Translations under genes and position numbers: made by a program
Notes under the pieces: model-generated
Told to the model about the DNA's origin: nothing
What the model saw: only the letters and a program-made list of their open reading frames with translations
The model's database searches: none
Part shown: positions 1-64,000 of the stretch, piece by piece
How positions within the stretch are numbered: position 1 is the first letter of the stretch
Layout of the letters: every line of letters begins with the position of its first letter
Source: Gammaproteobacteria bacterium
Lineage (GTDB): Bacteria; Pseudomonadota; Gammaproteobacteria; Steroidobacterales; Steroidobacteraceae
DNA: 64,000 bases
Reading direction: 5' to 3'
Assembly: GCA_016874295.1 (NCBI GenBank)
Contig: VGUH01000004.1
Coordinates: 1-64,000 of the forward strand

Positions 1-2
1 TC

Positions 3-104
3 GAGGAGCCGGCGGTCATTGCGAAGATCCTGGCGCACCTGGAGCGCACGGCGCCGGATCCCTACCAGCCCGAGTTGCCGCTCGGCGCCAGAGCGCCGCG
101 TAAC
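3..104 (+). pseudogene. 3' remnant of a transposase (IS91-like C-terminus)
   Basis: An open frame enters from the left edge of the window and reads EEPAVIAKILAHLERTAPD followed by YQPELPLGARAP. That ending resembles the C-terminal tail of IS91-type transposases as I remember the family; no catalytic motif lies inside the window. G+C is high up to about base 105 and then falls sharply, so the transposase-like sequence appears to stop there. The frame runs on without a stop to 437, but the downstream part is antisense to small genes and is unlikely to be native. The family assignment is from memory of the tail only and is uncertain. Confidence 0.45.
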
Positions 105-427
105 TCCTGCATGTTTCCCAAGTTAGATAAATTCGGGCCAGAAAATCCTTCTATCAATTCTAATTTTCTAAAAGCACTGCTGATGCGTTCATCTAATGCA
201 GCAACCTCCGCCGTAACCTCGCGAGCCTTTGTTGTTGTCTCTGCCACATCGCGGAGGGAAAGGTTATGTAGAAAGGCACCGTACCCGCCGCCAACGATGA
301 GAAGCACGCTGACTAGCGCACAGAATCCCCACGCGACAGATTTGGCAAGTTGGTTGAGTGTTTCCACGGTTGGCGATCCTCTTCTCACGCTGCTCTTATA
401 CAAACTTATTTGGAGGTTTCGTCGCAT
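62..427 (-). CDS. Small single-pass membrane protein with coiled-coil tail, 3' end fused to transposon sequence
   Basis: This encodes 121 residues of unrecognised function. Residues about 31-53 form one hydrophobic membrane segment (VAWGFCALVSVLLIVGG), followed by a charged heptad-like stretch (about 58-95) that could be a coiled coil. The start ATG lies 22 bases inside the end of the upstream lipoprotein gene, which suggests translational coupling. Local base composition is AT-rich, unlike the rest of the window, which points to horizontal acquisition. The last dozen or so residues (ending LAPSGNSGW) are read antisense through the transposase remnant, so the original C-terminus has probably been replaced. 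No function is proposed. Confidence 0.55.
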   Translation of the reverse strand: MRRNLQISLYKSSVRRGSPTVETLNQLAKSVAWGFCALVSVLLIVGGGYGAFLHNLSLRDVAETTTKAREVTAEVAALDERISSAFRKLELIEGFSGPNLSNLGNMQELRGALAPSGNSGW

Positions 428-702
428 ATCCGCATAGGAAGTTGTCCCGGGTCAGTCGGGAAGAAATCGTCAATGCGGCAATTGAGTCCACATTCGTAAT
501 CTGGGGTGGCTCCCGGCTCGGGAATAGTCTTGGACAGAACTGCAAGCGAAGCGGCACGACATTCTTCCAGAGTGCCAAATCGTCCAATTGCAAGGTCATA
601 GGGCAACGTACCAGTCTTGGGATAAACGAAGCCCTCCCACGGATACGTCTTTGCACAGCCAGCCAGCGCGAACGCCAGTAGGCCGAGTGCCGCTGCTTTC
701 AT
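406..702 (-). CDS. Small predicted lipoprotein
   Basis: This encodes 98 residues beginning with a lipoprotein signal peptide: a short charged start, a hydrophobic core and the lipobox LAGC with Cys16 as the acylated residue. The mature part has three further cysteines (ECRAAS, YECGLNC) that could form disulphides in the periplasm, and an acidic C-terminus. I do not recognise the family. It overlaps the next gene by 22 bases and sits in a run of four minus-strand small genes of low G+C, consistent with one transferred operon. Confidence 0.6.
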   Translation of the reverse strand: MKAAALGLLAFALAGCAKTYPWEGFVYPKTGTLPYDLAIGRFGTLEECRAASLAVLSKTIPEPGATPDYECGLNCRIDDFFPTDPGQLPMRICDETSK

Positions 703-724
703 CTATTGTTCTCCGGTTTGTCGT

Positions 725-961
725 CTACTCCGCGTCTCTCGCGTCTAGTTGCCGCTTATGCCACCGTTTGAACGCAGCGAAACCCATCATCCGATTGAAT
801 TCGGCAAGATCAAACTTCACGCCAGCGAATCGCGCACGATGTGATGCAAACCTAGCCTCGTCGCTTCCCTCTGCGATAGGCGTGGGCGGCTCAAAGGGAG
901 CATCGGGCTCAAACTGACCGGAGTTTGGGTTGTTGGGAAAACGAGTTGATCTTTCGCTCAT
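725..961 (-). CDS. Small hypothetical protein
   Basis: This encodes 78 hydrophilic residues starting MSERSTRFPNN. An upstream in-frame start at 976 exists, but the ATG at 961 shares a TGATG overlap with the stop of the upstream lipoprotein gene, which favours 961 and implies coupled translation. The protein has a proline-rich N-terminal half and a basic, possibly helical C-terminal half (FNRMMGFAAFKRWHKRQLD). There is no signal peptide or membrane segment. The family is not recognised; it belongs to the low-G+C patch. Confidence 0.5.
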   Translation of the reverse strand: MSERSTRFPNNPNSGQFEPDAPFEPPTPIAEGSDEARFASHRARFAGVKFDLAEFNRMMGFAAFKRWHKRQLDARDAE

Positions 962-1203
962 CACTGTTTGTCGCATTTGTAAACGAGCGATCTACGCGCT
1001 GTTCCTGATTCCTGCGCGACGACTGTGTATGGGCCGGCGCAATGCTTGGCGGCAGCGTTCATGCAATCGCTGATGCTTGAACCATTACCATCACAGGAGA
1101 CGGAGTAGCCTTGGCTACCATCGGGAAGTGCTACCGATGTTGGGGTAGACGCGCATCCAATTAGGAGTAGCGGAAAAACGGCGATGACTAACAGCCTTTT
1201 CAC
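961..1203 (-). CDS. Small predicted lipoprotein
   Basis: This encodes 80 residues with a clear lipoprotein signal (MKRLLVIAVFPLLLIGC, lipobox LIGC, Cys17). The mature domain has four more cysteines (SVSCDG, SDCMN, KHCAG, YKCDKQ) and is probably a small disulphide-stabilised periplasmic domain. The start is GTG, preceded at about 8 bases by the purine-rich GGGAGG. A -10-like TATAGT lies about 20 bases further upstream on the minus strand (1229 to 1224). This is the first gene of the four-gene minus-strand cassette. Function unknown. Confidence 0.6.
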   Translation of the reverse strand: MKRLLVIAVFPLLLIGCASTPTSVALPDGSQGYSVSCDGNGSSISDCMNAAAKHCAGPYTVVAQESGTARRSLVYKCDKQ

Positions 1204-1563
1204 AGATTGACCCTCCCGTCGGGACTATAGCGCCAGAAACAACGGAGTTGCCTACTCCCGGCGCGGCCTTGGGTGGGGCGCCGCCTCCGTTACGGCAGAT
1301 CCCGGGCTGGGCAACTTAAAGGCCGAATGGAGACGGGAGGATTGGCTGCTGGGTACGGGCAAGGCCGGGGCGGTCGCCGGTGCGAGTAACCTGTCGGCGT
1401 CGGCATTCAAAGTAAACTTTAGAGAAGCGTCCCAACCAGAGCATTTTGGGGGTATATTTGGGGGTATCTGACTGAGAACTTCCAACGCACGGCTTTACAA
1501 ATCAAATCGTTATGATCTTCTTTAGGTAGACTTCCGCTCCACCAAATTTTCTCCTTTTCCGCG
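1204..1563. other. Non-coding gap between accessory patch and core genome
   Basis: No convincing gene is seen on either strand. G+C rises and falls within it (GC-rich at about 1255-1400, AT-rich at about 1405-1560), which suggests a mosaic of old junctions. It holds the probable promoter of the lipoprotein cassette at its left end and the tandem TTTGGGGGTAT repeats at 1445-1467. Two short minus-strand open frames here have no start signal or recognisable content. Confidence 0.5.
1445..1467. repeat. Two direct repeats TTTGGGGGTAT, 12-base period
   Basis: The 11-mer TTTGGGGGTAT occurs at 1445-1455 and again at 1457-1467, one helical turn apart and on the same face of the DNA. G-run repeats of this style are often found beside tyrosine-recombinase genes and attachment sites as arm-type binding sites (general knowledge). 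No integrase gene is present in the window, so the assignment is an inference. Confidence 0.4.
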
Positions 1564-1592
1564 TTGACACGCCGCCACGCGAAGCCTAGCTT
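1564..1592 (+). promoter_or_regulatory. Probable sigma70 promoter of the histone-like gene
   Basis: A perfect -35 hexamer TTGACA (1564-1569) is followed after 17 bases by TAGCTT (1587-1592), a weak -10. Transcription would start near 1599, about 29 bases before the ATG at 1628. The spacing is ideal; the -10 is poor. Confidence 0.45.
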
Positions 1593-1627
1593 GAAGGCAG
1601 GGCGTGAGAGGTATTCTCCAGAATCCC

Positions 1628-2038
1628 ATGGCAGCAAGAAAGAAGTCGGCAAGGTCCGCGCGGCGCTCGGCCAAGCGCAAGAGCCGCGTCGCCAAGCGCA
1701 AGGTCGCCCGCAGGACACGGGTCGCCAAGCGCAAGATCCGGGCGCGCGCGATCAGCGTACGCGCCAAGGCGCGTGTCGCGGCGCGCAAGGCACGCCGCAC
1801 GGTTCGCAAGGCTGCGCGCGCGGCGAAGCGCAACGTACGCGTCGCGAAGCGCGAGGCGCGCTCAGCGATCCGCGGCACGGCGAGTGGCGTGCGCAAAATG
1901 ACCGTCAAGGCCGAGAAGGCCGCGAACCAGCTCGTCAGCGCGACGGCCGCCAGGGCCGAGCAGGCAACGATCGCGGTCGACCAGTCGTTCGCGGAGCCGA
2001 GGCCGGTCGCGGCCACTGCGCCCGCCCAGGCCGCCTGA
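1628..2038 (+). CDS. Histone H1-like lysine/arginine/alanine-rich DNA-binding protein
   Basis: This encodes 136 residues, extremely basic and low in complexity. The first about 90 residues consist of degenerate repeats of the type AKRK-RVAKRK-VARRT-RVAKRK and then AARKARRTVRKAARAAK; the last 45 are a less basic, alanine-rich tail ending PVAATAPAQAA. This composition is that of bacterial histone H1-like or AlgP-type proteins, which bind DNA or RNA non-specifically. The chosen start is ATG at 1628 (MAARKKSARSA); an upstream TTG-initiated extension is less likely. It is flanked by a promoter at 1564 and a strong terminator at 2063, so it is monocistronic. Confidence 0.75.
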   Translation: MAARKKSARSARRSAKRKSRVAKRKVARRTRVAKRKIRARAISVRAKARVAARKARRTVRKAARAAKRNVRVAKREARSAIRGTASGVRKMTVKAEKAANQLVSATAARAEQATIAVDQSFAEPRPVAATAPAQAA

Positions 2039-2062
2039 CGCACGCGATTGCGCCTGAACGTA

Positions 2063-2095
2063 CCCGGGGCCGGCAGGGCCGGCCTCGGGTAGTAT
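2063..2095 (+). terminator. Rho-independent terminator after histone-like gene
   Basis: A 12-bp stem (2063-2074 with 2078-2089, one G-U pair) closes a 3-base AGG loop and is followed by TAGTATTTT. It lies 25 bases after the stop codon of the basic protein and separates it from the tRNA gene. Confidence 0.65.
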
Positions 2096-2107
2096 TTTCG
2101 GCCGCCC

Positions 2108-2183
2108 GCCCCGGTAGCTCAGTGGATAGAGCGGCCGCCTCCTAAGCGGCAGGTCGTCGGTTCAACTCCGGCCCGGGGCGCCA
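2108..2183 (+). tRNA. tRNA-Arg (anticodon CCT)
   Basis: This is a 76-base cloverleaf. The acceptor stem GCCCCGG (2108-2114) pairs with CCGGGGC (2173-2179), the discriminator is G2180, and CCA is encoded at 2181-2183. The D arm holds AGTGGATAGA, the anticodon loop is CTCCTAA, and the T arm GTCGG-TTCAACT-CCGGC is intact. It reads AGG codons. There is no duplicated 3' end elsewhere in the window that would mark an integrated element. Confidence 0.95.
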
Positions 2184-2195
2184 GTCACGAAGGCG

Positions 2196-2217
2196 TACCG
2201 GACCGGTCCGGTATAAT
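2196..2217 (+). promoter_or_regulatory. 18-bp perfect palindrome overlapping the -10 of sucA
   Basis: Bases 2196-2213 form a perfect inverted repeat (TACCGGACCGGTCCGGTA). Its last two bases are the first two of a consensus -10, TATAAT, at 2212-2217. The sucA ATG at 2228 is only 10 bases beyond the -10. No recognisable -35 lies at the proper distance, which would fit an activator-dependent or repressor-controlled promoter. A dimeric regulator bound here would overlap RNA polymerase, so repression is the simpler guess. Confidence 0.5.
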
Positions 2218-2227
2218 TCGTCAGGCC

Positions 2228-5038
2228 ATGAGCCGATCCCTGCGCGAACTCTACGACTCGAGCCCGTTCTCGAGCGTGCAGGCGCCGTACGTCGAACAGC
2301 AATACGAGCGCTTTCTCGAAGATCCCGCCCGGGTCAGCGCCGAGTGGCGCGAGTTCTTCGGCCAGGTGGGCGGCGGACGGCCGCCGGCTGCGCGCGTGGT
2401 ACCGGCGAAGCCCCTGCCGAGCACTCCTCCGGGACCGCCCCTGGCCACCCCGCAGGCGTCCGACGTCGAACAGCAGTCCTCGGTTTCGCGGCTGATCCAG
2501 TTCTACGCCAACCGGGGCCACCTGATCGCGGACATCGACCCGCTCGGACTGATGCAGCGGCCGGTGCCGAAGGTGCTCGACCCGGCATACGTGGGGCTGA
2601 CCGAGGCCGACCTCGACACGGTGTTCTATACGGGGAGCCGGACGAGCGGTGTCGACCGGCAGATGAAGCTGTCGGAGATCCTGAAACAGCTCCGGCACAT
2701 CTACACGGGCCGGATCGGGGCGGAGTTCGCGCACGTTTCCACGGCCGAGGAGCGGTTGTGGCTCCAGGACCGGTACCAGGAAGGGCGCCTGCATCACCGG
2801 TTCACGAACGACGAGCGCCTGAACTTCCTCTGGCAGCTGACGGCGGCGGAAGGCCTCGAGCGCTACCTGCACACGCGTTACGTGGGACAGAAACGCTTCT
2901 CGCTGGAAGGCGGCGACGCGCTGATTCCGCTGCTCGACGACGTCGTGCAGAGGAGCGGCGCCGCCGGCGTCGAGGAAATCGTGATCGGCATGGCACACCG
3001 CGGACGCCTCAATGTCCTGGTCAACGTGCTCGGCAAGTCGCCGGCCATGCTGTTTTCGGAGTTCGAGGGCAAGCAGGACGGCGATGCTGCGCGCGGCTCG
3101 GGCGACGTCAAGTACCACAAGGGGTTCTCCGCGGACCTGCGCACGACCAAGGGCAATGTCCACGTCGTTCTCGCCTTCAATCCCTCGCACCTCGAGGTCG
3201 TGGACCCGGTGGTCGAGGGCTCGGTTCGCGCACGCCAGGAACAGCGCGGGGACGTGACCGGTGCCACGATCCTGCCGCTCCTCATCCATGGCGATGCTGC
3301 CTTCGCCGGCCAGGGCGTCGTCATGGAGACTCTCCAGTTCTCGCAGGCGCGCGGGTTCACGACCGGCGGGACGCTGCATGTCGTCATCAACAACCAGGTG
3401 GGCTTCACGACCAGCGATCCGGCGGACGCGCGCTCGACGCTCTACTGCAGCGACGTCGCGAAGATGATCGAGGCGCCGATCTTCCATGTGAACGCCGACG
3501 ATCCGGAAGCGGTGGTATTGGTCGCACGGCTCGCGCTCGACTACCGCATGAAATTCCGCAAGGACGTCGTGATCGACCTCGTCTGCTACCGGCGTCACGG
3601 TCACAACGAGGCCGACGAACCGGCGGCCACGCAGCCGCTCATGTACCAGGCGATCCGCAAGCACGCGACCGCGCGGCAGCTCTATGGCGAGCGGCTCGAG
3701 CAGGACGGCCTGCTGGACGAAGGCCAGACCGCGAAGTTGATGGAGGATTACCGCCGCGGGCTTGACGAAGACCGCTCGCAGGCGCGCGCTTTCGCGGGCA
3801 CGATGGGCAACAAGTTCACGGTCGACTGGAGCCGGCACCTCGACGCGGATCCCGCCGAGCAGGCGGTCACGGCGGTCGAGCGCGCGAAGCTCGACGGACT
3901 TGCGAAGACGCTGACCCGCCCGCCGGCCGGCTTCTCGCTGCACCCGCGCGTCGCGCGGATCATCGACGATCGCGCGCGCATGTACGCGGGCGAACTGCCG
4001 CTCGACTGGGGCGCGGCCGAGACGCTCGCGTACGCGACGCTGCTGACGGAAGGCTTCGATATCCGCTTGACGGGGCAGGATTCCCAGCGCGGCACGTTTT
4101 TCCACCGCCACGCCGTGCTGCACGACCAGGCGACCGGCCGGACCGACACGCCGCTCGCGCGGGTCGCCACGGATCGGGCGCGCTTCCGCGTGACGGACTC
4201 GACCCTCTCTGAGGAGGCCGTGCTCGGCTTCGAGTACGGATATGCGACCACGGACCCGTCGACCCTCGTGATCTGGGAGGGCCAGTTCGGCGACTTCGTG
4301 AACGGGGCGCAGGTCATCATCGACCAGTTCATCACCTCGGGGGAGGCGAAGTGGGGGCGGCTGTGCGGCCTGACGCTGTTCCTGCCGCACGGCTACGAGG
4401 GGCAGGGCCCCGAGCACAGCTCCGCGCGCCTCGAACGCTTCCTGCAGCTGTCCGCCGAGATGAACCACCAGGTCTGCGTGCCGTCGACGCCGGCGCAGAT
4501 GTTTCACCTGCTGCGCCGGCAGATGCTGCGCGCGCTCAGGAAGCCGCTGGTCGTGATGACACCCAAGAGCCTCCTGCGTCACAAGCTTTCCGTCTCGACC
4601 ATGTCGGATTTGACCGGCGGGCACTTCCAGCGCGTGATCGACGAGGCGGACGCGATCGACGCCGGCAAGGTCCGGCGCGTCGTGTTGTGCAGCGGCAAGG
4701 TCTATTTCGACATGCTCGAGGGGCGCCGCGCCGGGCAGGACGGTCGTGTCGCCCTGGTGCGGATCGAAGAGCTCTATCCTTTCCCGGCCGAGGACTACCA
4801 GGCCATCCTCGACCGTTACCCGGGCGCGCGCGACATCGTCTGGTGCCAGGAAGAACCTCAGAACCAGGGTGCCTGGTACCAGATCCGCCACCGACTGCAG
4901 GCGCCGCTCGGCGCCGGTCGCAAGCTGCGCTTCGCCGGTCGCAACAGCGCCGCTGCGCCTGCCACGGGCCTGTTCGCCATGCACCAGCGCGAGCAGGAAG
5001 CGCTGGTTGCCGCAGCCCTTGCCAGGAAACCCGAATGA
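2228..5038 (+). CDS. sucA: 2-oxoglutarate dehydrogenase E1 component
   Basis: This encodes 936 residues, the normal length for the thiamine-diphosphate-dependent E1 that decarboxylates 2-oxoglutarate and passes the succinyl group to E2. The N-terminus carries the E2-tethering stretch typical of the family ([13 protein letters not shown]...[12 protein letters not shown]). The core has [14 protein letters not shown] (about 257), the ThDP/Mg motif from [10 protein letters not shown] (about 352) to INNQVGF (about 387), and [11 protein letters not shown] (about 455). It overlaps sucB by ATGA, the first link of the sucA-sucB-lpdA operon. The start at 2228 lies close behind a TATAAT, so the mRNA leader is very short. 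Confidence 0.97.
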
Positions 5039-6201
5039 CATTGGAAGTCCGAGTACCGCAACTCCCCGAGTCGGTCGCCGATGCGACGCTGGTCGCCTGG
5101 CACAAGAAAGTCGGCGATGCCGTCGCGCGCGATGAAAATCTCGCCGATCTCGAGACTGACAAGGTCGTGCTGGAGGTTCCGGCGCCGGTCGCGGGCGTCA
5201 TCAAGTCGCTCGAGAGCGAGGCGGGCACGAGCGTCACGAGTGGCCAACTGCTGGCGGTCATCGAGGAACAGGCGGGTGCCGTTGCGCCGGCGAGGCCCGT
5301 GCCCAAGGCGGAGGCGCGCAAGGGTGCCGAGTCCGCAAAGGCCGAACCCTCCGGCAAGCTGTCGCCGGCCGCGCGCCGCCTGGTGGAGGAGAACAAGCTC
5401 GTCCCGGATGCCAACGCCGGCAGCGGACGCGACGGACGCATCACCAAGAGCGACATCGCTCACCATCTCGGGGCCGCGCCGGCGGCGCGTCCGGCCGCCG
5501 GGCGCGTGGACCAGCGCGTGCCGATGTCGCGGCTGCGCGCGCGCATCGCGCAACGCCTGGTCGAGGCGCAGGCGACCGCGGCGATGCTCACGACCTTCAA
5601 TGAGATCGACATGCAGGCGCTGATGGCGCTGCGGTCGCGTCACAAGGAGTCCTTCGAAAAGCGGCACGGCGTGCGCCTGGGATTCATGTCGTTCTTCGCC
5701 AAGGCCTGCATCGAGGCGCTCAGGCGCTTTCCCGTGGTCAATGCCTCGGTGGAAGGCAGCGACATCGTCTATCACGAGTACTACGACATCGGCATGGCTG
5801 TCTCGACCGACCGCGGGCTGATCGTGCCGGTGCTGCGCGACGCCGACCGCATGGATTTTGCGGCCATCGAAAAAGCGGTCGCCAGCTTTGCGGAGCGCGC
5901 GCGCAGCGGCACGATCACGATCGAGGAGCTGACCGGCGGAACCTTCTCCATCACGAACGGCGGCGTATTCGGCTCGCTGATGTCGACACCGATCCTGAAC
6001 GCCCCGCAGAGCGCGATCCTCGCCATGCACAAGATCCAGGAGAGGCCGGTCGCCGTGGACGGCGCGGTCGCGGTGCGGCCGATGATGTACGTCGCGCTGA
6101 CCTACGATCACCGCATCATCGACGGGCGCGAGGCCGTCCAGTTCCTGGTCACGGTCAAGGAAATCATCGAGGACCCGGCGCGGCTCCTGCTGCAGGTCTG
6201 A
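5035..6201 (+). CDS. sucB: Dihydrolipoyllysine succinyltransferase (E2 of 2-oxoglutarate dehydrogenase)
   Basis: This encodes 388 residues. The N-terminal lipoyl domain (about 1-75) has the modified lysine in [10 protein letters not shown] (Lys43). An Ala/Pro/Lys-rich linker follows, then the peripheral subunit-binding domain (about 103-145, [13 protein letters not shown]...GRITKSDI) and the catalytic acyltransferase domain ending with [12 protein letters not shown], whose His (about 358) and Asp (about 362) are the active-site pair. The start ATG overlaps the sucA stop. It forms the core of the complex, taking succinyl from E1 to CoA. Confidence 0.96.
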
Positions 6202-6214
6202 TTGAGACAGACAC

Positions 6215-7642
6215 ATGAATGACAGTTTCGACGTCATCGTCATCGGCGGCGGCCCCGCGGGCTACCCGGCCGCGATCCGGGCGGCGCAGAACAAGCTCAC
6301 CGTCGCGTGCATCGACGGCTGGAAGAACCGCGACGGCAGCAGCGCGTTCGGCGGCAGCTGCCTGAATGCCGGCTGCATCCCCTCCAAAGCGCTGCTCGAG
6401 TCGTCCGAACTGCTGCACCGCGCACAGCACGAGTTCGCGGCGCACGGCGTGCAGCTCGACGGGATCGGTTTCGACGTCACGCGGATGCAGCAGCGCAAGG
6501 CCGCAATCGTGAAGGGGATGACGGGCGGGATCCTGGCGCTGTTCAAGGCGGCTGGCGTCACGCCGCTCGCCGGCCACGGGCGGCTGCTGCCAGGGCGCAA
6601 GGTCGAGTTCACGGGAGCCGACGGCACGAAGCGGACGCTGCAGGCGAAGCACGTGGTGCTCGCGTCGGGCTCGGAGCCAATGCCGCTCCGCGGCGTCGAT
6701 TTCGACGGCAAGGCGATCGTGGACTCCTGGGGTGCGCTCGAGTTCGAGGCGGTGCCGAAGCGGCTGTGCGTGATCGGCGCCGGAGTCATCGGGCTCGAGC
6801 TCGGCAGCGTCTGGCGGCGTCTCGGAGCAGAGACCGTGGTGCTCGAGGCGCTCGAGCAGTTCCTGCCGATGGCGGACAGCGTGGTCGCCAAGGAGGCGCA
6901 GCGGCACTTCAGGAAGCAGGGACTCGACATCCGGCTCGGCGCGAAGGTTGCCGGCGCGAAGACAGGCAAGAGCGGCGTGGAAGTGCGCTACGCCGACAAA
7001 TCGGGCGAACAGGTCGTGGTCGTGGACCGGGTCGTCGTCGCGATCGGCCGGCGGCCCTACACGCAGGATCTGCTGGCCGAGGGTACAGGCGTCGTGCTCG
7101 ATGCGCGCGGCTTCATCCAGGTGGACGACCACTGCCGCACCGGCGCCGGCAATGTCTGGGCGATCGGCGACTGCGTGCGCGGGCCCATGCTTGCGCACAA
7201 GGGCAAGGAGGAGGGCATCGCGGTCGCCGACCTGATCGCCGGACAGTACGGACACGTCAACTACAAGGCGATCCCGTCCGTCATCTACACGGCCCCCGAA
7301 ATCGCCTGGGTCGGGCAGACGGAAGAGCAGGCGAGGGCCGCGGGGCGCACGGTGAAGACCGGTAGCTTCCCGTTCGCCGCCAGCGGGCGCGCCAGGGCGA
7401 TGGAAGCGGGCGCCGGGTTCTGCAAGGTGGTCGCGGACGCCGGCAGCGACGAGATTCTCGGCGTGCACATCATCGGCCCGATGGCCGGCGAGCTGATCGC
7501 CGAGGCGGTGCTCGCGATGGAGTACTCCGCGAGCAGCGAGGACCTGCAGCGCACGATCCACGCGCATCCGACGCTCTCGGAAGCCCTGCACGAGGCTGCG
7601 CTCGCGGCCGACAGGCGGGCGATAGACATACCGAACCGCTAG
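6215..7642 (+). CDS. lpdA: Dihydrolipoamide dehydrogenase (E3)
   Basis: This encodes 475 residues and reoxidises the lipoyl group of E2 with FAD and NAD+. The FAD-binding glycine motif is GGGPAGYPAAIRAA; the redox disulphide is in GGSCLNAGCIPSK (Cys49 and Cys54); the NAD-binding motif is VIGAGVIGLELGSVW; the C-terminal dimer-interface His-Glu pair is in HAHPTLSEALHEA. It follows sucB by 13 bases. Its stop shares a CTAG with the stop of relA on the other strand, so the two genes overlap tail to tail by 4 bases. Confidence 0.96.
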   Translation: MNDSFDVIVIGGGPAGYPAAIRAAQNKLTVACIDGWKNRDGSSAFGGSCLNAGCIPSKALLESSELLHRAQHEFAAHGVQLDGIGFDVTRMQQRKAAIVKGMTGGILALFKAAGVTPLAGHGRLLPGRKVEFTGADGTKRTLQAKHVVLASGSEPMPLRGVDFDGKAIVDSWGALEFEAVPKRLCVIGAGVIGLELGSVWRRLGAETVVLEALEQFLPMADSVVAKEAQRHFRKQGLDIRLGAKVAGAKTGKSGVEVRYADKSGEQVVVVDRVVVAIGRRPYTQDLLAEGTGVVLDARGFIQVDDHCRTGAGNVWAIGDCVRGPMLAHKGKEEGIAVADLIAGQYGHVNYKAIPSVIYTAPEIAWVGQTEEQARAAGRTVKTGSFPFAASGRARAMEAGAGFCKVVADAGSDEILGVHIIGPMAGELIAEAVLAMEYSASSEDLQRTIHAHPTLSEALHEAALAADRRAIDIPNR

Positions 7643-9777
7643 GCGCGGCGGCGGGCGCTGATGATGCCTGGCATCGCAGACAGGCGGGCAAGAAGACGCG
7701 TGAGTTCCGGCAGGCCGCCGACGGCGACGCGCAGGCTGAGGTCCGCACTGCCCTGGGCGGAGTCGCCCTGCGAGTCGAGGCGTTCGATGTCGATGTGCTC
7801 CTCGGCGACCACCGTCGTGATGTCGCGCAGCAGCCCACGCCGGTCCATGGCGCGTACCACGATCTCGACCGGATAGCGGCCCCCGGCCGCCTTGCCCCAG
7901 TCCACTTGCAGGAGCCGCTCCGGCGCGCGCGCCGCCAGGCGCCTCAGGTTGCGGCAACCCGACCGGTGCAGCGTGATGCCCCGGCCGACGGTGACGTATC
8001 CCGTCACGGGCTCCGGCGGCACCGGGTTGCAGCAGCGCGCATGCGTCGACAGGAGGTCGCCAATTCCCTCGACCTGCACGGGGGCCGCCTGCTCGCGGCG
8101 CGCCGCTCCGATCGGCGGCATGTCCCGGCCACCGGGCGCGTCGGGCTTGCCGCGCAGGCGGCGTTCGATCGCGCCCGCCACCTGCGCTAGTCCGAGTTCG
8201 CCGGAACCGATCGCGAAATAGAGCGCGTCCGCACCGGTGAGCCTGAACTCGCCGACCAGGTCGGACACCAGCGCATGTTCGCCGCCAAGACGCGCCAGTT
8301 CGCGCTCGAACATCTGCCGTCCCTCGCGCAGATTCTCGCCCTGGTCCTGGCGCTTGAACCACGCGCGCACCTTGGCGCGGCTGCGCGGCGAGGCGAGGAA
8401 GCCCTCGCGCTCGATGAGCCAGTCGCGGCTTGGCCGCGGCTTCTTGCCGCCGATGATTTCCACCACCTCGCCGTTAGCGAGGCGGTGATTGAGCGGCACG
8501 AGACGGCCGTTCACGCGGGCGCCGCGGCAGCGATGGCCGAGCTCGGTGTGCACGTGGTAGGCGAAGTCGATCGGCGTGGCGCCGCCCGGCAGGTCGACAA
8601 CCTCGCCCCTGGGCGTCAGCGCGTAGACCCGGTCGTCAAACAGGTCCGCGCGTACGCGGCTCAGGAAGTCGCTGTCGCTCTCGGTGTCGGAAGCGGGTGC
8701 GAGCAGCTCGCGCAGCCACTCGATCTTGCGGTCGTAGGCCGCATCGCGTGCCGCGCCCTCCTTGTAACGCCAGTGCGCCGCGACCCCGAGCTCGGCGTGC
8801 TCGTGCATCTCGCGGGTGCGGATCTGGATCTCGACCGGCACGGCCGACGGCCCGAGCACCGCCGTGTGCAGCGAACGGTACAGGTTGTCCTTCGGAGTCG
8901 CGATATAGTCGTCGAACTCGCCGGGGATGTAGTGCCAGCGGCCGTGCACGACGCCGAGCGCCGCGTAGCAGTCCTCGACGCTCGAGGTGATGATGCGCAC
9001 GGCACGCACGTCGAACATCTGCTCGAAGGCGAGCCCCTTGCGGTGCATCTTGCGCCAGATGCTGTAGATGTGCTTGGGCCGCCCGACGACCTCGGCCACG
9101 ACGCCCGCACCTGACAGCTCCGCCGAGATCTCGGCGATCACCGTCTGGATGTACCGCTCGCGCTCGATGCGCGACTCGTTCAGCCAGCGCGCGATGCAGC
9201 GGTATTCCGCGGGCTCGAGCCAGCGGAATGACAGGTCCTCGAGCTCCCACTTGAGCTGCCAGATACCGAGCCGGTTGGCGAGCGGGGCATAGATCTCCTG
9301 TGTCTCCCACGCGAGGCCGAGCCGCGCGGCCTCGTCGAGTTCGCGCGCGGCGCGCATCCGGCGCAGCTGCTCCGCAAGCCGTACCAGCACCAGTCGCGGG
9401 TCGGTGACGACCGCGAGCAGCATGCGCCGCAGCGCGTCGGCCTGACTGGCGGACAACCCGCGGCCGGGTGCCCACTGCGAGCCGGCGCGGAATTCGCCGA
9501 GCCTGGCGAGTTCTTCCGCGAGGCGGACCGCGGCCTCGTCAACAATCGCGACCGCGTCGGCACGGGACAGGAGCGCGCGGCTGAGCAGCGGCTGCAGCAG
9601 CGCGCCGGCTACGATCTCGCGCTCCGCGTCGAGCGCGACTAGGATGGCAGCCGTGTCGACGCCTTGCTGCATGGCGGCGGCACAGGCACCGTCCGGAGCG
9701 AGCCGGGCATCGATGGCGGCGCGCAGCGCGTCGAGCGCCGCCGCGCCCGCAGCCGCCGTGGTGGTCGTCGTCTTCAT
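7639..9777 (-). CDS. relA: RelA-type (p)ppGpp synthetase
   Basis: This encodes 712 residues and makes (p)ppGpp on stalled ribosomes. The N-terminal hydrolase region lacks the HD metal motif, as in RelA and unlike SpoT/Rel. The synthetase domain contains FDVRAVRII, YIATPKDNLYRSLHT (the usual Gly-Tyr-Gln-Ser is Leu-Tyr-Arg-Ser here) and EIQIRTREMHEHAELGVAAHW. A TGS domain follows (VYALTPRGEVVDLPGGATPIDFAY), then a zinc-finger-like region with HARCCNPVPPEPV and a C-terminal ACT domain. It is transcribed divergently from ruvC with only 23 bases between them. No spoT is present in the window. Confidence 0.93.
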   Translation of the reverse strand: MKTTTTTAAAGAAALDALRAAIDARLAPDGACAAAMQQGVDTAAILVALDAEREIVAGALLQPLLSRALLSRADAVAIVDEAAVRLAEELARLGEFRAGSQWAPGRGLSASQADALRRMLLAVVTDPRLVLVRLAEQLRRMRAARELDEAARLGLAWETQEIYAPLANRLGIWQLKWELEDLSFRWLEPAEYRCIARWLNESRIERERYIQTVIAEISAELSGAGVVAEVVGRPKHIYSIWRKMHRKGLAFEQMFDVRAVRIITSSVEDCYAALGVVHGRWHYIPGEFDDYIATPKDNLYRSLHTAVLGPSAVPVEIQIRTREMHEHAELGVAAHWRYKEGAARDAAYDRKIEWLRELLAPASDTESDSDFLSRVRADLFDDRVYALTPRGEVVDLPGGATPIDFAYHVHTELGHRCRGARVNGRLVPLNHRLANGEVVEIIGGKKPRPSRDWLIEREGFLASPRSRAKVRAWFKRQDQGENLREGRQMFERELARLGGEHALVSDLVGEFRLTGADALYFAIGSGELGLAQVAGAIERRLRGKPDAPGGRDMPPIGAARREQAAPVQVEGIGDLLSTHARCCNPVPPEPVTGYVTVGRGITLHRSGCRNLRRLAARAPERLLQVDWGKAAGGRYPVEIVVRAMDRRGLLRDITTVVAEEHIDIERLDSQGDSAQGSADLSLRVAVGGLPELTRLLARLSAMPGIISARRRA

Positions 9778-9787
9778 GGCGAATGGC

Positions 9788-9794
9788 TATCATA
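9788..9794. promoter_or_regulatory. Overlapping divergent -10 elements of relA and ruvC
   Basis: In the 23-base gap, TATCAT (9788-9793, plus) stands 7 bases before the ruvC ATG, and TATGAT (9794 to 9789, minus) stands 11 bases before the relA ATG. They are the same base pairs read on both strands, so the two polymerases cannot load together. The -35 regions would lie inside the opposite coding sequences and are weak. Confidence 0.4.
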
Positions 9795-9800
9795 ACTCCC

Positions 9801-10301
9801 ATGGTGCGGATCCTCGGTCTCGATCCCGGATCGCGGATCACGGGTTACGGCGTCGTGGATGCCGGTGCACGGGGCTTGCGCTACGTCGCGAGCGGCTGCA
9901 TCCGGGTCGGGGAGGGTGAGATGGCCGCGCGTCTGCTCGCGATCCACCGCCACGTGAGCGAGCTGGTGGATGCATACTCGCCCGGGGAAGTCGCGGTCGA
10001 GCGGGTTTTCATGGCCAGGAACCCCGACAGCGCGCTCAAGCTGGGTCAGGCTCGAGGCGCCGCTTTGTGCGGTGCCTGCGGTTCCGGGGCGCGGGTCTTC
10101 GAGTACGCGCCGCGGGCGGTCAAGCTGACGGTGACCGGCTCCGGCAATGCGGAGAAGGCCCAGGTCATGCACATGGTCAAGTCACTGCTGGTGCTGGAGG
10201 GCCGCCTGTCGGCCGACGCCGCGGACGCGCTCGCGATCGCGGTCTGTCACGCACAGCACCGCAACGGCGCAGCACGCCTGCGACCCGGGAGGGGCCGGTG
10301 A
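9801..10301 (+). CDS. ruvC: Holliday junction resolvase RuvC
   Basis: This encodes 166 residues from the ATG at 9801 (MVRILGLDPGSRITGYG), chosen because orthologues begin at this motif; an in-frame ATG at 9783 lies within the promoter. The catalytic acids are visible: the Asp in LGLDPG (Asp8), the Glu in VAVERVF, and the C-terminal Asp pair in DAADALAIAVCHA. It cuts Holliday junctions bound by RuvAB. Its stop overlaps the GTG start of ruvA. Confidence 0.94.
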   Translation: MVRILGLDPGSRITGYGVVDAGARGLRYVASGCIRVGEGEMAARLLAIHRHVSELVDAYSPGEVAVERVFMARNPDSALKLGQARGAALCGACGSGARVFEYAPRAVKLTVTGSGNAEKAQVMHMVKSLLVLEGRLSADAADALAIAVCHAQHRNGAARLRPGRGR

Positions 10302-10888
10302 TCGGCCACTTGCGCGGGCGGCTGGTGCGCAAGGCACCCCCCGCACTGATTCTGGACGTGAACGGCGTGGGTTACGAGCTCGAGGCTCCGATGTCGACGT
10401 TCTACCGCCTGCCGGAGCTCGGCAGCGAGGTCGAATTGCACACCCACCTCGTGGTGCGAGAGGACGCGCAACTGCTCTACGGCTTTGCGACCGAAGACGA
10501 GCGGCGCCTGTTCCGCGACCTGCTGCGCGTGACCGGCATCGGCCCCAAGATCGGGCTCGCGTTGCTGTCCGGCATCGATGTCGAGACCTTCATGCGCTGC
10601 GTCGAGGCCGAGGACGCGCAGGCGCTCACGCGCATCCCGGGCATCGGCCGCAAGACCGCCGAACGCCTGCTGGTCGAGATGCGCGACCGCATCCGGGCGC
10701 TGGGCCAGCTGCCGCCTGCGGCGGCGAAATCGGCCACCGGCGCCGGCGCGCGCGCGGAAGCTTTCTCGGCACTGGTCGCGCTCGGCTACCGGCCGGTCGA
10801 AGTGAACCGGTTGCTGCAGGGCGTCGAGCAGGAGGGCGCCGGCACCGAGGAACTGATTCGCCGCGCGCTGCAGGCGGCGGCCCGGTAG
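10298..10888 (+). CDS. ruvA: Holliday junction branch-migration protein RuvA
   Basis: This encodes 196 residues with a GTG start in a GTGA overlap with ruvC. Domain I is an OB fold (MIGHLRGRLVRKAPP...GVGYELEAP). Domain II has two helix-hairpin-helix motifs, VTGIGPKIGLALLSG and IPGIGRKTAERLLVEM. A flexible linker and the C-terminal RuvB-binding three-helix domain (SALVALGYRPVEVNRLL) complete it. The tetramer holds the junction open and loads RuvB. Confidence 0.95.
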   Translation: MIGHLRGRLVRKAPPALILDVNGVGYELEAPMSTFYRLPELGSEVELHTHLVVREDAQLLYGFATEDERRLFRDLLRVTGIGPKIGLALLSGIDVETFMRCVEAEDAQALTRIPGIGRKTAERLLVEMRDRIRALGQLPPAAAKSATGAGARAEAFSALVALGYRPVEVNRLLQGVEQEGAGTEELIRRALQAAAR

Positions 10889-10899
10889 GATGAACCGCG

Positions 10900-11943
10900 A
10901 TGATTGAGCAGGATCGTGTGACGGCTGCCGCGGCGACACGCGAGGACGAGGACATCGCGCGCAGCGTACGGCCGCGCCGGCTCGCCGAGTACATCGGCCA
11001 GCCGGGCGTGAAGCAGCAGATGGGTATCTTCATCGAGGCGGCGCGGCGCCGCAGCGAGGCGCTCGACCACGTGCTGATCTTCGGGCCGCCGGGGCTCGGC
11101 AAGACGACGCTTGCGCACATCGTGGCCCACGAGCTCGGGGTCAACTTGCGCCAGACCTCGGGCCCGGTGCTGGAGCGGCCCGGCGATCTCGCCGCGATCC
11201 TCACCAACCTGCAGCCGCGCGACGTGCTGTTCGTCGACGAAATCCATCGCCTGAGTCCGGTGGTCGAGGAGATCCTCTACCCGGCGCTGGAGGACTTCCA
11301 GCTCGACATCCTGATCGGGGAGGGGCCGGCGGCGCGCTCGATCAAGCTCGACCTGCCGCCCTTCACGCTGGTCGGCGCGACGACCCGCGCGGGGCTTCTG
11401 ACCTCGCCGCTGCGCGACCGGTTCGGCATCGTCCAGCGGCTCGATTTCTACGCGCGCGACGAGTTGCGCCAGATCGTCCTGCGCGCCGCGGGCATCCTCG
11501 GCCTGCCGATCGACGAGGAAGGCGCGACCGGACTCGCACAGCGCTCGCGCGGAACCCCGCGCATCGCCAACCGGCTGCTGCGGCGCGTGCGCGACTATGC
11601 GGAAGTGAAGGCCGCCGGCCGCATCGACGCCTCAGTCGCGAGGAGCGCGCTCGACCTGCTCGAGGTGGACCTCGAGGGCTTTGACCTGCTCGATCGCCGC
11701 TTCCTGCTCACTGTGATCGAGAAGTTTTCCGGCGGCCCGGTCGGCATCGACAGCCTCGCCGCCACGCTCGGCGAGGAGCGCGACACGCTCGAGGACGTCG
11801 TGGAGCCTTTCCTGATCCAGCAGGGCTTCCTGGTGCGCTCCGCGCGCGGCCGGGTCGCGACGCCGGCGGCCTGGCGGCACTTCGGCCTCGAACCACCGCA
11901 GGGCGACGCGGGCGGCGGCAGCCTGCCGCTGTTTCGCGGCTAG
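10900..11943 (+). CDS. ruvB: Holliday junction DNA helicase RuvB
   Basis: This encodes 347 residues. It is an AAA+ motor: Walker [14 protein letters not shown], Walker B FVDEIHRL, sensor I in [17 protein letters not shown], and a C-terminal winged-helix domain ([18 protein letters not shown]). It starts 11 bases after ruvA and drives branch migration on either side of the RuvA tetramer. Length and motifs are standard for the family. Confidence 0.97.
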
Positions 11944-11951
11944 GGCCGAAG

Positions 11952-12344
11952 ATGGCGGACTTCTCGTTCCCGGTCAGGGTCTACTGGGAGGACACTGACG
12001 CCGGCGGCGTCGTGTACTACGCGAATTACCTCAGGTACCTGGAGCGCGCGCGCAGCGAGTGGCTGCGCAGCCTCGGAATCGACCAGGTCCGCCTGATGCG
12101 TGACGAACGCCTGCAGTTCGTCGTGGTCGAAGCGGACGTCCGCTATCACCGGCCCGCGAAATTCGACGACGAACTGCTGGTGTCGGTGACGCTCGAGTCG
12201 CTACGCGGCGCGTCGCTCGCAATGGGGCAGGCGATCCGGCGCGGCGGCGAGCTGCTCGTCAGCGCGGCCGTGCGTGCGGCCTGCGTGGACGCCGACACCT
12301 TGAAGCCGAAGCCGCTGCCGAAAGCACTGCAGCCGCAGTCCTGA
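11952..12344 (+). CDS. ybgC: Acyl-CoA thioesterase YbgC (Tol-Pal associated)
   Basis: This encodes 130 residues, a single hot-dog fold. The conserved DTDAGGVVYYANYLRYLERARSEWL holds the catalytic Asp. YbgC orthologues hydrolyse short-chain or phospholipid-derived acyl-CoA/ACP and are almost always the first gene of the tol-pal cluster, as here (8 bases after ruvB, 10 before tolQ). The basal position suggests co-transcription with tolQRAB. Confidence 0.92.
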   Translation: MADFSFPVRVYWEDTDAGGVVYYANYLRYLERARSEWLRSLGIDQVRLMRDERLQFVVVEADVRYHRPAKFDDELLVSVTLESLRGASLAMGQAIRRGGELLVSAAVRAACVDADTLKPKPLPKALQPQS

Positions 12345-12354
12345 AGGAAACGAC

Positions 12355-13038
12355 TTGAATCTGAATGACCCGCATTCCGTCCTGTCCCTGATCCTGAACG
12401 CCGGCCCGGTCGTCAAGGCCATCATCGCGATGCTGCTGATCGCCTCGCTCGTCTCTTGGTCCATCATCTTCCGCAAGAAGCGCCTGGTATCGCTCGCCGA
12501 GGGCGAGGCCAATCGCTTCGAGGGTGCGTTCTGGTCGGGCGGTGACCTCAGCAAGCTGTATCGGGAGATCGGCACCCGCAACAAGCCGTCGGTCGGCATG
12601 GAAAGCATCTTCGAGGCGGGCTTCGGCGAGTTCACGCGGCTGCGCGGGCAGTCGGTGCCCGCTGCCGAGCTGCTCGAAGGCGTGCGGCGCGCCATGCGGG
12701 TCGCACAGCTGCGCGAAATCGACCGGCTGGAAGCGAGCCTCGCGACGCTCGCGACCGTCGGCTCGACCAGCCCGTACGTAGGCCTGTTCGGCACGGTATG
12801 GGGTATCATGGGCGCGTTCCAGGGCCTGGGGAACGCGCAGCAAGCGACACTCGCGATGGTCGCCCCGGGCATCGCCGAGGCGTTGATCGCGACCGCCGCG
12901 GGTCTGTTCGCCGCGATCCCAGCCGTGGTCGCCTACAACCGCTACGCGGACAAGATGAGCCGCCTCGAGCTGCGCTACGACGCCTTCATGGACGAGTTCT
13001 CGACGCTCCTGCAGCGCCACGCGGCCTCCCGGACCTGA
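12355..13038 (+). CDS. tolQ: Tol-Pal system protein TolQ
   Basis: This encodes 227 residues with a TTG start (MNLNDPHSVLSLIL) supported by AAGGA 6 bases upstream. There are three membrane segments: one near residues 18-40 (VKAIIAMLLIASLVSWSIIF), and two in the C-terminal half (VGLFGTVWGIMGAF and LIATAAGLFAAIPAVVAYN). It is homologous to ExbB and MotA and is the proton-motive-force-driven stator with TolR that energises TolA during cell constriction. Confidence 0.95.
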   Translation: MNLNDPHSVLSLILNAGPVVKAIIAMLLIASLVSWSIIFRKKRLVSLAEGEANRFEGAFWSGGDLSKLYREIGTRNKPSVGMESIFEAGFGEFTRLRGQSVPAAELLEGVRRAMRVAQLREIDRLEASLATLATVGSTSPYVGLFGTVWGIMGAFQGLGNAQQATLAMVAPGIAEALIATAAGLFAAIPAVVAYNRYADKMSRLELRYDAFMDEFSTLLQRHAASRT

Positions 13039-13040
13039 CG

Positions 13041-13505
13041 ATGCCGGTCAAGGCGCGCCGTCGCAGGCTGATGGGCGAGATCAACGTCGTCCCGTATATC
13101 GACGTGATGCTGGTGCTGCTGATCATCTTCATGGTGACGGCGCCGCTACTCACCCAGGGCGTGCAGGTGGAACTGCCGGATGCCGACGCGCAGCCGTTCG
13201 ACCCGGAACTGCTGAGGGACCGGGAACCGCTCGTGCTGTCGGTGGATCGCGACGGGCGCTACTTCCTCAATGTCGGCGGCAACGAAAATAGTCCGATCGG
13301 CGAAGCGGAGGTCGCGCGCCGGGCGGGTGCGGTGCTGGCGCGCGAGTCGGCCACGCCGGTCCTGGTGAAGGCCGATGAACGCGTGCCGTATGGCAGTGTC
13401 GTACGGGGCATGGTGCTCCTGCAGCAGGCCGGCGCGACGAAGATCGGGTTCCTCACCGATCCGAAGGCGGTGCGGGCGCTCGAGGAGCTCGAGCGACGCC
13501 GATGA
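13041..13505 (+). CDS. tolR: Tol-Pal system protein TolR
   Basis: This encodes 154 residues. A single N-terminal membrane helix carries the essential Asp (VVPYIDVMLVLLIIFMV), followed by an ExbD-like periplasmic domain ending GFLTDPKAVRALEEL. It starts 2 bases after the tolQ stop and its stop overlaps the tolA start. Together with TolQ it forms the proton channel stator. Confidence 0.95.
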   Translation: MPVKARRRRLMGEINVVPYIDVMLVLLIIFMVTAPLLTQGVQVELPDADAQPFDPELLRDREPLVLSVDRDGRYFLNVGGNENSPIGEAEVARRAGAVLARESATPVLVKADERVPYGSVVRGMVLLQQAGATKIGFLTDPKAVRALEELERRR

Positions 13506-14209
13506 GCGCGACCCTGCGCGCACCGTTTGCGCCCATCGGCTGGTCGATTGCCTTGCATGCGGTGCTCGCAGTGCTCCTGGTGTTCGGGCTCTCGCTGCCC
13601 AAGCGTGCGGAGCAGCCGATCGTGTTGCCGATCGACGCCATGGTCGTTGACGATGCAGTCCTGCAGGCCGCGGGCCGCCGGCGCGAGGAACGGGAGCGAA
13701 TCGAGACCGCGCGCATCGAGGCCGCGAAGAAGGCGAAGTCCGAGGCGGACGCCCGGGCCAGGGCGGAAGCCGACGCGAAACGCAAGGCCGAGCAGGACGC
13801 GAAAGCCAAGGCGGCCGCCGAGCAGCAACGCGCCGCCCAGGAACGGCACGAGCGCGACGCGCGCGAGGCCGACCTGCGCGCGCGGCTCGCGGACGAGGAG
13901 ACGCGTGCCAGCGCCGGTTTCCGGAGCCTGAAGGCGAGCTACGTGCGCGCGATCCAGGCTCACGTCGAGCAGCGCTGGTACGAGCCGCCGGGCGTCGCGC
14001 AGGGCCTCAGTTGTACGATCTACGTGACGCAGATTCCAGGCGGCGAGGTGGTCGGCATGCGATTTGGGTCCTGCAATGGCGGTGCGGCCGTGCGCCAGTC
14101 CATAGAGACCGCGGTGCGAAATGCCTCCCCCTTGCCCGCGCCGCCGCAGCCCGCACTGTTCGAGCGCGAAGTCGAGCTCGTCTTCACGCCCAGGGAGTCC
14201 CGCCGCTGA
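13502..14209 (+). CDS. tolA: Cell envelope integrity protein TolA
   Basis: This encodes 235 residues, short for TolA. Domain I is an N-terminal membrane helix (WSIALHAVLAVLLVFGLSL). Domain II is a long charged helix of Ala/Glu/Lys/Arg (about 55-130, RAEADAKRKAEQDAKAKAA). Domain III (about 135-235) binds Pal/TolB and has two cysteines (LSCTIYV, FGSCNGG) in the positions usual for its disulphide. Start and stop overlap tolR and tolB respectively (ATGA, TGATG). It spans the periplasm and transmits TolQR energy to Pal. Confidence 0.93.
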   Translation: MSATLRAPFAPIGWSIALHAVLAVLLVFGLSLPKRAEQPIVLPIDAMVVDDAVLQAAGRRREERERIETARIEAAKKAKSEADARARAEADAKRKAEQDAKAKAAAEQQRAAQERHERDAREADLRARLADEETRASAGFRSLKASYVRAIQAHVEQRWYEPPGVAQGLSCTIYVTQIPGGEVVGMRFGSCNGGAAVRQSIETAVRNASPLPAPPQPALFEREVELVFTPRESRR

Positions 14210-15516
14210 TGTTCCGCCGCATCCTCGCTGTCATCGCTATCGCCGCCGTTCTCGCCCTGCCGGCCGCTCCGGCCGGCGCCCAGCTGACCGTCCAGATCCT
14301 GAAAGGGATGGCGGAGTCCGTCCCGATCGCCATTGTCCCGCTCGCCTGGGATGGGCCGGGCGCGATGCCCTACGACGTTGCCGCCACGGTGCACGCCGAC
14401 CTCGAGCGCAGCGGACGCTTCCGGCCGCTGCCGCGGGCGCAGCTGCTCGAGCAGCCGCATGCCGCGGGCGAGGTGGACACGGCGGACTGGCGCATGCTGA
14501 AAGTCGACTACGTATTGGTCGGACGCCTGTCCGCCCTGGCGGACGGGCGGTTCGAGATCCGCTACGAGCTGGTGTCGGTCGCGAATGGCGAGCGCCTGCA
14601 CGGCACGGCGGTGCCGGCCGATCCCAGGGCGCTGAAGCGCGCCAGCCACCGCGTGTCCGACGCGGTCTACGAGAAGATCCTCGGCGTGCGCGGCGCGTTC
14701 GCGACGCGCATCGCGTACGTGGCCGTAGATGGGCCGGTCAACAAGCGTAATTACCGGCTCATCGTGTCCGACGCCGACGGCGCGAACGAGCGCGTCGTGT
14801 TCGGTTCCCCGGACCCGATCATGTCGCCGGCCTGGTCGCCGGATGGGCGCTCGATCGCCTACGTGTCCTTCCACAGCGGCCTGTCGGCGGTCTATGTGCA
14901 GACGCTCGCGACCGGGTCCCAGGTGCAGGTGTCCGCGAAATCGGGAATCAACGGAGCACCCGCATTCTCGCCGGACGGCTCGCGCCTCGCGCTTGCGTTG
15001 TCGCGCCGCGACGGCAATGTCGACGTCTACGTGCTGACGCTCGCGACCCAGGAATTGCAGCGCATCACCGAGGATCCGGCGATCGACACCGAGCCGAACT
15101 GGTCGCCGGACGGCCGCTCTCTCTACTTCACGTCCGACCGGGCGGGCGCCCCGCAGGTTTACAGCGTCGCGGTCGAGCCGGGCGCGCGCGCGCAGCGCGT
15201 GACCTTCGAGGGCGGCTACAACGCGCGCCCGCGCATCTCGCCGGACGGCCGCCAGATCGCGGTGGTGACGCTCGACCGCGGCGCATACCGCATCGGCTCG
15301 GTCGATGCGCGGAGCGGCGGCCTGCAGGTGCTGAGCGGCGGGGCGCTCAACGAATCCCCGTCGTTCGCGCCGAACGGCGCCGACATCCTGTACACGAGCC
15401 GCGTCGGCGGTCGTGACACGCTCGCGATCGTCTCGAGCGACGGGCGAGTCCAGCGGCAGATCGCGGCGAGCGCCGGCGAGCTGCGCGAAGCCGCATGGTC
15501 GCCATTCCTGGATTAG
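14209..15516 (+). CDS. tolB: Tol-Pal system beta-propeller protein TolB
   Basis: This encodes 435 residues: a Sec signal peptide (about 1-24, cleaving after PAGA), an N-terminal alpha/beta domain (about 25-165), and a C-terminal six-bladed propeller with repeated WSPDGRSIAY, FSPDGSRLALA, WSPDGRSLYFTSDR and ISPDGRQIAV strands. It is a periplasmic partner that switches between Pal and OmpA-type proteins. The start ATG overlaps the tolA stop. Confidence 0.96.
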   Translation: MFRRILAVIAIAAVLALPAAPAGAQLTVQILKGMAESVPIAIVPLAWDGPGAMPYDVAATVHADLERSGRFRPLPRAQLLEQPHAAGEVDTADWRMLKVDYVLVGRLSALADGRFEIRYELVSVANGERLHGTAVPADPRALKRASHRVSDAVYEKILGVRGAFATRIAYVAVDGPVNKRNYRLIVSDADGANERVVFGSPDPIMSPAWSPDGRSIAYVSFHSGLSAVYVQTLATGSQVQVSAKSGINGAPAFSPDGSRLALALSRRDGNVDVYVLTLATQELQRITEDPAIDTEPNWSPDGRSLYFTSDRAGAPQVYSVAVEPGARAQRVTFEGGYNARPRISPDGRQIAVVTLDRGAYRIGSVDARSGGLQVLSGGALNESPSFAPNGADILYTSRVGGRDTLAIVSSDGRVQRQIAASAGELREAAWSPFLD

Positions 15517-15593
15517 CACGCGTGACGCGCCCGGCTCCCTGTGCTAGAAGGCGGCAGATGCAACGAAGTTCGTCGACTCAAGGAGTTCCCGCA

Positions 15594-16127
15594 ATGCGAT
15601 CGCTGTCCATTCTCCTTATCCTGGTCGGCGCCCTGGTGCTGGGCGCTTGCGGAAAGAAGGCGACGACCGTGCCTGAAGGGACGGGTTCCACAGCCGTGGA
15701 GGGCGGCGAAACGGCGGGCGCGCAAGGAGAAGGCCAGGTCGGCGAAGGCCGGGACCTGCCGGGCGCCTCGGGCAGCCCGACCGGCGGTCCCGCGGGCGTC
15801 GCCAACGTGATCTATTTCGACTTCGATCGCAGCGATATCCGCCCGGAGTACGCTTCGCTCATCAACTCCCACGCGAAGTACCTGGCGGGGTCGAGCGCGG
15901 TCCGGATCCGCGTCGAGGGCCACACGGACGAGCGCGGCTCGCGCGAATACAACATTGCGCTCGCCGAGCGGCGCGCCCAGGCCGTGCGCCGCGCGCTGAT
16001 GCTGCAGGGCGCAGGCGACGCGCAGCTCACCACCGTCAGCTACGGAGAGGAGCGGCCGGCGGCCGTCGGCAGCGACGAGTCGGCCTATGGACAGAACCGG
16101 CGGGTCGAGCTCATCTACGGGCGTTGA
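15594..16127 (+). CDS. pal: Peptidoglycan-associated lipoprotein Pal
   Basis: This encodes 177 residues from the ATG at 15594, supported by AAGGAG 8 bases upstream; longer frames from 15495 lack a signal peptide at their start. The lipobox LGAC gives lipidated Cys19. A Gly/Glu-rich linker precedes the OmpA-like domain (about 68-177) with VEGHTDERGSREYNIALAE for diaminopimelate binding. It anchors the outer membrane to peptidoglycan. A TGCTAGAAG box about 45 bases upstream could be an internal promoter. Confidence 0.96.
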   Translation: MRSLSILLILVGALVLGACGKKATTVPEGTGSTAVEGGETAGAQGEGQVGEGRDLPGASGSPTGGPAGVANVIYFDFDRSDIRPEYASLINSHAKYLAGSSAVRIRVEGHTDERGSREYNIALAERRAQAVRRALMLQGAGDAQLTTVSYGEERPAAVGSDESAYGQNRRVELIYGR

Positions 16128-16134
16128 GCCGGTG

Positions 16135-16851
16135 ATGCGCGGATCCCTGCCGGTCTTTGCCGTGCTGGCTGCCGCGTGGACGGCCGGTCCCGCGGTGGCG
16201 CAATCCAAGAACGAGCGGCTCGATGCGCTCGAGTCGCGGATGGACGGCGTCGAGCGGCAACTCGCGAACCAGGGCCTGCTCGAGATGTCGCGGCAGATCG
16301 ACGCGCTGACCGAGGAATTGCGCCGCCTGCGCGGCGAGGTCGACCAGCTGCAGCACGAGCTCGACCGGGCACGCACCCAGCAGCGCGATCAGTACCTGGA
16401 TTTCGACACGCGGCTGCGCGCGGCGGAGGCGGCAGTGACCGCCGCGCAGGCGACCACGACGCCGGGCAGTCCGGAGGCCGAGTATCAGGCTGCATTCAAC
16501 CTGCTGAAGGACGGCCGCTACGGCGAAGCCGAGGGCGCGCTGCGGGAGTTCGTGGCCCGGTACCCGCGGCATGAACTCGCGTCGAATGCCGTCTACTGGC
16601 TCGGCGAGGCGCACTACGTGCAGCGCGACTTCCCCGCGGCCCTGGCCGCGTTCGAGAGCGTGCTTCGTGACTACCCCGGCGCCCGCAAGTCTCCGGACGC
16701 GCTGCTCAAGGCCGGCTACTGCCAGTTCGAGCTCAAGCGCTTCGCGAATGCGCGGGCCGTATTGACGCGCGTCGTGAAGGAATACCCGGATACCCAGGCT
16801 GCCGCGGATGCCCGGGAGCGGCTCCAGCGCCAGCCGGCCGAAGGCGGCTGA
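16135..16851 (+). CDS. cpoB: Cell division coordinator CpoB (YbgF)
   Basis: This encodes 238 residues from the ATG at 16135, chosen because a signal peptide begins there (MRGSLPVFAVLAAAWTAGP, cleaved after AVA). An N-terminal coiled coil (about 28-100) for trimerisation is followed by three TPR repeats (EYQAAFNLLKDGRYGEAEGAL, NAVYWLGEAHYVQRDF, ALLKAGYCQFELKRF). CpoB couples peptidoglycan synthesis with Tol-dependent outer-membrane constriction. It is the last gene of the tol-pal cluster. Confidence 0.94.
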   Translation: MRGSLPVFAVLAAAWTAGPAVAQSKNERLDALESRMDGVERQLANQGLLEMSRQIDALTEELRRLRGEVDQLQHELDRARTQQRDQYLDFDTRLRAAEAAVTAAQATTTPGSPEAEYQAAFNLLKDGRYGEAEGALREFVARYPRHELASNAVYWLGEAHYVQRDFPAALAAFESVLRDYPGARKSPDALLKAGYCQFELKRFANARAVLTRVVKEYPDTQAAADARERLQRQPAEGG

Positions 16852-16860
16852 GGAGGGACG

Positions 16861-17532
16861 ATGTCCGCCGAGGTCTCGGCCGTGCCGCTGGCGGCGCGGC
16901 TGCGCATCACGGAGACCTTCCTGTCGCTGCAGGGCGAGGCGGCGTCCGTCGGCTGGCCGACGTTCTTCATCCGGCTGACCGGTTGTCCGCTGCGCTGCCA
17001 CTACTGCGACACGGCTTATGCCTTCCATGGCGGCGAGTGGCGCACGATCGCCCGGCTGACCGACGAGGCGCGCGAATCCGGTGCCCGGCACGTCTGCGTG
17101 ACCGGCGGCGAGCCGCTCGCGCAGCGGCAATGCACGACGCTGCTCACCGTGCTCTGCGAGGCGGGCTTCAGCGTGTCGCTGGAAACGAGCGGCGCCATCG
17201 ATGCGGCGGAAGTGGACGCGCGGGTCACGCGGGTGATCGACGTGAAGACGCCCGGCTCCGGCGAGGCGCACCGCAACCTGGACTTCGCGGTACATGGCCT
17301 GCGCGAGTCCGACCAGCTCAAGTTCGTCATCTGCGACCGGGCCGATTACGAATGGAGCCGGGAGCGCGTGCGCGCCGAGCGGCTCGATGCGCGCTGCACC
17401 GTGCTGTTCTCGCCGAGTTACCGGCAACTGCCCGCCGCGCAGCTCGCCAACTGGATCCTGACGGACCGGCTGCCGGTGCGCTTCCAGGTCCAGCTCCACA
17501 AGTTGCTGTGGGGTGACGTCCCTGGACGCTGA
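16861..17532 (+). CDS. queE: 7-carboxy-7-deazaguanine synthase QueE
   Basis: This encodes 223 residues. It is a radical-SAM enzyme with the CxxxCxxC cluster motif in [14 protein letters not shown] and the SAM-binding GGEP in [11 protein letters not shown]. It converts 6-carboxy-tetrahydropterin to 7-carboxy-7-deazaguanine for preQ0/queuosine. GGAGG lies just before the ATG. It overlaps queC by 20 bases. Confidence 0.95.
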
Positions 17533-18217
17533 GCCGCAAGGCCTCGCAGGCACCGCGGCCATCGTGCTCCTGTCGGGCGGTCTCGATTCCGCGACCACTC
17601 TGGCGATCGCCCGCGAGCGCGGGCATCGCTGCCACGCGCTGTCGATCGACTACGGGCAGCGCCATGCGGCCGAGCTCGCCGCTGCGCGCCGCGTCGCGGC
17701 CGCCCTCGGCACCGTCGAGCACCGGGTGCTGGCCATCCCGCTCGGGGAGTTCGGGCACTCCGCGCTGACGGATACGCACATTCCGGTGCCGGAAACGCCG
17801 ACCCGCGGCATCCCGCCGACCTATGTGCCGGCGCGCAACACGATTTTCCTCGCATTTGCACTCGCCTGCGCAGAAGTCACGCGCGCCAGGCACCTGTACA
17901 TCGGCGTCAACGCGGTCGACTATTCCGGCTACCCGGATTGCCGTCCGGCGTACATCCACGCCTTCGAGCGCCTCGCAAACCTGGCGACGCGCGCGGCGGT
18001 CGAGGGCGAGACCGTGCAATTGCACGCACCGCTGATCGACCTGTCGAAGGCCGACATTATCCGCCGCGGCGCAGCGCTCGGCGTCGACTACGCGATGACG
18101 GTGTCGTGCTACCAGCCCGACACGGAGGGCCGCGCCTGCGGCCGCTGCGACAGCTGCAGGCTGCGGCGTGCCGGCTTCGCGGCTGCCGGGGTCGCCGACC
18201 CGACCCGCTATCGTTGA
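17513..18217 (+). CDS. queC: 7-cyano-7-deazaguanine synthase QueC
   Basis: This encodes 234 residues with a GTG start inside queE. The ATP-pyrophosphatase loop is [14 protein letters not shown]. The zinc-binding cysteines near the C-terminus are in [18 protein letters not shown]. It forms preQ0 from the QueE product. Queuosine is finally inserted at the wobble base of tRNAs with GUN anticodons. Confidence 0.95.
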
Positions 18218-18253
18218 TCACGATGGACCCTGACGGCCCCGCAGCGAAACTGC

Positions 18254-18661
18254 TCAGGATCCCGTGAGCAGCCTCAGGGGACCCAGCGGGTCGTAGGTGC
18301 GCGCGATGACCAGCATCGCGAAGTAAGCGAGCAGCGCCCCGGCGAAACAGGCAAGCTGCCTGCCGCTGGCGGAACGACGGCGCAGCGCGAACCATCCCAG
18401 TGCCACGTAGACGGGCAGCACGGCGAGCTTGGCCGCGAGCCAGCCGCCGGAGTAGGCAGCTGCCGGCAGGATGACCAGCAGCAGGAGCGCCGCGGCGAGC
18501 AGGGCCGAGTCGATCGCGTAGCTGAGAATGCGGGGAGGACGGGCGAGGGCCCACCCGCCCCTGCCGGCGCAGACCAGCAGACCGCGCACCAGGAACAGCA
18601 TGCCGCTCGCCAGAACAGCGACGACGTGAGCCAGGCGCAGCTGCGGATAGAACTCGATCAT
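18254..18661 (-). CDS. SirB2-family membrane protein
   Basis: This encodes 135 residues with four hydrophobic segments (about 8-28, 45-68, 74-92, 105-122). The order and motifs (LRLAHVVAVLASGMLFLVRG at the N-terminus, and LSYAIDSALLAAALLLL) match the SirB2 family, whose biochemical role is unknown. It lies 19 bases downstream of the FNR-like gene on the same strand and could be co-transcribed with it. Confidence 0.75.
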   Translation of the reverse strand: MIEFYPQLRLAHVVAVLASGMLFLVRGLLVCAGRGGWALARPPRILSYAIDSALLAAALLLLVILPAAAYSGGWLAAKLAVLPVYVALGWFALRRRSASGRQLACFAGALLAYFAMLVIARTYDPLGPLRLLTGS

Positions 18662-18680
18662 CGTTCCACGCCGGCGCTGG

Positions 18681-19517
18681 TCACATGGCGAGCATGGGCT
18701 CTGCGAGCAAAGCGAGCCGCGCGGGGTCCACCAGCTCGATCTCGCGGCGCTGCACGTGGACCATGCCGTCGTCCTGGAAGCGGCGCAGTACCCGGCTCAC
18801 CGTCTCCGGCGCGAGACGCAGGTAGTTCGCGATGTCGGTGCGCGGCATCGTCAGCTCGAAACGCGTCGCGGAGAATCCGCAGGCCTGCAGGCGCTTCGAC
18901 AAGTCGATGAGGAACGCGGCAATGCGCTCATCGGCCGAATGATCGCCCGAAAGCCGCTCCGCGTGCCCGATGCCCCGGCTCATGAGCCTGAACAGCTGGC
19001 GCTGCAGCCCGGGAATCTGCCTTGCCAGCATGGCGATCCTGGGGAACGAGAACCGGCACAACTGGACGGTGTCGAGTGCGACGGCATCGCGGGGATAACG
19101 CTCCCCGTCGATTGCCGACAGGCCGATGATCTCGCCGGGCAGGTGAAAACCCAGGACCTGCTCACGGCCCTCGCGGTCCACCCGGCAGGTTTTCACGGTG
19201 CCGCCGCGGACCGCCGCGATCGATTCGAACCGATCACCGGTCCGAAACACGTGGGTGCCGGCGGGCAGCGGTCCGACATGCTCCACGAGCATGTGCAGCT
19301 CCCGTAGCGCACCCTTGTCGAGGCCTTCGGCCAGGCAGACGGATGAAAATGCGCAGGTCGTGCAGAACCGGGCCGCATCGCCGTCGTCGGTAACGACCGT
19401 GTGCGTCGAGCCGGGGAATACGGCTACCGTCACGGGGTCTGCCCCGAACGCGGCGGCACTGGCTGGACATGAGCCGTGCGGGGGGCAGCGCGTCATGCGG
19501 ATGAACCATCGCGCCAT
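18681..19517 (-). CDS. fnr: FNR-type oxygen-sensing transcription regulator
   Basis: This encodes 278 residues. The cluster ligands match FNR: Cys52-x2-Cys55-x5-Cys61 (FCTTCAFSSVC) and a fourth Cys154 in VQLCRFSF. A cyclic-nucleotide-type beta-roll is followed by the dimer helix and the HTH TRTDIANYLRL-like segment with recognition residues E238-TV-SR (ETVSR), the FNR-specific contact set for TTGAT half-sites. It should therefore respond to oxygen by 4Fe-4S assembly. The N-terminus is about 30 residues longer than usual; the ATG at 19496 is an alternative start. A candidate target box lies at 20991. Confidence 0.9.
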   Translation of the reverse strand: MARWFIRMTRCPPHGSCPASAAAFGADPVTVAVFPGSTHTVVTDDGDAARFCTTCAFSSVCLAEGLDKGALRELHMLVEHVGPLPAGTHVFRTGDRFESIAAVRGGTVKTCRVDREGREQVLGFHLPGEIIGLSAIDGERYPRDAVALDTVQLCRFSFPRIAMLARQIPGLQRQLFRLMSRGIGHAERLSGDHSADERIAAFLIDLSKRLQACGFSATRFELTMPRTDIANYLRLAPETVSRVLRRFQDDGMVHVQRREIELVDPARLALLAEPMLAM

Positions 19518-19594
19518 GGTAGCAGCCGGCGCCAGTCAGGCGAGTGCGTCCGGCGCTTGCCCGCGGCCTGCGCCGCCACGGCACAATGATCGGG

Positions 19595-19600
19595 TATCAT
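19595..19600 (+). promoter_or_regulatory. -10 element of tRNA-Lys
   Basis: TATCAT stands 14 bases before the first base of the tRNA, which places the transcription start about 8 bases upstream of the mature 5' end. No good -35 is seen. Confidence 0.35.
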
Positions 19601-19614
19601 TCGCGACCCGGTGC

Positions 19615-19689
19615 GGGCCGTTAGCTCAGTGGCAGAGCATCTGGCTTTTAACCAGTTGGTCGATGGTTCGATCCCATCACGGCCCACCA
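19615..19689 (+). tRNA. tRNA-Lys (anticodon TTT)
   Basis: This is a 75-base cloverleaf. The acceptor GGGCCGT (19615-19621) pairs with ACGGCCC (19679-19685), the discriminator is A, and CCA is encoded. The anticodon loop is CTTTTAA; the T arm GATGG-TTCGATC-CCATC is intact. The outermost pair of the anticodon stem is a T-T mismatch. The gene stands alone between fnr and the broken porin gene. Confidence 0.95.
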
Positions 19690-19716
19690 GACCGTCTGCG
19701 TGCTACCACGCTATCC

Positions 19717-20937
19717 TCAGAATGAGGCGCCGAGCTGCAACCAGAGCTTCTGGGTGTCCGTGAAACCCTCGTCCGCGCTGTAGTCAGCGAACTTGAGCAT
19801 GACTTCGTAGCGCTTGGCGATGGTGCAGGCCACGAGCAGGTCGATTTCACTGCCGTAGTGCAGGCCCGTGGCCTCGGCCGCGAAATCGTGCCAGATGGCC
19901 TGGGCGCGCCAGATGGAGCGCTTGGCATTGAGGCCGACGTAAATGTCTTCGACGCCGGCGGACGGCGTGGTCAGGAACTTGTCCGCCCAGCCCTGCCACT
20001 TGTGGAGCGTCGCGAGCGGCGTCTGGAAGGCCGGGCTGCCCGCGGGATCCGGAGCCGCGCGCACGCCTGAAAGCTGCTCGTATCCGGCAACGAAATCGAA
20101 ATCCGCGAATTTGACCCGCCCCTCGAGGAGCGCGTACGAAGCGTCGACGTCGAGCGGATTGTCCCCCGCATCCCGCTGGCGCGCGTACTCGAGGGCCCAG
20201 GCCAGCGACAATCCCTCGCGGACGGCATGGCTGCCCTCGTAGCGCGCGCCCAGGCTTTATGACGAGAGCTGCGGCGCCTCGTCGAAATCCAGCAAATAAG
20301 CATAGGCCACGAGGAAGCCGGCCGCTCCCGGGCTCCACTTGACGTTCAGCAGGTGGCTCGCGCCCTCGAGCGTCTCGGGCGGCGTACCGGCATCCGGGCC
20401 GAACACACGGTTCACGCGGTCGACGAACGCGTAATTGACGGCAACCTTCGCGAGCGCCGTGGTTTCGATCCGGATCGCGTCCAGCGTCTGCTCATTCTGC
20501 CGCCAGCCGACGGAGCCGATGAACCGTTCATTGTCCAGGTTGAGCCGCTGACGCCCAAGCCGGAACCGCGTATCGGCGCGCGGCGCGTATTGCAGCCAGA
20601 GCTGATTGAGATCGGTGCCCTCGGGGTCGGCGACCACCGGGAACTCCGTATTGCCATTGCGCGTATCGTTGTAGTCTTGCGAGCCGACTGCCTCGATGTG
20701 GTCCACCTCGAGGAGGCCCGAGAATCCTAGGTGTTCGCGCAGCGCGAGGTTCGCGCGGATGCGGAGCGTGTTCGCATCGGCGTCACTCGCGAAGCCTTCC
20801 TGCTCGACGCCCTCGTAGCGATAGCGCAGGTCGAGGCCCGGGTCGAAGTAGGACGTGGCTGGTTTTGGTTCCTCGGCGAATGCCGCAACGTTCGCCAGAG
20901 CGACAACCAGTGGCAAAAGCCCCCGTGAACTCGCCAT
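19717..20937 (-). pseudogene. Alginate-export-like outer-membrane channel gene with an in-frame TAA
   Basis: The reading frame from the ATG at 20937 (MASSRGLLPLVVALANVAAFA, signal peptide, with AAAGGAGGT just upstream) continues in one frame to 19717 as a beta-barrel of about 406 codons. Typical strands are LDLRYRYEGVEQEGFA, RFRLGRQRLNLDNERFIGSV and LNVKWSPGAAGFLVAYAYL. A single TAA at 20259-20257 (codon 227) interrupts it; homology resumes at once (SLGARYEGSHAVREGLSLAW) in the same frame. One C-to-T change from CAA (Gln) would explain it. The truncated product could not form a barrel. A true nonsense mutation and a sequence error are both possible. Confidence 0.8.
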
Positions 20938-20990
20938 GGAGTGACCTCCTTTCGCATCGGCATTTTCGCGCGGCGGGCTCGCCACTTGCA

Positions 20991-21004
20991 TTGACCTGAG
21001 TCAA
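20991..21004. promoter_or_regulatory. FNR-like operator TTGAC-N4-GTCAA
   Basis: A perfect inverted repeat TTGAC-CTGA-GTCAA is centred at 20997.5, between ybdD and the porin gene. A -10-like GAAAAT on the minus strand (20967 to 20962) implies a start near 20955, so the box would be centred about 42 bases upstream, the class-II activator position. The consensus FNR site is TTGAT-N4-ATCAA, so each half differs at one base. Confidence 0.5.
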
Positions 21005-21055
21005 CCCGGGCTGTCCAGCATGCCAGGCACCCGGTCCTGCCGGGCGCACGACGGC

Positions 21056-21244
21056 TCAGCAGCAGCGATTGACCTGTCGCCAGCGCCGGTCAAGTTCGGC
21101 GACGTAGAAGGCGCCGCGGTCCAGCGGCGTGCAATCGGGATGCCGCGCCCGGCAATGAGCGAGATAGCGCTCGTAGGCATCGTCGCCGAGCAGCGTGCGC
21201 ATGCCCGTCCAGAATTTGTGCCAGCGCGGGGCGACCGGGCTCAT
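21056..21244 (-). CDS. ybdD: YbdD/YjiX-family small protein (DUF466)
   Basis: This encodes 62 residues with the family core LLGDDAYERYLAHCRARHPD followed by CTPLDRGAFY and the terminal Cys-Cys. It overlaps cstA by ATGA, the usual pairing of the carbon-starvation transporter CstA/BtsT with its small partner, which family studies report is needed for transport. There is no membrane segment. Confidence 0.88.
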   Translation of the reverse strand: MSPVAPRWHKFWTGMRTLLGDDAYERYLAHCRARHPDCTPLDRGAFYVAELDRRWRQVNRCC

Positions 21245-23298
21245 GTGAGCTGGGTCGCCACGTACGGCGACTCGGTGTTGGCCGCCGGCCGCCGGCCGGA
21301 CAGGTGGCTCCAGCAGCCGCGCGCCATGTCGATGACGATGATCCAGACGATGAAGATGAGGACCACGGTCAGCCAGCCATCGAGCTGCTGGTTGAAGATC
21401 AGCTTCGGCGCCACGGCCGCACGCTCGGGCGTCAGCACGCCGGCCGCGAGCTTGTCCGACAGGTCGCGCGCCGCTGCGAAGAAGCCGATCCGGGGATCAT
21501 CGCTGAAGATCTTCTGCCAGGCAGCCACCGAGGTCACGATGACGAGCCAGGCGAGAGGGGCGCCGGGTACCCAGGCATGGCGCAGGCGTCCCGACTTCAC
21601 GAAGATCGCCGTCACCACGGCGAGCGCGATCGCGGCCAGCATCTGGTTCGCCATCCCGAACAGCGGCCACAGGATGTTGATGCCGCCATTGGGGTCGATC
21701 ACGCCGATGTAGAGGAAATACCCCCAGCCGGCGCAGACCAGGATGCTCGCGATCCAGACCGACGGGTACCATGAAGTCCGGCCGAGCGGTGCCCAGAGGC
21801 TGCCGAGGGCGTCCTGCATGATGAAGCGGCCGACGCGCGTGCCGGCGTCGAGCACGGTCAGGATGAAGACCGCCTCGAACATGATGGCGAAGTGATACCA
21901 GATGGCGAACAGACCATCGCCGAACGCCGAGCCGAAGATGTGGGCCATGCCGACGGCGAGCGACGGCGCGCCGCCCGTGCGGCCGTAGAGCGACGCCTCG
22001 CCCATGCTGGCGGCCAGCGCTTCCATCTGCGCCGGGTCGACGGGGAAACCCCAGGACGTGATGGTCGCCGTTGCCGTCACGGGGTCGCTGCCGACCACGC
22101 CCGCGGCCGTGTTTATCGCGAAGTAGACGCCTGGGTCGAGTACGCAGGCGGCGATCAGCGCCATGATCGCGACGAAGGACTCGAGCGCCATCGACCCGTA
22201 GCCGACCATGCGCACGTCAGTCTCGCGCGTGATCAGCTTGGGCGTCGTGCCGGAGGCGACCAGCGCGTGGAAGCCCGAGATCGCCCCGCAGGCGATCGTG
22301 ATGAAGAGGAACGGGAACAGCGAGCCGCTGAAGATCGGTCCGGTGCCGTCGATGAACTGCGTGAGGGCGGGCATGCGCACGTCCGGCTGCAGGACGCAGA
22401 TCGCAATCGCGAGCAGGAACACGACGCCGAGCTTGATGAAAGTGGAGAGATAGTCGCGCGGCGCCAGCAGCAGCCACACCGGCAGGATCGCGGCCACGAA
22501 ACCGTACAGGATAACGAACCAGGCGAGCGCCTTGGCGTCCAGGTCAAACCAGGCGCGGATCGCCGGGTGGCTGTTCACCCAGCCGCCGGCGGCGACGGCG
22601 GCCAGCAGCAGCACGACACCGATGGCCGTGGCCTCCATGACGCGGCCCGGCCGGACGAAGCGCAGGTAGACCCCGATGACGATGGCTATCGGGATCGTCG
22701 CGAACACGGTCGCGGTCGACCAGGGGCTGTGCGCCATCGCCTTGACGACGACCAGGGCGAGCACCGCCATCAGGATGATCATGATGAACAGCGTCCCGAC
22801 CATCGCCGCGGAGGCGCCGAGGCGGCCGAGCTCGTCGCGCGCGAGGTTCGCGAGGCTGCGGCCATCGCGGCGCGTCGAACAGAACAGCACCAGCATGTCC
22901 TGCGCGCAGCCTGCCAGCACCGCGCCGACCAGCAGCCACAGCGTGCCCGGCAGGTAGCCGAACTGCGCGGCGAGCGTCGGGCCGATCAGCGGGCCCGCCC
23001 CGGCGATCGCCGCGAAGTGGTGGCCGAACACGATCGAGCGGTGCGTCGGCATGAAGTCGCGGCCATTGTCGAGCCTCTCTGCCGGCGTGGCCCGGGTCGC
23101 GTCTAGGCGGCACACGCGCGCCGCGATCCAGCTGCTGTAGAAGCGGTAGCCGACCAGGTAGGTGCAGACCGCGGCGACCACGAACCACAGCGCGTTGATG
23201 CTCTCGCCGCGGTGCAGGGCGATGCCGCCGAGCGCGGACGCGCCTGCGACGGCGGTCGCGATCCAGGCTGTCGCGCGAATCAGTGTGCCGGTCGCCAT
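21241..23298 (-). CDS. cstA: Carbon starvation protein CstA, pyruvate/peptide transporter
   Basis: This encodes 685 residues from the ATG at 23298 (MATGTLIRATAWIATAV); the longer open frame upstream is basic and unlike the family. About 16-18 membrane helices are visible. The conserved blocks are DFMPTHRSIVFGHHFAAIAG with AGPLIGPTLAAQFGYLPGTLW, SGFHALVASGTTPK, and GGINILWPLFGMANQMLAAIAL. Relatives import pyruvate or peptides when carbon is short. It is followed by its partner ybdD. Confidence 0.94.
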   Translation of the reverse strand: MATGTLIRATAWIATAVAGASALGGIALHRGESINALWFVVAAVCTYLVGYRFYSSWIAARVCRLDATRATPAERLDNGRDFMPTHRSIVFGHHFAAIAGAGPLIGPTLAAQFGYLPGTLWLLVGAVLAGCAQDMLVLFCSTRRDGRSLANLARDELGRLGASAAMVGTLFIMIILMAVLALVVVKAMAHSPWSTATVFATIPIAIVIGVYLRFVRPGRVMEATAIGVVLLLAAVAAGGWVNSHPAIRAWFDLDAKALAWFVILYGFVAAILPVWLLLAPRDYLSTFIKLGVVFLLAIAICVLQPDVRMPALTQFIDGTGPIFSGSLFPFLFITIACGAISGFHALVASGTTPKLITRETDVRMVGYGSMALESFVAIMALIAACVLDPGVYFAINTAAGVVGSDPVTATATITSWGFPVDPAQMEALAASMGEASLYGRTGGAPSLAVGMAHIFGSAFGDGLFAIWYHFAIMFEAVFILTVLDAGTRVGRFIMQDALGSLWAPLGRTSWYPSVWIASILVCAGWGYFLYIGVIDPNGGINILWPLFGMANQMLAAIALAVVTAIFVKSGRLRHAWVPGAPLAWLVIVTSVAAWQKIFSDDPRIGFFAAARDLSDKLAAGVLTPERAAVAPKLIFNQQLDGWLTVVLIFIVWIIVIDMARGCWSHLSGRRPAANTESPYVATQLT

Positions 23299-23362
23299 CC
23301 CTGCCAGTCTCCCGTCGCCCGTGCCACGATAATCGGACCGGCCAAGGCCGGACAAGTGCGGT

Positions 23363-24724
23363 TCAGAGCTGCGGCCGCCGGTGCGGGTCCTGCAGGGCGC
23401 GCGCGAGGAAGCGGCGGATGGCCGGCACCGCATCTTCGGCCGGCATCAGTTTCTGCTGTTCCATGAGCCGAGCCATGTCGCGGATCGACCGCTCCCCGTC
23501 GATCATCGCGAGCAGGAACGCGTAGACGCGCGTGGACAACGCCTGCGCGCGGTATTCGGCCAGCGCCGGCACAGGCAGGTCCGTGCGGTGGATCCACTCG
23601 GGCAGCTCGCGCCCCGGCGCCGGGACCGGCACGTCGCGGACCTTGCGCGCCGCTATCGTCACGATGCTCTCGATCCGCGCATGGCGGCTGGCCGGCGAGC
23701 CGAGGTAGGGCTGGCGCGATTCCCCCACGTGCGTGGACTGGAATCCGTGCGCGGGCAGCGCCGCGAGCTGCTCCTCGAGGCTGGACGCCTCCTCCGGCGC
23801 GGCGTCCGTGAAGGCGAGCGAGCCGTGATGGATCCAGCCGCCCCCCGGCGCGAGCTGCGCGTTGATGCGCGCCAGCAGCCGCGAGACGGGCTCGCCCGCG
23901 ACGTCGATGTACCACGGGGTGAGCACCGCATCGAAGCGCCCCGGCAGGAATGGCGGGGCCGTGGCATCGGCGAGGAGCAGTTGCAATCCCGGCAGCGGGC
24001 GCGCCGGCGCCTGGTGCCGGCGCAGCACCGCGTGCTCCGCGATGCCCTTCGGCGCGATCGGGAATTCGTAGAGTTCGAGCGCCTCGCCGGCGAAGATGCG
24101 CGCGGCGGCCAGCAGGAACAGGGGATTGAAGTCGAGCGCGACGGTGAGCGCAGGACGCCAGGCCTGGTGCAGGTCGTAGGCGAGGCGGCACGCGCCTGCG
24201 CCGATCACCAGCAGGCGCTGCGGCGTCGCGCCGTCGGGCAGGCTCGCCCGGACTGCCGCCAGGCTCGCCGCGTTCTCCGCCTCCCCCCAGCACCAGTCGC
24301 GATGCAGATTCGGGTAGTACGTCGACAATCCCTGGTTCAGCGGCAGCTCGGTGCCGAGCGCGACGTGCACCGCGTGCGCCTCGCTCCTGCGTTCCGCCCC
24401 GAGCGGCTGCATCAGCGCGCGGATGCGCCCGGCCTGGTCGTCGAGCGCATTCGCGACGTGCTCGATGCGCCGGCACGCGAGGGAGGTCGGCGCGAGCCGC
24501 TCGAGCGCCGCACGCTGTCGCTGCGACTCCGCCGCATAATGCGTAAGCAGGTGATGCAGCCGGCCGCGCCACTCGGCGAGCGCGAGTCGCGGTTCCGGCG
24601 TGAGCTAGGGAATGCCGCCGATCTCCGGGTAGTCGACACGACAGGCGAGGCAGCCCGAGCCCGCGAGCGCCGTACCACAGGATGGGCAGGCGAGCAATTC
24701 CGCGAGCGCGGCGGGAAATCCCAT
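23363..24724 (-). pseudogene. SAM-dependent methyltransferase with N-terminal zinc ribbon, interrupted by TAG
   Basis: From the ATG at 24724 the frame encodes a four-cysteine zinc ribbon (LLACPSCGTALAGSGCLACR, Cys13/16/25/28) and the stretch DYPEIGGIP. It then hits TAG at 24607-24605 (codon 40), where relatives have Trp (GGIPWL-type). The same frame continues without another stop for 413 codons: a helical region, then a Rossmann methyltransferase core (LLVIGAGACRLAYDLHQ, VALDFNPLFLLAAARIF, LLLADATAPPF, FDAVLTPWYIDV). No good start codon follows the TAG before 24412. One G-to-A change from TGG explains the lesion. Substrate unknown. Confidence 0.8.
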
Positions 24725-24776
24725 GCGCGCATCATGCCGCATCCGCGCCGCAGTGGTGACGCTGCGTTCCGCCGTC

Positions 24777-24782
24777 TATCAT
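24777..24782 (+). promoter_or_regulatory. -10 element immediately before a 60-codon gene
   Basis: TATCAT ends 6 bases before the ATG at 24789, so transcription would begin at or beside the start codon (leaderless). The -35 region (TGGTGA at 24754) is poor. Confidence 0.35.
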
Positions 24783-24788
24783 CTGCTG

Positions 24789-24971
24789 ATGCCGGACAGC
24801 ACCAGCCCGGATTTCAGCATCGTCGCGCGCCCGGACCTGTACGCGGAACTGCATCGGCCGTTCGCGCTCGGCCGCCGCGAACGGCTTGCCGCGCGCGTCC
24901 TGTTCGGTTTGTTGTGCCTGCCGGGCGGCGCCCGGCTGCTGCGCCGCTGGCATGCGAGCCGCTCGGCGTGA
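24789..24971 (+). CDS. Small hypothetical protein upstream of NERD-domain gene
   Basis: This encodes 60 residues, MPDSTSPDFSIVARPDLYAE onward, with a basic C-terminal half containing one short hydrophobic stretch (RVLFGLLCLPGGARLL). It overlaps the next gene by GTGA. The family is not recognised. The absence of a ribosome-binding site and the -10 6 bases upstream suggest a leaderless mRNA. Coding is supported mainly by the overlap and the start context, so confidence is moderate. Confidence 0.5.
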   Translation: MPDSTSPDFSIVARPDLYAELHRPFALGRRERLAARVLFGLLCLPGGARLLRRWHASRSA

Positions 24972-25555
24972 ATCCGAACGACGTCATCTTCCAGGTCACG
25001 GTCGCCGTGATGCTGCTCGGGCTGCTCGCGGTCGCAGGGGCTGCCGGCTGGCGCCGTTGGAGCCGTTACCACGCGCGCCGCCGGCTCATCCGTTCATTCG
25101 AGGCCGTGTCCGCCGCGATCCTGCGTGACGTCCTCATACCGGACGGCAGCGGCGGGCAGCTGCACATCGATTTCCTGCTGCTGACCGGCCGTGGCCTGCT
25201 GGTGGTGGATTACCGGGACGTCGAAGGTGTCGTGTTCGGCGGCGAGCACATGAAGGAATGGGCGGTCATGGACGGCGGTCGGCGCACGACATTCCTGAAC
25301 CCGCTCGAAGCGCTCTATGACCGCGTTGCCGCGGTCAAGCTGCTGGCGGGCGAAGTGCCGGTCGACGGGCGCATCGTCTTCACCAGCCGCTCGAAGTTCC
25401 CGAAGGGGCGGCCGCCGCGCGTGATGCGCCTCGACCTGCTCGAAGCCGAGTACCCGGCCGTCGAGGCCGGCAATCCGCATCCCGGCGAACGCTTCCGCGC
25501 CGCCTGGGACCAGCTCACATCGCAGGCCGAGGCGAGTCCCCTCGCGCGCGGCTAG
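24968..25555 (+). CDS. Membrane-anchored NERD-domain protein
   Basis: This encodes 195 residues with a GTG start overlapping the upstream small gene. Residues about 5-27 form a membrane helix (IFQVTVAVMLLGLLAVAGAA), followed by a basic segment and a NERD (nuclease-related) domain: HIDFLLLTGRGLLVVDYRDVEGVVFGG resembles the D-h-(h/E)-x-K nuclease core, although the usual Lys appears as the Tyr-Arg of VVDYRDV. Catalysis is therefore uncertain. It converges with the M20 gene and overlaps it by 4 bases. Confidence 0.8.
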   Translation: MNPNDVIFQVTVAVMLLGLLAVAGAAGWRRWSRYHARRRLIRSFEAVSAAILRDVLIPDGSGGQLHIDFLLLTGRGLLVVDYRDVEGVVFGGEHMKEWAVMDGGRRTTFLNPLEALYDRVAAVKLLAGEVPVDGRIVFTSRSKFPKGRPPRVMRLDLLEAEYPAVEAGNPHPGERFRAAWDQLTSQAEASPLARG

Positions 25556-26967
25556 GCGGGCGGCCGGCCGTGGTGGTCGGCGATCACTTTCGCGACGCAC
25601 AGGGTCAGCTTTTCCGCGCACTCGAGGTGCAGGAACTCGTTGGGGCCATGGGCGTTCGAGTGTGGCCCCAGCACGCCGGTCACCAGGAACTGCGTGCTCG
25701 GGAAGCGCTGCCCCAGCATGCCGATGAACGGGATGCTGCCGCCGGTGCCGAGATACATGGCGTCGCGACCGAAGCTCGCGCGCGAGGCTTCGCGCATCGA
25801 GTCTGCGAGCCATGGCGCGACCGGCGGCGCGTCCCAGCCAGGCTGCGAGGATCCCACTTCGAATCGGACGCGCACGCCGTAGGGCGGATCGGCCTCCAAG
25901 CGCCTCTTCACGGCGATCGCGGCCGCTTCCGCGTCGGTGGGGGGCGGCAGCCTGAACGACAGCTTGAGTTCGACGCGCGGCAGCAGGACATTGCCCGCGT
26001 TCTCCATCGCCGGGAGGCCCGCGGCGCCCGTGACGGCGAGCGTGGGGCGCCAGGTATTGTTGAGCACGAGCTCCACCGGCGCATCGGTGAGCGGACGCGC
26101 GCCGGGCACGAATGGCAGCTTGCCTGCGATCATCCCGCCGAGCACTCCGGCGGCGGCGCGCGCCTGGTCGATGCGGGCGGCGGGAATCGGCGCCGACAGC
26201 TCGTCCACGAGGATGTCGCCCGTCACATCGCTTTCGACGCGCCCGAGCAGCGTGCGAGCGATGCGGAACACCGACGGGGCGATGCCGGTGCCCGCGCCCG
26301 AGTGCACGCCCTCCATCAGGCCCTCGATGACGAGGTCGCCGACCAGGTTGCCGCGCAGCGAGGTCGTGCACCAGAGCTGCTCGTAGTTGCCGCACTCGGC
26401 GTCGAGGCAGACGACGAGGCTCGGCGAGCCGATGCGTTGCGCGAGCGCCTCGACGTAGTAGGGAAGGTCGTAGCTGCCGCTTTCCTCGCAGGCCTCGACC
26501 AGCACGACGCAGCGTGCATGCGGGACATTCTGCTCCTGCAGCAGCCGGATCGCCGTCAGCGAGGAGAACACGGCGTAGCCGTCGTCGGCGCCACCGCGAC
26601 CGTAGAGCCGGCCGTCGCGCAGCACAGGTTCCCAGGGCGACAGTCCATCCGCCCAGCCGGTGAACTCCGGCTGCTTGTCCATGTGACCGTAGAGCAGGAC
26701 CGTGTCGGGACCGACCCCGGGGATTTCACAGAACAGGAGCGGCGTACGGCCGGGCGTGTGCAGGATCTCCACGGAGAGCCCGGCGATCGGCTGTTCGCGG
26801 CACCACGCGGCCATCAGTTCGGCGGCGCGCAGCATGTGGCCGTGCGACTCCCAGTCGGCGTCGAACAGCGGCGACTTGTTCGGGATGCGGATGTAATCGC
26901 ACAGACGCGGAACGATCGAGTCCCGGAATGCCGATGCTGTCGTCTCGGCCGCACGCTTGAAGTCCAT
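25552..26967 (-). CDS. M20 family metallopeptidase
   Basis: This encodes 471 residues from the ATG at 26967 (MDFKRAAETTASAFRDSIV); an upstream extension lacks family similarity. The metal ligands are visible: YGHMDKQPEFTGW (His and catalytic Asp), GRGGADDGYAVF (bridging Asp), EACEESGSYD (catalytic Glu and ligand), and a C-terminal His in HSNAHGPNEFLHL. The dimerisation domain lies between. The closest type is dipeptidase/DapE-like; the substrate is not evident. It starts 34 bases after tatD on the same strand. Confidence 0.9.
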   Translation of the reverse strand: MDFKRAAETTASAFRDSIVPRLCDYIRIPNKSPLFDADWESHGHMLRAAELMAAWCREQPIAGLSVEILHTPGRTPLLFCEIPGVGPDTVLLYGHMDKQPEFTGWADGLSPWEPVLRDGRLYGRGGADDGYAVFSSLTAIRLLQEQNVPHARCVVLVEACEESGSYDLPYYVEALAQRIGSPSLVVCLDAECGNYEQLWCTTSLRGNLVGDLVIEGLMEGVHSGAGTGIAPSVFRIARTLLGRVESDVTGDILVDELSAPIPAARIDQARAAAGVLGGMIAGKLPFVPGARPLTDAPVELVLNNTWRPTLAVTGAAGLPAMENAGNVLLPRVELKLSFRLPPPTDAEAAAIAVKRRLEADPPYGVRVRFEVGSSQPGWDAPPVAPWLADSMREASRASFGRDAMYLGTGGSIPFIGMLGQRFPSTQFLVTGVLGPHSNAHGPNEFLHLECAEKLTLCVAKVIADHHGRPPA

Positions 26968-27001
26968 GTGTTCCCCGTAACCGGTGATGCAGCGGGTAAT
27001 G

Positions 27002-27844
27002 TCAGAGCAACTCGACCGACGCCGCGTCTCCGCAACTGATTGCCGCCAGTGTAAGGCCAAAGAAGCGGCAGGCGTTGGCGGTCGTGGCTGCCGCGAGCGC
27101 GGCCGGATCCTCGCCGCGGCAACGCGCCATCTCCATCAGCACCGCCGGCAGAAAAGCAGGCTCATTGCGGCGGTGGGGCGGCTTCGACGCCAGCGTGCGC
27201 GGCAGGAGATACGGCGCGTCGCTCTCGATCATGTGGCGATCGCGCGGCACCCGAGGCGCGGCCTCACGCAACGCGTGGCCCCGGCGTTCGTCGCAGATCC
27301 AGCCCGTGATGCCGACCGACAGGCCGAGTGCGAGGCAGTCCTCGAGCTCGGCCGCTCCGCCCGTGAAGCAGTGCAGGACGCCGCGCGCGGCCGCTTGCGG
27401 GTGGCCGCGCAGCATGGCGACAAAGTCGTCATGCGCGTCGCGCTGGTGCAGGAACAGCGGCTTGCCGGCCTGTCCCGCGAGCCCGAGCTGCAGTTCGAAG
27501 GCGCGACGCTGCTCGGCGGGCGGCGAGAAGTTCCGGAAGTAGTCGAGCCCGCACTCGCCCGCTGCGACGACCATCGGGTCGTGCAGCCGGGCGGCCAGCC
27601 GGCCCGCGTCGGCATCCCGCAACCCGCTCGCGTGGTGCGGGTGGACGCCGGCCGTCGCCCGCAGCGCTCCGGGATGGCGGCGGGCGAGGGCGATCGCCTT
27701 GTCCGTGTCGTCGAGCGTGCTGCCGGTGACGATCATCGCGGCGACGCCCGCGGCCTGCGCCCGCGCCAGCACGGCGTCGCGGTCCGCATCGAAGCAGTCG
27801 TGCGCAAGATTCGCGCCGATGTCGATCAGCGTGTGCATGCTCAC
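27002..27844 (-). CDS. tatD: TatD 3'-5' exonuclease/DNase
   Basis: This encodes 280 residues, a TIM-barrel metal-dependent hydrolase. The N-terminus (LIDIGANLAHDCFDADRDAVL) lacks the HxH motif of the YcfH/YjjV paralogues and matches true TatD. Conserved blocks are ATAGVHPHHAS, VAAGECGLDYFRNFSPP, VLHCFTGG, GITGWICDERRG and IESDAPYLLPRTL. It acts on single-stranded 3' ends in repair. An internal ATG 6 bases downstream is an alternative start. It is 9 bases after the upstream permease gene. Confidence 0.92.
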   Translation of the reverse strand: MSMHTLIDIGANLAHDCFDADRDAVLARAQAAGVAAMIVTGSTLDDTDKAIALARRHPGALRATAGVHPHHASGLRDADAGRLAARLHDPMVVAAGECGLDYFRNFSPPAEQRRAFELQLGLAGQAGKPLFLHQRDAHDDFVAMLRGHPQAAARGVLHCFTGGAAELEDCLALGLSVGITGWICDERRGHALREAAPRVPRDRHMIESDAPYLLPRTLASKPPHRRNEPAFLPAVLMEMARCRGEDPAALAAATTANACRFFGLTLAAISCGDAASVELL

Positions 27845-27853
27845 CGTGCCGCG

Positions 27854-29029
27854 TCAGGCAGCGCGCAGGGCGGCCGTCACTGGTTGGCGCGCGGCACGCA
27901 GGGCCGGCAGGCAGCCGCCGATCATGCCGATCACGACGGCGATGATCAGCCCGTTTGCCACCAGGGACGGGGTCACGGCGAAGCGGAACACGACCTGCGT
28001 GAAATTTGCACCCAGCGTCGAGACCACCATGTTGTTGAACAGCACATAGGCCGCAAGCGCGCCCAGGAGGCCGCCTGCCAGCGCGAGGATCAGCGACTCC
28101 AGCATGATCGAAACCACGACCGGCAGGCCGCGGAAGCCGACCGCTCGCAGCGTCGCGATCTCCCGCGCTCGGGTGTCGACGGCGGCGTACATCGTGTTGA
28201 GGGCGGCGAAGATGGCGCCGAGCGCCATGATGAGCGTCACGACGCCGGCCAGCGCGCCGATCGTCCTGCGGAATTGCTCGGTCTGGCCGCTGAAATACTG
28301 TTTCTCGGTCTCGACGTCGACATTCACGCGCGGGTCGGCCGAGAGGGCGTCCTTGACCGCCCGCAGGCCGCCGCTGTCGGCCAGCGCGAGACGCACCGAG
28401 CTGTATCCCTGGCGATTGAAGGTCGACTGCGCGACATCGACATCCGCCCACAGTTCGCTCTCATACGCATCGCCGGAGGCGAACACGCCAACCACCGTCC
28501 AGTCCGAACCGCGCATGCGCACGACCTGGCCGAGGCGCGCACCCGCAAACTGGCGGGAGACGCCCTGGCCGACGATCAGCTCGCGCAGGCCCTGACCGAA
28601 CATCCGCCCCGCGACGATTCGCAGCTGCGGCCGCAACGCGAACGCGGCGGGCTCGACGCCCCGTACGGTGATGTTGGAGCTGGTCTTCCCGCCGGGCCGC
28701 ATGAGTTCCGCGATGACGACCACTTCCGCGGAGGCGAGCGCCTGGCCATCCGGGTCTTTCGCGACGCCCGCCGCCTGCTTGATGATCGCGCCCTGTTCCC
28801 GCGAGATGCCCGAATTGAGCTCCGCCTGCGAGCCGCCGCGCAGGACGAGCGCGACATCGGTCCGACCGGCGGATTCGAGCGTGGACCGGAACCCGGCTGC
28901 CATCGCCAGCAGGGCTGTGAAAACCGCGACCACGCCTGCGAGGCCGACGACGATGACGAGCGATGCGCCGAGCCGCTCCGGAATGCTCCGGAGGCCCAGC
29001 AACGTGATCGAGAGGATCTGCTGCAGCAT
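27854..29029 (-). CDS. FtsX/MacB-type ABC transporter permease (second)
   Basis: This encodes 391 residues from the ATG at 29029. One N-terminal helix (LGASLVIVVGLAGVVAVFTAL) is followed by a large periplasmic MacB-PCD domain (about 50-265) and three C-terminal helices (GALAGVVTLIMALGAIFAAL, VSIMLESLILALAGGLLG, IIAVVIGMIGGCLPAL). The REIATLRAVGF coupling helix is present. It is predicted to pair with the other permease and the ATPase in a mechanotransmission-type export system. Substrate unknown. Confidence 0.88.
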   Translation of the reverse strand: MLQQILSITLLGLRSIPERLGASLVIVVGLAGVVAVFTALLAMAAGFRSTLESAGRTDVALVLRGGSQAELNSGISREQGAIIKQAAGVAKDPDGQALASAEVVVIAELMRPGGKTSSNITVRGVEPAAFALRPQLRIVAGRMFGQGLRELIVGQGVSRQFAGARLGQVVRMRGSDWTVVGVFASGDAYESELWADVDVAQSTFNRQGYSSVRLALADSGGLRAVKDALSADPRVNVDVETEKQYFSGQTEQFRRTIGALAGVVTLIMALGAIFAALNTMYAAVDTRAREIATLRAVGFRGLPVVVSIMLESLILALAGGLLGALAAYVLFNNMVVSTLGANFTQVVFRFAVTPSLVANGLIIAVVIGMIGGCLPALRAARQPVTAALRAA

Positions 29030-29040
29030 GGCGGTGCCGG

Positions 29041-30198
29041 TCAGCGCCCGGCCAGCGCGTCGACGATGGTCAGTCTGCCGGCACGCAGCGCGGGCAGGAG
29101 CCCCACGGCGAGGCTGAGCAGCACGATGGCGATGCCGCCGACGAGCCATACCGTGCCGTCCACGGCGATGGGCAGATTGCCGCCGGTCGCGCGCGTGATC
29201 GCGACCCCGAGGGGTGTCGCGATCGCGAGGCCTGCGAGACCGCCGAGTGCGCACAGCAGGGCCGCCTCGGCCAGCACGAAGCCGAGCACTTCGCCGTCCC
29301 TGAAGCCGAGCGTCTTCAGGATCGCCAGCTCCGGGATGCGCTCGCGCACGCTCTGGGCGATCGTGTTGCCGACCACGAGCAGCAGCGTGAAGAACACCGC
29401 GAACAGGATCCAGCGCACGATCAGGCCGATGTCGCCTATCTGCTTGATGAAGCCGATGTTGAAGTCCTTCTCGGTCTGGGTCTTGGTCTCGTCCGGCGAG
29501 TTTTCGAACATGGCGTCGATCGTGCGTGCGACCTGCTCCGCCTGCCCGGCGTCGGCAAGCTTGATCGTATAGGTTCCAGCGCGGCCGCGGCCGAACTGGT
29601 TCGCCTCGTCGAAGTACGCGAAGTTGATCCAGCCCACGTTGGTGTTGCGCTGCCAGTCCTCGTCCTTGCCGTCGTAGATGCCGACCAGGTCGAAGGTCCA
29701 GTTCTTGCTGCCGTCCTGCTGCGGGAAGATGTTGGAGGCGATCGGCACCTTCTGGCCGATCTCCCAGCCGTACTGGTTCGCCAGGTTGCGGCCGACGATC
29801 ATGCTCGTGCGGGTCGACTCGAAGGCCTGCCACTGCGCGTCCGGCATGATGTACTCGGGATACACGAGACGCAGGCGTGCCGGATCCGTCGCAAGGAAGA
29901 TGAGCTGTGTGTTCTCCTGGTAGACCGCGCCGAACCACTGCTGCCACATCACGTGTTCGACGCCGGGCACCGACTCGATCTGCGGCAGCAGCCGCATCGG
30001 CAGCGACTGCGTGAATGAAACGCGGGCCTGGGTCACGAGCCGCGCCGCGCCGATGAAGTCCGCGCCGGACGTGAACAGGACGTTGACCGCCTGCAGCAGT
30101 CCGAACAAAAGGAAGGCGGTCACGATCGACAGCAGTGTCAGGACCGTGCGGGTCTTCTTGCGCCACAGATTGGCGATCACGAAGCCGGTGCGAGTCAT
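29041..30198 (-). CDS. FtsX/MacB-type ABC transporter permease (first)
   Basis: This encodes 385 residues with the same four-helix plan as its neighbour: an N-terminal helix (TVLTLLSIVTAFLLFGLLQA), a periplasmic domain rich in aromatic residues, and three C-terminal helices with the coupling motif IPELAILKTLGFRDGEVLGF. It is separated by 11 bases from the second permease and 7 from the ATPase. The two permeases are divergent in sequence, so the transporter is probably a heterodimer. Confidence 0.88.
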   Translation of the reverse strand: MTRTGFVIANLWRKKTRTVLTLLSIVTAFLLFGLLQAVNVLFTSGADFIGAARLVTQARVSFTQSLPMRLLPQIESVPGVEHVMWQQWFGAVYQENTQLIFLATDPARLRLVYPEYIMPDAQWQAFESTRTSMIVGRNLANQYGWEIGQKVPIASNIFPQQDGSKNWTFDLVGIYDGKDEDWQRNTNVGWINFAYFDEANQFGRGRAGTYTIKLADAGQAEQVARTIDAMFENSPDETKTQTEKDFNIGFIKQIGDIGLIVRWILFAVFFTLLLVVGNTIAQSVRERIPELAILKTLGFRDGEVLGFVLAEAALLCALGGLAGLAIATPLGVAITRATGGNLPIAVDGTVWLVGGIAIVLLSLAVGLLPALRAGRLTIVDALAGR

Positions 30199-30205
30199 GG
30201 CGTAC

Positions 30206-30893
<688 letters not shown>

Positions 30894-30901
<8 letters not shown>

Positions 30902-32132
30902 CGCCGGACTCCCTCGCTCTCGCCGCATTGCCGTCCCGGAGACCCGCCGGCGGGTCCACGATCACTTCGTCACCGGGCGAAACGCCCGCTTGCACCTGCC
31001 GGCGGTCGCCGAGCGTGCCGCCGAGCGAGACCATGCGCCGCTCTGCGCGCCCGTCGCGCAGCACGAATACCACGTCCCTGCCCGCATCCTGGCGGATGGC
31101 CGCGGCCGGAATCAGCGCGCCGCGCGGCGGCGCCGGAGTGCCGGCCGCCGCCGGCGCCGACTCGAGAAAGGCGACGCGCACGCCCATCTCGGGCACGATG
31201 CGCGCATCCTTCTCGGCAAGCGCTATGCGCACCTTGACCGTGGCCTTGGAGCGGTCCGCGGTCGGCACGATCGCGATCACCGACGCGGGAACGCGCCAGT
31301 CGGGGTAGGCGTTCAGGACCGCTTCGACCTTCTGCCCAGGCTGCACGCGGTTGATGTACGACTCGCTCACGTCGACCTGGATCTCGAGCGAGCCCATGTC
31401 GACGATCGTGCCGATGCCGGTGCGGATCGAACCGCCGCCCGCGGAGATCGGCGAGATCATCTCGCCAGGCTGCGCGGCCTTCACCGTCACCACGCCGTCG
31501 AAGGGCGCGCGCACGATGGTGTTGTCGAGCTGCACCAGTGCGGCCTGCAGGGCTTCCCGGGCGACCTGCAGGGAGCTTGCCTGGCTCGAGACGCGCGCGC
31601 GCAACGCCTCGGACTGCGTGCGTGCGGCGTCGAGCGCGGCGACGCTGGTCAGCCTGCTCTCGGCGAGGTCCTGCTGGCGCTGAAACTCGCGGTCGGCATT
31701 GGCGCTCGCGACCTCGGCCTCGGCGAGCTGCGCGCGGGCGACCGCGACCTGCGCGCGCCGGAGCTCCGCATCCACGCGCGCCTCGGCATCGTCGAGCGTC
31801 GCGAGGACGTCGTCAGCCCTGACATGCTGGCCTTCCTCGATGCGCACGTCGCGCACCTTGCCGGTGATCTTGGCGGACACGGTTGCTTGGCGGCGCGCCG
31901 TCACGTAGCCGGTGGCATCGAGCACCGACGTGCCGGCGCTCACCGCCGGCATCGCGTCGGCGACGGCGACCGTCACCTCGACCGGCTGCTCGCGGCCGAA
32001 GAACCACGCGAGCAGGCCGGCAAGCACGACCAGCGCCGCGGCGAGCGCCAACCAGGTGCGCAGGCGGGACGAACCCTCCGCAGGTGCATCGCGGTCGATG
32101 CGCAGTTCCTTCAGCAGTTCAGACTTGTCCAA
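30894..32132 (-). CDS. MacA/HlyD-like periplasmic adaptor
   Basis: This encodes 412 residues. A cytoplasmic N-terminus and one membrane helix (about 26-46, TWLALAAALVVLAGLLAWFF) are followed by barrel-sandwich halves around a long helical hairpin (about 105-195, rich in Ala/Gln/Arg) and the second half FDGVVTVKAAQPGEMI. It links the inner-membrane permease to an outer-membrane channel that is not encoded nearby. First gene of the four-gene export operon. Confidence 0.9.
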
Positions 32133-32205
32133 GGGTCACAGGGGCGCGAGGTTCCGGCCGCACAGTGTGCCACAGACGGCGGGTCCGCCGCCCGGCCGTC
32201 CGGGT

Positions 32206-33230
32206 TCAGTCCGCGCGCCAGCGGAACCCCGCTGCAGCGATGCCGAGGAAGAGCGCCGTCATCACCACGAGCCAGGCTAGGTGCGACAGCACTTCCGGCA
32301 TTCCGGCGCCGTCCAGCATCACGGCGCGGGCCGCGTCGAGCATCTGCGTGAGCGGCAGCGCTCTGGCGGCGGCCTGCAGCCAGGCGGGCGCCCCCTCCAG
32401 GGAAAACCAGACCCCGGATAGCAGCATCATCGGCCAGGAAGCGAGGTTGATGGCGCCGTTCGCGAGCTCTTCGCTCGCGAAGCGCGCCGCCATCATGAAG
32501 CCGAAGGAAATCATGGCGAGCGCGCCCAGCACCGTGATCACGAGCAGCAGCAGCACACTGCCCTCGTTGCGGAACGGCACGAAGGCGGCGAGGGCCGCGT
32601 AGAGCAGCGACGTGACGCACACCGTGAGCAGGAGCCGCGACAGCACCTGGGCGGCGCCGAATTCGAGCGCCGTCACCGGCGTCGCCGAGAGGCGGCGCAG
32701 GAAGCCGCTCTTGCGGTAGCGCACGACCACGTAGCCGACCCCGAACAGGCAGCTGAACATCATGTTCATGCCGAGGATACCCGGCAGCAGCCAGTCCACG
32801 TAGCGTACTGCCGCGCCGCTCACCGGCTCGCGCGTCGCTCCGCCTGCAGCGGACTCGAGCAGCAGCCTCTCGGCGAGGTAGCCCTTCGGCGAGTCCTGGT
32901 TGACCCAGTAGCGGGGCGCGGCGCGCAGGTCGAGCAGCAGGTCGACCTGGTGCCGTTCGACCTTGCGGATGGTGGCCTCGAGCGCCGCCGGCTCGATGCG
33001 CACGAAGTCGACGTAGCGCGTGTCGAGGAATGGATCGAAATGCGCGTCGAGCGCGGCGCCGCGCGGCGCGATCACGTCGACCTTGAAGAGCGGTCGCGGC
33101 TGGCCGCCGAAGATCACCGCGAAGGCGACGACCAGCGCGAGCGGGAACAGGAAGTTGAACACGAGCGTCGACCGGTCGCGCAGGAACTCGAGATTGCGCG
33201 CGTGCCAGACGGCGAGCAGCCGCCGGAGAC

Positions 33231-33234
<4 letters not shown>
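32206..33234 (-). CDS. ABC-2 type transporter permease
   Basis: This encodes 342 residues with a GTG start overlapping the ATPase stop (GTGA). The first helix is STLVFNFLFPLALVVAFAVI. A soluble loop (about 50-150) precedes five C-terminal helices (LLPGILGMNMMFSCLFGVGY, LLTVCVTSLLYAALAAF, VLLLLVITVLGALAMISFG, INLASWPMMLLSGVWF and a last one near the end). This is the ABC-2/YhhJ-like plan used for export. Substrate unknown. Confidence 0.88.
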
Positions 33235-36903
<3,669 letters not shown>

Positions 36904-36919
<16 letters not shown>

Positions 36920-37773
36920 GGGGCGTCTGGCCATTCGTTGTCCTCGGCATCGCGCTGCTCGCGGTGTCGAACGGTGCCATCTTCGCGCGCATCGCCGAGG
37001 CGCCGCCACTCGCAATCGCCGCCTGGCGTGTGGGGCTCGCGGCGCTCGTCGTGCTGCCGCTTGCCGCAACCGTGCGACGCCCGGTTGGCTTCGACCGGCG
37101 AGCCCTCGCCTGTGCCGCAGGCACCGGCGCGATGCTGGCACTGCACTTCGCGACCTGGATTGCCTCCCTGGAGCACACGACGATCGCCCGCAGCGTGCTG
37201 TTCGTCAGTACCTCGCCGATCTGGGTCGCCGTGCTGCAGTTCCTCGGCGGCCGCGGCCTGCCTTCAAGGCAGACGCTCGCGGCGCTCGCGCTCGCAGTCG
37301 CCGGGTCCGTGGTGGTGAGCGGCGGCGAGGCCGGCGGTCTGTGGTTGGGGGATGCGCTGGCGCTCGCGGGCGGCCTCGCGATGGCGGGCTATTTCCTGTT
37401 TTCGCGCGCCGCGCAGTCGCAGTTGGCATTCCGCAGCTACCTCGGCATCGCCTACGGGGTCGCCGCCGTGGTCTTGTGGGCGGCCGTGCTGCTCACCGGC
37501 ACGCAAGCCATCGGCTTCGATGCCCGCACCTGGTGGGCGTTCGCGGGCATGGCCGCCGTCTCCCAGCTCATCGGCCATAGCGGCTACAACTGGTCGCTGC
37601 GCCACCTCGACCCGCTGTTCGTCGCCGTCGCATCGGTTGGCGAGCCGGTGCTGGCCGCAATGCTCGGCTGGTGGCTGCTCGGCGAATCGGTCGATGACCG
37701 CACGGTCGGCGGGGGGCTCCTGATACTCGCCGGTATCGCGCTCGCGACCCTCAAGGCTCGCCGGCGCAGCTGA
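36904..37773 (+). CDS. EamA/DMT-superfamily transporter
   Basis: This encodes 289 residues with a GTG start inside the upstream gene. It has ten hydrophobic segments in two EamA repeats: WPFVVLGIALLAVSNGAIFAR opens the first, and MAGYFLFSRAAQSQ with SQLIGHSGYNWSLRHLDPLF falls in the second. It is probably a metabolite exporter; the substrate is not predictable. Its last 190 bases overlap msrQ on the opposite strand. Confidence 0.88.
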
Positions 37774-38384
37774 GTCTGGACGACCCGCCAGCCGAGCAGC
37801 AGCGCGGCGATCCCGGCGTACAGCGCCGGCTCGCGGATGTCGGCTTTCACCTGCCACCAGAAATGCACGCAGCCAAGAACCGCCGCCGCGTAAACCAGCC
37901 AGTGCAGTCGCTGCCAGCGCCGCCCGAGCCGGCGCATGGCCCGAGCCGTCGAGGTTGCGGCGAGCGGCACCAGCAGGACGAATGCGGTGAAGCCGGCCGT
38001 GACGTACGGCCGCTTGACGACGTCGGCGGCAAGCGTCACCCAGTCGAAGGCCTGGTCAACGAACAGGTACCAGAGGAAGTGCATGGCAATGTAGAAGAAA
38101 GCGAAGAGGCCCAGCATGCGCCGGAACAGGTATAGCTTCGGCCAGCCGAGCAGGACCCGCAGCGGCGTGACGGAAAGCGTCGCGAGCAGCAGGCGCAGCC
38201 CCCAGATCCCGAGCGTGTCCTGGATTTTCTCGACCGGGTTGGCGCCGAGCGCGCGCGCCGCGACGGAAGTCGCATCGCCCGACTGCAGGGCGATGATGCC
38301 TGCGACCAGCCAGGCCGCCGGCAGCAGGCACAGGAGGAAGACGACCGGCTTGGCGTAGCGCCGGACCACGTAGTCCGTGTCCAC
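37584..38384 (-). CDS. msrQ: MsrQ heme-binding membrane subunit of the periplasmic methionine sulfoxide reductase
   Basis: This encodes 266 residues. Six membrane helices with heme ligands are visible: FAFFYIAMHFLWYLFVD and LHWLVYAAAVLGCVHFWWQVK. The family-like part ends near residue 211 (GWRVVQTQLRRRAL). The remaining about 55 residues are hydrophilic, Ser/Pro-rich and encoded entirely antisense to the eamA gene, so they are probably a non-native tail from a missing stop. MsrQ passes electrons from the respiratory chain to MsrP. It follows msrP by 15 bases. Confidence 0.88.
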   Translation of the reverse strand: MDTDYVVRRYAKPVVFLLCLLPAAWLVAGIIALQSGDATSVAARALGANPVEKIQDTLGIWGLRLLLATLSVTPLRVLLGWPKLYLFRRMLGLFAFFYIAMHFLWYLFVDQAFDWVTLAADVVKRPYVTAGFTAFVLLVPLAATSTARAMRRLGRRWQRLHWLVYAAAVLGCVHFWWQVKADIREPALYAGIAALLLGWRVVQTQLRRRALRVASAIPASIRSPPPTVRSSTDSPSSHQPSIAASTGSPTDATATNSGSRWRSDQL

Positions 38385-38399
38385 CGGGGCAGCGCGTCC

Positions 38400-39360
38400 C
38401 TAGAAATGGCGCGCGAGATTCATGCCGCGGTAGAGCCCCGCGACCTCGTCCCCGTAACCGTTGAACGGCAGGGTCGGCTGGCGCGCGAGGAAATTCGAGC
38501 TGCCGATCCGCCGCTCGGTCTTCTGGCTCCAGCGCGGGTGATCCACCTCGGGATTCACATTGGCGAAGAAGCCGTACTCGCGCGGCGCCGAGAGCGCCCA
38601 GCTCGTCCTGGGCATCGCCTCGGTGAACCGGATGCGCACGATCGACTTGATGCTCTTGAACCCGTACTTCCAGGGCACGACGAGGCGGAGCGGCGCGCCG
38701 TTCTGGTTGGGCAGCTCCTTGCCGTACAGGCCGATGGCGAGGATCGCGAGCGGGTGCAGGGCCTCGTCCAGGCGCAGCCCTTCGACGTAGGGCCAGTCGA
38801 GCACGTCGTGACGCTGGCCCGGCATCTGCTTCGGGTCATGCAGGGTCGTGAACTCGACGTACTTGGCCCGCGAGGTCGGCTCGAAGCGCCTGATGAGATC
38901 AGCAAGCGCGAAGCCGATCCAGGGGATCACCATGGACCAGGCCTCGACGCAGCGCAGTCGGTAGATACGCTCCTCCAGCGGGTGCGGCTTCAGGATGTCC
39001 TCGAGCGCGAAGCGGCCCGGCGCCGCGCATTCGTCGTCGACCACGACCGTCCAGGGCCGCGTGCGCAGGCGTCCCGCGTGCTGCGCGGGGTCTTCCTTGC
39101 CGGTGCCGAACTCATAGAAATTGTTGTAGCCCGTGACTTCCGCCCAGGAGTTCGCCTTTTCGGGGGTCGAGTAGCGCGCATTGCGCTGGAACGCGAGCGG
39201 GCGAGGGACCAGGCTGACCGTCAGCACATCCTGCGTGCGCCCGGGTGGAACGAGCGCCGCGAGCCCCGCGGCCCGCCAGTGCGCCGAGAAAGCTGCGCCG
39301 CGCGCGAAACACCGCCTCGGGCGTGATGTCGGACGGCCGGATCCGCGTGCTGCGGTTCAT
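38400..39360 (-). pseudogene. msrP: Methionine sulfoxide reductase catalytic subunit MsrP, +1 frameshift in the Tat signal
   Basis: The ATG at 39360 opens [18 protein letters not shown] with the Tat motif [10 protein letters not shown] (to codon 30). The frame then shifts: removing one C at about 39270 restores [20 protein letters not shown] and the whole molybdopterin domain, including [14 protein letters not shown] with the Mo-ligand Cys. The mature enzyme frame is otherwise intact to 38400 (about 319 codons in total). Without repair, neither frame gives an exported enzyme. It overlaps the HAD gene by ATGA and precedes msrQ. A sequencing error is a real alternative. Confidence 0.82.
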
Positions 39361-40031
39361 GCCTGACGGACCGGCGATACGGGCCGATTGTTACGCCATT
39401 CCGCGGTCCGGAAACCGCATGACTTTGCCCGTCGCCTCAGACCCCGGCCGGCATTGACCAGCACGGCCTCGTCGGCGGCCTCAAAGTGAGCAAAGTCCGA
39501 CGCGGCATTTCCATAGGCCGTCACCGCCGCGCCCGGGTAGCGCGCGCGCAGCGACTCCACGCAGCGGCGTTTTTCTTCGCCGCGGCGATTGGGGCTCGCG
39601 AGAGCCCCGTCCAGGCGATCGGCCTGCCAGGCGATCGCGGTACAGATCGCCTCGTGAAAGCCGAAACGGCAGCCGATTTCCGGGACGTACAGATCGACGC
39701 TGGCCGACAGCAGCACGAGGCGATCGCCGGCCGCCGCATGCCGGGTGACCTGCGCCAGTGCGCCGGGACAGAGTTCGGCGTCACCGAGGCCGGCGACGTA
39801 CTCGGCTGTCCACGCCGCTACCGCGGCCCGTGAAGCGCCGGCCATGGCCGCGCGGATCAGGTCCGCCTTGAGACGGCCGCGGTCGCGATCGAAGGGGTAG
39901 CGCACCGCCGCGGCGATCGTGACCGGCCAGAATCGCAAGCGCGGATGGCGGCGGGTCCAGCCGCGCAGATAGGGCCACAGCGTGTCGTGCCGGGTCAAGG
40001 TGCCATCGAGGTCGAATACCGCGATACGCAT
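39357..40031 (-). CDS. HAD-IB family phosphatase
   Basis: This encodes 224 residues. The four HAD motifs are AVFDLDGTLTRHDT (nucleophile and acid Asp), LVLLSASVDLYV (motif II Ser), the Lys of EEKRRCVESL and AYGNAASDFAHFEAA. A helical cap lies between motifs I and II. It resembles phosphoserine-phosphatase-like enzymes of unknown substrate. It begins 11 bases after acnA and overlaps msrP. Confidence 0.85.
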   Translation of the reverse strand: MRIAVFDLDGTLTRHDTLWPYLRGWTRRHPRLRFWPVTIAAAVRYPFDRDRGRLKADLIRAAMAGASRAAVAAWTAEYVAGLGDAELCPGALAQVTRHAAAGDRLVLLSASVDLYVPEIGCRFGFHEAICTAIAWQADRLDGALASPNRRGEEKRRCVESLRARYPGAAVTAYGNAASDFAHFEAADEAVLVNAGRGLRRRAKSCGFRTAEWRNNRPVSPVRQA

Positions 40032-40042
40032 CGCGGCCCGGC

Positions 40043-42694
<2,652 letters not shown>

Positions 42695-42718
42695 GCATCC
42701 TCCAGCGGGTGGAGTGTC

Positions 42719-42724
42719 ATTATA
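42719..42724 (-). promoter_or_regulatory. Consensus -10 (TATAAT) for acnA
   Basis: A perfect TATAAT on the minus strand lies 24 bases before the acnA ATG and inside the 3' part of mnmA, giving a leader of about 18 bases that contains the GGAGG. No good -35 is seen at 17 bases. Confidence 0.4.
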
Positions 42725-43771
42725 GCGGCCCCGCCGAGGCACTCTTCACCGTCGTAGAAGACGACGTACTGTCCGGGAGCTGCGCCGGCAAGCGGCGCGT
42801 CGAACCGTACGTCGAGTACGCCGTCCGAGTGCGTGACGCGGCACGCGGCGTCAGGCTGGCGGTAACGCAGCTTCATCGTGCAGCAAAAATCCGCGGCAGG
42901 CGGAGCGCCTGCGATCCAGTGTGGCGCGGCCGCGCGGACACCCATGGAGAGCAACGCGGGGTGTTCCGCGCCCTGGACGACGATCAGCACGTTGCGGGCG
43001 AGATCCTTGCCCGCCACGAACCACGGCGCTTCGACTGCGCCCCTGCGGCCGCCGATGCCGAGCCCGCTGCGCTGGCCAAGCGTGTAGCGCTCGAGGCCGC
43101 GGTGGCGGCCGATGACCGCGCCGTCCGGCGTCTCGATCGCGCCGGGGCGGCCCGGCAGCCAGCGACCTACGAAGTCGCCGAACGGCCGCTCGCCGATGAA
43201 GCAGATTCCGGTGGAGTCCCGCTTGTCCGCGACCGGCAGGCCTCGCTCCCGGGCGATGCGCCGGACTTCCGCCTTGCGCAAGCCGCCGACCGGGAACTCT
43301 GCGCTCGCCAGCTGCCCGGCGTCGAGCGCGTGGAGGAAGTAACTCTGGTCTTTGGCCCGGTCGACGCCGCGCAGCAGGCGCCGGCCGTCTTTACGCGCGT
43401 AATGTCCGGTCGCAAAGCGTTCGGCGCCGAGACGCCCGGCGTAGTCGAGCGCGACGCCGAACTTCACCTCGCGATTGCACAGCACGTCCGGATTCGGCGT
43501 GCGGCCGGCTTCGAGCTCGGCCAGGAAGCGCGCGAACACGCGCTCGCGGTACTCGCGGGCGAAGCTCGCCTTGTGCAGCGGAATGCCAAGCTCCTCGCAC
43601 ACGCGACTCGCATCCTGGAAATCGGCGGCCGACGTGCAGTAGCCGTCGTCGTCCTCCGCCCAATTGGCCATGAAGAGAGCCTCGACGTGGTGGCCGGCGT
43701 CCTGCAGGAGCGCAGCCGCGACCGCGGAATCCACGCCCCCCGAAAGTGCGACGACGACGCGTGCCATGACG

Positions 43772-44248
43772 TCAGGCGCGCGCCACGCGCGCGGCAAGGC
43801 CGGGGAGCGGGAGTTGCACAACAATCTCGAGCGGATAGCGCGCGCCGCGCAGGTAGTCCTCGACGCACAGCTGCACCAGCGGACTGCGGTGCTCCGCGGC
43901 CCGCGCGGCGAGTTCGCCCCGGTCCAGCCACAGGGCCTTGAGGATCGCGCGGTCGAGCCGCGAGCCCGCGGCACGCTCTCCGACCTGGCCGGCGAACGCG
44001 ATGCGCAGCACCGTACGTCCGCCCGGGCTCTGCCAGAGGTAGATGCCGATCAGCGACCGCGGCCGGAATTCGCGCCCGGTTTCCTCGCGTGTTTCGCGGA
44101 CCACGGCGTCCAGGATCGACTCTCCGGACTCGACGTGCCCGGCCGGCTGGTTCAGGACGACGCGGCGTGCGGCACGCTCCTGGACGAGCAGGAAGCGCCC
44201 GCTGTCCTCGGCGATTGCCGCGACGGTGAGGTCCACCTTGGAGCTCAT
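43772..44248 (-). CDS. nudJ: Nudix phosphatase NudJ
   Basis: This encodes 158 residues. The Nudix box is exact: Gly37-x5-Glu43-x7-Arg51-Glu52-x2-Glu55-Glu56-x-Gly58 in GHVESGESILDAVVRETREE. NudJ is a thiamine pyrophosphate/nucleoside di- and triphosphate phosphatase and is typically adjacent to mnmA in gammaproteobacteria, as it is here. Confidence 0.9.
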   Translation of the reverse strand: MSSKVDLTVAAIAEDSGRFLLVQERAARRVVLNQPAGHVESGESILDAVVRETREETGREFRPRSLIGIYLWQSPGGRTVLRIAFAGQVGERAAGSRLDRAILKALWLDRGELAARAAEHRSPLVQLCVEDYLRGARYPLEIVVQLPLPGLAARVARA

Positions 44249-44284
44249 GGGGCGATTATAGGGGCACGGAGGGGACGCACCCCT

Positions 44285-44806
44285 TCACGGCTTTGCTCGA
44301 CGTGAGAGGTGCTGCTGGCGCGTCTCGGCTTCCGGCTCGCTGGCGATCCAGATCTCGTCGAAGTAGTTGAGATAACGACGCGCGATGATGGGATCGTTCA
44401 TCTCGAGGATGCCTTCCCAGCGCGAGGCCTGCAGGCGGTACGCCAGCGCGCGATCATCGGCGATCAGGAACGCGGACTGGTAGTCGCGATTCTGCGCCTT
44501 CACGCGGCGGATCTCGATGTGACTCGTTATCCGGCGGGCGAGGTGCACGAACTTGCTGCCCTCGTACATGACCCGCGAGGGATCGGCGAGCAGGACTCGC
44601 ACCTTCGCGTAGCTCTTCGCGAGCACCAGCTTCTTGACGGTTTCGAGGAACTGCGGCTGGTCGTATACCGCGGGCTCGAGGTCCTGGGTGTACATCGTGA
44701 GCAGGCGTCGCGCCGCGAATGCCACCTGCTGGGTGGCACTGCGCGCCTCGTCGAGTGTCGCGATGATCGAGCGCGAGCCGGTCACGTCCTGCCGCTGCGT
44801 CTGCAC
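44285..44806 (-). CDS. Hypothetical protein, DUF7931-like, paired with an acetyltransferase
   Basis: This encodes 173 residues, soluble and mixed alpha/beta. Conserved-looking blocks are RRLLTMYTQDLEPAVYDQPQ, KVRVLLADPSRVMYEGSKFV and NDPIIARRYLNYFDEIW. The middle resembles the phosphodiesterase-like fold where a protein senses its own dispensable state (VLLADPS...HLARRITSHIEIR), without an HKD motif. It is 6 bases after the GNAT gene; the pair is a conserved neighbourhood as I recall it. Function unknown. Confidence 0.7.
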   Translation of the reverse strand: MQTQRQDVTGSRSIIATLDEARSATQQVAFAARRLLTMYTQDLEPAVYDQPQFLETVKKLVLAKSYAKVRVLLADPSRVMYEGSKFVHLARRITSHIEIRRVKAQNRDYQSAFLIADDRALAYRLQASRWEGILEMNDPIIARRYLNYFDEIWIASEPEAETRQQHLSRRAKP

Positions 44807-44812
44807 TGAATC

Positions 44813-45244
44813 TCACTCCAGGACGAGCGACATCCTCACGTGCGGAATGCCGGCCTCGTCGAACGCCTCGCGCTTGCGCGAGAAGCCCAGCCTCTCGTAG
44901 AAGGGCACGGCCTGCACTTGCGCGTGCAGGCAGGGTTCGCGGTTGCCCAGGCGGCGCGCTTCCCGGAGCAGGCAGCGCAGGATCTCTGTGCCGATTCCCC
45001 GGCCGCGCAGCCCGGACATGACCGCGATGCGGCTGATCTTACCGGCGCGGTTCAGGCGCCCGGTGCCAACTGGGTCACGGTTCAGGACCGCGAGCACGTG
45101 GACGCTGGTCGCATCCTCGCCGTCCCACTCGTCGGATTCAGGGATTCCCTGCTCGCGGACGAACACTTCGCGGCGGATCCGCTCGATGATCGCCCGGTCT
45201 GCGTTCCAGTCCGCGCGCACACATTCTATCCGTGCCTGCGCCAC
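44813..45244 (-). CDS. GNAT family N-acetyltransferase
   Basis: This encodes 143 residues from the GTG at 45244; longer upstream frames run into purB and lack family similarity. The acetyl-CoA motif A is ISRIAVMSGLRGRGIGTEIL and motif B is LHAQVQAVPFYERLGFSRK. The N-terminal FVREQGIPESDEWDG matches the ElaA/YjcF branch. The substrate is unknown. It sits between purB (10 bases) and the DUF7931-like gene. Confidence 0.85.
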   Translation of the reverse strand: MAQARIECVRADWNADRAIIERIRREVFVREQGIPESDEWDGEDATSVHVLAVLNRDPVGTGRLNRAGKISRIAVMSGLRGRGIGTEILRCLLREARRLGNREPCLHAQVQAVPFYERLGFSRKREAFDEAGIPHVRMSLVLE

Positions 45245-45254
45245 GGGAGCCGCG

Positions 45255-46622
45255 TCACAGGTCGCGCGCGAGCGCCTCGGCGAGTCCTGTGTACGCCGCG
45301 GGAACCAGCGACTCGAGTCGCCGTCTGGCATCCTCCGGCAGGCCGAGCGTCGCCACGAAAGCGCGCAGTTCCTGCGCGCCGACACCGCGCCCGCGCGTGT
45401 ACTTCTTGAGGCGCTCGTACGCGTCCGCGCCACCGTGCGCGCGCAGCACGCTCTGGATCGCCTCGGCGAGCACTTCCCAATGGCCGTCGAGATCGGCGGC
45501 CATGCGCGCCGCGTCCGGCTCGATGCGAGCGAGGCCCGCGTGCGCCGATCGCCACGCGAGCGACGCGTGTCCGAAGGCGGCGCCGAGGTTGCGCATCACC
45601 GTCGAATCCGTGAGGTCGCGCTGCCAGCGCGAGACCGGCAGCTTGTCCGAGAAGTGGCGCAGCATCGCGTTGGCAAGGCCCGCGTTGCCCTCGGCATTCT
45701 CGAACGCGATGGGGTTGATCTTGTGCGGCATCGTCGACGAGCCGACCTCGCCCGCAACAGCCTTCTGCGCGAAGTAGCCGAGTGAGACGTAGCCCCAGAG
45801 GTCGCGGCACAGGTCGACCAGTATGGTGTTGGCGCGCGCGAGGGCGTCGCAGTATTCCGCGATCCAGTCGTGCGGCTCGATCTGCGTCGTGTGCTCGTTC
45901 GGCACGAGCCCGAGCCGGGCGACGAACGCACGCGATTCCGCGCGCCAGTCGAGCGCCGGAAAGGCGGCGAGATGGGCGTTGAAGTTGCCGACCGCGCCGT
46001 TGAACTTGCCGAGGATCTCCACGCGCCCGAACACGGCCGCCGCACGGCGCAGGCGCGCGGCGAAGTTGGCGGCCTCCTTGCCGAGCGTCGTCGGCGAGGC
46101 TGGCTGACCATGCGTTCGCGACAGCATCGGCAGAGCGGCATGCCTGGCCGCGAGCCCAGCCAGTGCGCCCCCGAGCGCGCCGATAGCGGGCAACAGCACG
46201 CGCTCGCGCGCCTCGGCCAGCGTCAATGCGTAGGCGAGGTTGTTGATGTCCTCGGAAGTGCAGCCGAAGTGCACGAACTCGAGCTGGGCGGGCGTCGCCC
46301 CGGCGGCGGCGAGCTCTTCGCGCAGCCAGTATTCGACCGCCTTCACGTCATGGTTGGTCCGGCGCTCGATCTCCTTGACCCGCGCGATGCCGGCCGGGTC
46401 CGCGCCGGCCGCCAGCGAGTCGAGGCGCGCGGCCACGCCGGCCGCAAGTCCGGCAAGCGCAGGAAAGCGGCCGGAGTTCGCCATGTGGGAGAACCATGCG
46501 ACCTCCACGCGCACCCGGTGCGCGATCAGTGCGCCCTCGCTGAACAGCGTGGCGAGGTCCGCGCATTTGTCGGCATAGCGGCCATCGAGCGGCGAGAGCG
46601 CGTGCAGGTGGGAGTCGGTCAT
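45255..46622 (-). CDS. purB: Adenylosuccinate lyase
   Basis: This encodes 455 residues from the ATG at 46622 (MTDSHLHALSPLDGRYADK). The fumarase-superfamily signature is GSSTMPHKINPIAFENAEGN; the catalytic regions LEFVHFGCTSEDINNLAYAL and MLSRTHGQPASPTTLGKE are present. It cleaves SAICAR and adenylosuccinate in purine synthesis. It is divergent from fumC across 29 bases. Its length matches the E. coli-type enzyme. Confidence 0.96.
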   Translation of the reverse strand: MTDSHLHALSPLDGRYADKCADLATLFSEGALIAHRVRVEVAWFSHMANSGRFPALAGLAAGVAARLDSLAAGADPAGIARVKEIERRTNHDVKAVEYWLREELAAAGATPAQLEFVHFGCTSEDINNLAYALTLAEARERVLLPAIGALGGALAGLAARHAALPMLSRTHGQPASPTTLGKEAANFAARLRRAAAVFGRVEILGKFNGAVGNFNAHLAAFPALDWRAESRAFVARLGLVPNEHTTQIEPHDWIAEYCDALARANTILVDLCRDLWGYVSLGYFAQKAVAGEVGSSTMPHKINPIAFENAEGNAGLANAMLRHFSDKLPVSRWQRDLTDSTVMRNLGAAFGHASLAWRSAHAGLARIEPDAARMAADLDGHWEVLAEAIQSVLRAHGGADAYERLKKYTRGRGVGAQELRAFVATLGLPEDARRRLESLVPAAYTGLAEALARDL

Positions 46623-46641
46623 GAGCCCGGGGCGCGAGTGA

Positions 46642-46647
46642 TAGAAT
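46642..46647 (+). promoter_or_regulatory. -10 element of fumC
   Basis: TAGAAT stands 4 bases before the ATG at 46652 and 13 before the GTG at 46661. If it is used, the transcript starts near 46654 and the GTG is the likelier start. The opposite strand offers TATTCT 20 bases before purB. Confidence 0.35.
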
Positions 46648-46651
46648 ACAT

Positions 46652-48049
46652 ATGTTACCCGTGAGCGCCCAGGACCGCATCGAAAAGGACAGCCTCGGCG
46701 AAGTCCGCGTCGCCGCAAGGGCGCTATGGGGCGCGCAGACGCAGCGTGCGCTGGACAATGTCCGCATCGGCCGCGCCCGCATGCCGGCGAATCTCGTGCA
46801 CGCGATCGGGCTCGTCAAGTGGGCCGCGGCCGAGACCAACGGCGAGCTTGGCGAGCTGCCTGCACCGCTAGCCGCGGCGATTTCCGCCGCCGCCCTCGAG
46901 GTCGTCGAAGGGCGCCACGACGGGCATTTCCCGCTCGGCGTCATGCAGACCGGCTCCGGCACCAGCACCCACATGAACGTCAACGAGGTCGTGGCACGCC
47001 TTGCGACAGAGCGGCTCGGCGAGCGCGTACATCCCAACGACCACGTCAATCGCGGTCAGAGCAGCAATGACGTGATCCCGACGGCTCTCCACGTCGCCGC
47101 CGCCCTGGCGGTGCGCAACGATCTCCTGCCGGCCCTTGGGCAGCTCGAATCCGCGATCGGCGCCAGGGCCGAGGCGGCGCGCGGGCAAGTCAAGGTCGGG
47201 CGCACCCACCTGATGGACGCGCTGCCCGTCACGGTCGGCCAGGAAATGGGCGCATGGCGTTCCCAGGTGAGCGATGCCGCCGCACGCATCGAAGCTGCGC
47301 GGGTCCGGCTGCACCGTCTTGCACTCGGCGGGACGGCGGTCGGCACCGGAGCCAACGCACACCCCGGGTTCGCGGCGCGCGCGATCGCCCGCCTGGCGTC
47401 GCGGACCGGGATCGGGTTCGTCGCCGCGCCGGACCGCTTCGCCGTCATGGCCGGCCAGGATGCGGCCGTGGAATTGTCCGCGGCCCTGCGCGGCGCGGCC
47501 GTCGTGCTGCTGAAGGTTGCCAACGATCTGCGCTGGATGAACTCGGGGCCGCTCGCCGGCCTGGGCGAGATATCGCTGCCGGCACTGCAGCCGGGCTCGA
47601 GCATCATGCCGGCCAAGGTCAATCCGGTCATACCGGAGGCGGTCGCCATGGCCGCGACCCAGGTGATGGCTCACGACGCTGCCGTGGGCATGGCGGGTGC
47701 GTCGGGCAATTTCCAGCTCAACGTGATGCTGCCGCTGATCGCGCACGCACTCGACGAAAGCATCGCGCTGGTTGCCGACTCCGCGAATGCGCTCGCAGCG
47801 CGCGTGATCCCCGGGCTCGTCGTGCATGCGGGGCGGATCTCCGAGTCGCTTGCGCGCAACCCGATGCTGCTCACCGCGCTCGCGCCGCGCATCGGCTACG
47901 ACCGCGCGGCGCGGATCGCGCAGCGCGCGGCCGCCGAGTCGCGGCCGATCGTCGACGTCGCGGTCGAGGAGACCTGTCTGCCCCGGGAGGAGCTCGGGCG
48001 GCTCCTGGATCCGGCGCGGCTGGTGCGCGGCGATGACCGGGACCCGTGA
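46652..48049 (+). CDS. fumC: Class II fumarate hydratase
   Basis: This encodes 465 residues from ATG 46652, or 462 from GTG 46661 (MSAQDRIEKDSLGEV). Superfamily blocks are MQTGSGTSTHMNVNEVVA, NDHVNRGQSSNDVIPTALHV, KVGRTHLMDALPVTVGQE and GSSIMPAKVNPVIPEA. The QTGSGT motif and the ASGNFQLN block favour fumarase, while MPAKVNPV is also seen in aspartases, so a small doubt about the reaction remains. It is oxygen-stable and iron-free. It overlaps nudL by 4 bases. Confidence 0.9.
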   Translation: MLPVSAQDRIEKDSLGEVRVAARALWGAQTQRALDNVRIGRARMPANLVHAIGLVKWAAAETNGELGELPAPLAAAISAAALEVVEGRHDGHFPLGVMQTGSGTSTHMNVNEVVARLATERLGERVHPNDHVNRGQSSNDVIPTALHVAAALAVRNDLLPALGQLESAIGARAEAARGQVKVGRTHLMDALPVTVGQEMGAWRSQVSDAAARIEAARVRLHRLALGGTAVGTGANAHPGFAARAIARLASRTGIGFVAAPDRFAVMAGQDAAVELSAALRGAAVVLLKVANDLRWMNSGPLAGLGEISLPALQPGSSIMPAKVNPVIPEAVAMAATQVMAHDAAVGMAGASGNFQLNVMLPLIAHALDESIALVADSANALAARVIPGLVVHAGRISESLARNPMLLTALAPRIGYDRAARIAQRAAAESRPIVDVAVEETCLPREELGRLLDPARLVRGDDRDP

Positions 48050-48717
48050 GCGCCGCGGACCCGCTGGAACTGCACCGCCTGCCGACCGCGATGCTGCGGT
48101 CGGAGCTTCGCGCGCGCCTGGCGGCCTGCACGGCGGGCGGCGCACCGCGCATCTCGCATTACGCGGGCGCCACGCCGCGTCGGCTCGCGGCGCTGATGAC
48201 GGAAGCGGCGACGCGCGCGGCGGTGCTCGTGCCGATCGTGGATCGCGGCGAGGAACTGACCGTGCTCCTGACACTGCGCGCCGCGGATCTGAAGCAGCAC
48301 GCCGGACAGATCTCTTTTCCCGGCGGGCGCCTGGAGGCGGGCGATGCGAACGCAACCGCGGCCGCGCTGCGCGAGGCGCGCGAGGAGATCGGGCTTGACC
48401 GCGAGTTCGTGGAAGTTCTCGGCCAGCTTCCGGACCACGCGGTCGTCAGTGGCTATCGCGTGACGCCTGTCGTCGCGCTCGTGCGGCCGGGATTCTCGCT
48501 GCTGCTCGATCCAACCGAGGTCGCCGGCACGTTCGAGGCGCCGCTCCGCCACCTGCTGGACCCGGCGACCCGCACCCGGCGACGGCGCAGCTTTGCGGGT
48601 GTGCAAATCGAGTTCCTCGACCTGCCCTGGGGCCAGTTCAACATCTGGGGGGCGACGGCCGGGATGCTGTTCACGCTGCGCGACGTGCTCGGCGGAGCGC
48701 CATCTCATGGCGATTGA
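48046..48717 (+). CDS. nudL: CoA pyrophosphatase NudL-like Nudix hydrolase
   Basis: This encodes 223 residues with a GTG start overlapping fumC. The NuCoA motif LRAADLKQHAGQISFPGG runs directly into the Nudix box GGRLEAGDANATAAALREAR ending EEIGL. It is predicted to cleave CoA and its oxidised forms to phosphopantetheine and 3',5'-ADP. It overlaps the mazG start by 11 bases. Confidence 0.88.
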   Translation: MSAADPLELHRLPTAMLRSELRARLAACTAGGAPRISHYAGATPRRLAALMTEAATRAAVLVPIVDRGEELTVLLTLRAADLKQHAGQISFPGGRLEAGDANATAAALREAREEIGLDREFVEVLGQLPDHAVVSGYRVTPVVALVRPGFSLLLDPTEVAGTFEAPLRHLLDPATRTRRRRSFAGVQIEFLDLPWGQFNIWGATAGMLFTLRDVLGGAPSHGD

Positions 48718-49484
48718 GCGCCTGCTCGGGATCATGACCCGCCTGCGTGACCCCGCTCGCGGATGCCCCTGGGATCTCGAGCAGGATTTCCGCTCGATCG
48801 CGCCGCACACGATCGAGGAGGCCTACGAGGTGGCTGACGCGATCGAGCGCGAGGATCTCGGGGCGCTGCGCGACGAACTCGGAGACCTGCTGTTCCAGGT
48901 CGCGTTCCATGCGCGCCTCGCCCACGAGCGCGGCGCATTCGCGTTCGACGACGTGGTGGACGCGATCTGCGACAAGCTGGTGCGCCGCCATCCGCACGTG
49001 TTCGGCGACGCCGTCGTTGCCGATGCTGCTGACCAGACCCGTGCCTGGGAGCGCATGAAGCACGAAGAGCGCGCCGCACGCGGTGTGCAGGGCGCGCTCG
49101 CGGACGTGCCGGCGGGTCTGCCGGCGCTGACCCGCGCCCGCAAGCTCGGCCGGCGCGCGGCGGATGCCGGCTTCGACTGGCCGGACGCCGCGGGGCCCCG
49201 CGCCAAGGTCGATGAGGAGCTGGCCGAACTCGATCGCGCGGTTGCGACCGGCGATACCGCGGCGCGGGATGCCGAGCTCGGTGACCTTCTGTTCTCGGTC
49301 CTGAACCTGGCAAGGCATCTGGAGGTGGATCCGGAATCGGCCCCTGCGCCGGGCCAACGACCGGTTCGCGCGCCGCTACCGGCACGTGGAGCTCGAGCTC
49401 GCGCGGCTCGGGCAGCCGGCTTCGGGGGCGCCCGCCGCATTGCTCGACCGCCTGTGGGCGGAGGCCAAGGCCGAATACCCCTGA
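48707..49484 (+). pseudogene. mazG: Nucleoside triphosphate pyrophosphohydrolase MazG, +1 frameshift near the 3' end
   Basis: The ATG at 48707 opens LLGIMTRLRDPARGCPWDLE and the first MazG repeat (IEEAYEVADAIEREDLGALRD...LGDLLFQVAFHA). A second repeat follows (VDEELAELDRAV...AELGDLLFSVLNLARHL). After DPESA the frame shifts: deleting one C of the CCCC run at 49341-49344 restores ALRRANDRFARRYRHVELE and a normal end LLDRLWAEAKAEYP with TGA at 49482. Unrepaired, the protein gains a 50-residue arginine-rich tail ending at 49534. Both MazG domains precede the lesion, so activity might survive. Confidence 0.82.
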
Positions 49485-49565
49485 TTCAGCGGTCGCCCGG
49501 GCCGTTCAGGAGGCATTCACTTGCGCCCCCCTAGATTGGCGCCGTGCCATTCAAGGAGGCGCACC

Positions 49566-50129
49566 ATGAAACCCTCGATTCGGTCACTCGCGGCGGCTGC
49601 CGGGCTCGTCCTGGCGTCAGGTGCGGCATTCGCCGATGGGCCCATTGTCGGGACTGCGGGCGGGTACGACGACACGGACTTCGCCGACGTCGTGCGCGTG
49701 GAGCCACTGCGGCGTCAGGTCCGGGTCAGTGAACCGGTCCGGGAGTGCTGGCGGGAAACGAGCTACGCTTCCGAGGGCCCCTTTTCGTACAACCACATCG
49801 GCGGCACGCTGCTCGGCAGCGCGCTTGGCGTGGCGCTTGGGAACCAGATCGGGCACGGGCGCGGCAAGGACGTTGCACGCGTGGCCGGCGCGCTGGTCGG
49901 CGGCGCCATCGGCCACAACGTGTCGGTGGACCGGCAGCGCCAGCTGGGCGGGGCGCGTGGGCAGACCCATGAGTGCTGCGACGTGCGCTACCGCGATCGC
50001 TACGAGGAGCGCATCGACGGTTACGAGGTCACCTATGCCTATGCCGGGCGCGAGTACGTGACCCGCATGCCGTATGACCCCGGCGAGCGCATCCGCGTCC
50101 GCGTGGACGTCAGCCCCGCCGACGGCTGA
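49566..50129 (+). CDS. Glycine-zipper 2TM-domain outer-membrane-associated protein
   Basis: This encodes 187 residues with AAGGAGG 8 bases before the ATG. The signal peptide is cleaved after GAAFA (about residue 23). The glycine zipper spans about 77-115: GGTLLGSALGVALGNQIGHG and ALVGGAIGHN. A cysteine pair HECCDV and a basic C-terminal domain (YAYAGREYVTRMPYDPGERI) follow. Relatives are surface antigens or SlyB-like stabilisers of the outer membrane. Monocistronic, with a hairpin at 50140. Confidence 0.78.
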   Translation: MKPSIRSLAAAAGLVLASGAAFADGPIVGTAGGYDDTDFADVVRVEPLRRQVRVSEPVRECWRETSYASEGPFSYNHIGGTLLGSALGVALGNQIGHGRGKDVARVAGALVGGAIGHNVSVDRQRQLGGARGQTHECCDVRYRDRYEERIDGYEVTYAYAGREYVTRMPYDPGERIRVRVDVSPADG

Positions 50130-50139
50130 CGCGACCGGT

Positions 50140-50162
50140 CCGGGCCGCGTCCTGCGGCCCGG
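50140..50162 (+). terminator. Possible terminator hairpin
   Basis: CCGGGCCGC (50140-50148) and GCGGCCCGG (50154-50162) form a 9-bp perfect stem with a 5-base loop, 10 bases after the stop of the glycine-zipper gene. The T-tract is poor (CTTCCTCT), so intrinsic termination is uncertain. Confidence 0.35.
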
Positions 50163-50176
50163 GCCCGCGCTTCCTC

Positions 50177-50182
50177 TAGAAT
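50177..50182 (+). promoter_or_regulatory. -10 element 6 bases before the PepSY gene
   Basis: TAGAAT ends 6 bases before the ATG at 50189, which fits a leaderless transcript for the PepSY/two-component operon. There is no ribosome-binding site in the gap. Confidence 0.4.
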
Positions 50183-50188
50183 GTCGGC

Positions 50189-50491
50189 ATGACGTTGCAC
50201 TGCAAGCTTCCCGTCGCGGCGCTCCTGCTGGCGCTCGCGGCGGCCTTCGGGCCGACGACAGACGCCGCCGCAGGCAACGGTCACCGCGACGGCGACACAA
50301 GGCAGGAGAGCAAGCGGGCGATCTCGCTGGACGAAGCCGTCGCCCGCGCCGAGCGGCGCTACAGGGCGCGTGCAGTACGCGCCGAAGAGAAGCGCCACGG
50401 CGACCGCATCGAGTACCGGATCCGGCTGCTCGCCGATGACGGACGCGTGTTCCAGGTGCGCATCGACGCAACCACCGGCCGCGAAGACTGA
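50189..50491 (+). CDS. PepSY-domain periplasmic protein
   Basis: This encodes 100 residues: a signal peptide (KLPVAALLLALAAAFGP, cleaved about 27), a short charged linker, and one PepSY domain (ISLDEAVARAERRYRARAVR...RIRLLADDGRVFQVRIDATTG). PepSY proteins next to PhoP/PhoQ-like systems are thought to modulate sensor signalling or periplasmic proteases. It is 19 bases before the response regulator. Confidence 0.85.
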   Translation: MTLHCKLPVAALLLALAAAFGPTTDAAAGNGHRDGDTRQESKRAISLDEAVARAERRYRARAVRAEEKRHGDRIEYRIRLLADDGRVFQVRIDATTGRED

Positions 50492-50510
50492 GACCGCGGG
50501 AGAGCCTGTC

Positions 50511-51182
50511 ATGCGCCTCCTCGTGCTGGAAGACGAGCCTGCGCTGCGCGAGACCCTCGCGCAGCAATTCCGGGACGCAGGCTTTGCGGTCGACCTCGCG
50601 GCAGACGGGGTGGAAGGCGAGTTCGCCGGCCGTGAATACCCGGTCGACGTCGCGGTCGTGGATCTCGGCCTGCCTGGCCGGTCCGGGCTCGACGCGATCC
50701 GCGCCTGGCGCAAGGCCGGCCGGACGTTTCCCGTGCTGATCCTCACCGCGCGCGACAGCTGGCAGGAAAAGGTCACCGGTCTCGACGCCGGAGCGGACGA
50801 CTACGTCACCAAGCCGTTCCGCTTCGAGGAAGTGCTGGCGCGCGTGCAGGCGCTGCTGCGCCGTTCCGGCGGCTGGTCGCAGCCGCTCATCACCTGCGGC
50901 GCCGTCGAGCTCGATACCCGCGCTCAGCAGGTGCGGGTCGCGGGTGAGCCGGTCGAGCTCACCGCGTTCGAGTACCGCCTGCTCGAGTACCTGATGCTGC
51001 GCGCCGGCCAAGTGGTCTCGAAGGCCGAGCTCACCGAGAAACTCTACGAGCAGGATTTCGAACGCGACAGCAATACCATCGAGGTCTTCATCGGCCGGCT
51101 GCGGCGCAAGCTCGACCCGGACAATCGTCACCAGCCGATCGAGACGCTGCGGGGCCGCGGCTACCGGGTCGCGCGCACCTGA
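50511..51182 (+). CDS. OmpR/PhoP-family response regulator
   Basis: This encodes 223 residues. The receiver domain has the acidic pocket LEDEP, phosphoacceptor Asp51 (AVVDLGLPG), the switch Thr in LILTARD and Lys in YVTKPF. The C-terminal winged helix (about 128-222, LTAFEYRLLEYLMLRAGQVV, IEVFIGRLRRKL, ETLRGRGYRV) is OmpR-type. It is closest in style to PhoP/QseB. It is 2 bases before the kinase gene. Confidence 0.93.
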   Translation: MRLLVLEDEPALRETLAQQFRDAGFAVDLAADGVEGEFAGREYPVDVAVVDLGLPGRSGLDAIRAWRKAGRTFPVLILTARDSWQEKVTGLDAGADDYVTKPFRFEEVLARVQALLRRSGGWSQPLITCGAVELDTRAQQVRVAGEPVELTAFEYRLLEYLMLRAGQVVSKAELTEKLYEQDFERDSNTIEVFIGRLRRKLDPDNRHQPIETLRGRGYRVART

Positions 51183-51184
51183 CC

Positions 51185-52540
51185 GTGGCGTCGACCGCCC
51201 CTTCGCTCCGTTCGCGACTGCTGCTCACGCTGGCCGCCCTGCTGCTGGTCGCCGCTGCCGCGGCGGCGATTGCGCTCGATTCGCTGTACCGCAACCTGGG
51301 CCAGCGCGCGCAGGAGAACGTTCTCGACGCCCAGGTAATCGCGCTCATCTCGACTGCGGAGATCGACGCCGAGGGCCGTCTCGTGCCGCAGAACCTGGCC
51401 GAGCCGCGCCTCGCCACGCCGGGTTCCGGTCTCTACGCGGAGATTCTCGGCGCACGCGGCAGCTGGCGCTCGCCCTCGGCGGTTGGCAGTGGGCTCAATC
51501 TTGCCGCCGACCCGCTGCCTGGCGAGCGACGCGTCGAGCGGGCACAGCTCGCGGATGGCACGCCGGTGCTCGGGCTGTCGCTCGGTGTGCGCTGGGAGCA
51601 GGAGGACGGGCAGGTCCGCGACTTCGTGATCCGCGCCGCGCAGAGCCTCGTGCCCTGGCAGCGCGAGTTGCTGCGGGTGCGTGCCGGCCTCGCTACCGGC
51701 TTCCTGGTGCTCGCGTTCCTGCTGCTCGGCGGCCTGGCAGTCGCGCTCGGTGTCGCGCTCGAGCCGCTGCGCCGGCTCGAGCGCGAGATCGTCGACATCG
51801 AGGCAGGCAGGCGCGAATCGCTCGGCGGCGGATGGCCGCGCGAGCTTTCCGGCGTCACCGGCAACCTCAATGCGCTGCTGGTCGGAGAGCGCAATCGGCT
51901 CGAGCGCTACCGGACCACGCTCGGCAATCTCGCCCACAGCCTCAAGACGCCGCTCGCCGCGTTGCGCGGTCTGGTCGACTGCGGCGAATCCGCACCCGCC
52001 GCGCTCGTGCCGCAACTCGACCGCATGCAGGCGATCGTCCAGCACCAGCTGAAACGGGCGGTGTTCGGCGGCAGCGGTGCGACCCTCATGGACCAGCGCG
52101 TGGCCGAGCCGCTGGAGCAGCTGCGCGCGGCGCTCGCGAAGGTGTACGCCGACAAGCGTATCGCAATCAGCGTCGCCGTCGCGCCGGGTACGGCCTATCC
52201 GGTGGATGCCGGGGACCTGCTCGAGCTCGCCGGCAATCTCATGGACAACGGCTGCAAGTACGGGCGCAACACCGTGGCGGTACGGGCGATGCCCTGGACT
52301 GCCGCAGCATGGCGCCGGCCAGGTCTCGTGCTGGAAGTCGAGGACGACGGCGCCGGCATCCCGCCCGCGGAACGCGACCGCATCCTGGAGCGTGGTGCGC
52401 GCGCCGACGAGAGCGTCGGTGGGCAGGGGATCGGGCTCGCCGTGGCGCGCGAAATAGCCTCCGTCTACGGCGGGACGCTCGAGATCGGCGCGAGCCGGCA
52501 CGGCGGAGCGCTGGTCCGTGCCCGCCTGCCGGGCCGCTGA
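51185..52540 (+). CDS. PhoQ-like sensor histidine kinase
   Basis: This encodes 451 residues with a GTG start. Two membrane helices (about 11-31 and 168-192) flank a periplasmic sensor. An HAMP-like segment leads to the H-box LGNLAHSLKTPLAAL with His251. The ATPase domain has ELAGNLMDNGCKYGRN, VEDDGAGIPPAERD and GQGIGLAVAREIA. The LAHSLKTPL form of the H-box is typical of the PhoQ branch. Partner of the regulator just upstream. Confidence 0.92.
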   Translation: MASTAPSLRSRLLLTLAALLLVAAAAAAIALDSLYRNLGQRAQENVLDAQVIALISTAEIDAEGRLVPQNLAEPRLATPGSGLYAEILGARGSWRSPSAVGSGLNLAADPLPGERRVERAQLADGTPVLGLSLGVRWEQEDGQVRDFVIRAAQSLVPWQRELLRVRAGLATGFLVLAFLLLGGLAVALGVALEPLRRLEREIVDIEAGRRESLGGGWPRELSGVTGNLNALLVGERNRLERYRTTLGNLAHSLKTPLAALRGLVDCGESAPAALVPQLDRMQAIVQHQLKRAVFGGSGATLMDQRVAEPLEQLRAALAKVYADKRIAISVAVAPGTAYPVDAGDLLELAGNLMDNGCKYGRNTVAVRAMPWTAAAWRRPGLVLEVEDDGAGIPPAERDRILERGARADESVGGQGIGLAVAREIASVYGGTLEIGASRHGGALVRARLPGR

Positions 52541-52549
52541 TTCCTGCCG

Positions 52550-53299
52550 TCAGGGCTCGAGCAGGGGTCGCAGCAGGTCGATCGGCAGCGGGAACACGAT
52601 GGTATTGCTGCGATCGTTCCCCAGCTCCGTCAGAGTCTGCATGTAGCGCAGCTGGATTGCCCGCGGATCCGCGCCGAGCAGCTGCGCCGCCTCGACCAGC
52701 GTCTGCGCCGCCTGCTTCTCGCCTTCGGCATGGATGACTTTCGCGCGCCGCGCCCGCTCGGCCTCGGCCTGGCGGGCCATGGCACGGATCATGGTCTCAT
52801 CGAGGTCCACGTGCTTGATCTCGACATGCGAGACCTTGATGCCCCAGGCATCCGTTGAAGAGTCCAGGATCTGCTGGACGTCGGCGTTCAGCTTTTCACG
52901 CTGCGCCAGCATCTCGTCCAGTTCGTGTTGCCCGAGTACCGAACGCAGCGTCGTCTGTGCGAGCTGGCTGGTCGCCTCGAAGGCATTCGCGACCTGGATG
53001 ATGGCCTTGGCAGGGTCGAGGACACGAAAGTACACGACTGCGTTGACCTTCACCGAGACGTTGTCGCGCGAGATCACGTCCTGTTTCGGCACGTCGAGCA
53101 CGATCGTGCGCAGGTCCACCTTGACAATGGCCTGGATCACCGGCCACACGATGATGAGTCCGGGTCCCTTCACGCCCGCGAACCTGCCGAGAAAGAAAAT
53201 CACGCCCCGCTCGTACTCCCGTAGCACCTTGACCGCGTTCATGACCAGCATCAGCAGCAGGATCGCGATCGCGCCCCAGAAAAACGGCATTTCGTTCAT
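52550..53299 (-). CDS. Slipin (stomatin/SPFH) membrane protein
   Basis: This encodes 249 residues. An N-terminal membrane helix ([20 protein letters not shown]) is followed by the SPFH domain ([40 protein letters not shown]) and a helical C-terminal part ([20 protein letters not shown]). It is 13 bases downstream of the NfeD gene. Such pairs form membrane microdomains, and the NfeD partner cleaves the stomatin C-terminus in studied archaeal cases. Confidence 0.92.
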
Positions 53300-53312
53300 C
53301 GTCGACCTCCTG

Positions 53313-54698
53313 TCAGTCCTCGGGAGTCACATGAAGGGTCAGGCCGTCGATGCGATCGACCCGCACGCGCTGTCCGGCGCGGACCGGACGGCTCGCCACG
53401 GCATTCCAGGACTCGCCGTAAATGCGCACGCGCCCGCGCTCCGCGAATCCGGAGAGCGCCACGGCGAAGTCGCCGACCATGCTCTCCGGGCCGGTCACGA
53501 CGCGGCGCCTGCGCTGGCGGACGGCGAGCCATACCGTGCCCAGCATCGCCGAACCTGCAGCCACCGCGATGCCGCCGATCAGGCCGCGGTTCAGATAGGC
53601 GCCCGGCTCGTCGGTGTCCATCAGCACGATCGAGCCGAATACGAAGGCGACCAGCCCGCCGAGGCCGAGCGCCCCGAAACTTGGCACGAAGAACTCGCCG
53701 ATCATCATGCCAACGCCAAGCAGGATGAGCGCGAGGCCGGCGAAGTTCACCGACAGGACCTGCAACGCGTACAGACCGAGCAGCAGGCAGACCCCGCCCA
53801 CCACACCGGGCAGGATCGCCCCGGGGTTGTAACCCTCGAATAGCAGCCCGTAGATGCCGATCAGCAGCAGGCCGTATGCCACGAGCGGATTGGCCAGCAC
53901 CGTCAGCAACGCAGTGCGCCAGTTCATCTCGATGCGCTCGACGGCGATGTCCTGCGTTGCGAGCGCGCGCTTACCGGCGGGCAGCGAGACCTCCCGCCCG
54001 TCCAGCGCGCGCAGCAGGCCCGGCAAGTCGTCCGCCATCAGGTCGATGACGCCCCTCCGCAGCGCCTCGGCCGCGGTGATGCTTGCGGCCTCCGCCACCG
54101 CTGCCTGCGCGAATTCGACGTCCCGGCCGCGCATTTCCGCGATGCTGCGGATGTAGGCGACCGCGTCGTTGAGGGCCTTGCGGTCCATGGCAGTCGCCGG
54201 ATCCCGGGGCTCGCGCTCGCCCTCCTTGTCAGCGCCGCCCGGGTCGCGCGGTGGCGGGCCGCTGATCGGTACCGGGCTTGCCGCACCAAGGTTCGTGCCG
54301 GGAGCCATGGCCGCCACGTGGCTGGCATACAGTATGAACGTGCCGGCGCTCGCGGCGTGGGCTCCCGGCGGCGCCACGAATGTGACCACCGGGACCGGGG
54401 AGTTGAGGATCGCCCGGATCATGTCGCGCATCGAGTCCGACAGGCCGCCCGGCGTGTCGAGCTGGAGGATCAGGAGTTCGGCGCCCGTCTCCTCGGCCCG
54501 CTCGAGTGCGCCCTCGAAGAACTCGCGCGTGGCCGGACTGATGGCATCGCTGATCTCGACCAGCACCGCGGTGCGCAGGCGTTCCGGACCGCCCGAATCC
54601 GGCGAACCGCCGTCCTGCGCGATGGCGGTGATGGCGAGCCCGCCGAGGGCCGCGGCCAGGACGCGGACCGTGAACGGGGCAGTGCGCGCGATGAACAT
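53313..54698 (-). CDS. NfeD-family membrane-bound ClpP-class serine protease
   Basis: This encodes 461 residues from the ATG at 54698 (signal peptide [20 protein letters not shown]). The protease domain has the catalytic Ser in [20 protein letters not shown] and the probable catalytic Lys in [15 protein letters not shown]. Then come four or five membrane helices (from [20 protein letters not shown]) and a C-terminal OB-fold NfeD domain ([20 protein letters not shown]). It forms an operon with slipin. Confidence 0.92.
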
Positions 54699-54760
54699 CG
54701 ACGGATTCCTGCGCGGCCGGCAGTTATCATACCCCGGACTTGCCACAAGCTGGGGGAGCG

Positions 54761-55666
54761 ATGAAAGCCGGATTCCTGATTGCAGCATTGGCCGCGGCGA
54801 CGCCCATCGCGTCATCGGCGCAGGACGCGACGCAACCCGAGATTCGCGCAGAACAGGTTGCGCCGGGGGTGCACGTGCTTTACGGCAGCGGCGGGAACAT
54901 CGGCGTGTCCGCCGGGCCGGATGGCGTATTCCTGATCGACGACCAGTACGCGGTCATGACGCCGAAGATTTCCGAGGCGCTCGCGAAGCTCGCGCCGGAA
55001 CCGCCGCGCTTCGTCCTCAATACCCACTGGCACGGCGACCACACCGGTGGCAACGAGAACCTCGCCGCCAAGGGCTCGCTGATCGTCGCCCACGACAACG
55101 TGCGGCGGCGGATGAGCGCCGATCAGTTCAGCAGGTTCTTCGACCGCACGACGCCTGCGTCGCCGGGCAAGGCACTGCCCGTGGTCACATTCAATGACGG
55201 TGTTTCGTTCTTCCTGAATGGCGATGAAATCCGCGGCGCCCACGTCGCCCACGCGCACACCGACGGCGACGTCTTCATCCAGTTCCGCAGTGCCAATGTG
55301 CTGCACACCGGCGACCTGGTCTTCGCTGGGCGGTATCCGTTCATCGACCTCGATTCCGGCGGTTCGGTCGACGGCGTCATTGCCGCGGTGGACCGCATGC
55401 TCGCGCTCGCGGACGACAGCACCCGGATCATCCCGGGCCACGGCGACGTGACGGACAAGGCCGGGCTCGCGGCCTACCGCGAGATGCTCGCGACCGCGAG
55501 CGGGCGCGTACGCGAGCTCGTCAAGGCAGGCAAGTCGATCGAGGAAGTCCTCGCGGCGCAGCCAAATGCCGACTACGACGAGCGGCTGTCCTGGGACTTC
55601 ATCACGTCCGAGCGCTTTGCCCGCATTCTTTACCGGGACGCGACCGAGTCCCACCCGGTCAGGTGA
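54761..55666 (+). CDS. Metallo-beta-lactamase-fold hydrolase, exported
   Basis: This encodes 301 residues from the ATG at 54761 with GGGGGAG upstream. A signal peptide ([20 protein letters not shown]) is followed by an MBL fold: [16 protein letters not shown] (HxHxDH zinc motif), [28 protein letters not shown] and [11 protein letters not shown]. It resembles cyclase-like/subclass B-related periplasmic proteins of unknown substrate; a resistance function is not implied. It converges with the ALDH gene and overlaps it by 8 bases. Confidence 0.88.
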
Positions 55667-57203
55667 CGTCGAACTTGATGCCCTGCGCCAGCGGCAGATC
55701 GCCCCAGTAGTTGATCGTGTTCGTCTGCCGCCGCATGTAGGCCTTCCACGAGTCGGAGCCGGCCTCGCGACCGCCACCGGTGTCCTTCTCGCCGCCGAAC
55801 GCGCCGCCGATTTCAGCGCCCGAGGTGCCGATGTTCACGTTTGCAATGCCGCAATCGCTCCCGGAGGCGGACAGGAATCGCTCGGCATTCTGCAGCCGGT
55901 CGGTGAAGATCGCCGAGGACAGGCCGTAATCGGTGTCGTTGTGCATGGCGATCGCTTCGTCGATCGTACGGAATGGCACCAGGTACAGGATGGGCGCGAA
56001 GGTCTCGTGCTTCACGACGGGCATGTCGTGGCGGGCGCGCACGATCGTCGGCTCGACGAAGAACCCGGCGCCGGGCAGCGCGCGTGCGCCACACACGATC
56101 TCGCCACCCTGCGCGCGGGCGTCGGCGAGCACCGATTCGTACTGGCGTACCGCGGAGGCGTCGACCAGCGGCCCCATCAGCGTCTTGGGGTCGAGTGGGT
56201 CGCCGATCCGTACCTGCCCGTAGCTCGCGGCCAGTCGGCGCTGAACCTCGTCGATCCGCGCTTCGTGCACCAGCAGCCGCCGCGTCGTCGTGCAGCGCTG
56301 GCCGGCCGTGCCGACGGCGCCGAACAGCACCGAGGGGATGACCAGGTCCAGATTCGCGGTCTCGTCGACGATGATGGCGTTGTTGCCGCCGAGCTCGAGG
56401 AGGCTCCGGCCGAGGCGGGCAGCCACGCGCTCGCCGACGCGCCGGCCGACCTGGGTCGAGCCCGTGAAGCTCACCAGCGCAACGCGCCGGTCGTCCACGA
56501 AGCGGCTCGCCAGAGCGTTGTCCGACGGGATGAAGAGCTGGAAGATCGGCGGCAGCTTCTCCGACTCGATGACCTGCTGGCAGATCTTCTGTACGGCGAT
56601 GGAACAGAGCGGCGTGTAGTGCGAGGGCTTCCAGACGCACACATCCCCGCAGACCGCGGCGATGAAGGCGTTCCACGACCAGACCGCGACCGGGAAGTTG
56701 AATGCCGAGATGATGCCGACGACGCCGAGCGGGTGCCACTGCTCGTACATGCGGTGGCGCGGGCGCTCGGAGTGCATCGCGAGGCCGTAGAGCATTCGCG
56801 ACTGGCCGACGGCGAAGTCGGCCATGTCGATCATCTCCTGCACCTCACCGTCGCCCTCGACCTTGATTTTGCCCATCTCGAGGCTGACGAGGCTGCCGAG
56901 CAGCCCCTTCTTCGCGCGCAGCGCCTCGCCGACCAGGCGCACGGCCTCGCCGCGGCGCGGCGCGGGCACCTCGCGCCAGGCGGCGAATGCCGCGACGGCG
57001 CTCGCCATCACGCGCTCGTAATCCGCCTGCCCCGCGGCGCGCACACGCGCAATGACCGCGCCGGTCGACGGGTTCACCGAATCGATGAGCGGCGCGTCGG
57101 CGGCAGCATGCCACTCCGAGCCGCAACACGCGCCGGGATTGACGGCCGCAAGGCCGAGGCCCGCGAGAATCCGGCCGGTCTCGCCGCCGGTCTTGTCGTG
57201 CAT
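55659..57203 (-). CDS. Aldehyde dehydrogenase, alpha-aminoadipate-semialdehyde (AmaB/ALDH7) type
   Basis: This encodes 514 residues from the ATG at 57203. The catalytic Cys304 is in [15 protein letters not shown], the general-base Glu in [14 protein letters not shown], and the NAD motif in [17 protein letters not shown]. The block [23 protein letters not shown] is that of the ALDH7 branch. ALDH7 enzymes oxidise aminoadipate or betaine-like semialdehydes in lysine catabolism; assignment to amaB is by family only. Confidence 0.85.
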
Positions 57204-57304
57204 CGAGCAGTCGCCTGAAATCGGGTGGCGCATTCTGCCCATTCCGGAGCCCATTGGCCACCCCTTGGCGGGGCCATTTTTGCAGTGCAATCAATCCGTG
57301 TACG

Positions 57305-58672
57305 ATGACCGCGCATATGAACGTCGCGATGGACTCCGGGGTGTGGACGCCCGACAGCTGGCAGCGGTTTCCAGCCCTGCAACAGCCGTCGTACCGCGAC
57401 CCGCAGCAGCTGGCGCGCGTGCTCGGCGAGCTCGCGCGGCTGCCGCCCATCGTCGTGTCCTGGGAAGTCGACCAGCTGCGCGACGAACTCGCGGCGGCGC
57501 AGCGCGGCGAACGCTTCCTGCTGCAGGGCGGGGACTGTGCCGAGGGTTTCACGGACTGCGACTCCGACACCATCGCCCGCAAGCTCAAGATCCTCCTGCA
57601 GATGAGCGTCGTGCTGCTGCACGGCCTGAAGAAGCCCGTGATCCGCGTCGGACGCTTCGCGGGCCAGTTCGCGAAGCCGCGCTCCGCCGACATGGAGACC
57701 CGGGACGGCACGACGCTGCCGTCTTACCGCGGCGACCTCGTCAACCGCGCGGCGTTCACGGCGACGGACCGGGAGCCCGACCCGGAACTGCTGCTGCGCG
57801 GCTACGAGCGGGCCGCGCTGACCCTGAACTTCGTGCGTGCCCTGGTCGACGGCGGCTTCGCGGACATGCACCACCCGGAATACTGGGACCTCGGCTTCCT
57901 GCAGCACGCGAGGCTGCGTGACGGCTACCGCAAGATCATCGACTCGATATCGGATTCGCTCGACTTCTACGCGGCGATCTCGGGTTCTCCGGTCCACGAG
58001 GCGACCCAGGCGCGCTTCTACGCCAGCCATGAAGGACTGCACCTGCTCTACGAGCAGGCGCAGACGCGCTACCTCAAGCGGCGCCAGCGCTGGTACAACC
58101 TGTCGACCCACCTGCCGTGGATTGGCCTGCGCACCTCGCAGCCCGACGGCGCGCACGTCGAGTACTTCCGCGGGATCGCCAATCCGGTCGCAGTCAAGGT
58201 GGGCGAGGGCACCGACCCCGAGACGCTGCGCGGACTGATCCGGGTCCTGAACCCGGATGACGAGCCGGGCCGGCTGACGTTGATTCACCGCTTCGGCGCA
58301 AAGCGCATCGACGCCGCGCTGCCCGCCATGATCCGCGCGGTGCGCGACAGCGGACGGAAAGTCCTGTGGGTCTGCGATCCGATGCATGGCAACACCGAGA
58401 CGACAGCGCTGGGCATCAAGACGCGGCGCTTCGAGAGCATCCTCGCGGAGGTCGAGTCGGCGTTCCGGATTCACGAGGAGTCGGGTTCGATCCTGGGGGG
58501 CGTGCACTTCGAGCTGACCGGCGACGACGTCACCGAATGCACGGGCGGCGCCCGTGGACTGACTGACGCCGACCTGGCGCGCGCCTACCACACGGCTGTC
58601 GATCCGCGGCTCAACTACGAACAGGCCCTGGAGCTCGCCATGCAGATCGCGCGCCAACGGCCGCGGCGATGA
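57305..58672 (+). CDS. 3-deoxy-7-phosphoheptulonate synthase, class II
   Basis: This encodes 455 residues from ATG 57305; ATGs at 57317 and 57329 are alternatives, and a TACGAT at 57301 would make the later ones likelier. It condenses PEP and erythrose-4-phosphate to start the shikimate pathway. Class II (plant/Mycobacterium-type) blocks are LLQGGDCAEGFTDCDSDTIA (metal Cys), KPVIRVGRFAGQFAKPRS, LWVCDPMHGNTETTALGIKT and GGVHFELTGDDVTECTGGA. It overlaps aceB by ATGA. Confidence 0.94.
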   Translation: MTAHMNVAMDSGVWTPDSWQRFPALQQPSYRDPQQLARVLGELARLPPIVVSWEVDQLRDELAAAQRGERFLLQGGDCAEGFTDCDSDTIARKLKILLQMSVVLLHGLKKPVIRVGRFAGQFAKPRSADMETRDGTTLPSYRGDLVNRAAFTATDREPDPELLLRGYERAALTLNFVRALVDGGFADMHHPEYWDLGFLQHARLRDGYRKIIDSISDSLDFYAAISGSPVHEATQARFYASHEGLHLLYEQAQTRYLKRRQRWYNLSTHLPWIGLRTSQPDGAHVEYFRGIANPVAVKVGEGTDPETLRGLIRVLNPDDEPGRLTLIHRFGAKRIDAALPAMIRAVRDSGRKVLWVCDPMHGNTETTALGIKTRRFESILAEVESAFRIHEESGSILGGVHFELTGDDVTECTGGARGLTDADLARAYHTAVDPRLNYEQALELAMQIARQRPRR

Positions 58673-60249
58673 TCGCGGGACCCGGGCCGGCCGCAGCTCC
58701 GCCGCCAGAGTGGCGGGAAATCCTGACACCGGGGGCGATCGGCTTCGTGAACGGCATGGTCGAGCGGTTCTCCGAGGAGCGTCTGGCGCTGCTCGCGCGC
58801 CGCAACGCCCGGCAGCAGCGCTTCGACGCGGGCGAGCTGCCGGAATTCCCGGAAGAGACACGCGCGCTGCGCGAATCCGACTGGCGCGTGGGCGCCATTC
58901 CCGCGGACCTGCTCGATCGGCGCGTCGAAATCACCGGCCCGCCGGAGCGCAAGATGGTGATCAACGCGCTCAATTCTGGCGCGAGCGTCTTCATGGCGGA
59001 CTTCGAGGACTCTTTGTGCCCCACCTGGAGCAATCTCATCGAAGGCCAGGCGAATCTCATGGGCGCGGTACGGCGCACGCTCACGCTCACCACGGCCGAG
59101 GGAAAGCAGTATCGCCTCGCCGACCGAACCGCCGTGCTCGTGGTGCGGCCGCGCGGTTGGCACCTGCCCGAAAAACACTGGCTGCATGGCGCGGAGCCGA
59201 TCGCCGGCGCGTTCATGGACTTCGGCCTGTACCTGTATCACAACGCCGTGGAGTTGCTGCGGCGCGGCACGGGGCCGTACTACTACCTGCCGAAGCTCGA
59301 GGACCGGTTCGAGGCGCGGCTGTGGGCCCGCATCATCGAACACGCGGAGGCCGCGCTCGGACTGCCGCGCGGCACGGTCAAAGTCACGGTCCTGATCGAG
59401 ACCATCACGGCCGCGTTCGAAATCGACGAGATCCTCTGGGAGCTGCGTGACTGGATCGTCGGGCTCAATTGCGGTCGCTGGGACTACATCTTCAGTTTCA
59501 TAAAGAGGTTCGGCCACCGACCGGAGTTCGTGCTTCCGGACCGCGGCTCGGTGACGATGACTTCGAATTTCCTGCGCTCGTACTCCCTGCTCGTGATCCA
59601 GCGCTGCCACCGGCGCGGTGCATTCGCGATAGGCGGCATGGCGGCGCAGATCCCGATCAGGAGCGACCCCGACGCCAACGACCGGGCGCTGGCGCGCGTG
59701 CGCGCCGACAAGGAACGCGAGGCGGGTGACGGCCACGACGGCACCTGGGTCGCGCATCCCGGCCTCGTTTCCGTGGCGCGTGAGGTCTTCGACCGCCTGA
59801 TGCCGGGCCCGAACAATCTCGACCGCCTGCGCGAGGACGTTGCGGTGACAGCCGCGGACCTGCTGCGGGTGCCGGACGGACGCATCACCCGCGCCGGACT
59901 CGTGAACAACATCGACGTCGGCATCCGCTACCTCGCCGCCTGGCTCGGCGGCAATGGCTGCGTGCCGATCCACCACCTGATGGAGGACGCGGCGACCGCG
60001 GAAATCTCACGCGCGCAGCTCTGGCAGTGGGTGCGACATAATGCCCCGCTCGAGGATGGGACGCGGGTCACGCTTGCCCGGGTGCGGGAGGAGGCAAAGT
60101 CGGTAATGGCAGAAATCCGGCGCGAGACCGGCGAAGACGCCTGGGGGCAGGGACACTATGAACGCGCATTCCGGCATCTCGACCGGCTGACGTCGGCGCC
60201 GGTCTTCGAGCCGTTCCTGACGCTGAATGCCTATGAAGACATCGACTGA
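58669..60249 (+). CDS. aceB: Malate synthase A
   Basis: This encodes 526 residues. It condenses glyoxylate with acetyl-CoA. Family blocks are VFMADFEDSLCPTWSNLIEG, VVRPRGWHLPEKHWL, LPKLEDRFEARLW, VTVLIETITAAFEIDEIL, GLNCGRWDYIFSFIKRFG (signature) and GTWVAHPGLVSVAREVF with the catalytic Asp region near MEDAATAEISRAQLWQW. It is coupled to the DAHP synthase gene upstream and 12 bases before aceA. Confidence 0.96.
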   Translation: MIAGPGPAAAPPPEWREILTPGAIGFVNGMVERFSEERLALLARRNARQQRFDAGELPEFPEETRALRESDWRVGAIPADLLDRRVEITGPPERKMVINALNSGASVFMADFEDSLCPTWSNLIEGQANLMGAVRRTLTLTTAEGKQYRLADRTAVLVVRPRGWHLPEKHWLHGAEPIAGAFMDFGLYLYHNAVELLRRGTGPYYYLPKLEDRFEARLWARIIEHAEAALGLPRGTVKVTVLIETITAAFEIDEILWELRDWIVGLNCGRWDYIFSFIKRFGHRPEFVLPDRGSVTMTSNFLRSYSLLVIQRCHRRGAFAIGGMAAQIPIRSDPDANDRALARVRADKEREAGDGHDGTWVAHPGLVSVAREVFDRLMPGPNNLDRLREDVAVTAADLLRVPDGRITRAGLVNNIDVGIRYLAAWLGGNGCVPIHHLMEDAATAEISRAQLWQWVRHNAPLEDGTRVTLARVREEAKSVMAEIRRETGEDAWGQGHYERAFRHLDRLTSAPVFEPFLTLNAYEDID

Positions 60250-60261
60250 ACTGGAGCCTGC

Positions 60262-61545
<1,284 letters not shown>

Positions 61546-61566
61546 TCCGGGCCGCGCCATGGCCCC

Positions 61567-63387
61567 GTGAGTCAATTCGACGCAAAGGAATTCGTCAAGC
61601 GGCTGCCCGCCAGGCCGGGCGTTTACCGGATGCTCGACGCCGACGGGAAGATCCTCTACGTCGGCAAGGCGCGCAGCTTGCGCGCGCGCGTGGGCAGCTA
61701 CTTTCGTCCCGACCAGCTGCAGCCCAAGGTCCAGGCGCTGGCGCGAGCCATTGCGGGCATCGAGGTCACGGTCACGAACTCCGAGACCGAGGCCCTGCTC
61801 CTCGAGCACAACCTCATCAAGCGCCACCGGCCGCGATTCAATGTCATCCTGCGCGACGACAAGAGCTTCCCCTACGTGCACCTTTCGGCGCACGAGTTTC
61901 CCCGGCTTGCCTTCTACCGCGGAACGCGCAAGCTCCCAGGGCGGCTGTACGGCCCGTATCCGTCTGCGGGCGCGGTCCACGATGCGCTCAACCAGCTGCA
62001 CAAGCTGTTCCGGCTGCGCAGCTGCAAGGACACCTACTTCGCGAATCGCTCGCGGCCCTGCCTCGAGTACCAGATCGGCCGTTGCTCGGCGCCCTGTACC
62101 GGACTCATCGCTGCGGATGCCTACGCGCGCGATGTCGAGTCGGCAGCTCTGGTGCTCGAGGGGCGGACGCGCGACGCGACCGTGCGGCTCGGCCAGGACA
62201 TGGAACGAGCCGCGGAGCGGCTCGATTACGAGCGCGCGGCGATGCTGCGCGACCAGCTCGCGGCGCTGACCGGTGTTCAGGCGCGGCAGGTCGTGACGCG
62301 GACCCGCGCGGGCGCCGACACCGACGTGCTTGCCGTCGCGGAGGAGGGTGGCGCGTTCTGCGTGGCGCTGATGTTCGTGCGCGGCGGCCAGGTGCTCGGC
62401 ACCTCGACATTCCTCCTGCGCGCGCCGATCGGCGAGGCGCCGGACGTGCTCTCCGCCTTCCTTGCGCAGCACTATCTCGAGCGCGACGCGCCGCCGCGGA
62501 TCTACCTGTCACACGCGGTCGAGGATGCAGACGCGCTCGCGGCCTCGCTCGGCGCCCGCGCCGGCCGCAAGGTCCGCATCGCGGTCGCGCGGCGCGGCTA
62601 CCCCCAGCGCTGGGTCGAGCTCGCAGGTCAGAACGCCGCCAACGCCCTGCGCATGCGCGAGGCTTCAGGTGCGCGCCTCGACCAGCAATATGAGGAGCTT
62701 GGGCGGTTTTTCGGGCTCGCCACTCCGATCCAGCGCATCGAATGCCTCGACGTCAGCCACACGCAGGGCGAGGCGGCCAACGCCTCCTGCGTGGTGTACG
62801 GCCGTGCCGGCCCGATCAAGGCGGATTACCGGCGCTACAACATCGCGGGCGTCGCAGGCGGCGATGACTACGGCGCGCTGCGCCAGGCGCTCGAGCGGCG
62901 CTACCGGAGGCGCCAGCAGGAATCTGAGGTGCTGCCCGACGTGCTGCTGATCGACGGCGGACCGGCGCAGCTCGCGCAGGCGATCGACGTGCTCGCGGCA
63001 CTCGGGATCCGCTTGCCGGCGGTCGCCGGCGTCGCGAAGGGCGCCGACCGTCGCGCCGGTCAGGAGCGCATTTTCTTGGCCGGCCGGAAACCGCCCTCTA
63101 TACTGCCGCCGGACTCGAAGGCGCTGCACCTGATCCAGCGCGTGCGCGACGAGGCGCACCGATTCGCGATCAGCGGGCACCGGCGCAAGCGCGCACGGTC
63201 GCGCCAGACCTCGATGCTGGAAGCTATCGGGGGGCTCGGCCCGGCGCGCCGGCGCGCGCTGTTGCGGCACTTCGGCGGCCTGCAGGGCATGCTGCGCGCC
63301 GGCATCGAGGACCTCGCGCACGCGCCGGGCATCGGGACTGCGCTGGCGCAGGCCATCTACGAGCATCTGCATCCGGGAGCAGGATGA
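61567..63387 (+). CDS. uvrC: Excinuclease ABC subunit C
   Basis: This encodes 606 residues with a GTG start. The GIY-YIG nuclease is at 17-95 (RPGVYRMLDADGKILYVGKA), the UVR/UvrB-binding motif at about 200-235 (ERLDYERAAMLRDQLAAL), the RNase-H-like C-terminal nuclease at about 370-540 (IECLDVSHTQGE, LLIDGGPAQLAQA), and tandem helix-hairpin-helix motifs at the end (IGGLGPARRRALLRHFGG, APGIGTALAQAIYEHL). It makes both incisions in nucleotide excision repair. It overlaps pgsA by ATGA. Confidence 0.96.
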   Translation: MSQFDAKEFVKRLPARPGVYRMLDADGKILYVGKARSLRARVGSYFRPDQLQPKVQALARAIAGIEVTVTNSETEALLLEHNLIKRHRPRFNVILRDDKSFPYVHLSAHEFPRLAFYRGTRKLPGRLYGPYPSAGAVHDALNQLHKLFRLRSCKDTYFANRSRPCLEYQIGRCSAPCTGLIAADAYARDVESAALVLEGRTRDATVRLGQDMERAAERLDYERAAMLRDQLAALTGVQARQVVTRTRAGADTDVLAVAEEGGAFCVALMFVRGGQVLGTSTFLLRAPIGEAPDVLSAFLAQHYLERDAPPRIYLSHAVEDADALAASLGARAGRKVRIAVARRGYPQRWVELAGQNAANALRMREASGARLDQQYEELGRFFGLATPIQRIECLDVSHTQGEAANASCVVYGRAGPIKADYRRYNIAGVAGGDDYGALRQALERRYRRRQQESEVLPDVLLIDGGPAQLAQAIDVLAALGIRLPAVAGVAKGADRRAGQERIFLAGRKPPSILPPDSKALHLIQRVRDEAHRFAISGHRRKRARSRQTSMLEAIGGLGPARRRALLRHFGGLQGMLRAGIEDLAHAPGIGTALAQAIYEHLHPGAG

Positions 63388-63956
63388 GCGGGCCGTACAC
63401 GATTCCAAACCTGCTGACGGGCCTCCGGATTGCGCTGCTCCCGGTGATCGTCGTGCTGTTTTATCTTCCGTATCACTGGTCCGACATCGCGAGCGGTCTC
63501 CTGTTTGCGGTCGTGGGCATCACGGACGCATTCGACGGTTACTTGGCGCGCAAGCTCGGCCAGGTGTCGCCGCTCGGGGCATTCCTGGACCCGGTGGCCG
63601 ACAAGCTGATCGTCGTCACGGCGCTGGTGCTGATCGTCAGCAAGGATCCCGTCTGGTACGTGACCCTGACGGCGGCGGTGATCATCGGCCGCGAGATCGC
63701 GATTTCGGCGCTGCGCGAGTGGATGTCCGAGATCGGCGCACGGCACAAGATGCAGGTGTCCGGAGTGGCGAAGTTCAAGACCATCGTGCAGATCACGGGC
63801 CTGTCGATGATGCTGTTCCGGGAAGACCTCCTCGGTCTGCCGATCTACGACATCGGCCTCGTGCTGACGGTGCTGGCGGCGGTCCTGACGCTCTGGTCGT
63901 TGGTCACCTACGTCGTGGCGGCCGGGCCGGAATTGCGCGGCAACCGGGGAACTTGA
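63384..63956 (+). CDS. pgsA: CDP-diacylglycerol-glycerol-3-phosphate 3-phosphatidyltransferase
   Basis: This encodes 190 residues with about six membrane helices. The CDP-alcohol phosphotransferase motif is exact: Asp48-x2-Asp51-Gly52-x2-Ala55-Arg56-x8-Gly65-x3-Asp69-x3-Asp73. It makes phosphatidylglycerophosphate, the first step to phosphatidylglycerol and cardiolipin. The uvrC-pgsA coupling is conserved in gammaproteobacteria. Its TGA stop lies inside the next promoter's -35. Confidence 0.96.
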   Translation: MSGPYTIPNLLTGLRIALLPVIVVLFYLPYHWSDIASGLLFAVVGITDAFDGYLARKLGQVSPLGAFLDPVADKLIVVTALVLIVSKDPVWYVTLTAAVIIGREIAISALREWMSEIGARHKMQVSGVAKFKTIVQITGLSMMLFREDLLGLPIYDIGLVLTVLAAVLTLWSLVTYVVAAGPELRGNRGT

Positions 63957-63980
63957 CACTCCGGGGCACCCTCCTAGAAT
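63953..63980 (+). promoter_or_regulatory. Strong sigma70 promoter at the right edge, probably for tRNA genes
   Basis: A perfect TTGACA (63953-63958) is followed after 16 bases by TAGAAT (63975-63980). The pgsA stop TGA (63954-63956) is embedded in the -35. In many gammaproteobacteria pgsA is followed by tRNA-Gly, tRNA-Cys or tRNA-Leu genes; only 20 bases remain in the window, so this is inference. Confidence 0.65.
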
Positions 63981-64000
63981 GTCGCGTTCGATTGCGCTGC

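Follow-up and report, generated by a model that had tools for sequence, protein, structure and literature searches.

Carnosine N-methyltransferase CARNMT1 (Pfam CARME, PF07942) and the imidazole N-methyltransferases OvoM and OvsM are the described proteins whose folds best match the product of the gene studied here. Two further systems resemble its ends: Trm112, which is a separate activator subunit, and PqqD, which has the RiPP recognition element fold. The gene itself is interrupted by a TAG codon. In-frame stops of bacteria are described by Belinky et al. (2021; PMC7918605) as widespread, usually short-lived and often situated in genes under purifying selection.

A ribbon-methyltransferase gene with an in-frame TAG

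In the window (the whole 64,000-nt stretch that was analysed) the gene occupies 23363..24724 on the minus strand and has 453 codons, the in-frame TAG included, followed by a normal stop; it encodes a Trm112-like ribbon, a CARNMT-type methyltransferase and a PqqD-like tail. The minus-strand translation of 24724..23363 reads MGFPAALAELLACPSCGTALAGSGCLACRVDYPEIGGIP-TAG-LTPEPRLALAEWRGRL... and runs to the normal stop. Codons 1-39 (24608..24724, minus strand) form a Trm112/UPF0434-like zinc ribbon, identified by Trm112p matches and by PDB profile matches to 2kpi, 2pk7 and 2js4; these residues hold four cysteines and, at their end, GGIP, directly before the TAG. The TAG is codon 40 (24605..24607, minus strand), placed by translation and by homologue alignment. 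If it terminates translation, the ribbon is the sole product.

Past the TAG the frame stays open for 413 codons. Codons 41-104 (24413..24604, minus strand) are predicted to form two long helices, in which W52, R55 and R86 are conserved, as seen in the alignment and the predicted structure. This stretch was searched for in-frame ATG, GTG and TTG and holds none; the first is the ATG of codon 105 (window position 24412), preceded by CTG and ATC, rarer start-like codons that were also looked for. From this ATG runs an ORF of 349 codons (23363..24412, minus strand) that lacks the ribbon and the two helices. A helical PqqD-like stretch (approximately residues 385-445; 23390..23572, minus strand; limits set by eye) lies towards the C terminus and is assigned from PqqD matches in family members. 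The sequence-only reading had described this order of four-cysteine ribbon, GGIP, TAG and open methyltransferase frame, and translation bears it out, together with the 413 open codons and the lack of ATG, GTG or TTG before 24412. The open stretch that it had put at 62 codons is real; its length has to be corrected to the 64 codons that separate the TAG from the ATG at 24412.

As defined by Pfam, PDB-profile and predicted-structure matches, the intact protein is a Trm112-like ribbon, a helical linker, a CARNMT-type methyltransferase and, often, a PqqD-like tail. The window protein has sub-threshold Pfam matches alone (Methyltransf_25, CARME and others), with CARME missing its gathering score at 21.6 vs 27 bits, and no NCBIfam match at E<=1. 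Pfam searches at E<=1 with 40 family members (of 95 distinct sequences) matched Methyltransf_25 in 40, CARME in 39, PqqD in 25 and Trm112p in 17; the PqqD scores are weak, 7.8e-5 at best, and the window's own protein has no such match. When PDB sequences were searched with a profile, carnosine N-methyltransferase 5yf0 matched profile positions 133-336 (2.6e-9) and the ribbon protein 2kpi matched positions 2-45 (2.5e-5); UPF0434 structures ranked behind 2kpi. The predicted structure (mean pLDDT 86.5, pTM 0.83) has CARNMT1 entry 5yf2 as its top match (E 1.5e-12, TM-score 0.73 on target), and the CARNMT1 fold is thus found on a predicted model; further matches are OvoA, OvsM and OvoM entries and 9bxj/9bxn.

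Unlike CARNMT1, OvoM and OvsM, the window protein has an N-terminal ribbon and a PqqD-like tail, and its identity to those structures is 12-19 %. The window family shares the CPxC...CxxC ribbon with Trm112p/UPF0434 and, unlike Trm112, carries it fused to the methyltransferase; the weakly scoring PqqD-like stretch is likewise fused, at the C-terminal end. In the order-level relatives L018-L021 (alignment A1) three of the four ribbon cysteines are gone. Working members of the family probably methylate an imidazole-type (histidine) nitrogen with AdoMet, a function suggested by fold and domains. By analogy, the ribbon may stabilise the enzyme the way Trm112 does, and the PqqD-like tail would perhaps hold a peptide substrate. 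Among the papers listed by a literature search, none mentions the ribbon-methyltransferase fusion in its title or abstract opening. This intact fusion family, often found near Tat-type and LamG-domain proteins, is not named in Pfam or NCBIfam and merits biochemical attention.

Homologues, partner gene and age of the stop

The gene is patchy: among 59 related genomes searched, this one included, it was matched in 23, and within the genus in 4 of 7. Both flanks of the TAG align to a single frame in 22 of the 58 other genomes, an open frame beyond chance, and an internal stop is absent from all 22 matches. Identities to the copies of three congeners are 67, 68 and 70 %; the copy of congener G001 (L004/L060) has a frameshift near residue 383. 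A profile built from 23 sequences and scanned against contigs confirmed 193 loci; the best 80 of these, together with the relatives' matches, make a set of 102 rows, 94 of them distinct.

At the TAG column the 94 distinct homologues have Trp in 76 cases, Cys in 8, Phe in 6, Ala in 3 and Val in 1, and each of the 84 Trp residues among all 102 rows is encoded by TGG. The alignment around GGIPW that the sequence-only reading had proposed as a check therefore finds TGG where it was expected in most relatives; the residue, which had been called a conserved Trp, belongs to a majority (76/94) and is not invariant. Between residues 12 and 440 no alignment of the 94 homologues contains a stop; a frameshift occurs in one, and the window's TAG is shared by 0/94. 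An in-frame stop in homologue L097 aligns at residue 449 and is the ordinary C-terminal stop. For all 94, the best alignment starts at residue 1-13 and extends across the ribbon to the methyltransferase; relatives encoding the two in separate genes, which would have spoken against a former single gene, did not appear in this set (collected via the methyltransferase). Since the relatives have a single frame without internal stops, and it aligns on either side of the TAG, the ribbon and the methyltransferase once belonged to a single gene, as had been claimed.

Two properties expected of a nonsense pseudogene are accordingly present, a frame uninterrupted in relatives (94 homologues) and a stop not conserved in them (0/94). 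Relaxed selection or more lesions, expected as well, were not seen, which fits a recent event only. Of 87 columns that at least 95 % of the homologues conserve, the window copy deviates at 2 (median 1) and ranks 21 of 95. No significant acceleration emerged from relative-rate tests against L002, L003 and L004 with L005 or L006 as outgroup; with L003 as outgroup, which is an unsafe one, there were 56 changes in the window copy vs 30 in L002. Pairwise dN/dS against the congeners' copies L002-L004 is 0.17-0.46, with synonymous sites near saturation, and the codon-position G+C of codons 105-453 is gene-like (0.76/0.51/0.92). Because no decay is visible apart from the TAG, the stop is very recent, or the base is wrong in the assembly, or a little full-length protein is still made.

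Upstream of the methyltransferase and in the same orientation, 53 of the best 80 of the 193 loci encode a ~530-aa protein whose start looks, by eye, twin-arginine-like; its median offset from the methyltransferase is -1800 bases. A LamG-domain protein follows still further upstream in 45 of these best 80 loci (for example, locus L065:1-3316). No Pfam entry matches the Tat-type partner protein at E<=0.1. This partner was found in 31 of the 59 relatives, in 18 of 23 genomes with the methyltransferase vs 13 of the 36 that lack it (p 0.003 by Fisher's test, uncorrected for relatedness); in the 18 genomes with both genes, they are adjacent in 9 and apart in 9, with G003 and G004 among the latter. 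The partner was searched for in this 98.8 %-complete genome and not found. Among the congeners, the two genes occur together, with the methyltransferase intact, in G003 and G004; G005 and G006 carry the partner alone, and G002 lacks both. The methyltransferase is broken, and a partner match missing, both here and in G001 (whose completeness of 75 % makes the missing partner weak evidence there). This distribution indicates that the methyltransferase gene is dispensable and, in this genome, an orphan.

Other interrupted genes and the reading of TAG

Several other genes of this genome carry premature stops; interruptions first spotted by a scan were re-tested by homology and by a coding model anchored on known frames. 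The alginate-export/porin-like gene at 19717..20991 (minus strand) has an in-frame TAA at 20259..20257 (codon 245), recognized from congener matches: all six congeners have matches without the stop, five of which span the TAA site while that of G004 ends short of it. Its above-cut-off Pfam match stops before the TAA, and a sub-threshold porin match spans it. Just beyond the window, a gene at C4:64221-64991 has two stops (TAG at C4:64380 and TGA at C4:64911); it is intact in G003, the only other of the 7 genomes with a match. A TetR regulator (L144:11392-12084) has TAG at C4:75668, where G003 and G006 have Trp.

The homology-free scan contributed an aminotransferase-class gene with TAG at C16:29935 (L155:9935), which we take to resemble 2-amino-3-ketobutyrate CoA ligase; an ABC ATPase, presumably CysA-like, with TAG at C1:136732 (L192:16732); another methyltransferase with TGA at C1:91421 (L190:11421); a DUF1302 gene with TAG at C6:23844 (L201:3844) and two weaker cases of mid-gene stops (C1:123341 and C1:122459). 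One interrupted gene is, judged from its sequence, presumably DUF3313-like. Nine read-through proteins were compared with Pfam. In four of them (TetR, aminotransferase, ABC and DUF1302) an above-cut-off domain extends across the stop, for the porin-like gene and the window's methyltransferase the spanning matches are all sub-threshold, and nothing in Pfam matches the two-stop gene or the two weaker cases. In the DUF1302-like and DUF3313-like genes the expected sequence seems, by eye, to be lost soon past the stop. Strong matches across the 7 genomes of the genus number 4 for the methyltransferase, 2 for the two-stop gene, 3 for TetR and 7 for the porin-like gene.

A GyrB-like gene (named by eye) of congener G003 (L173:6701-10897, C1) is enlarged by a 573-aa insert that matches Intein_splicing and LAGLIDADG in Pfam. 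The corresponding 573-aa gyrB deletion in the present genome is apparent only, as G003 has an intein there and this genome is without it.

Several results bear on whether TAG is read as sense. RF1 is intact (prfA, 509.9 bits, no internal stop), and a second release-factor match below the prfA cut-off is presumably RF2. The search for a suppressor tRNA(CUA), suggested by the sequence-only reading, came out negative: the genome's 39 tRNA matches all lie in loci that were run through ARAGORN, which called no CUA anticodon; the set is incomplete, as tRNA-Tyr and tRNA-Ile are missing from it. (At 19631-19720 of the window, minus strand, ARAGORN also calls a tRNA-Thr overlapping tRNA-Lys(ttt); this call is probably false.) Across 741 kb, a coding model anchored on known frames called 551 genes with an end, of which 385 finish in TGA, 133 in TAG and 33 in TAA; TAG is therefore an ordinary stop in this genome. 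Stops inside genes are not confined to TAG, given the TAA at 20259 and the TGA at C4:64911; with other genes interrupted by TAA, TGA and TAG alike, recoding is not supported. We thus reject reassignment of TAG.

The genome (2.37 Mb in 46 contigs, 98.8 % complete, 0.13 % contaminated) is smaller than the 4.0 Mb of the nearly complete congener G002. It has 16 candidates for mid-gene stops without a nearby ATG in 741 kb. The same count in congeners gave 2 in 531 kb for G003, 2 in 252 kb for G002 and 0 in 97 kb for G004, where stops may be missed in the latter two since their G+C (0.66 and 0.63) lies below the 0.69 of the training set. The difference between 16 in 741 kb and a total of 4 in 880 kb has a one-sided binomial p of 0.0019; p is 0.0055 when only G003, whose G+C is equal, serves for comparison, and with the window's contig left out (10 in 617 kb vs 4 in 880 kb) it is 0.022. 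By eye ~7 of the 16 candidates are mid-gene and the rest look like gene ends (e.g. C1:109464) or are ambiguous; none of the 4 control candidates is clearly mid-gene. Sensitivity of the scans is incomplete: the window's methyltransferase itself was missed by two scans and the porin-like gene by one, and the rule of no nearby ATG drops the ABC ATPase and DUF3313-like cases. In a strict screen of orthologues (positive coding score and identity >=0.5 on both sides of the stop) the 121 orthologues examined here contained 3 stops, located in 2 genes, and the 120 in G003 contained none; the small screens with G004, equally strict, yielded nothing either way (13 and 11 orthologues). Frameshifts flanked on each side by coding score number 3 here and 3 in G003.

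Explanations for the interrupted frame

With a probability of roughly three in four, we consider the locus to be a conserved, dispensable methyltransferase gene freshly broken by a nonsense codon, a case of ordinary gene loss; this is the most likely explanation since several other genes of the genome also carry premature stops. Translation would stop at codon 40 and leave a useless 39-residue ribbon, the enzyme may no longer have been needed after loss of the Tat-type partner, and the stop would then have drifted to fixation or high frequency. Several observations stand against parts of this account. Outside the TAG the protein is as constrained as its homologues, which fits a recent stop and fits readthrough or an error as well. 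The link with the partner is opposed by three genomes (G010, G037 and G054) that keep the methyltransferase without a partner match, and by the 9 of 18 pairs that are not adjacent. Also unfavourable are the near-equal numbers of frameshifts here and in G003, and the fact that by eye no more than ~7 of the 16 stop candidates are mid-gene. The findings of Belinky et al. cited here (PMC7918605) support gene loss and, weakly, readthrough.

A consensus error, or a variant of a minority strain in a population whose real gene is intact, is an unlikely origin of the stop. A single base separates the TAG from the relatives' codon, the gene has no other lesion, the assembly is in 46 contigs, and the best 80 of the 193 homologous loci all lie in records titled MAG. 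The assembly is, however, nearly complete with little contamination, and several stops in one 126-kb contig would need an error rate unusual for a short-read consensus. The loss of sequence past the stop in the DUF1302-like and DUF3313-like genes, seen by eye, points to real decay, and, of the four interrupted genes compared across the genus, all but the porin-like one have a patchy distribution. Leaky termination, by which a few ribosomes would pass the TAG and make full-length enzyme, is less probable still. In-frame stops have been proposed as a way to lower expression in bacteria (Belinky et al. 2021, PMC7918605), purifying selection is visible on both flanks of the TAG in the dN/dS values, and several of the other interruptions are likewise TAG. 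Such a use of the codon is opposed by its absence from all 94 homologues, by the intact RF1 and the lack of a CUA tRNA among the 39 matches, by the frequency of TAG as a gene end (133/551) and by the interruptions with TAA and TGA. We regard as very doubtful the broader proposal that leaky UAG termination lets a small-genome Steroidobacteraceae-like lineage tolerate premature stops, especially TAG; if it were true, pseudogene-like genes would stay partly functional at a low level under purifying selection. Equally hard to credit is a restart at ATG 24412 that would yield a shortened working enzyme without the ribbon. Its 349-codon ORF does contain the Rossmann part and the tail, and the loss of three cysteines in L018-L021 indicates that the zinc site can be dispensable; still, the ATG lies 64 codons past the stop, the product would be without both long predicted helices and their invariant W52, R55 and R86, and 0/94 distinct homologues align as such a short form.

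Taken as a recent gene loss, the locus is an example of an enzyme broken where its usual neighbour is also missing. As an interrupted gene it is ordinary, and it cautions against taking a frame conserved across a stop as sufficient proof of recoding. It resembles bacterial nonsense pseudogenes in having one stop in an open conserved frame, in the patchy occurrence of the gene, in a partner that was not found and in the presence of other broken genes in the genome; it is unlike typical nonsense pseudogenes in being very fresh, with no second lesion in the window gene.
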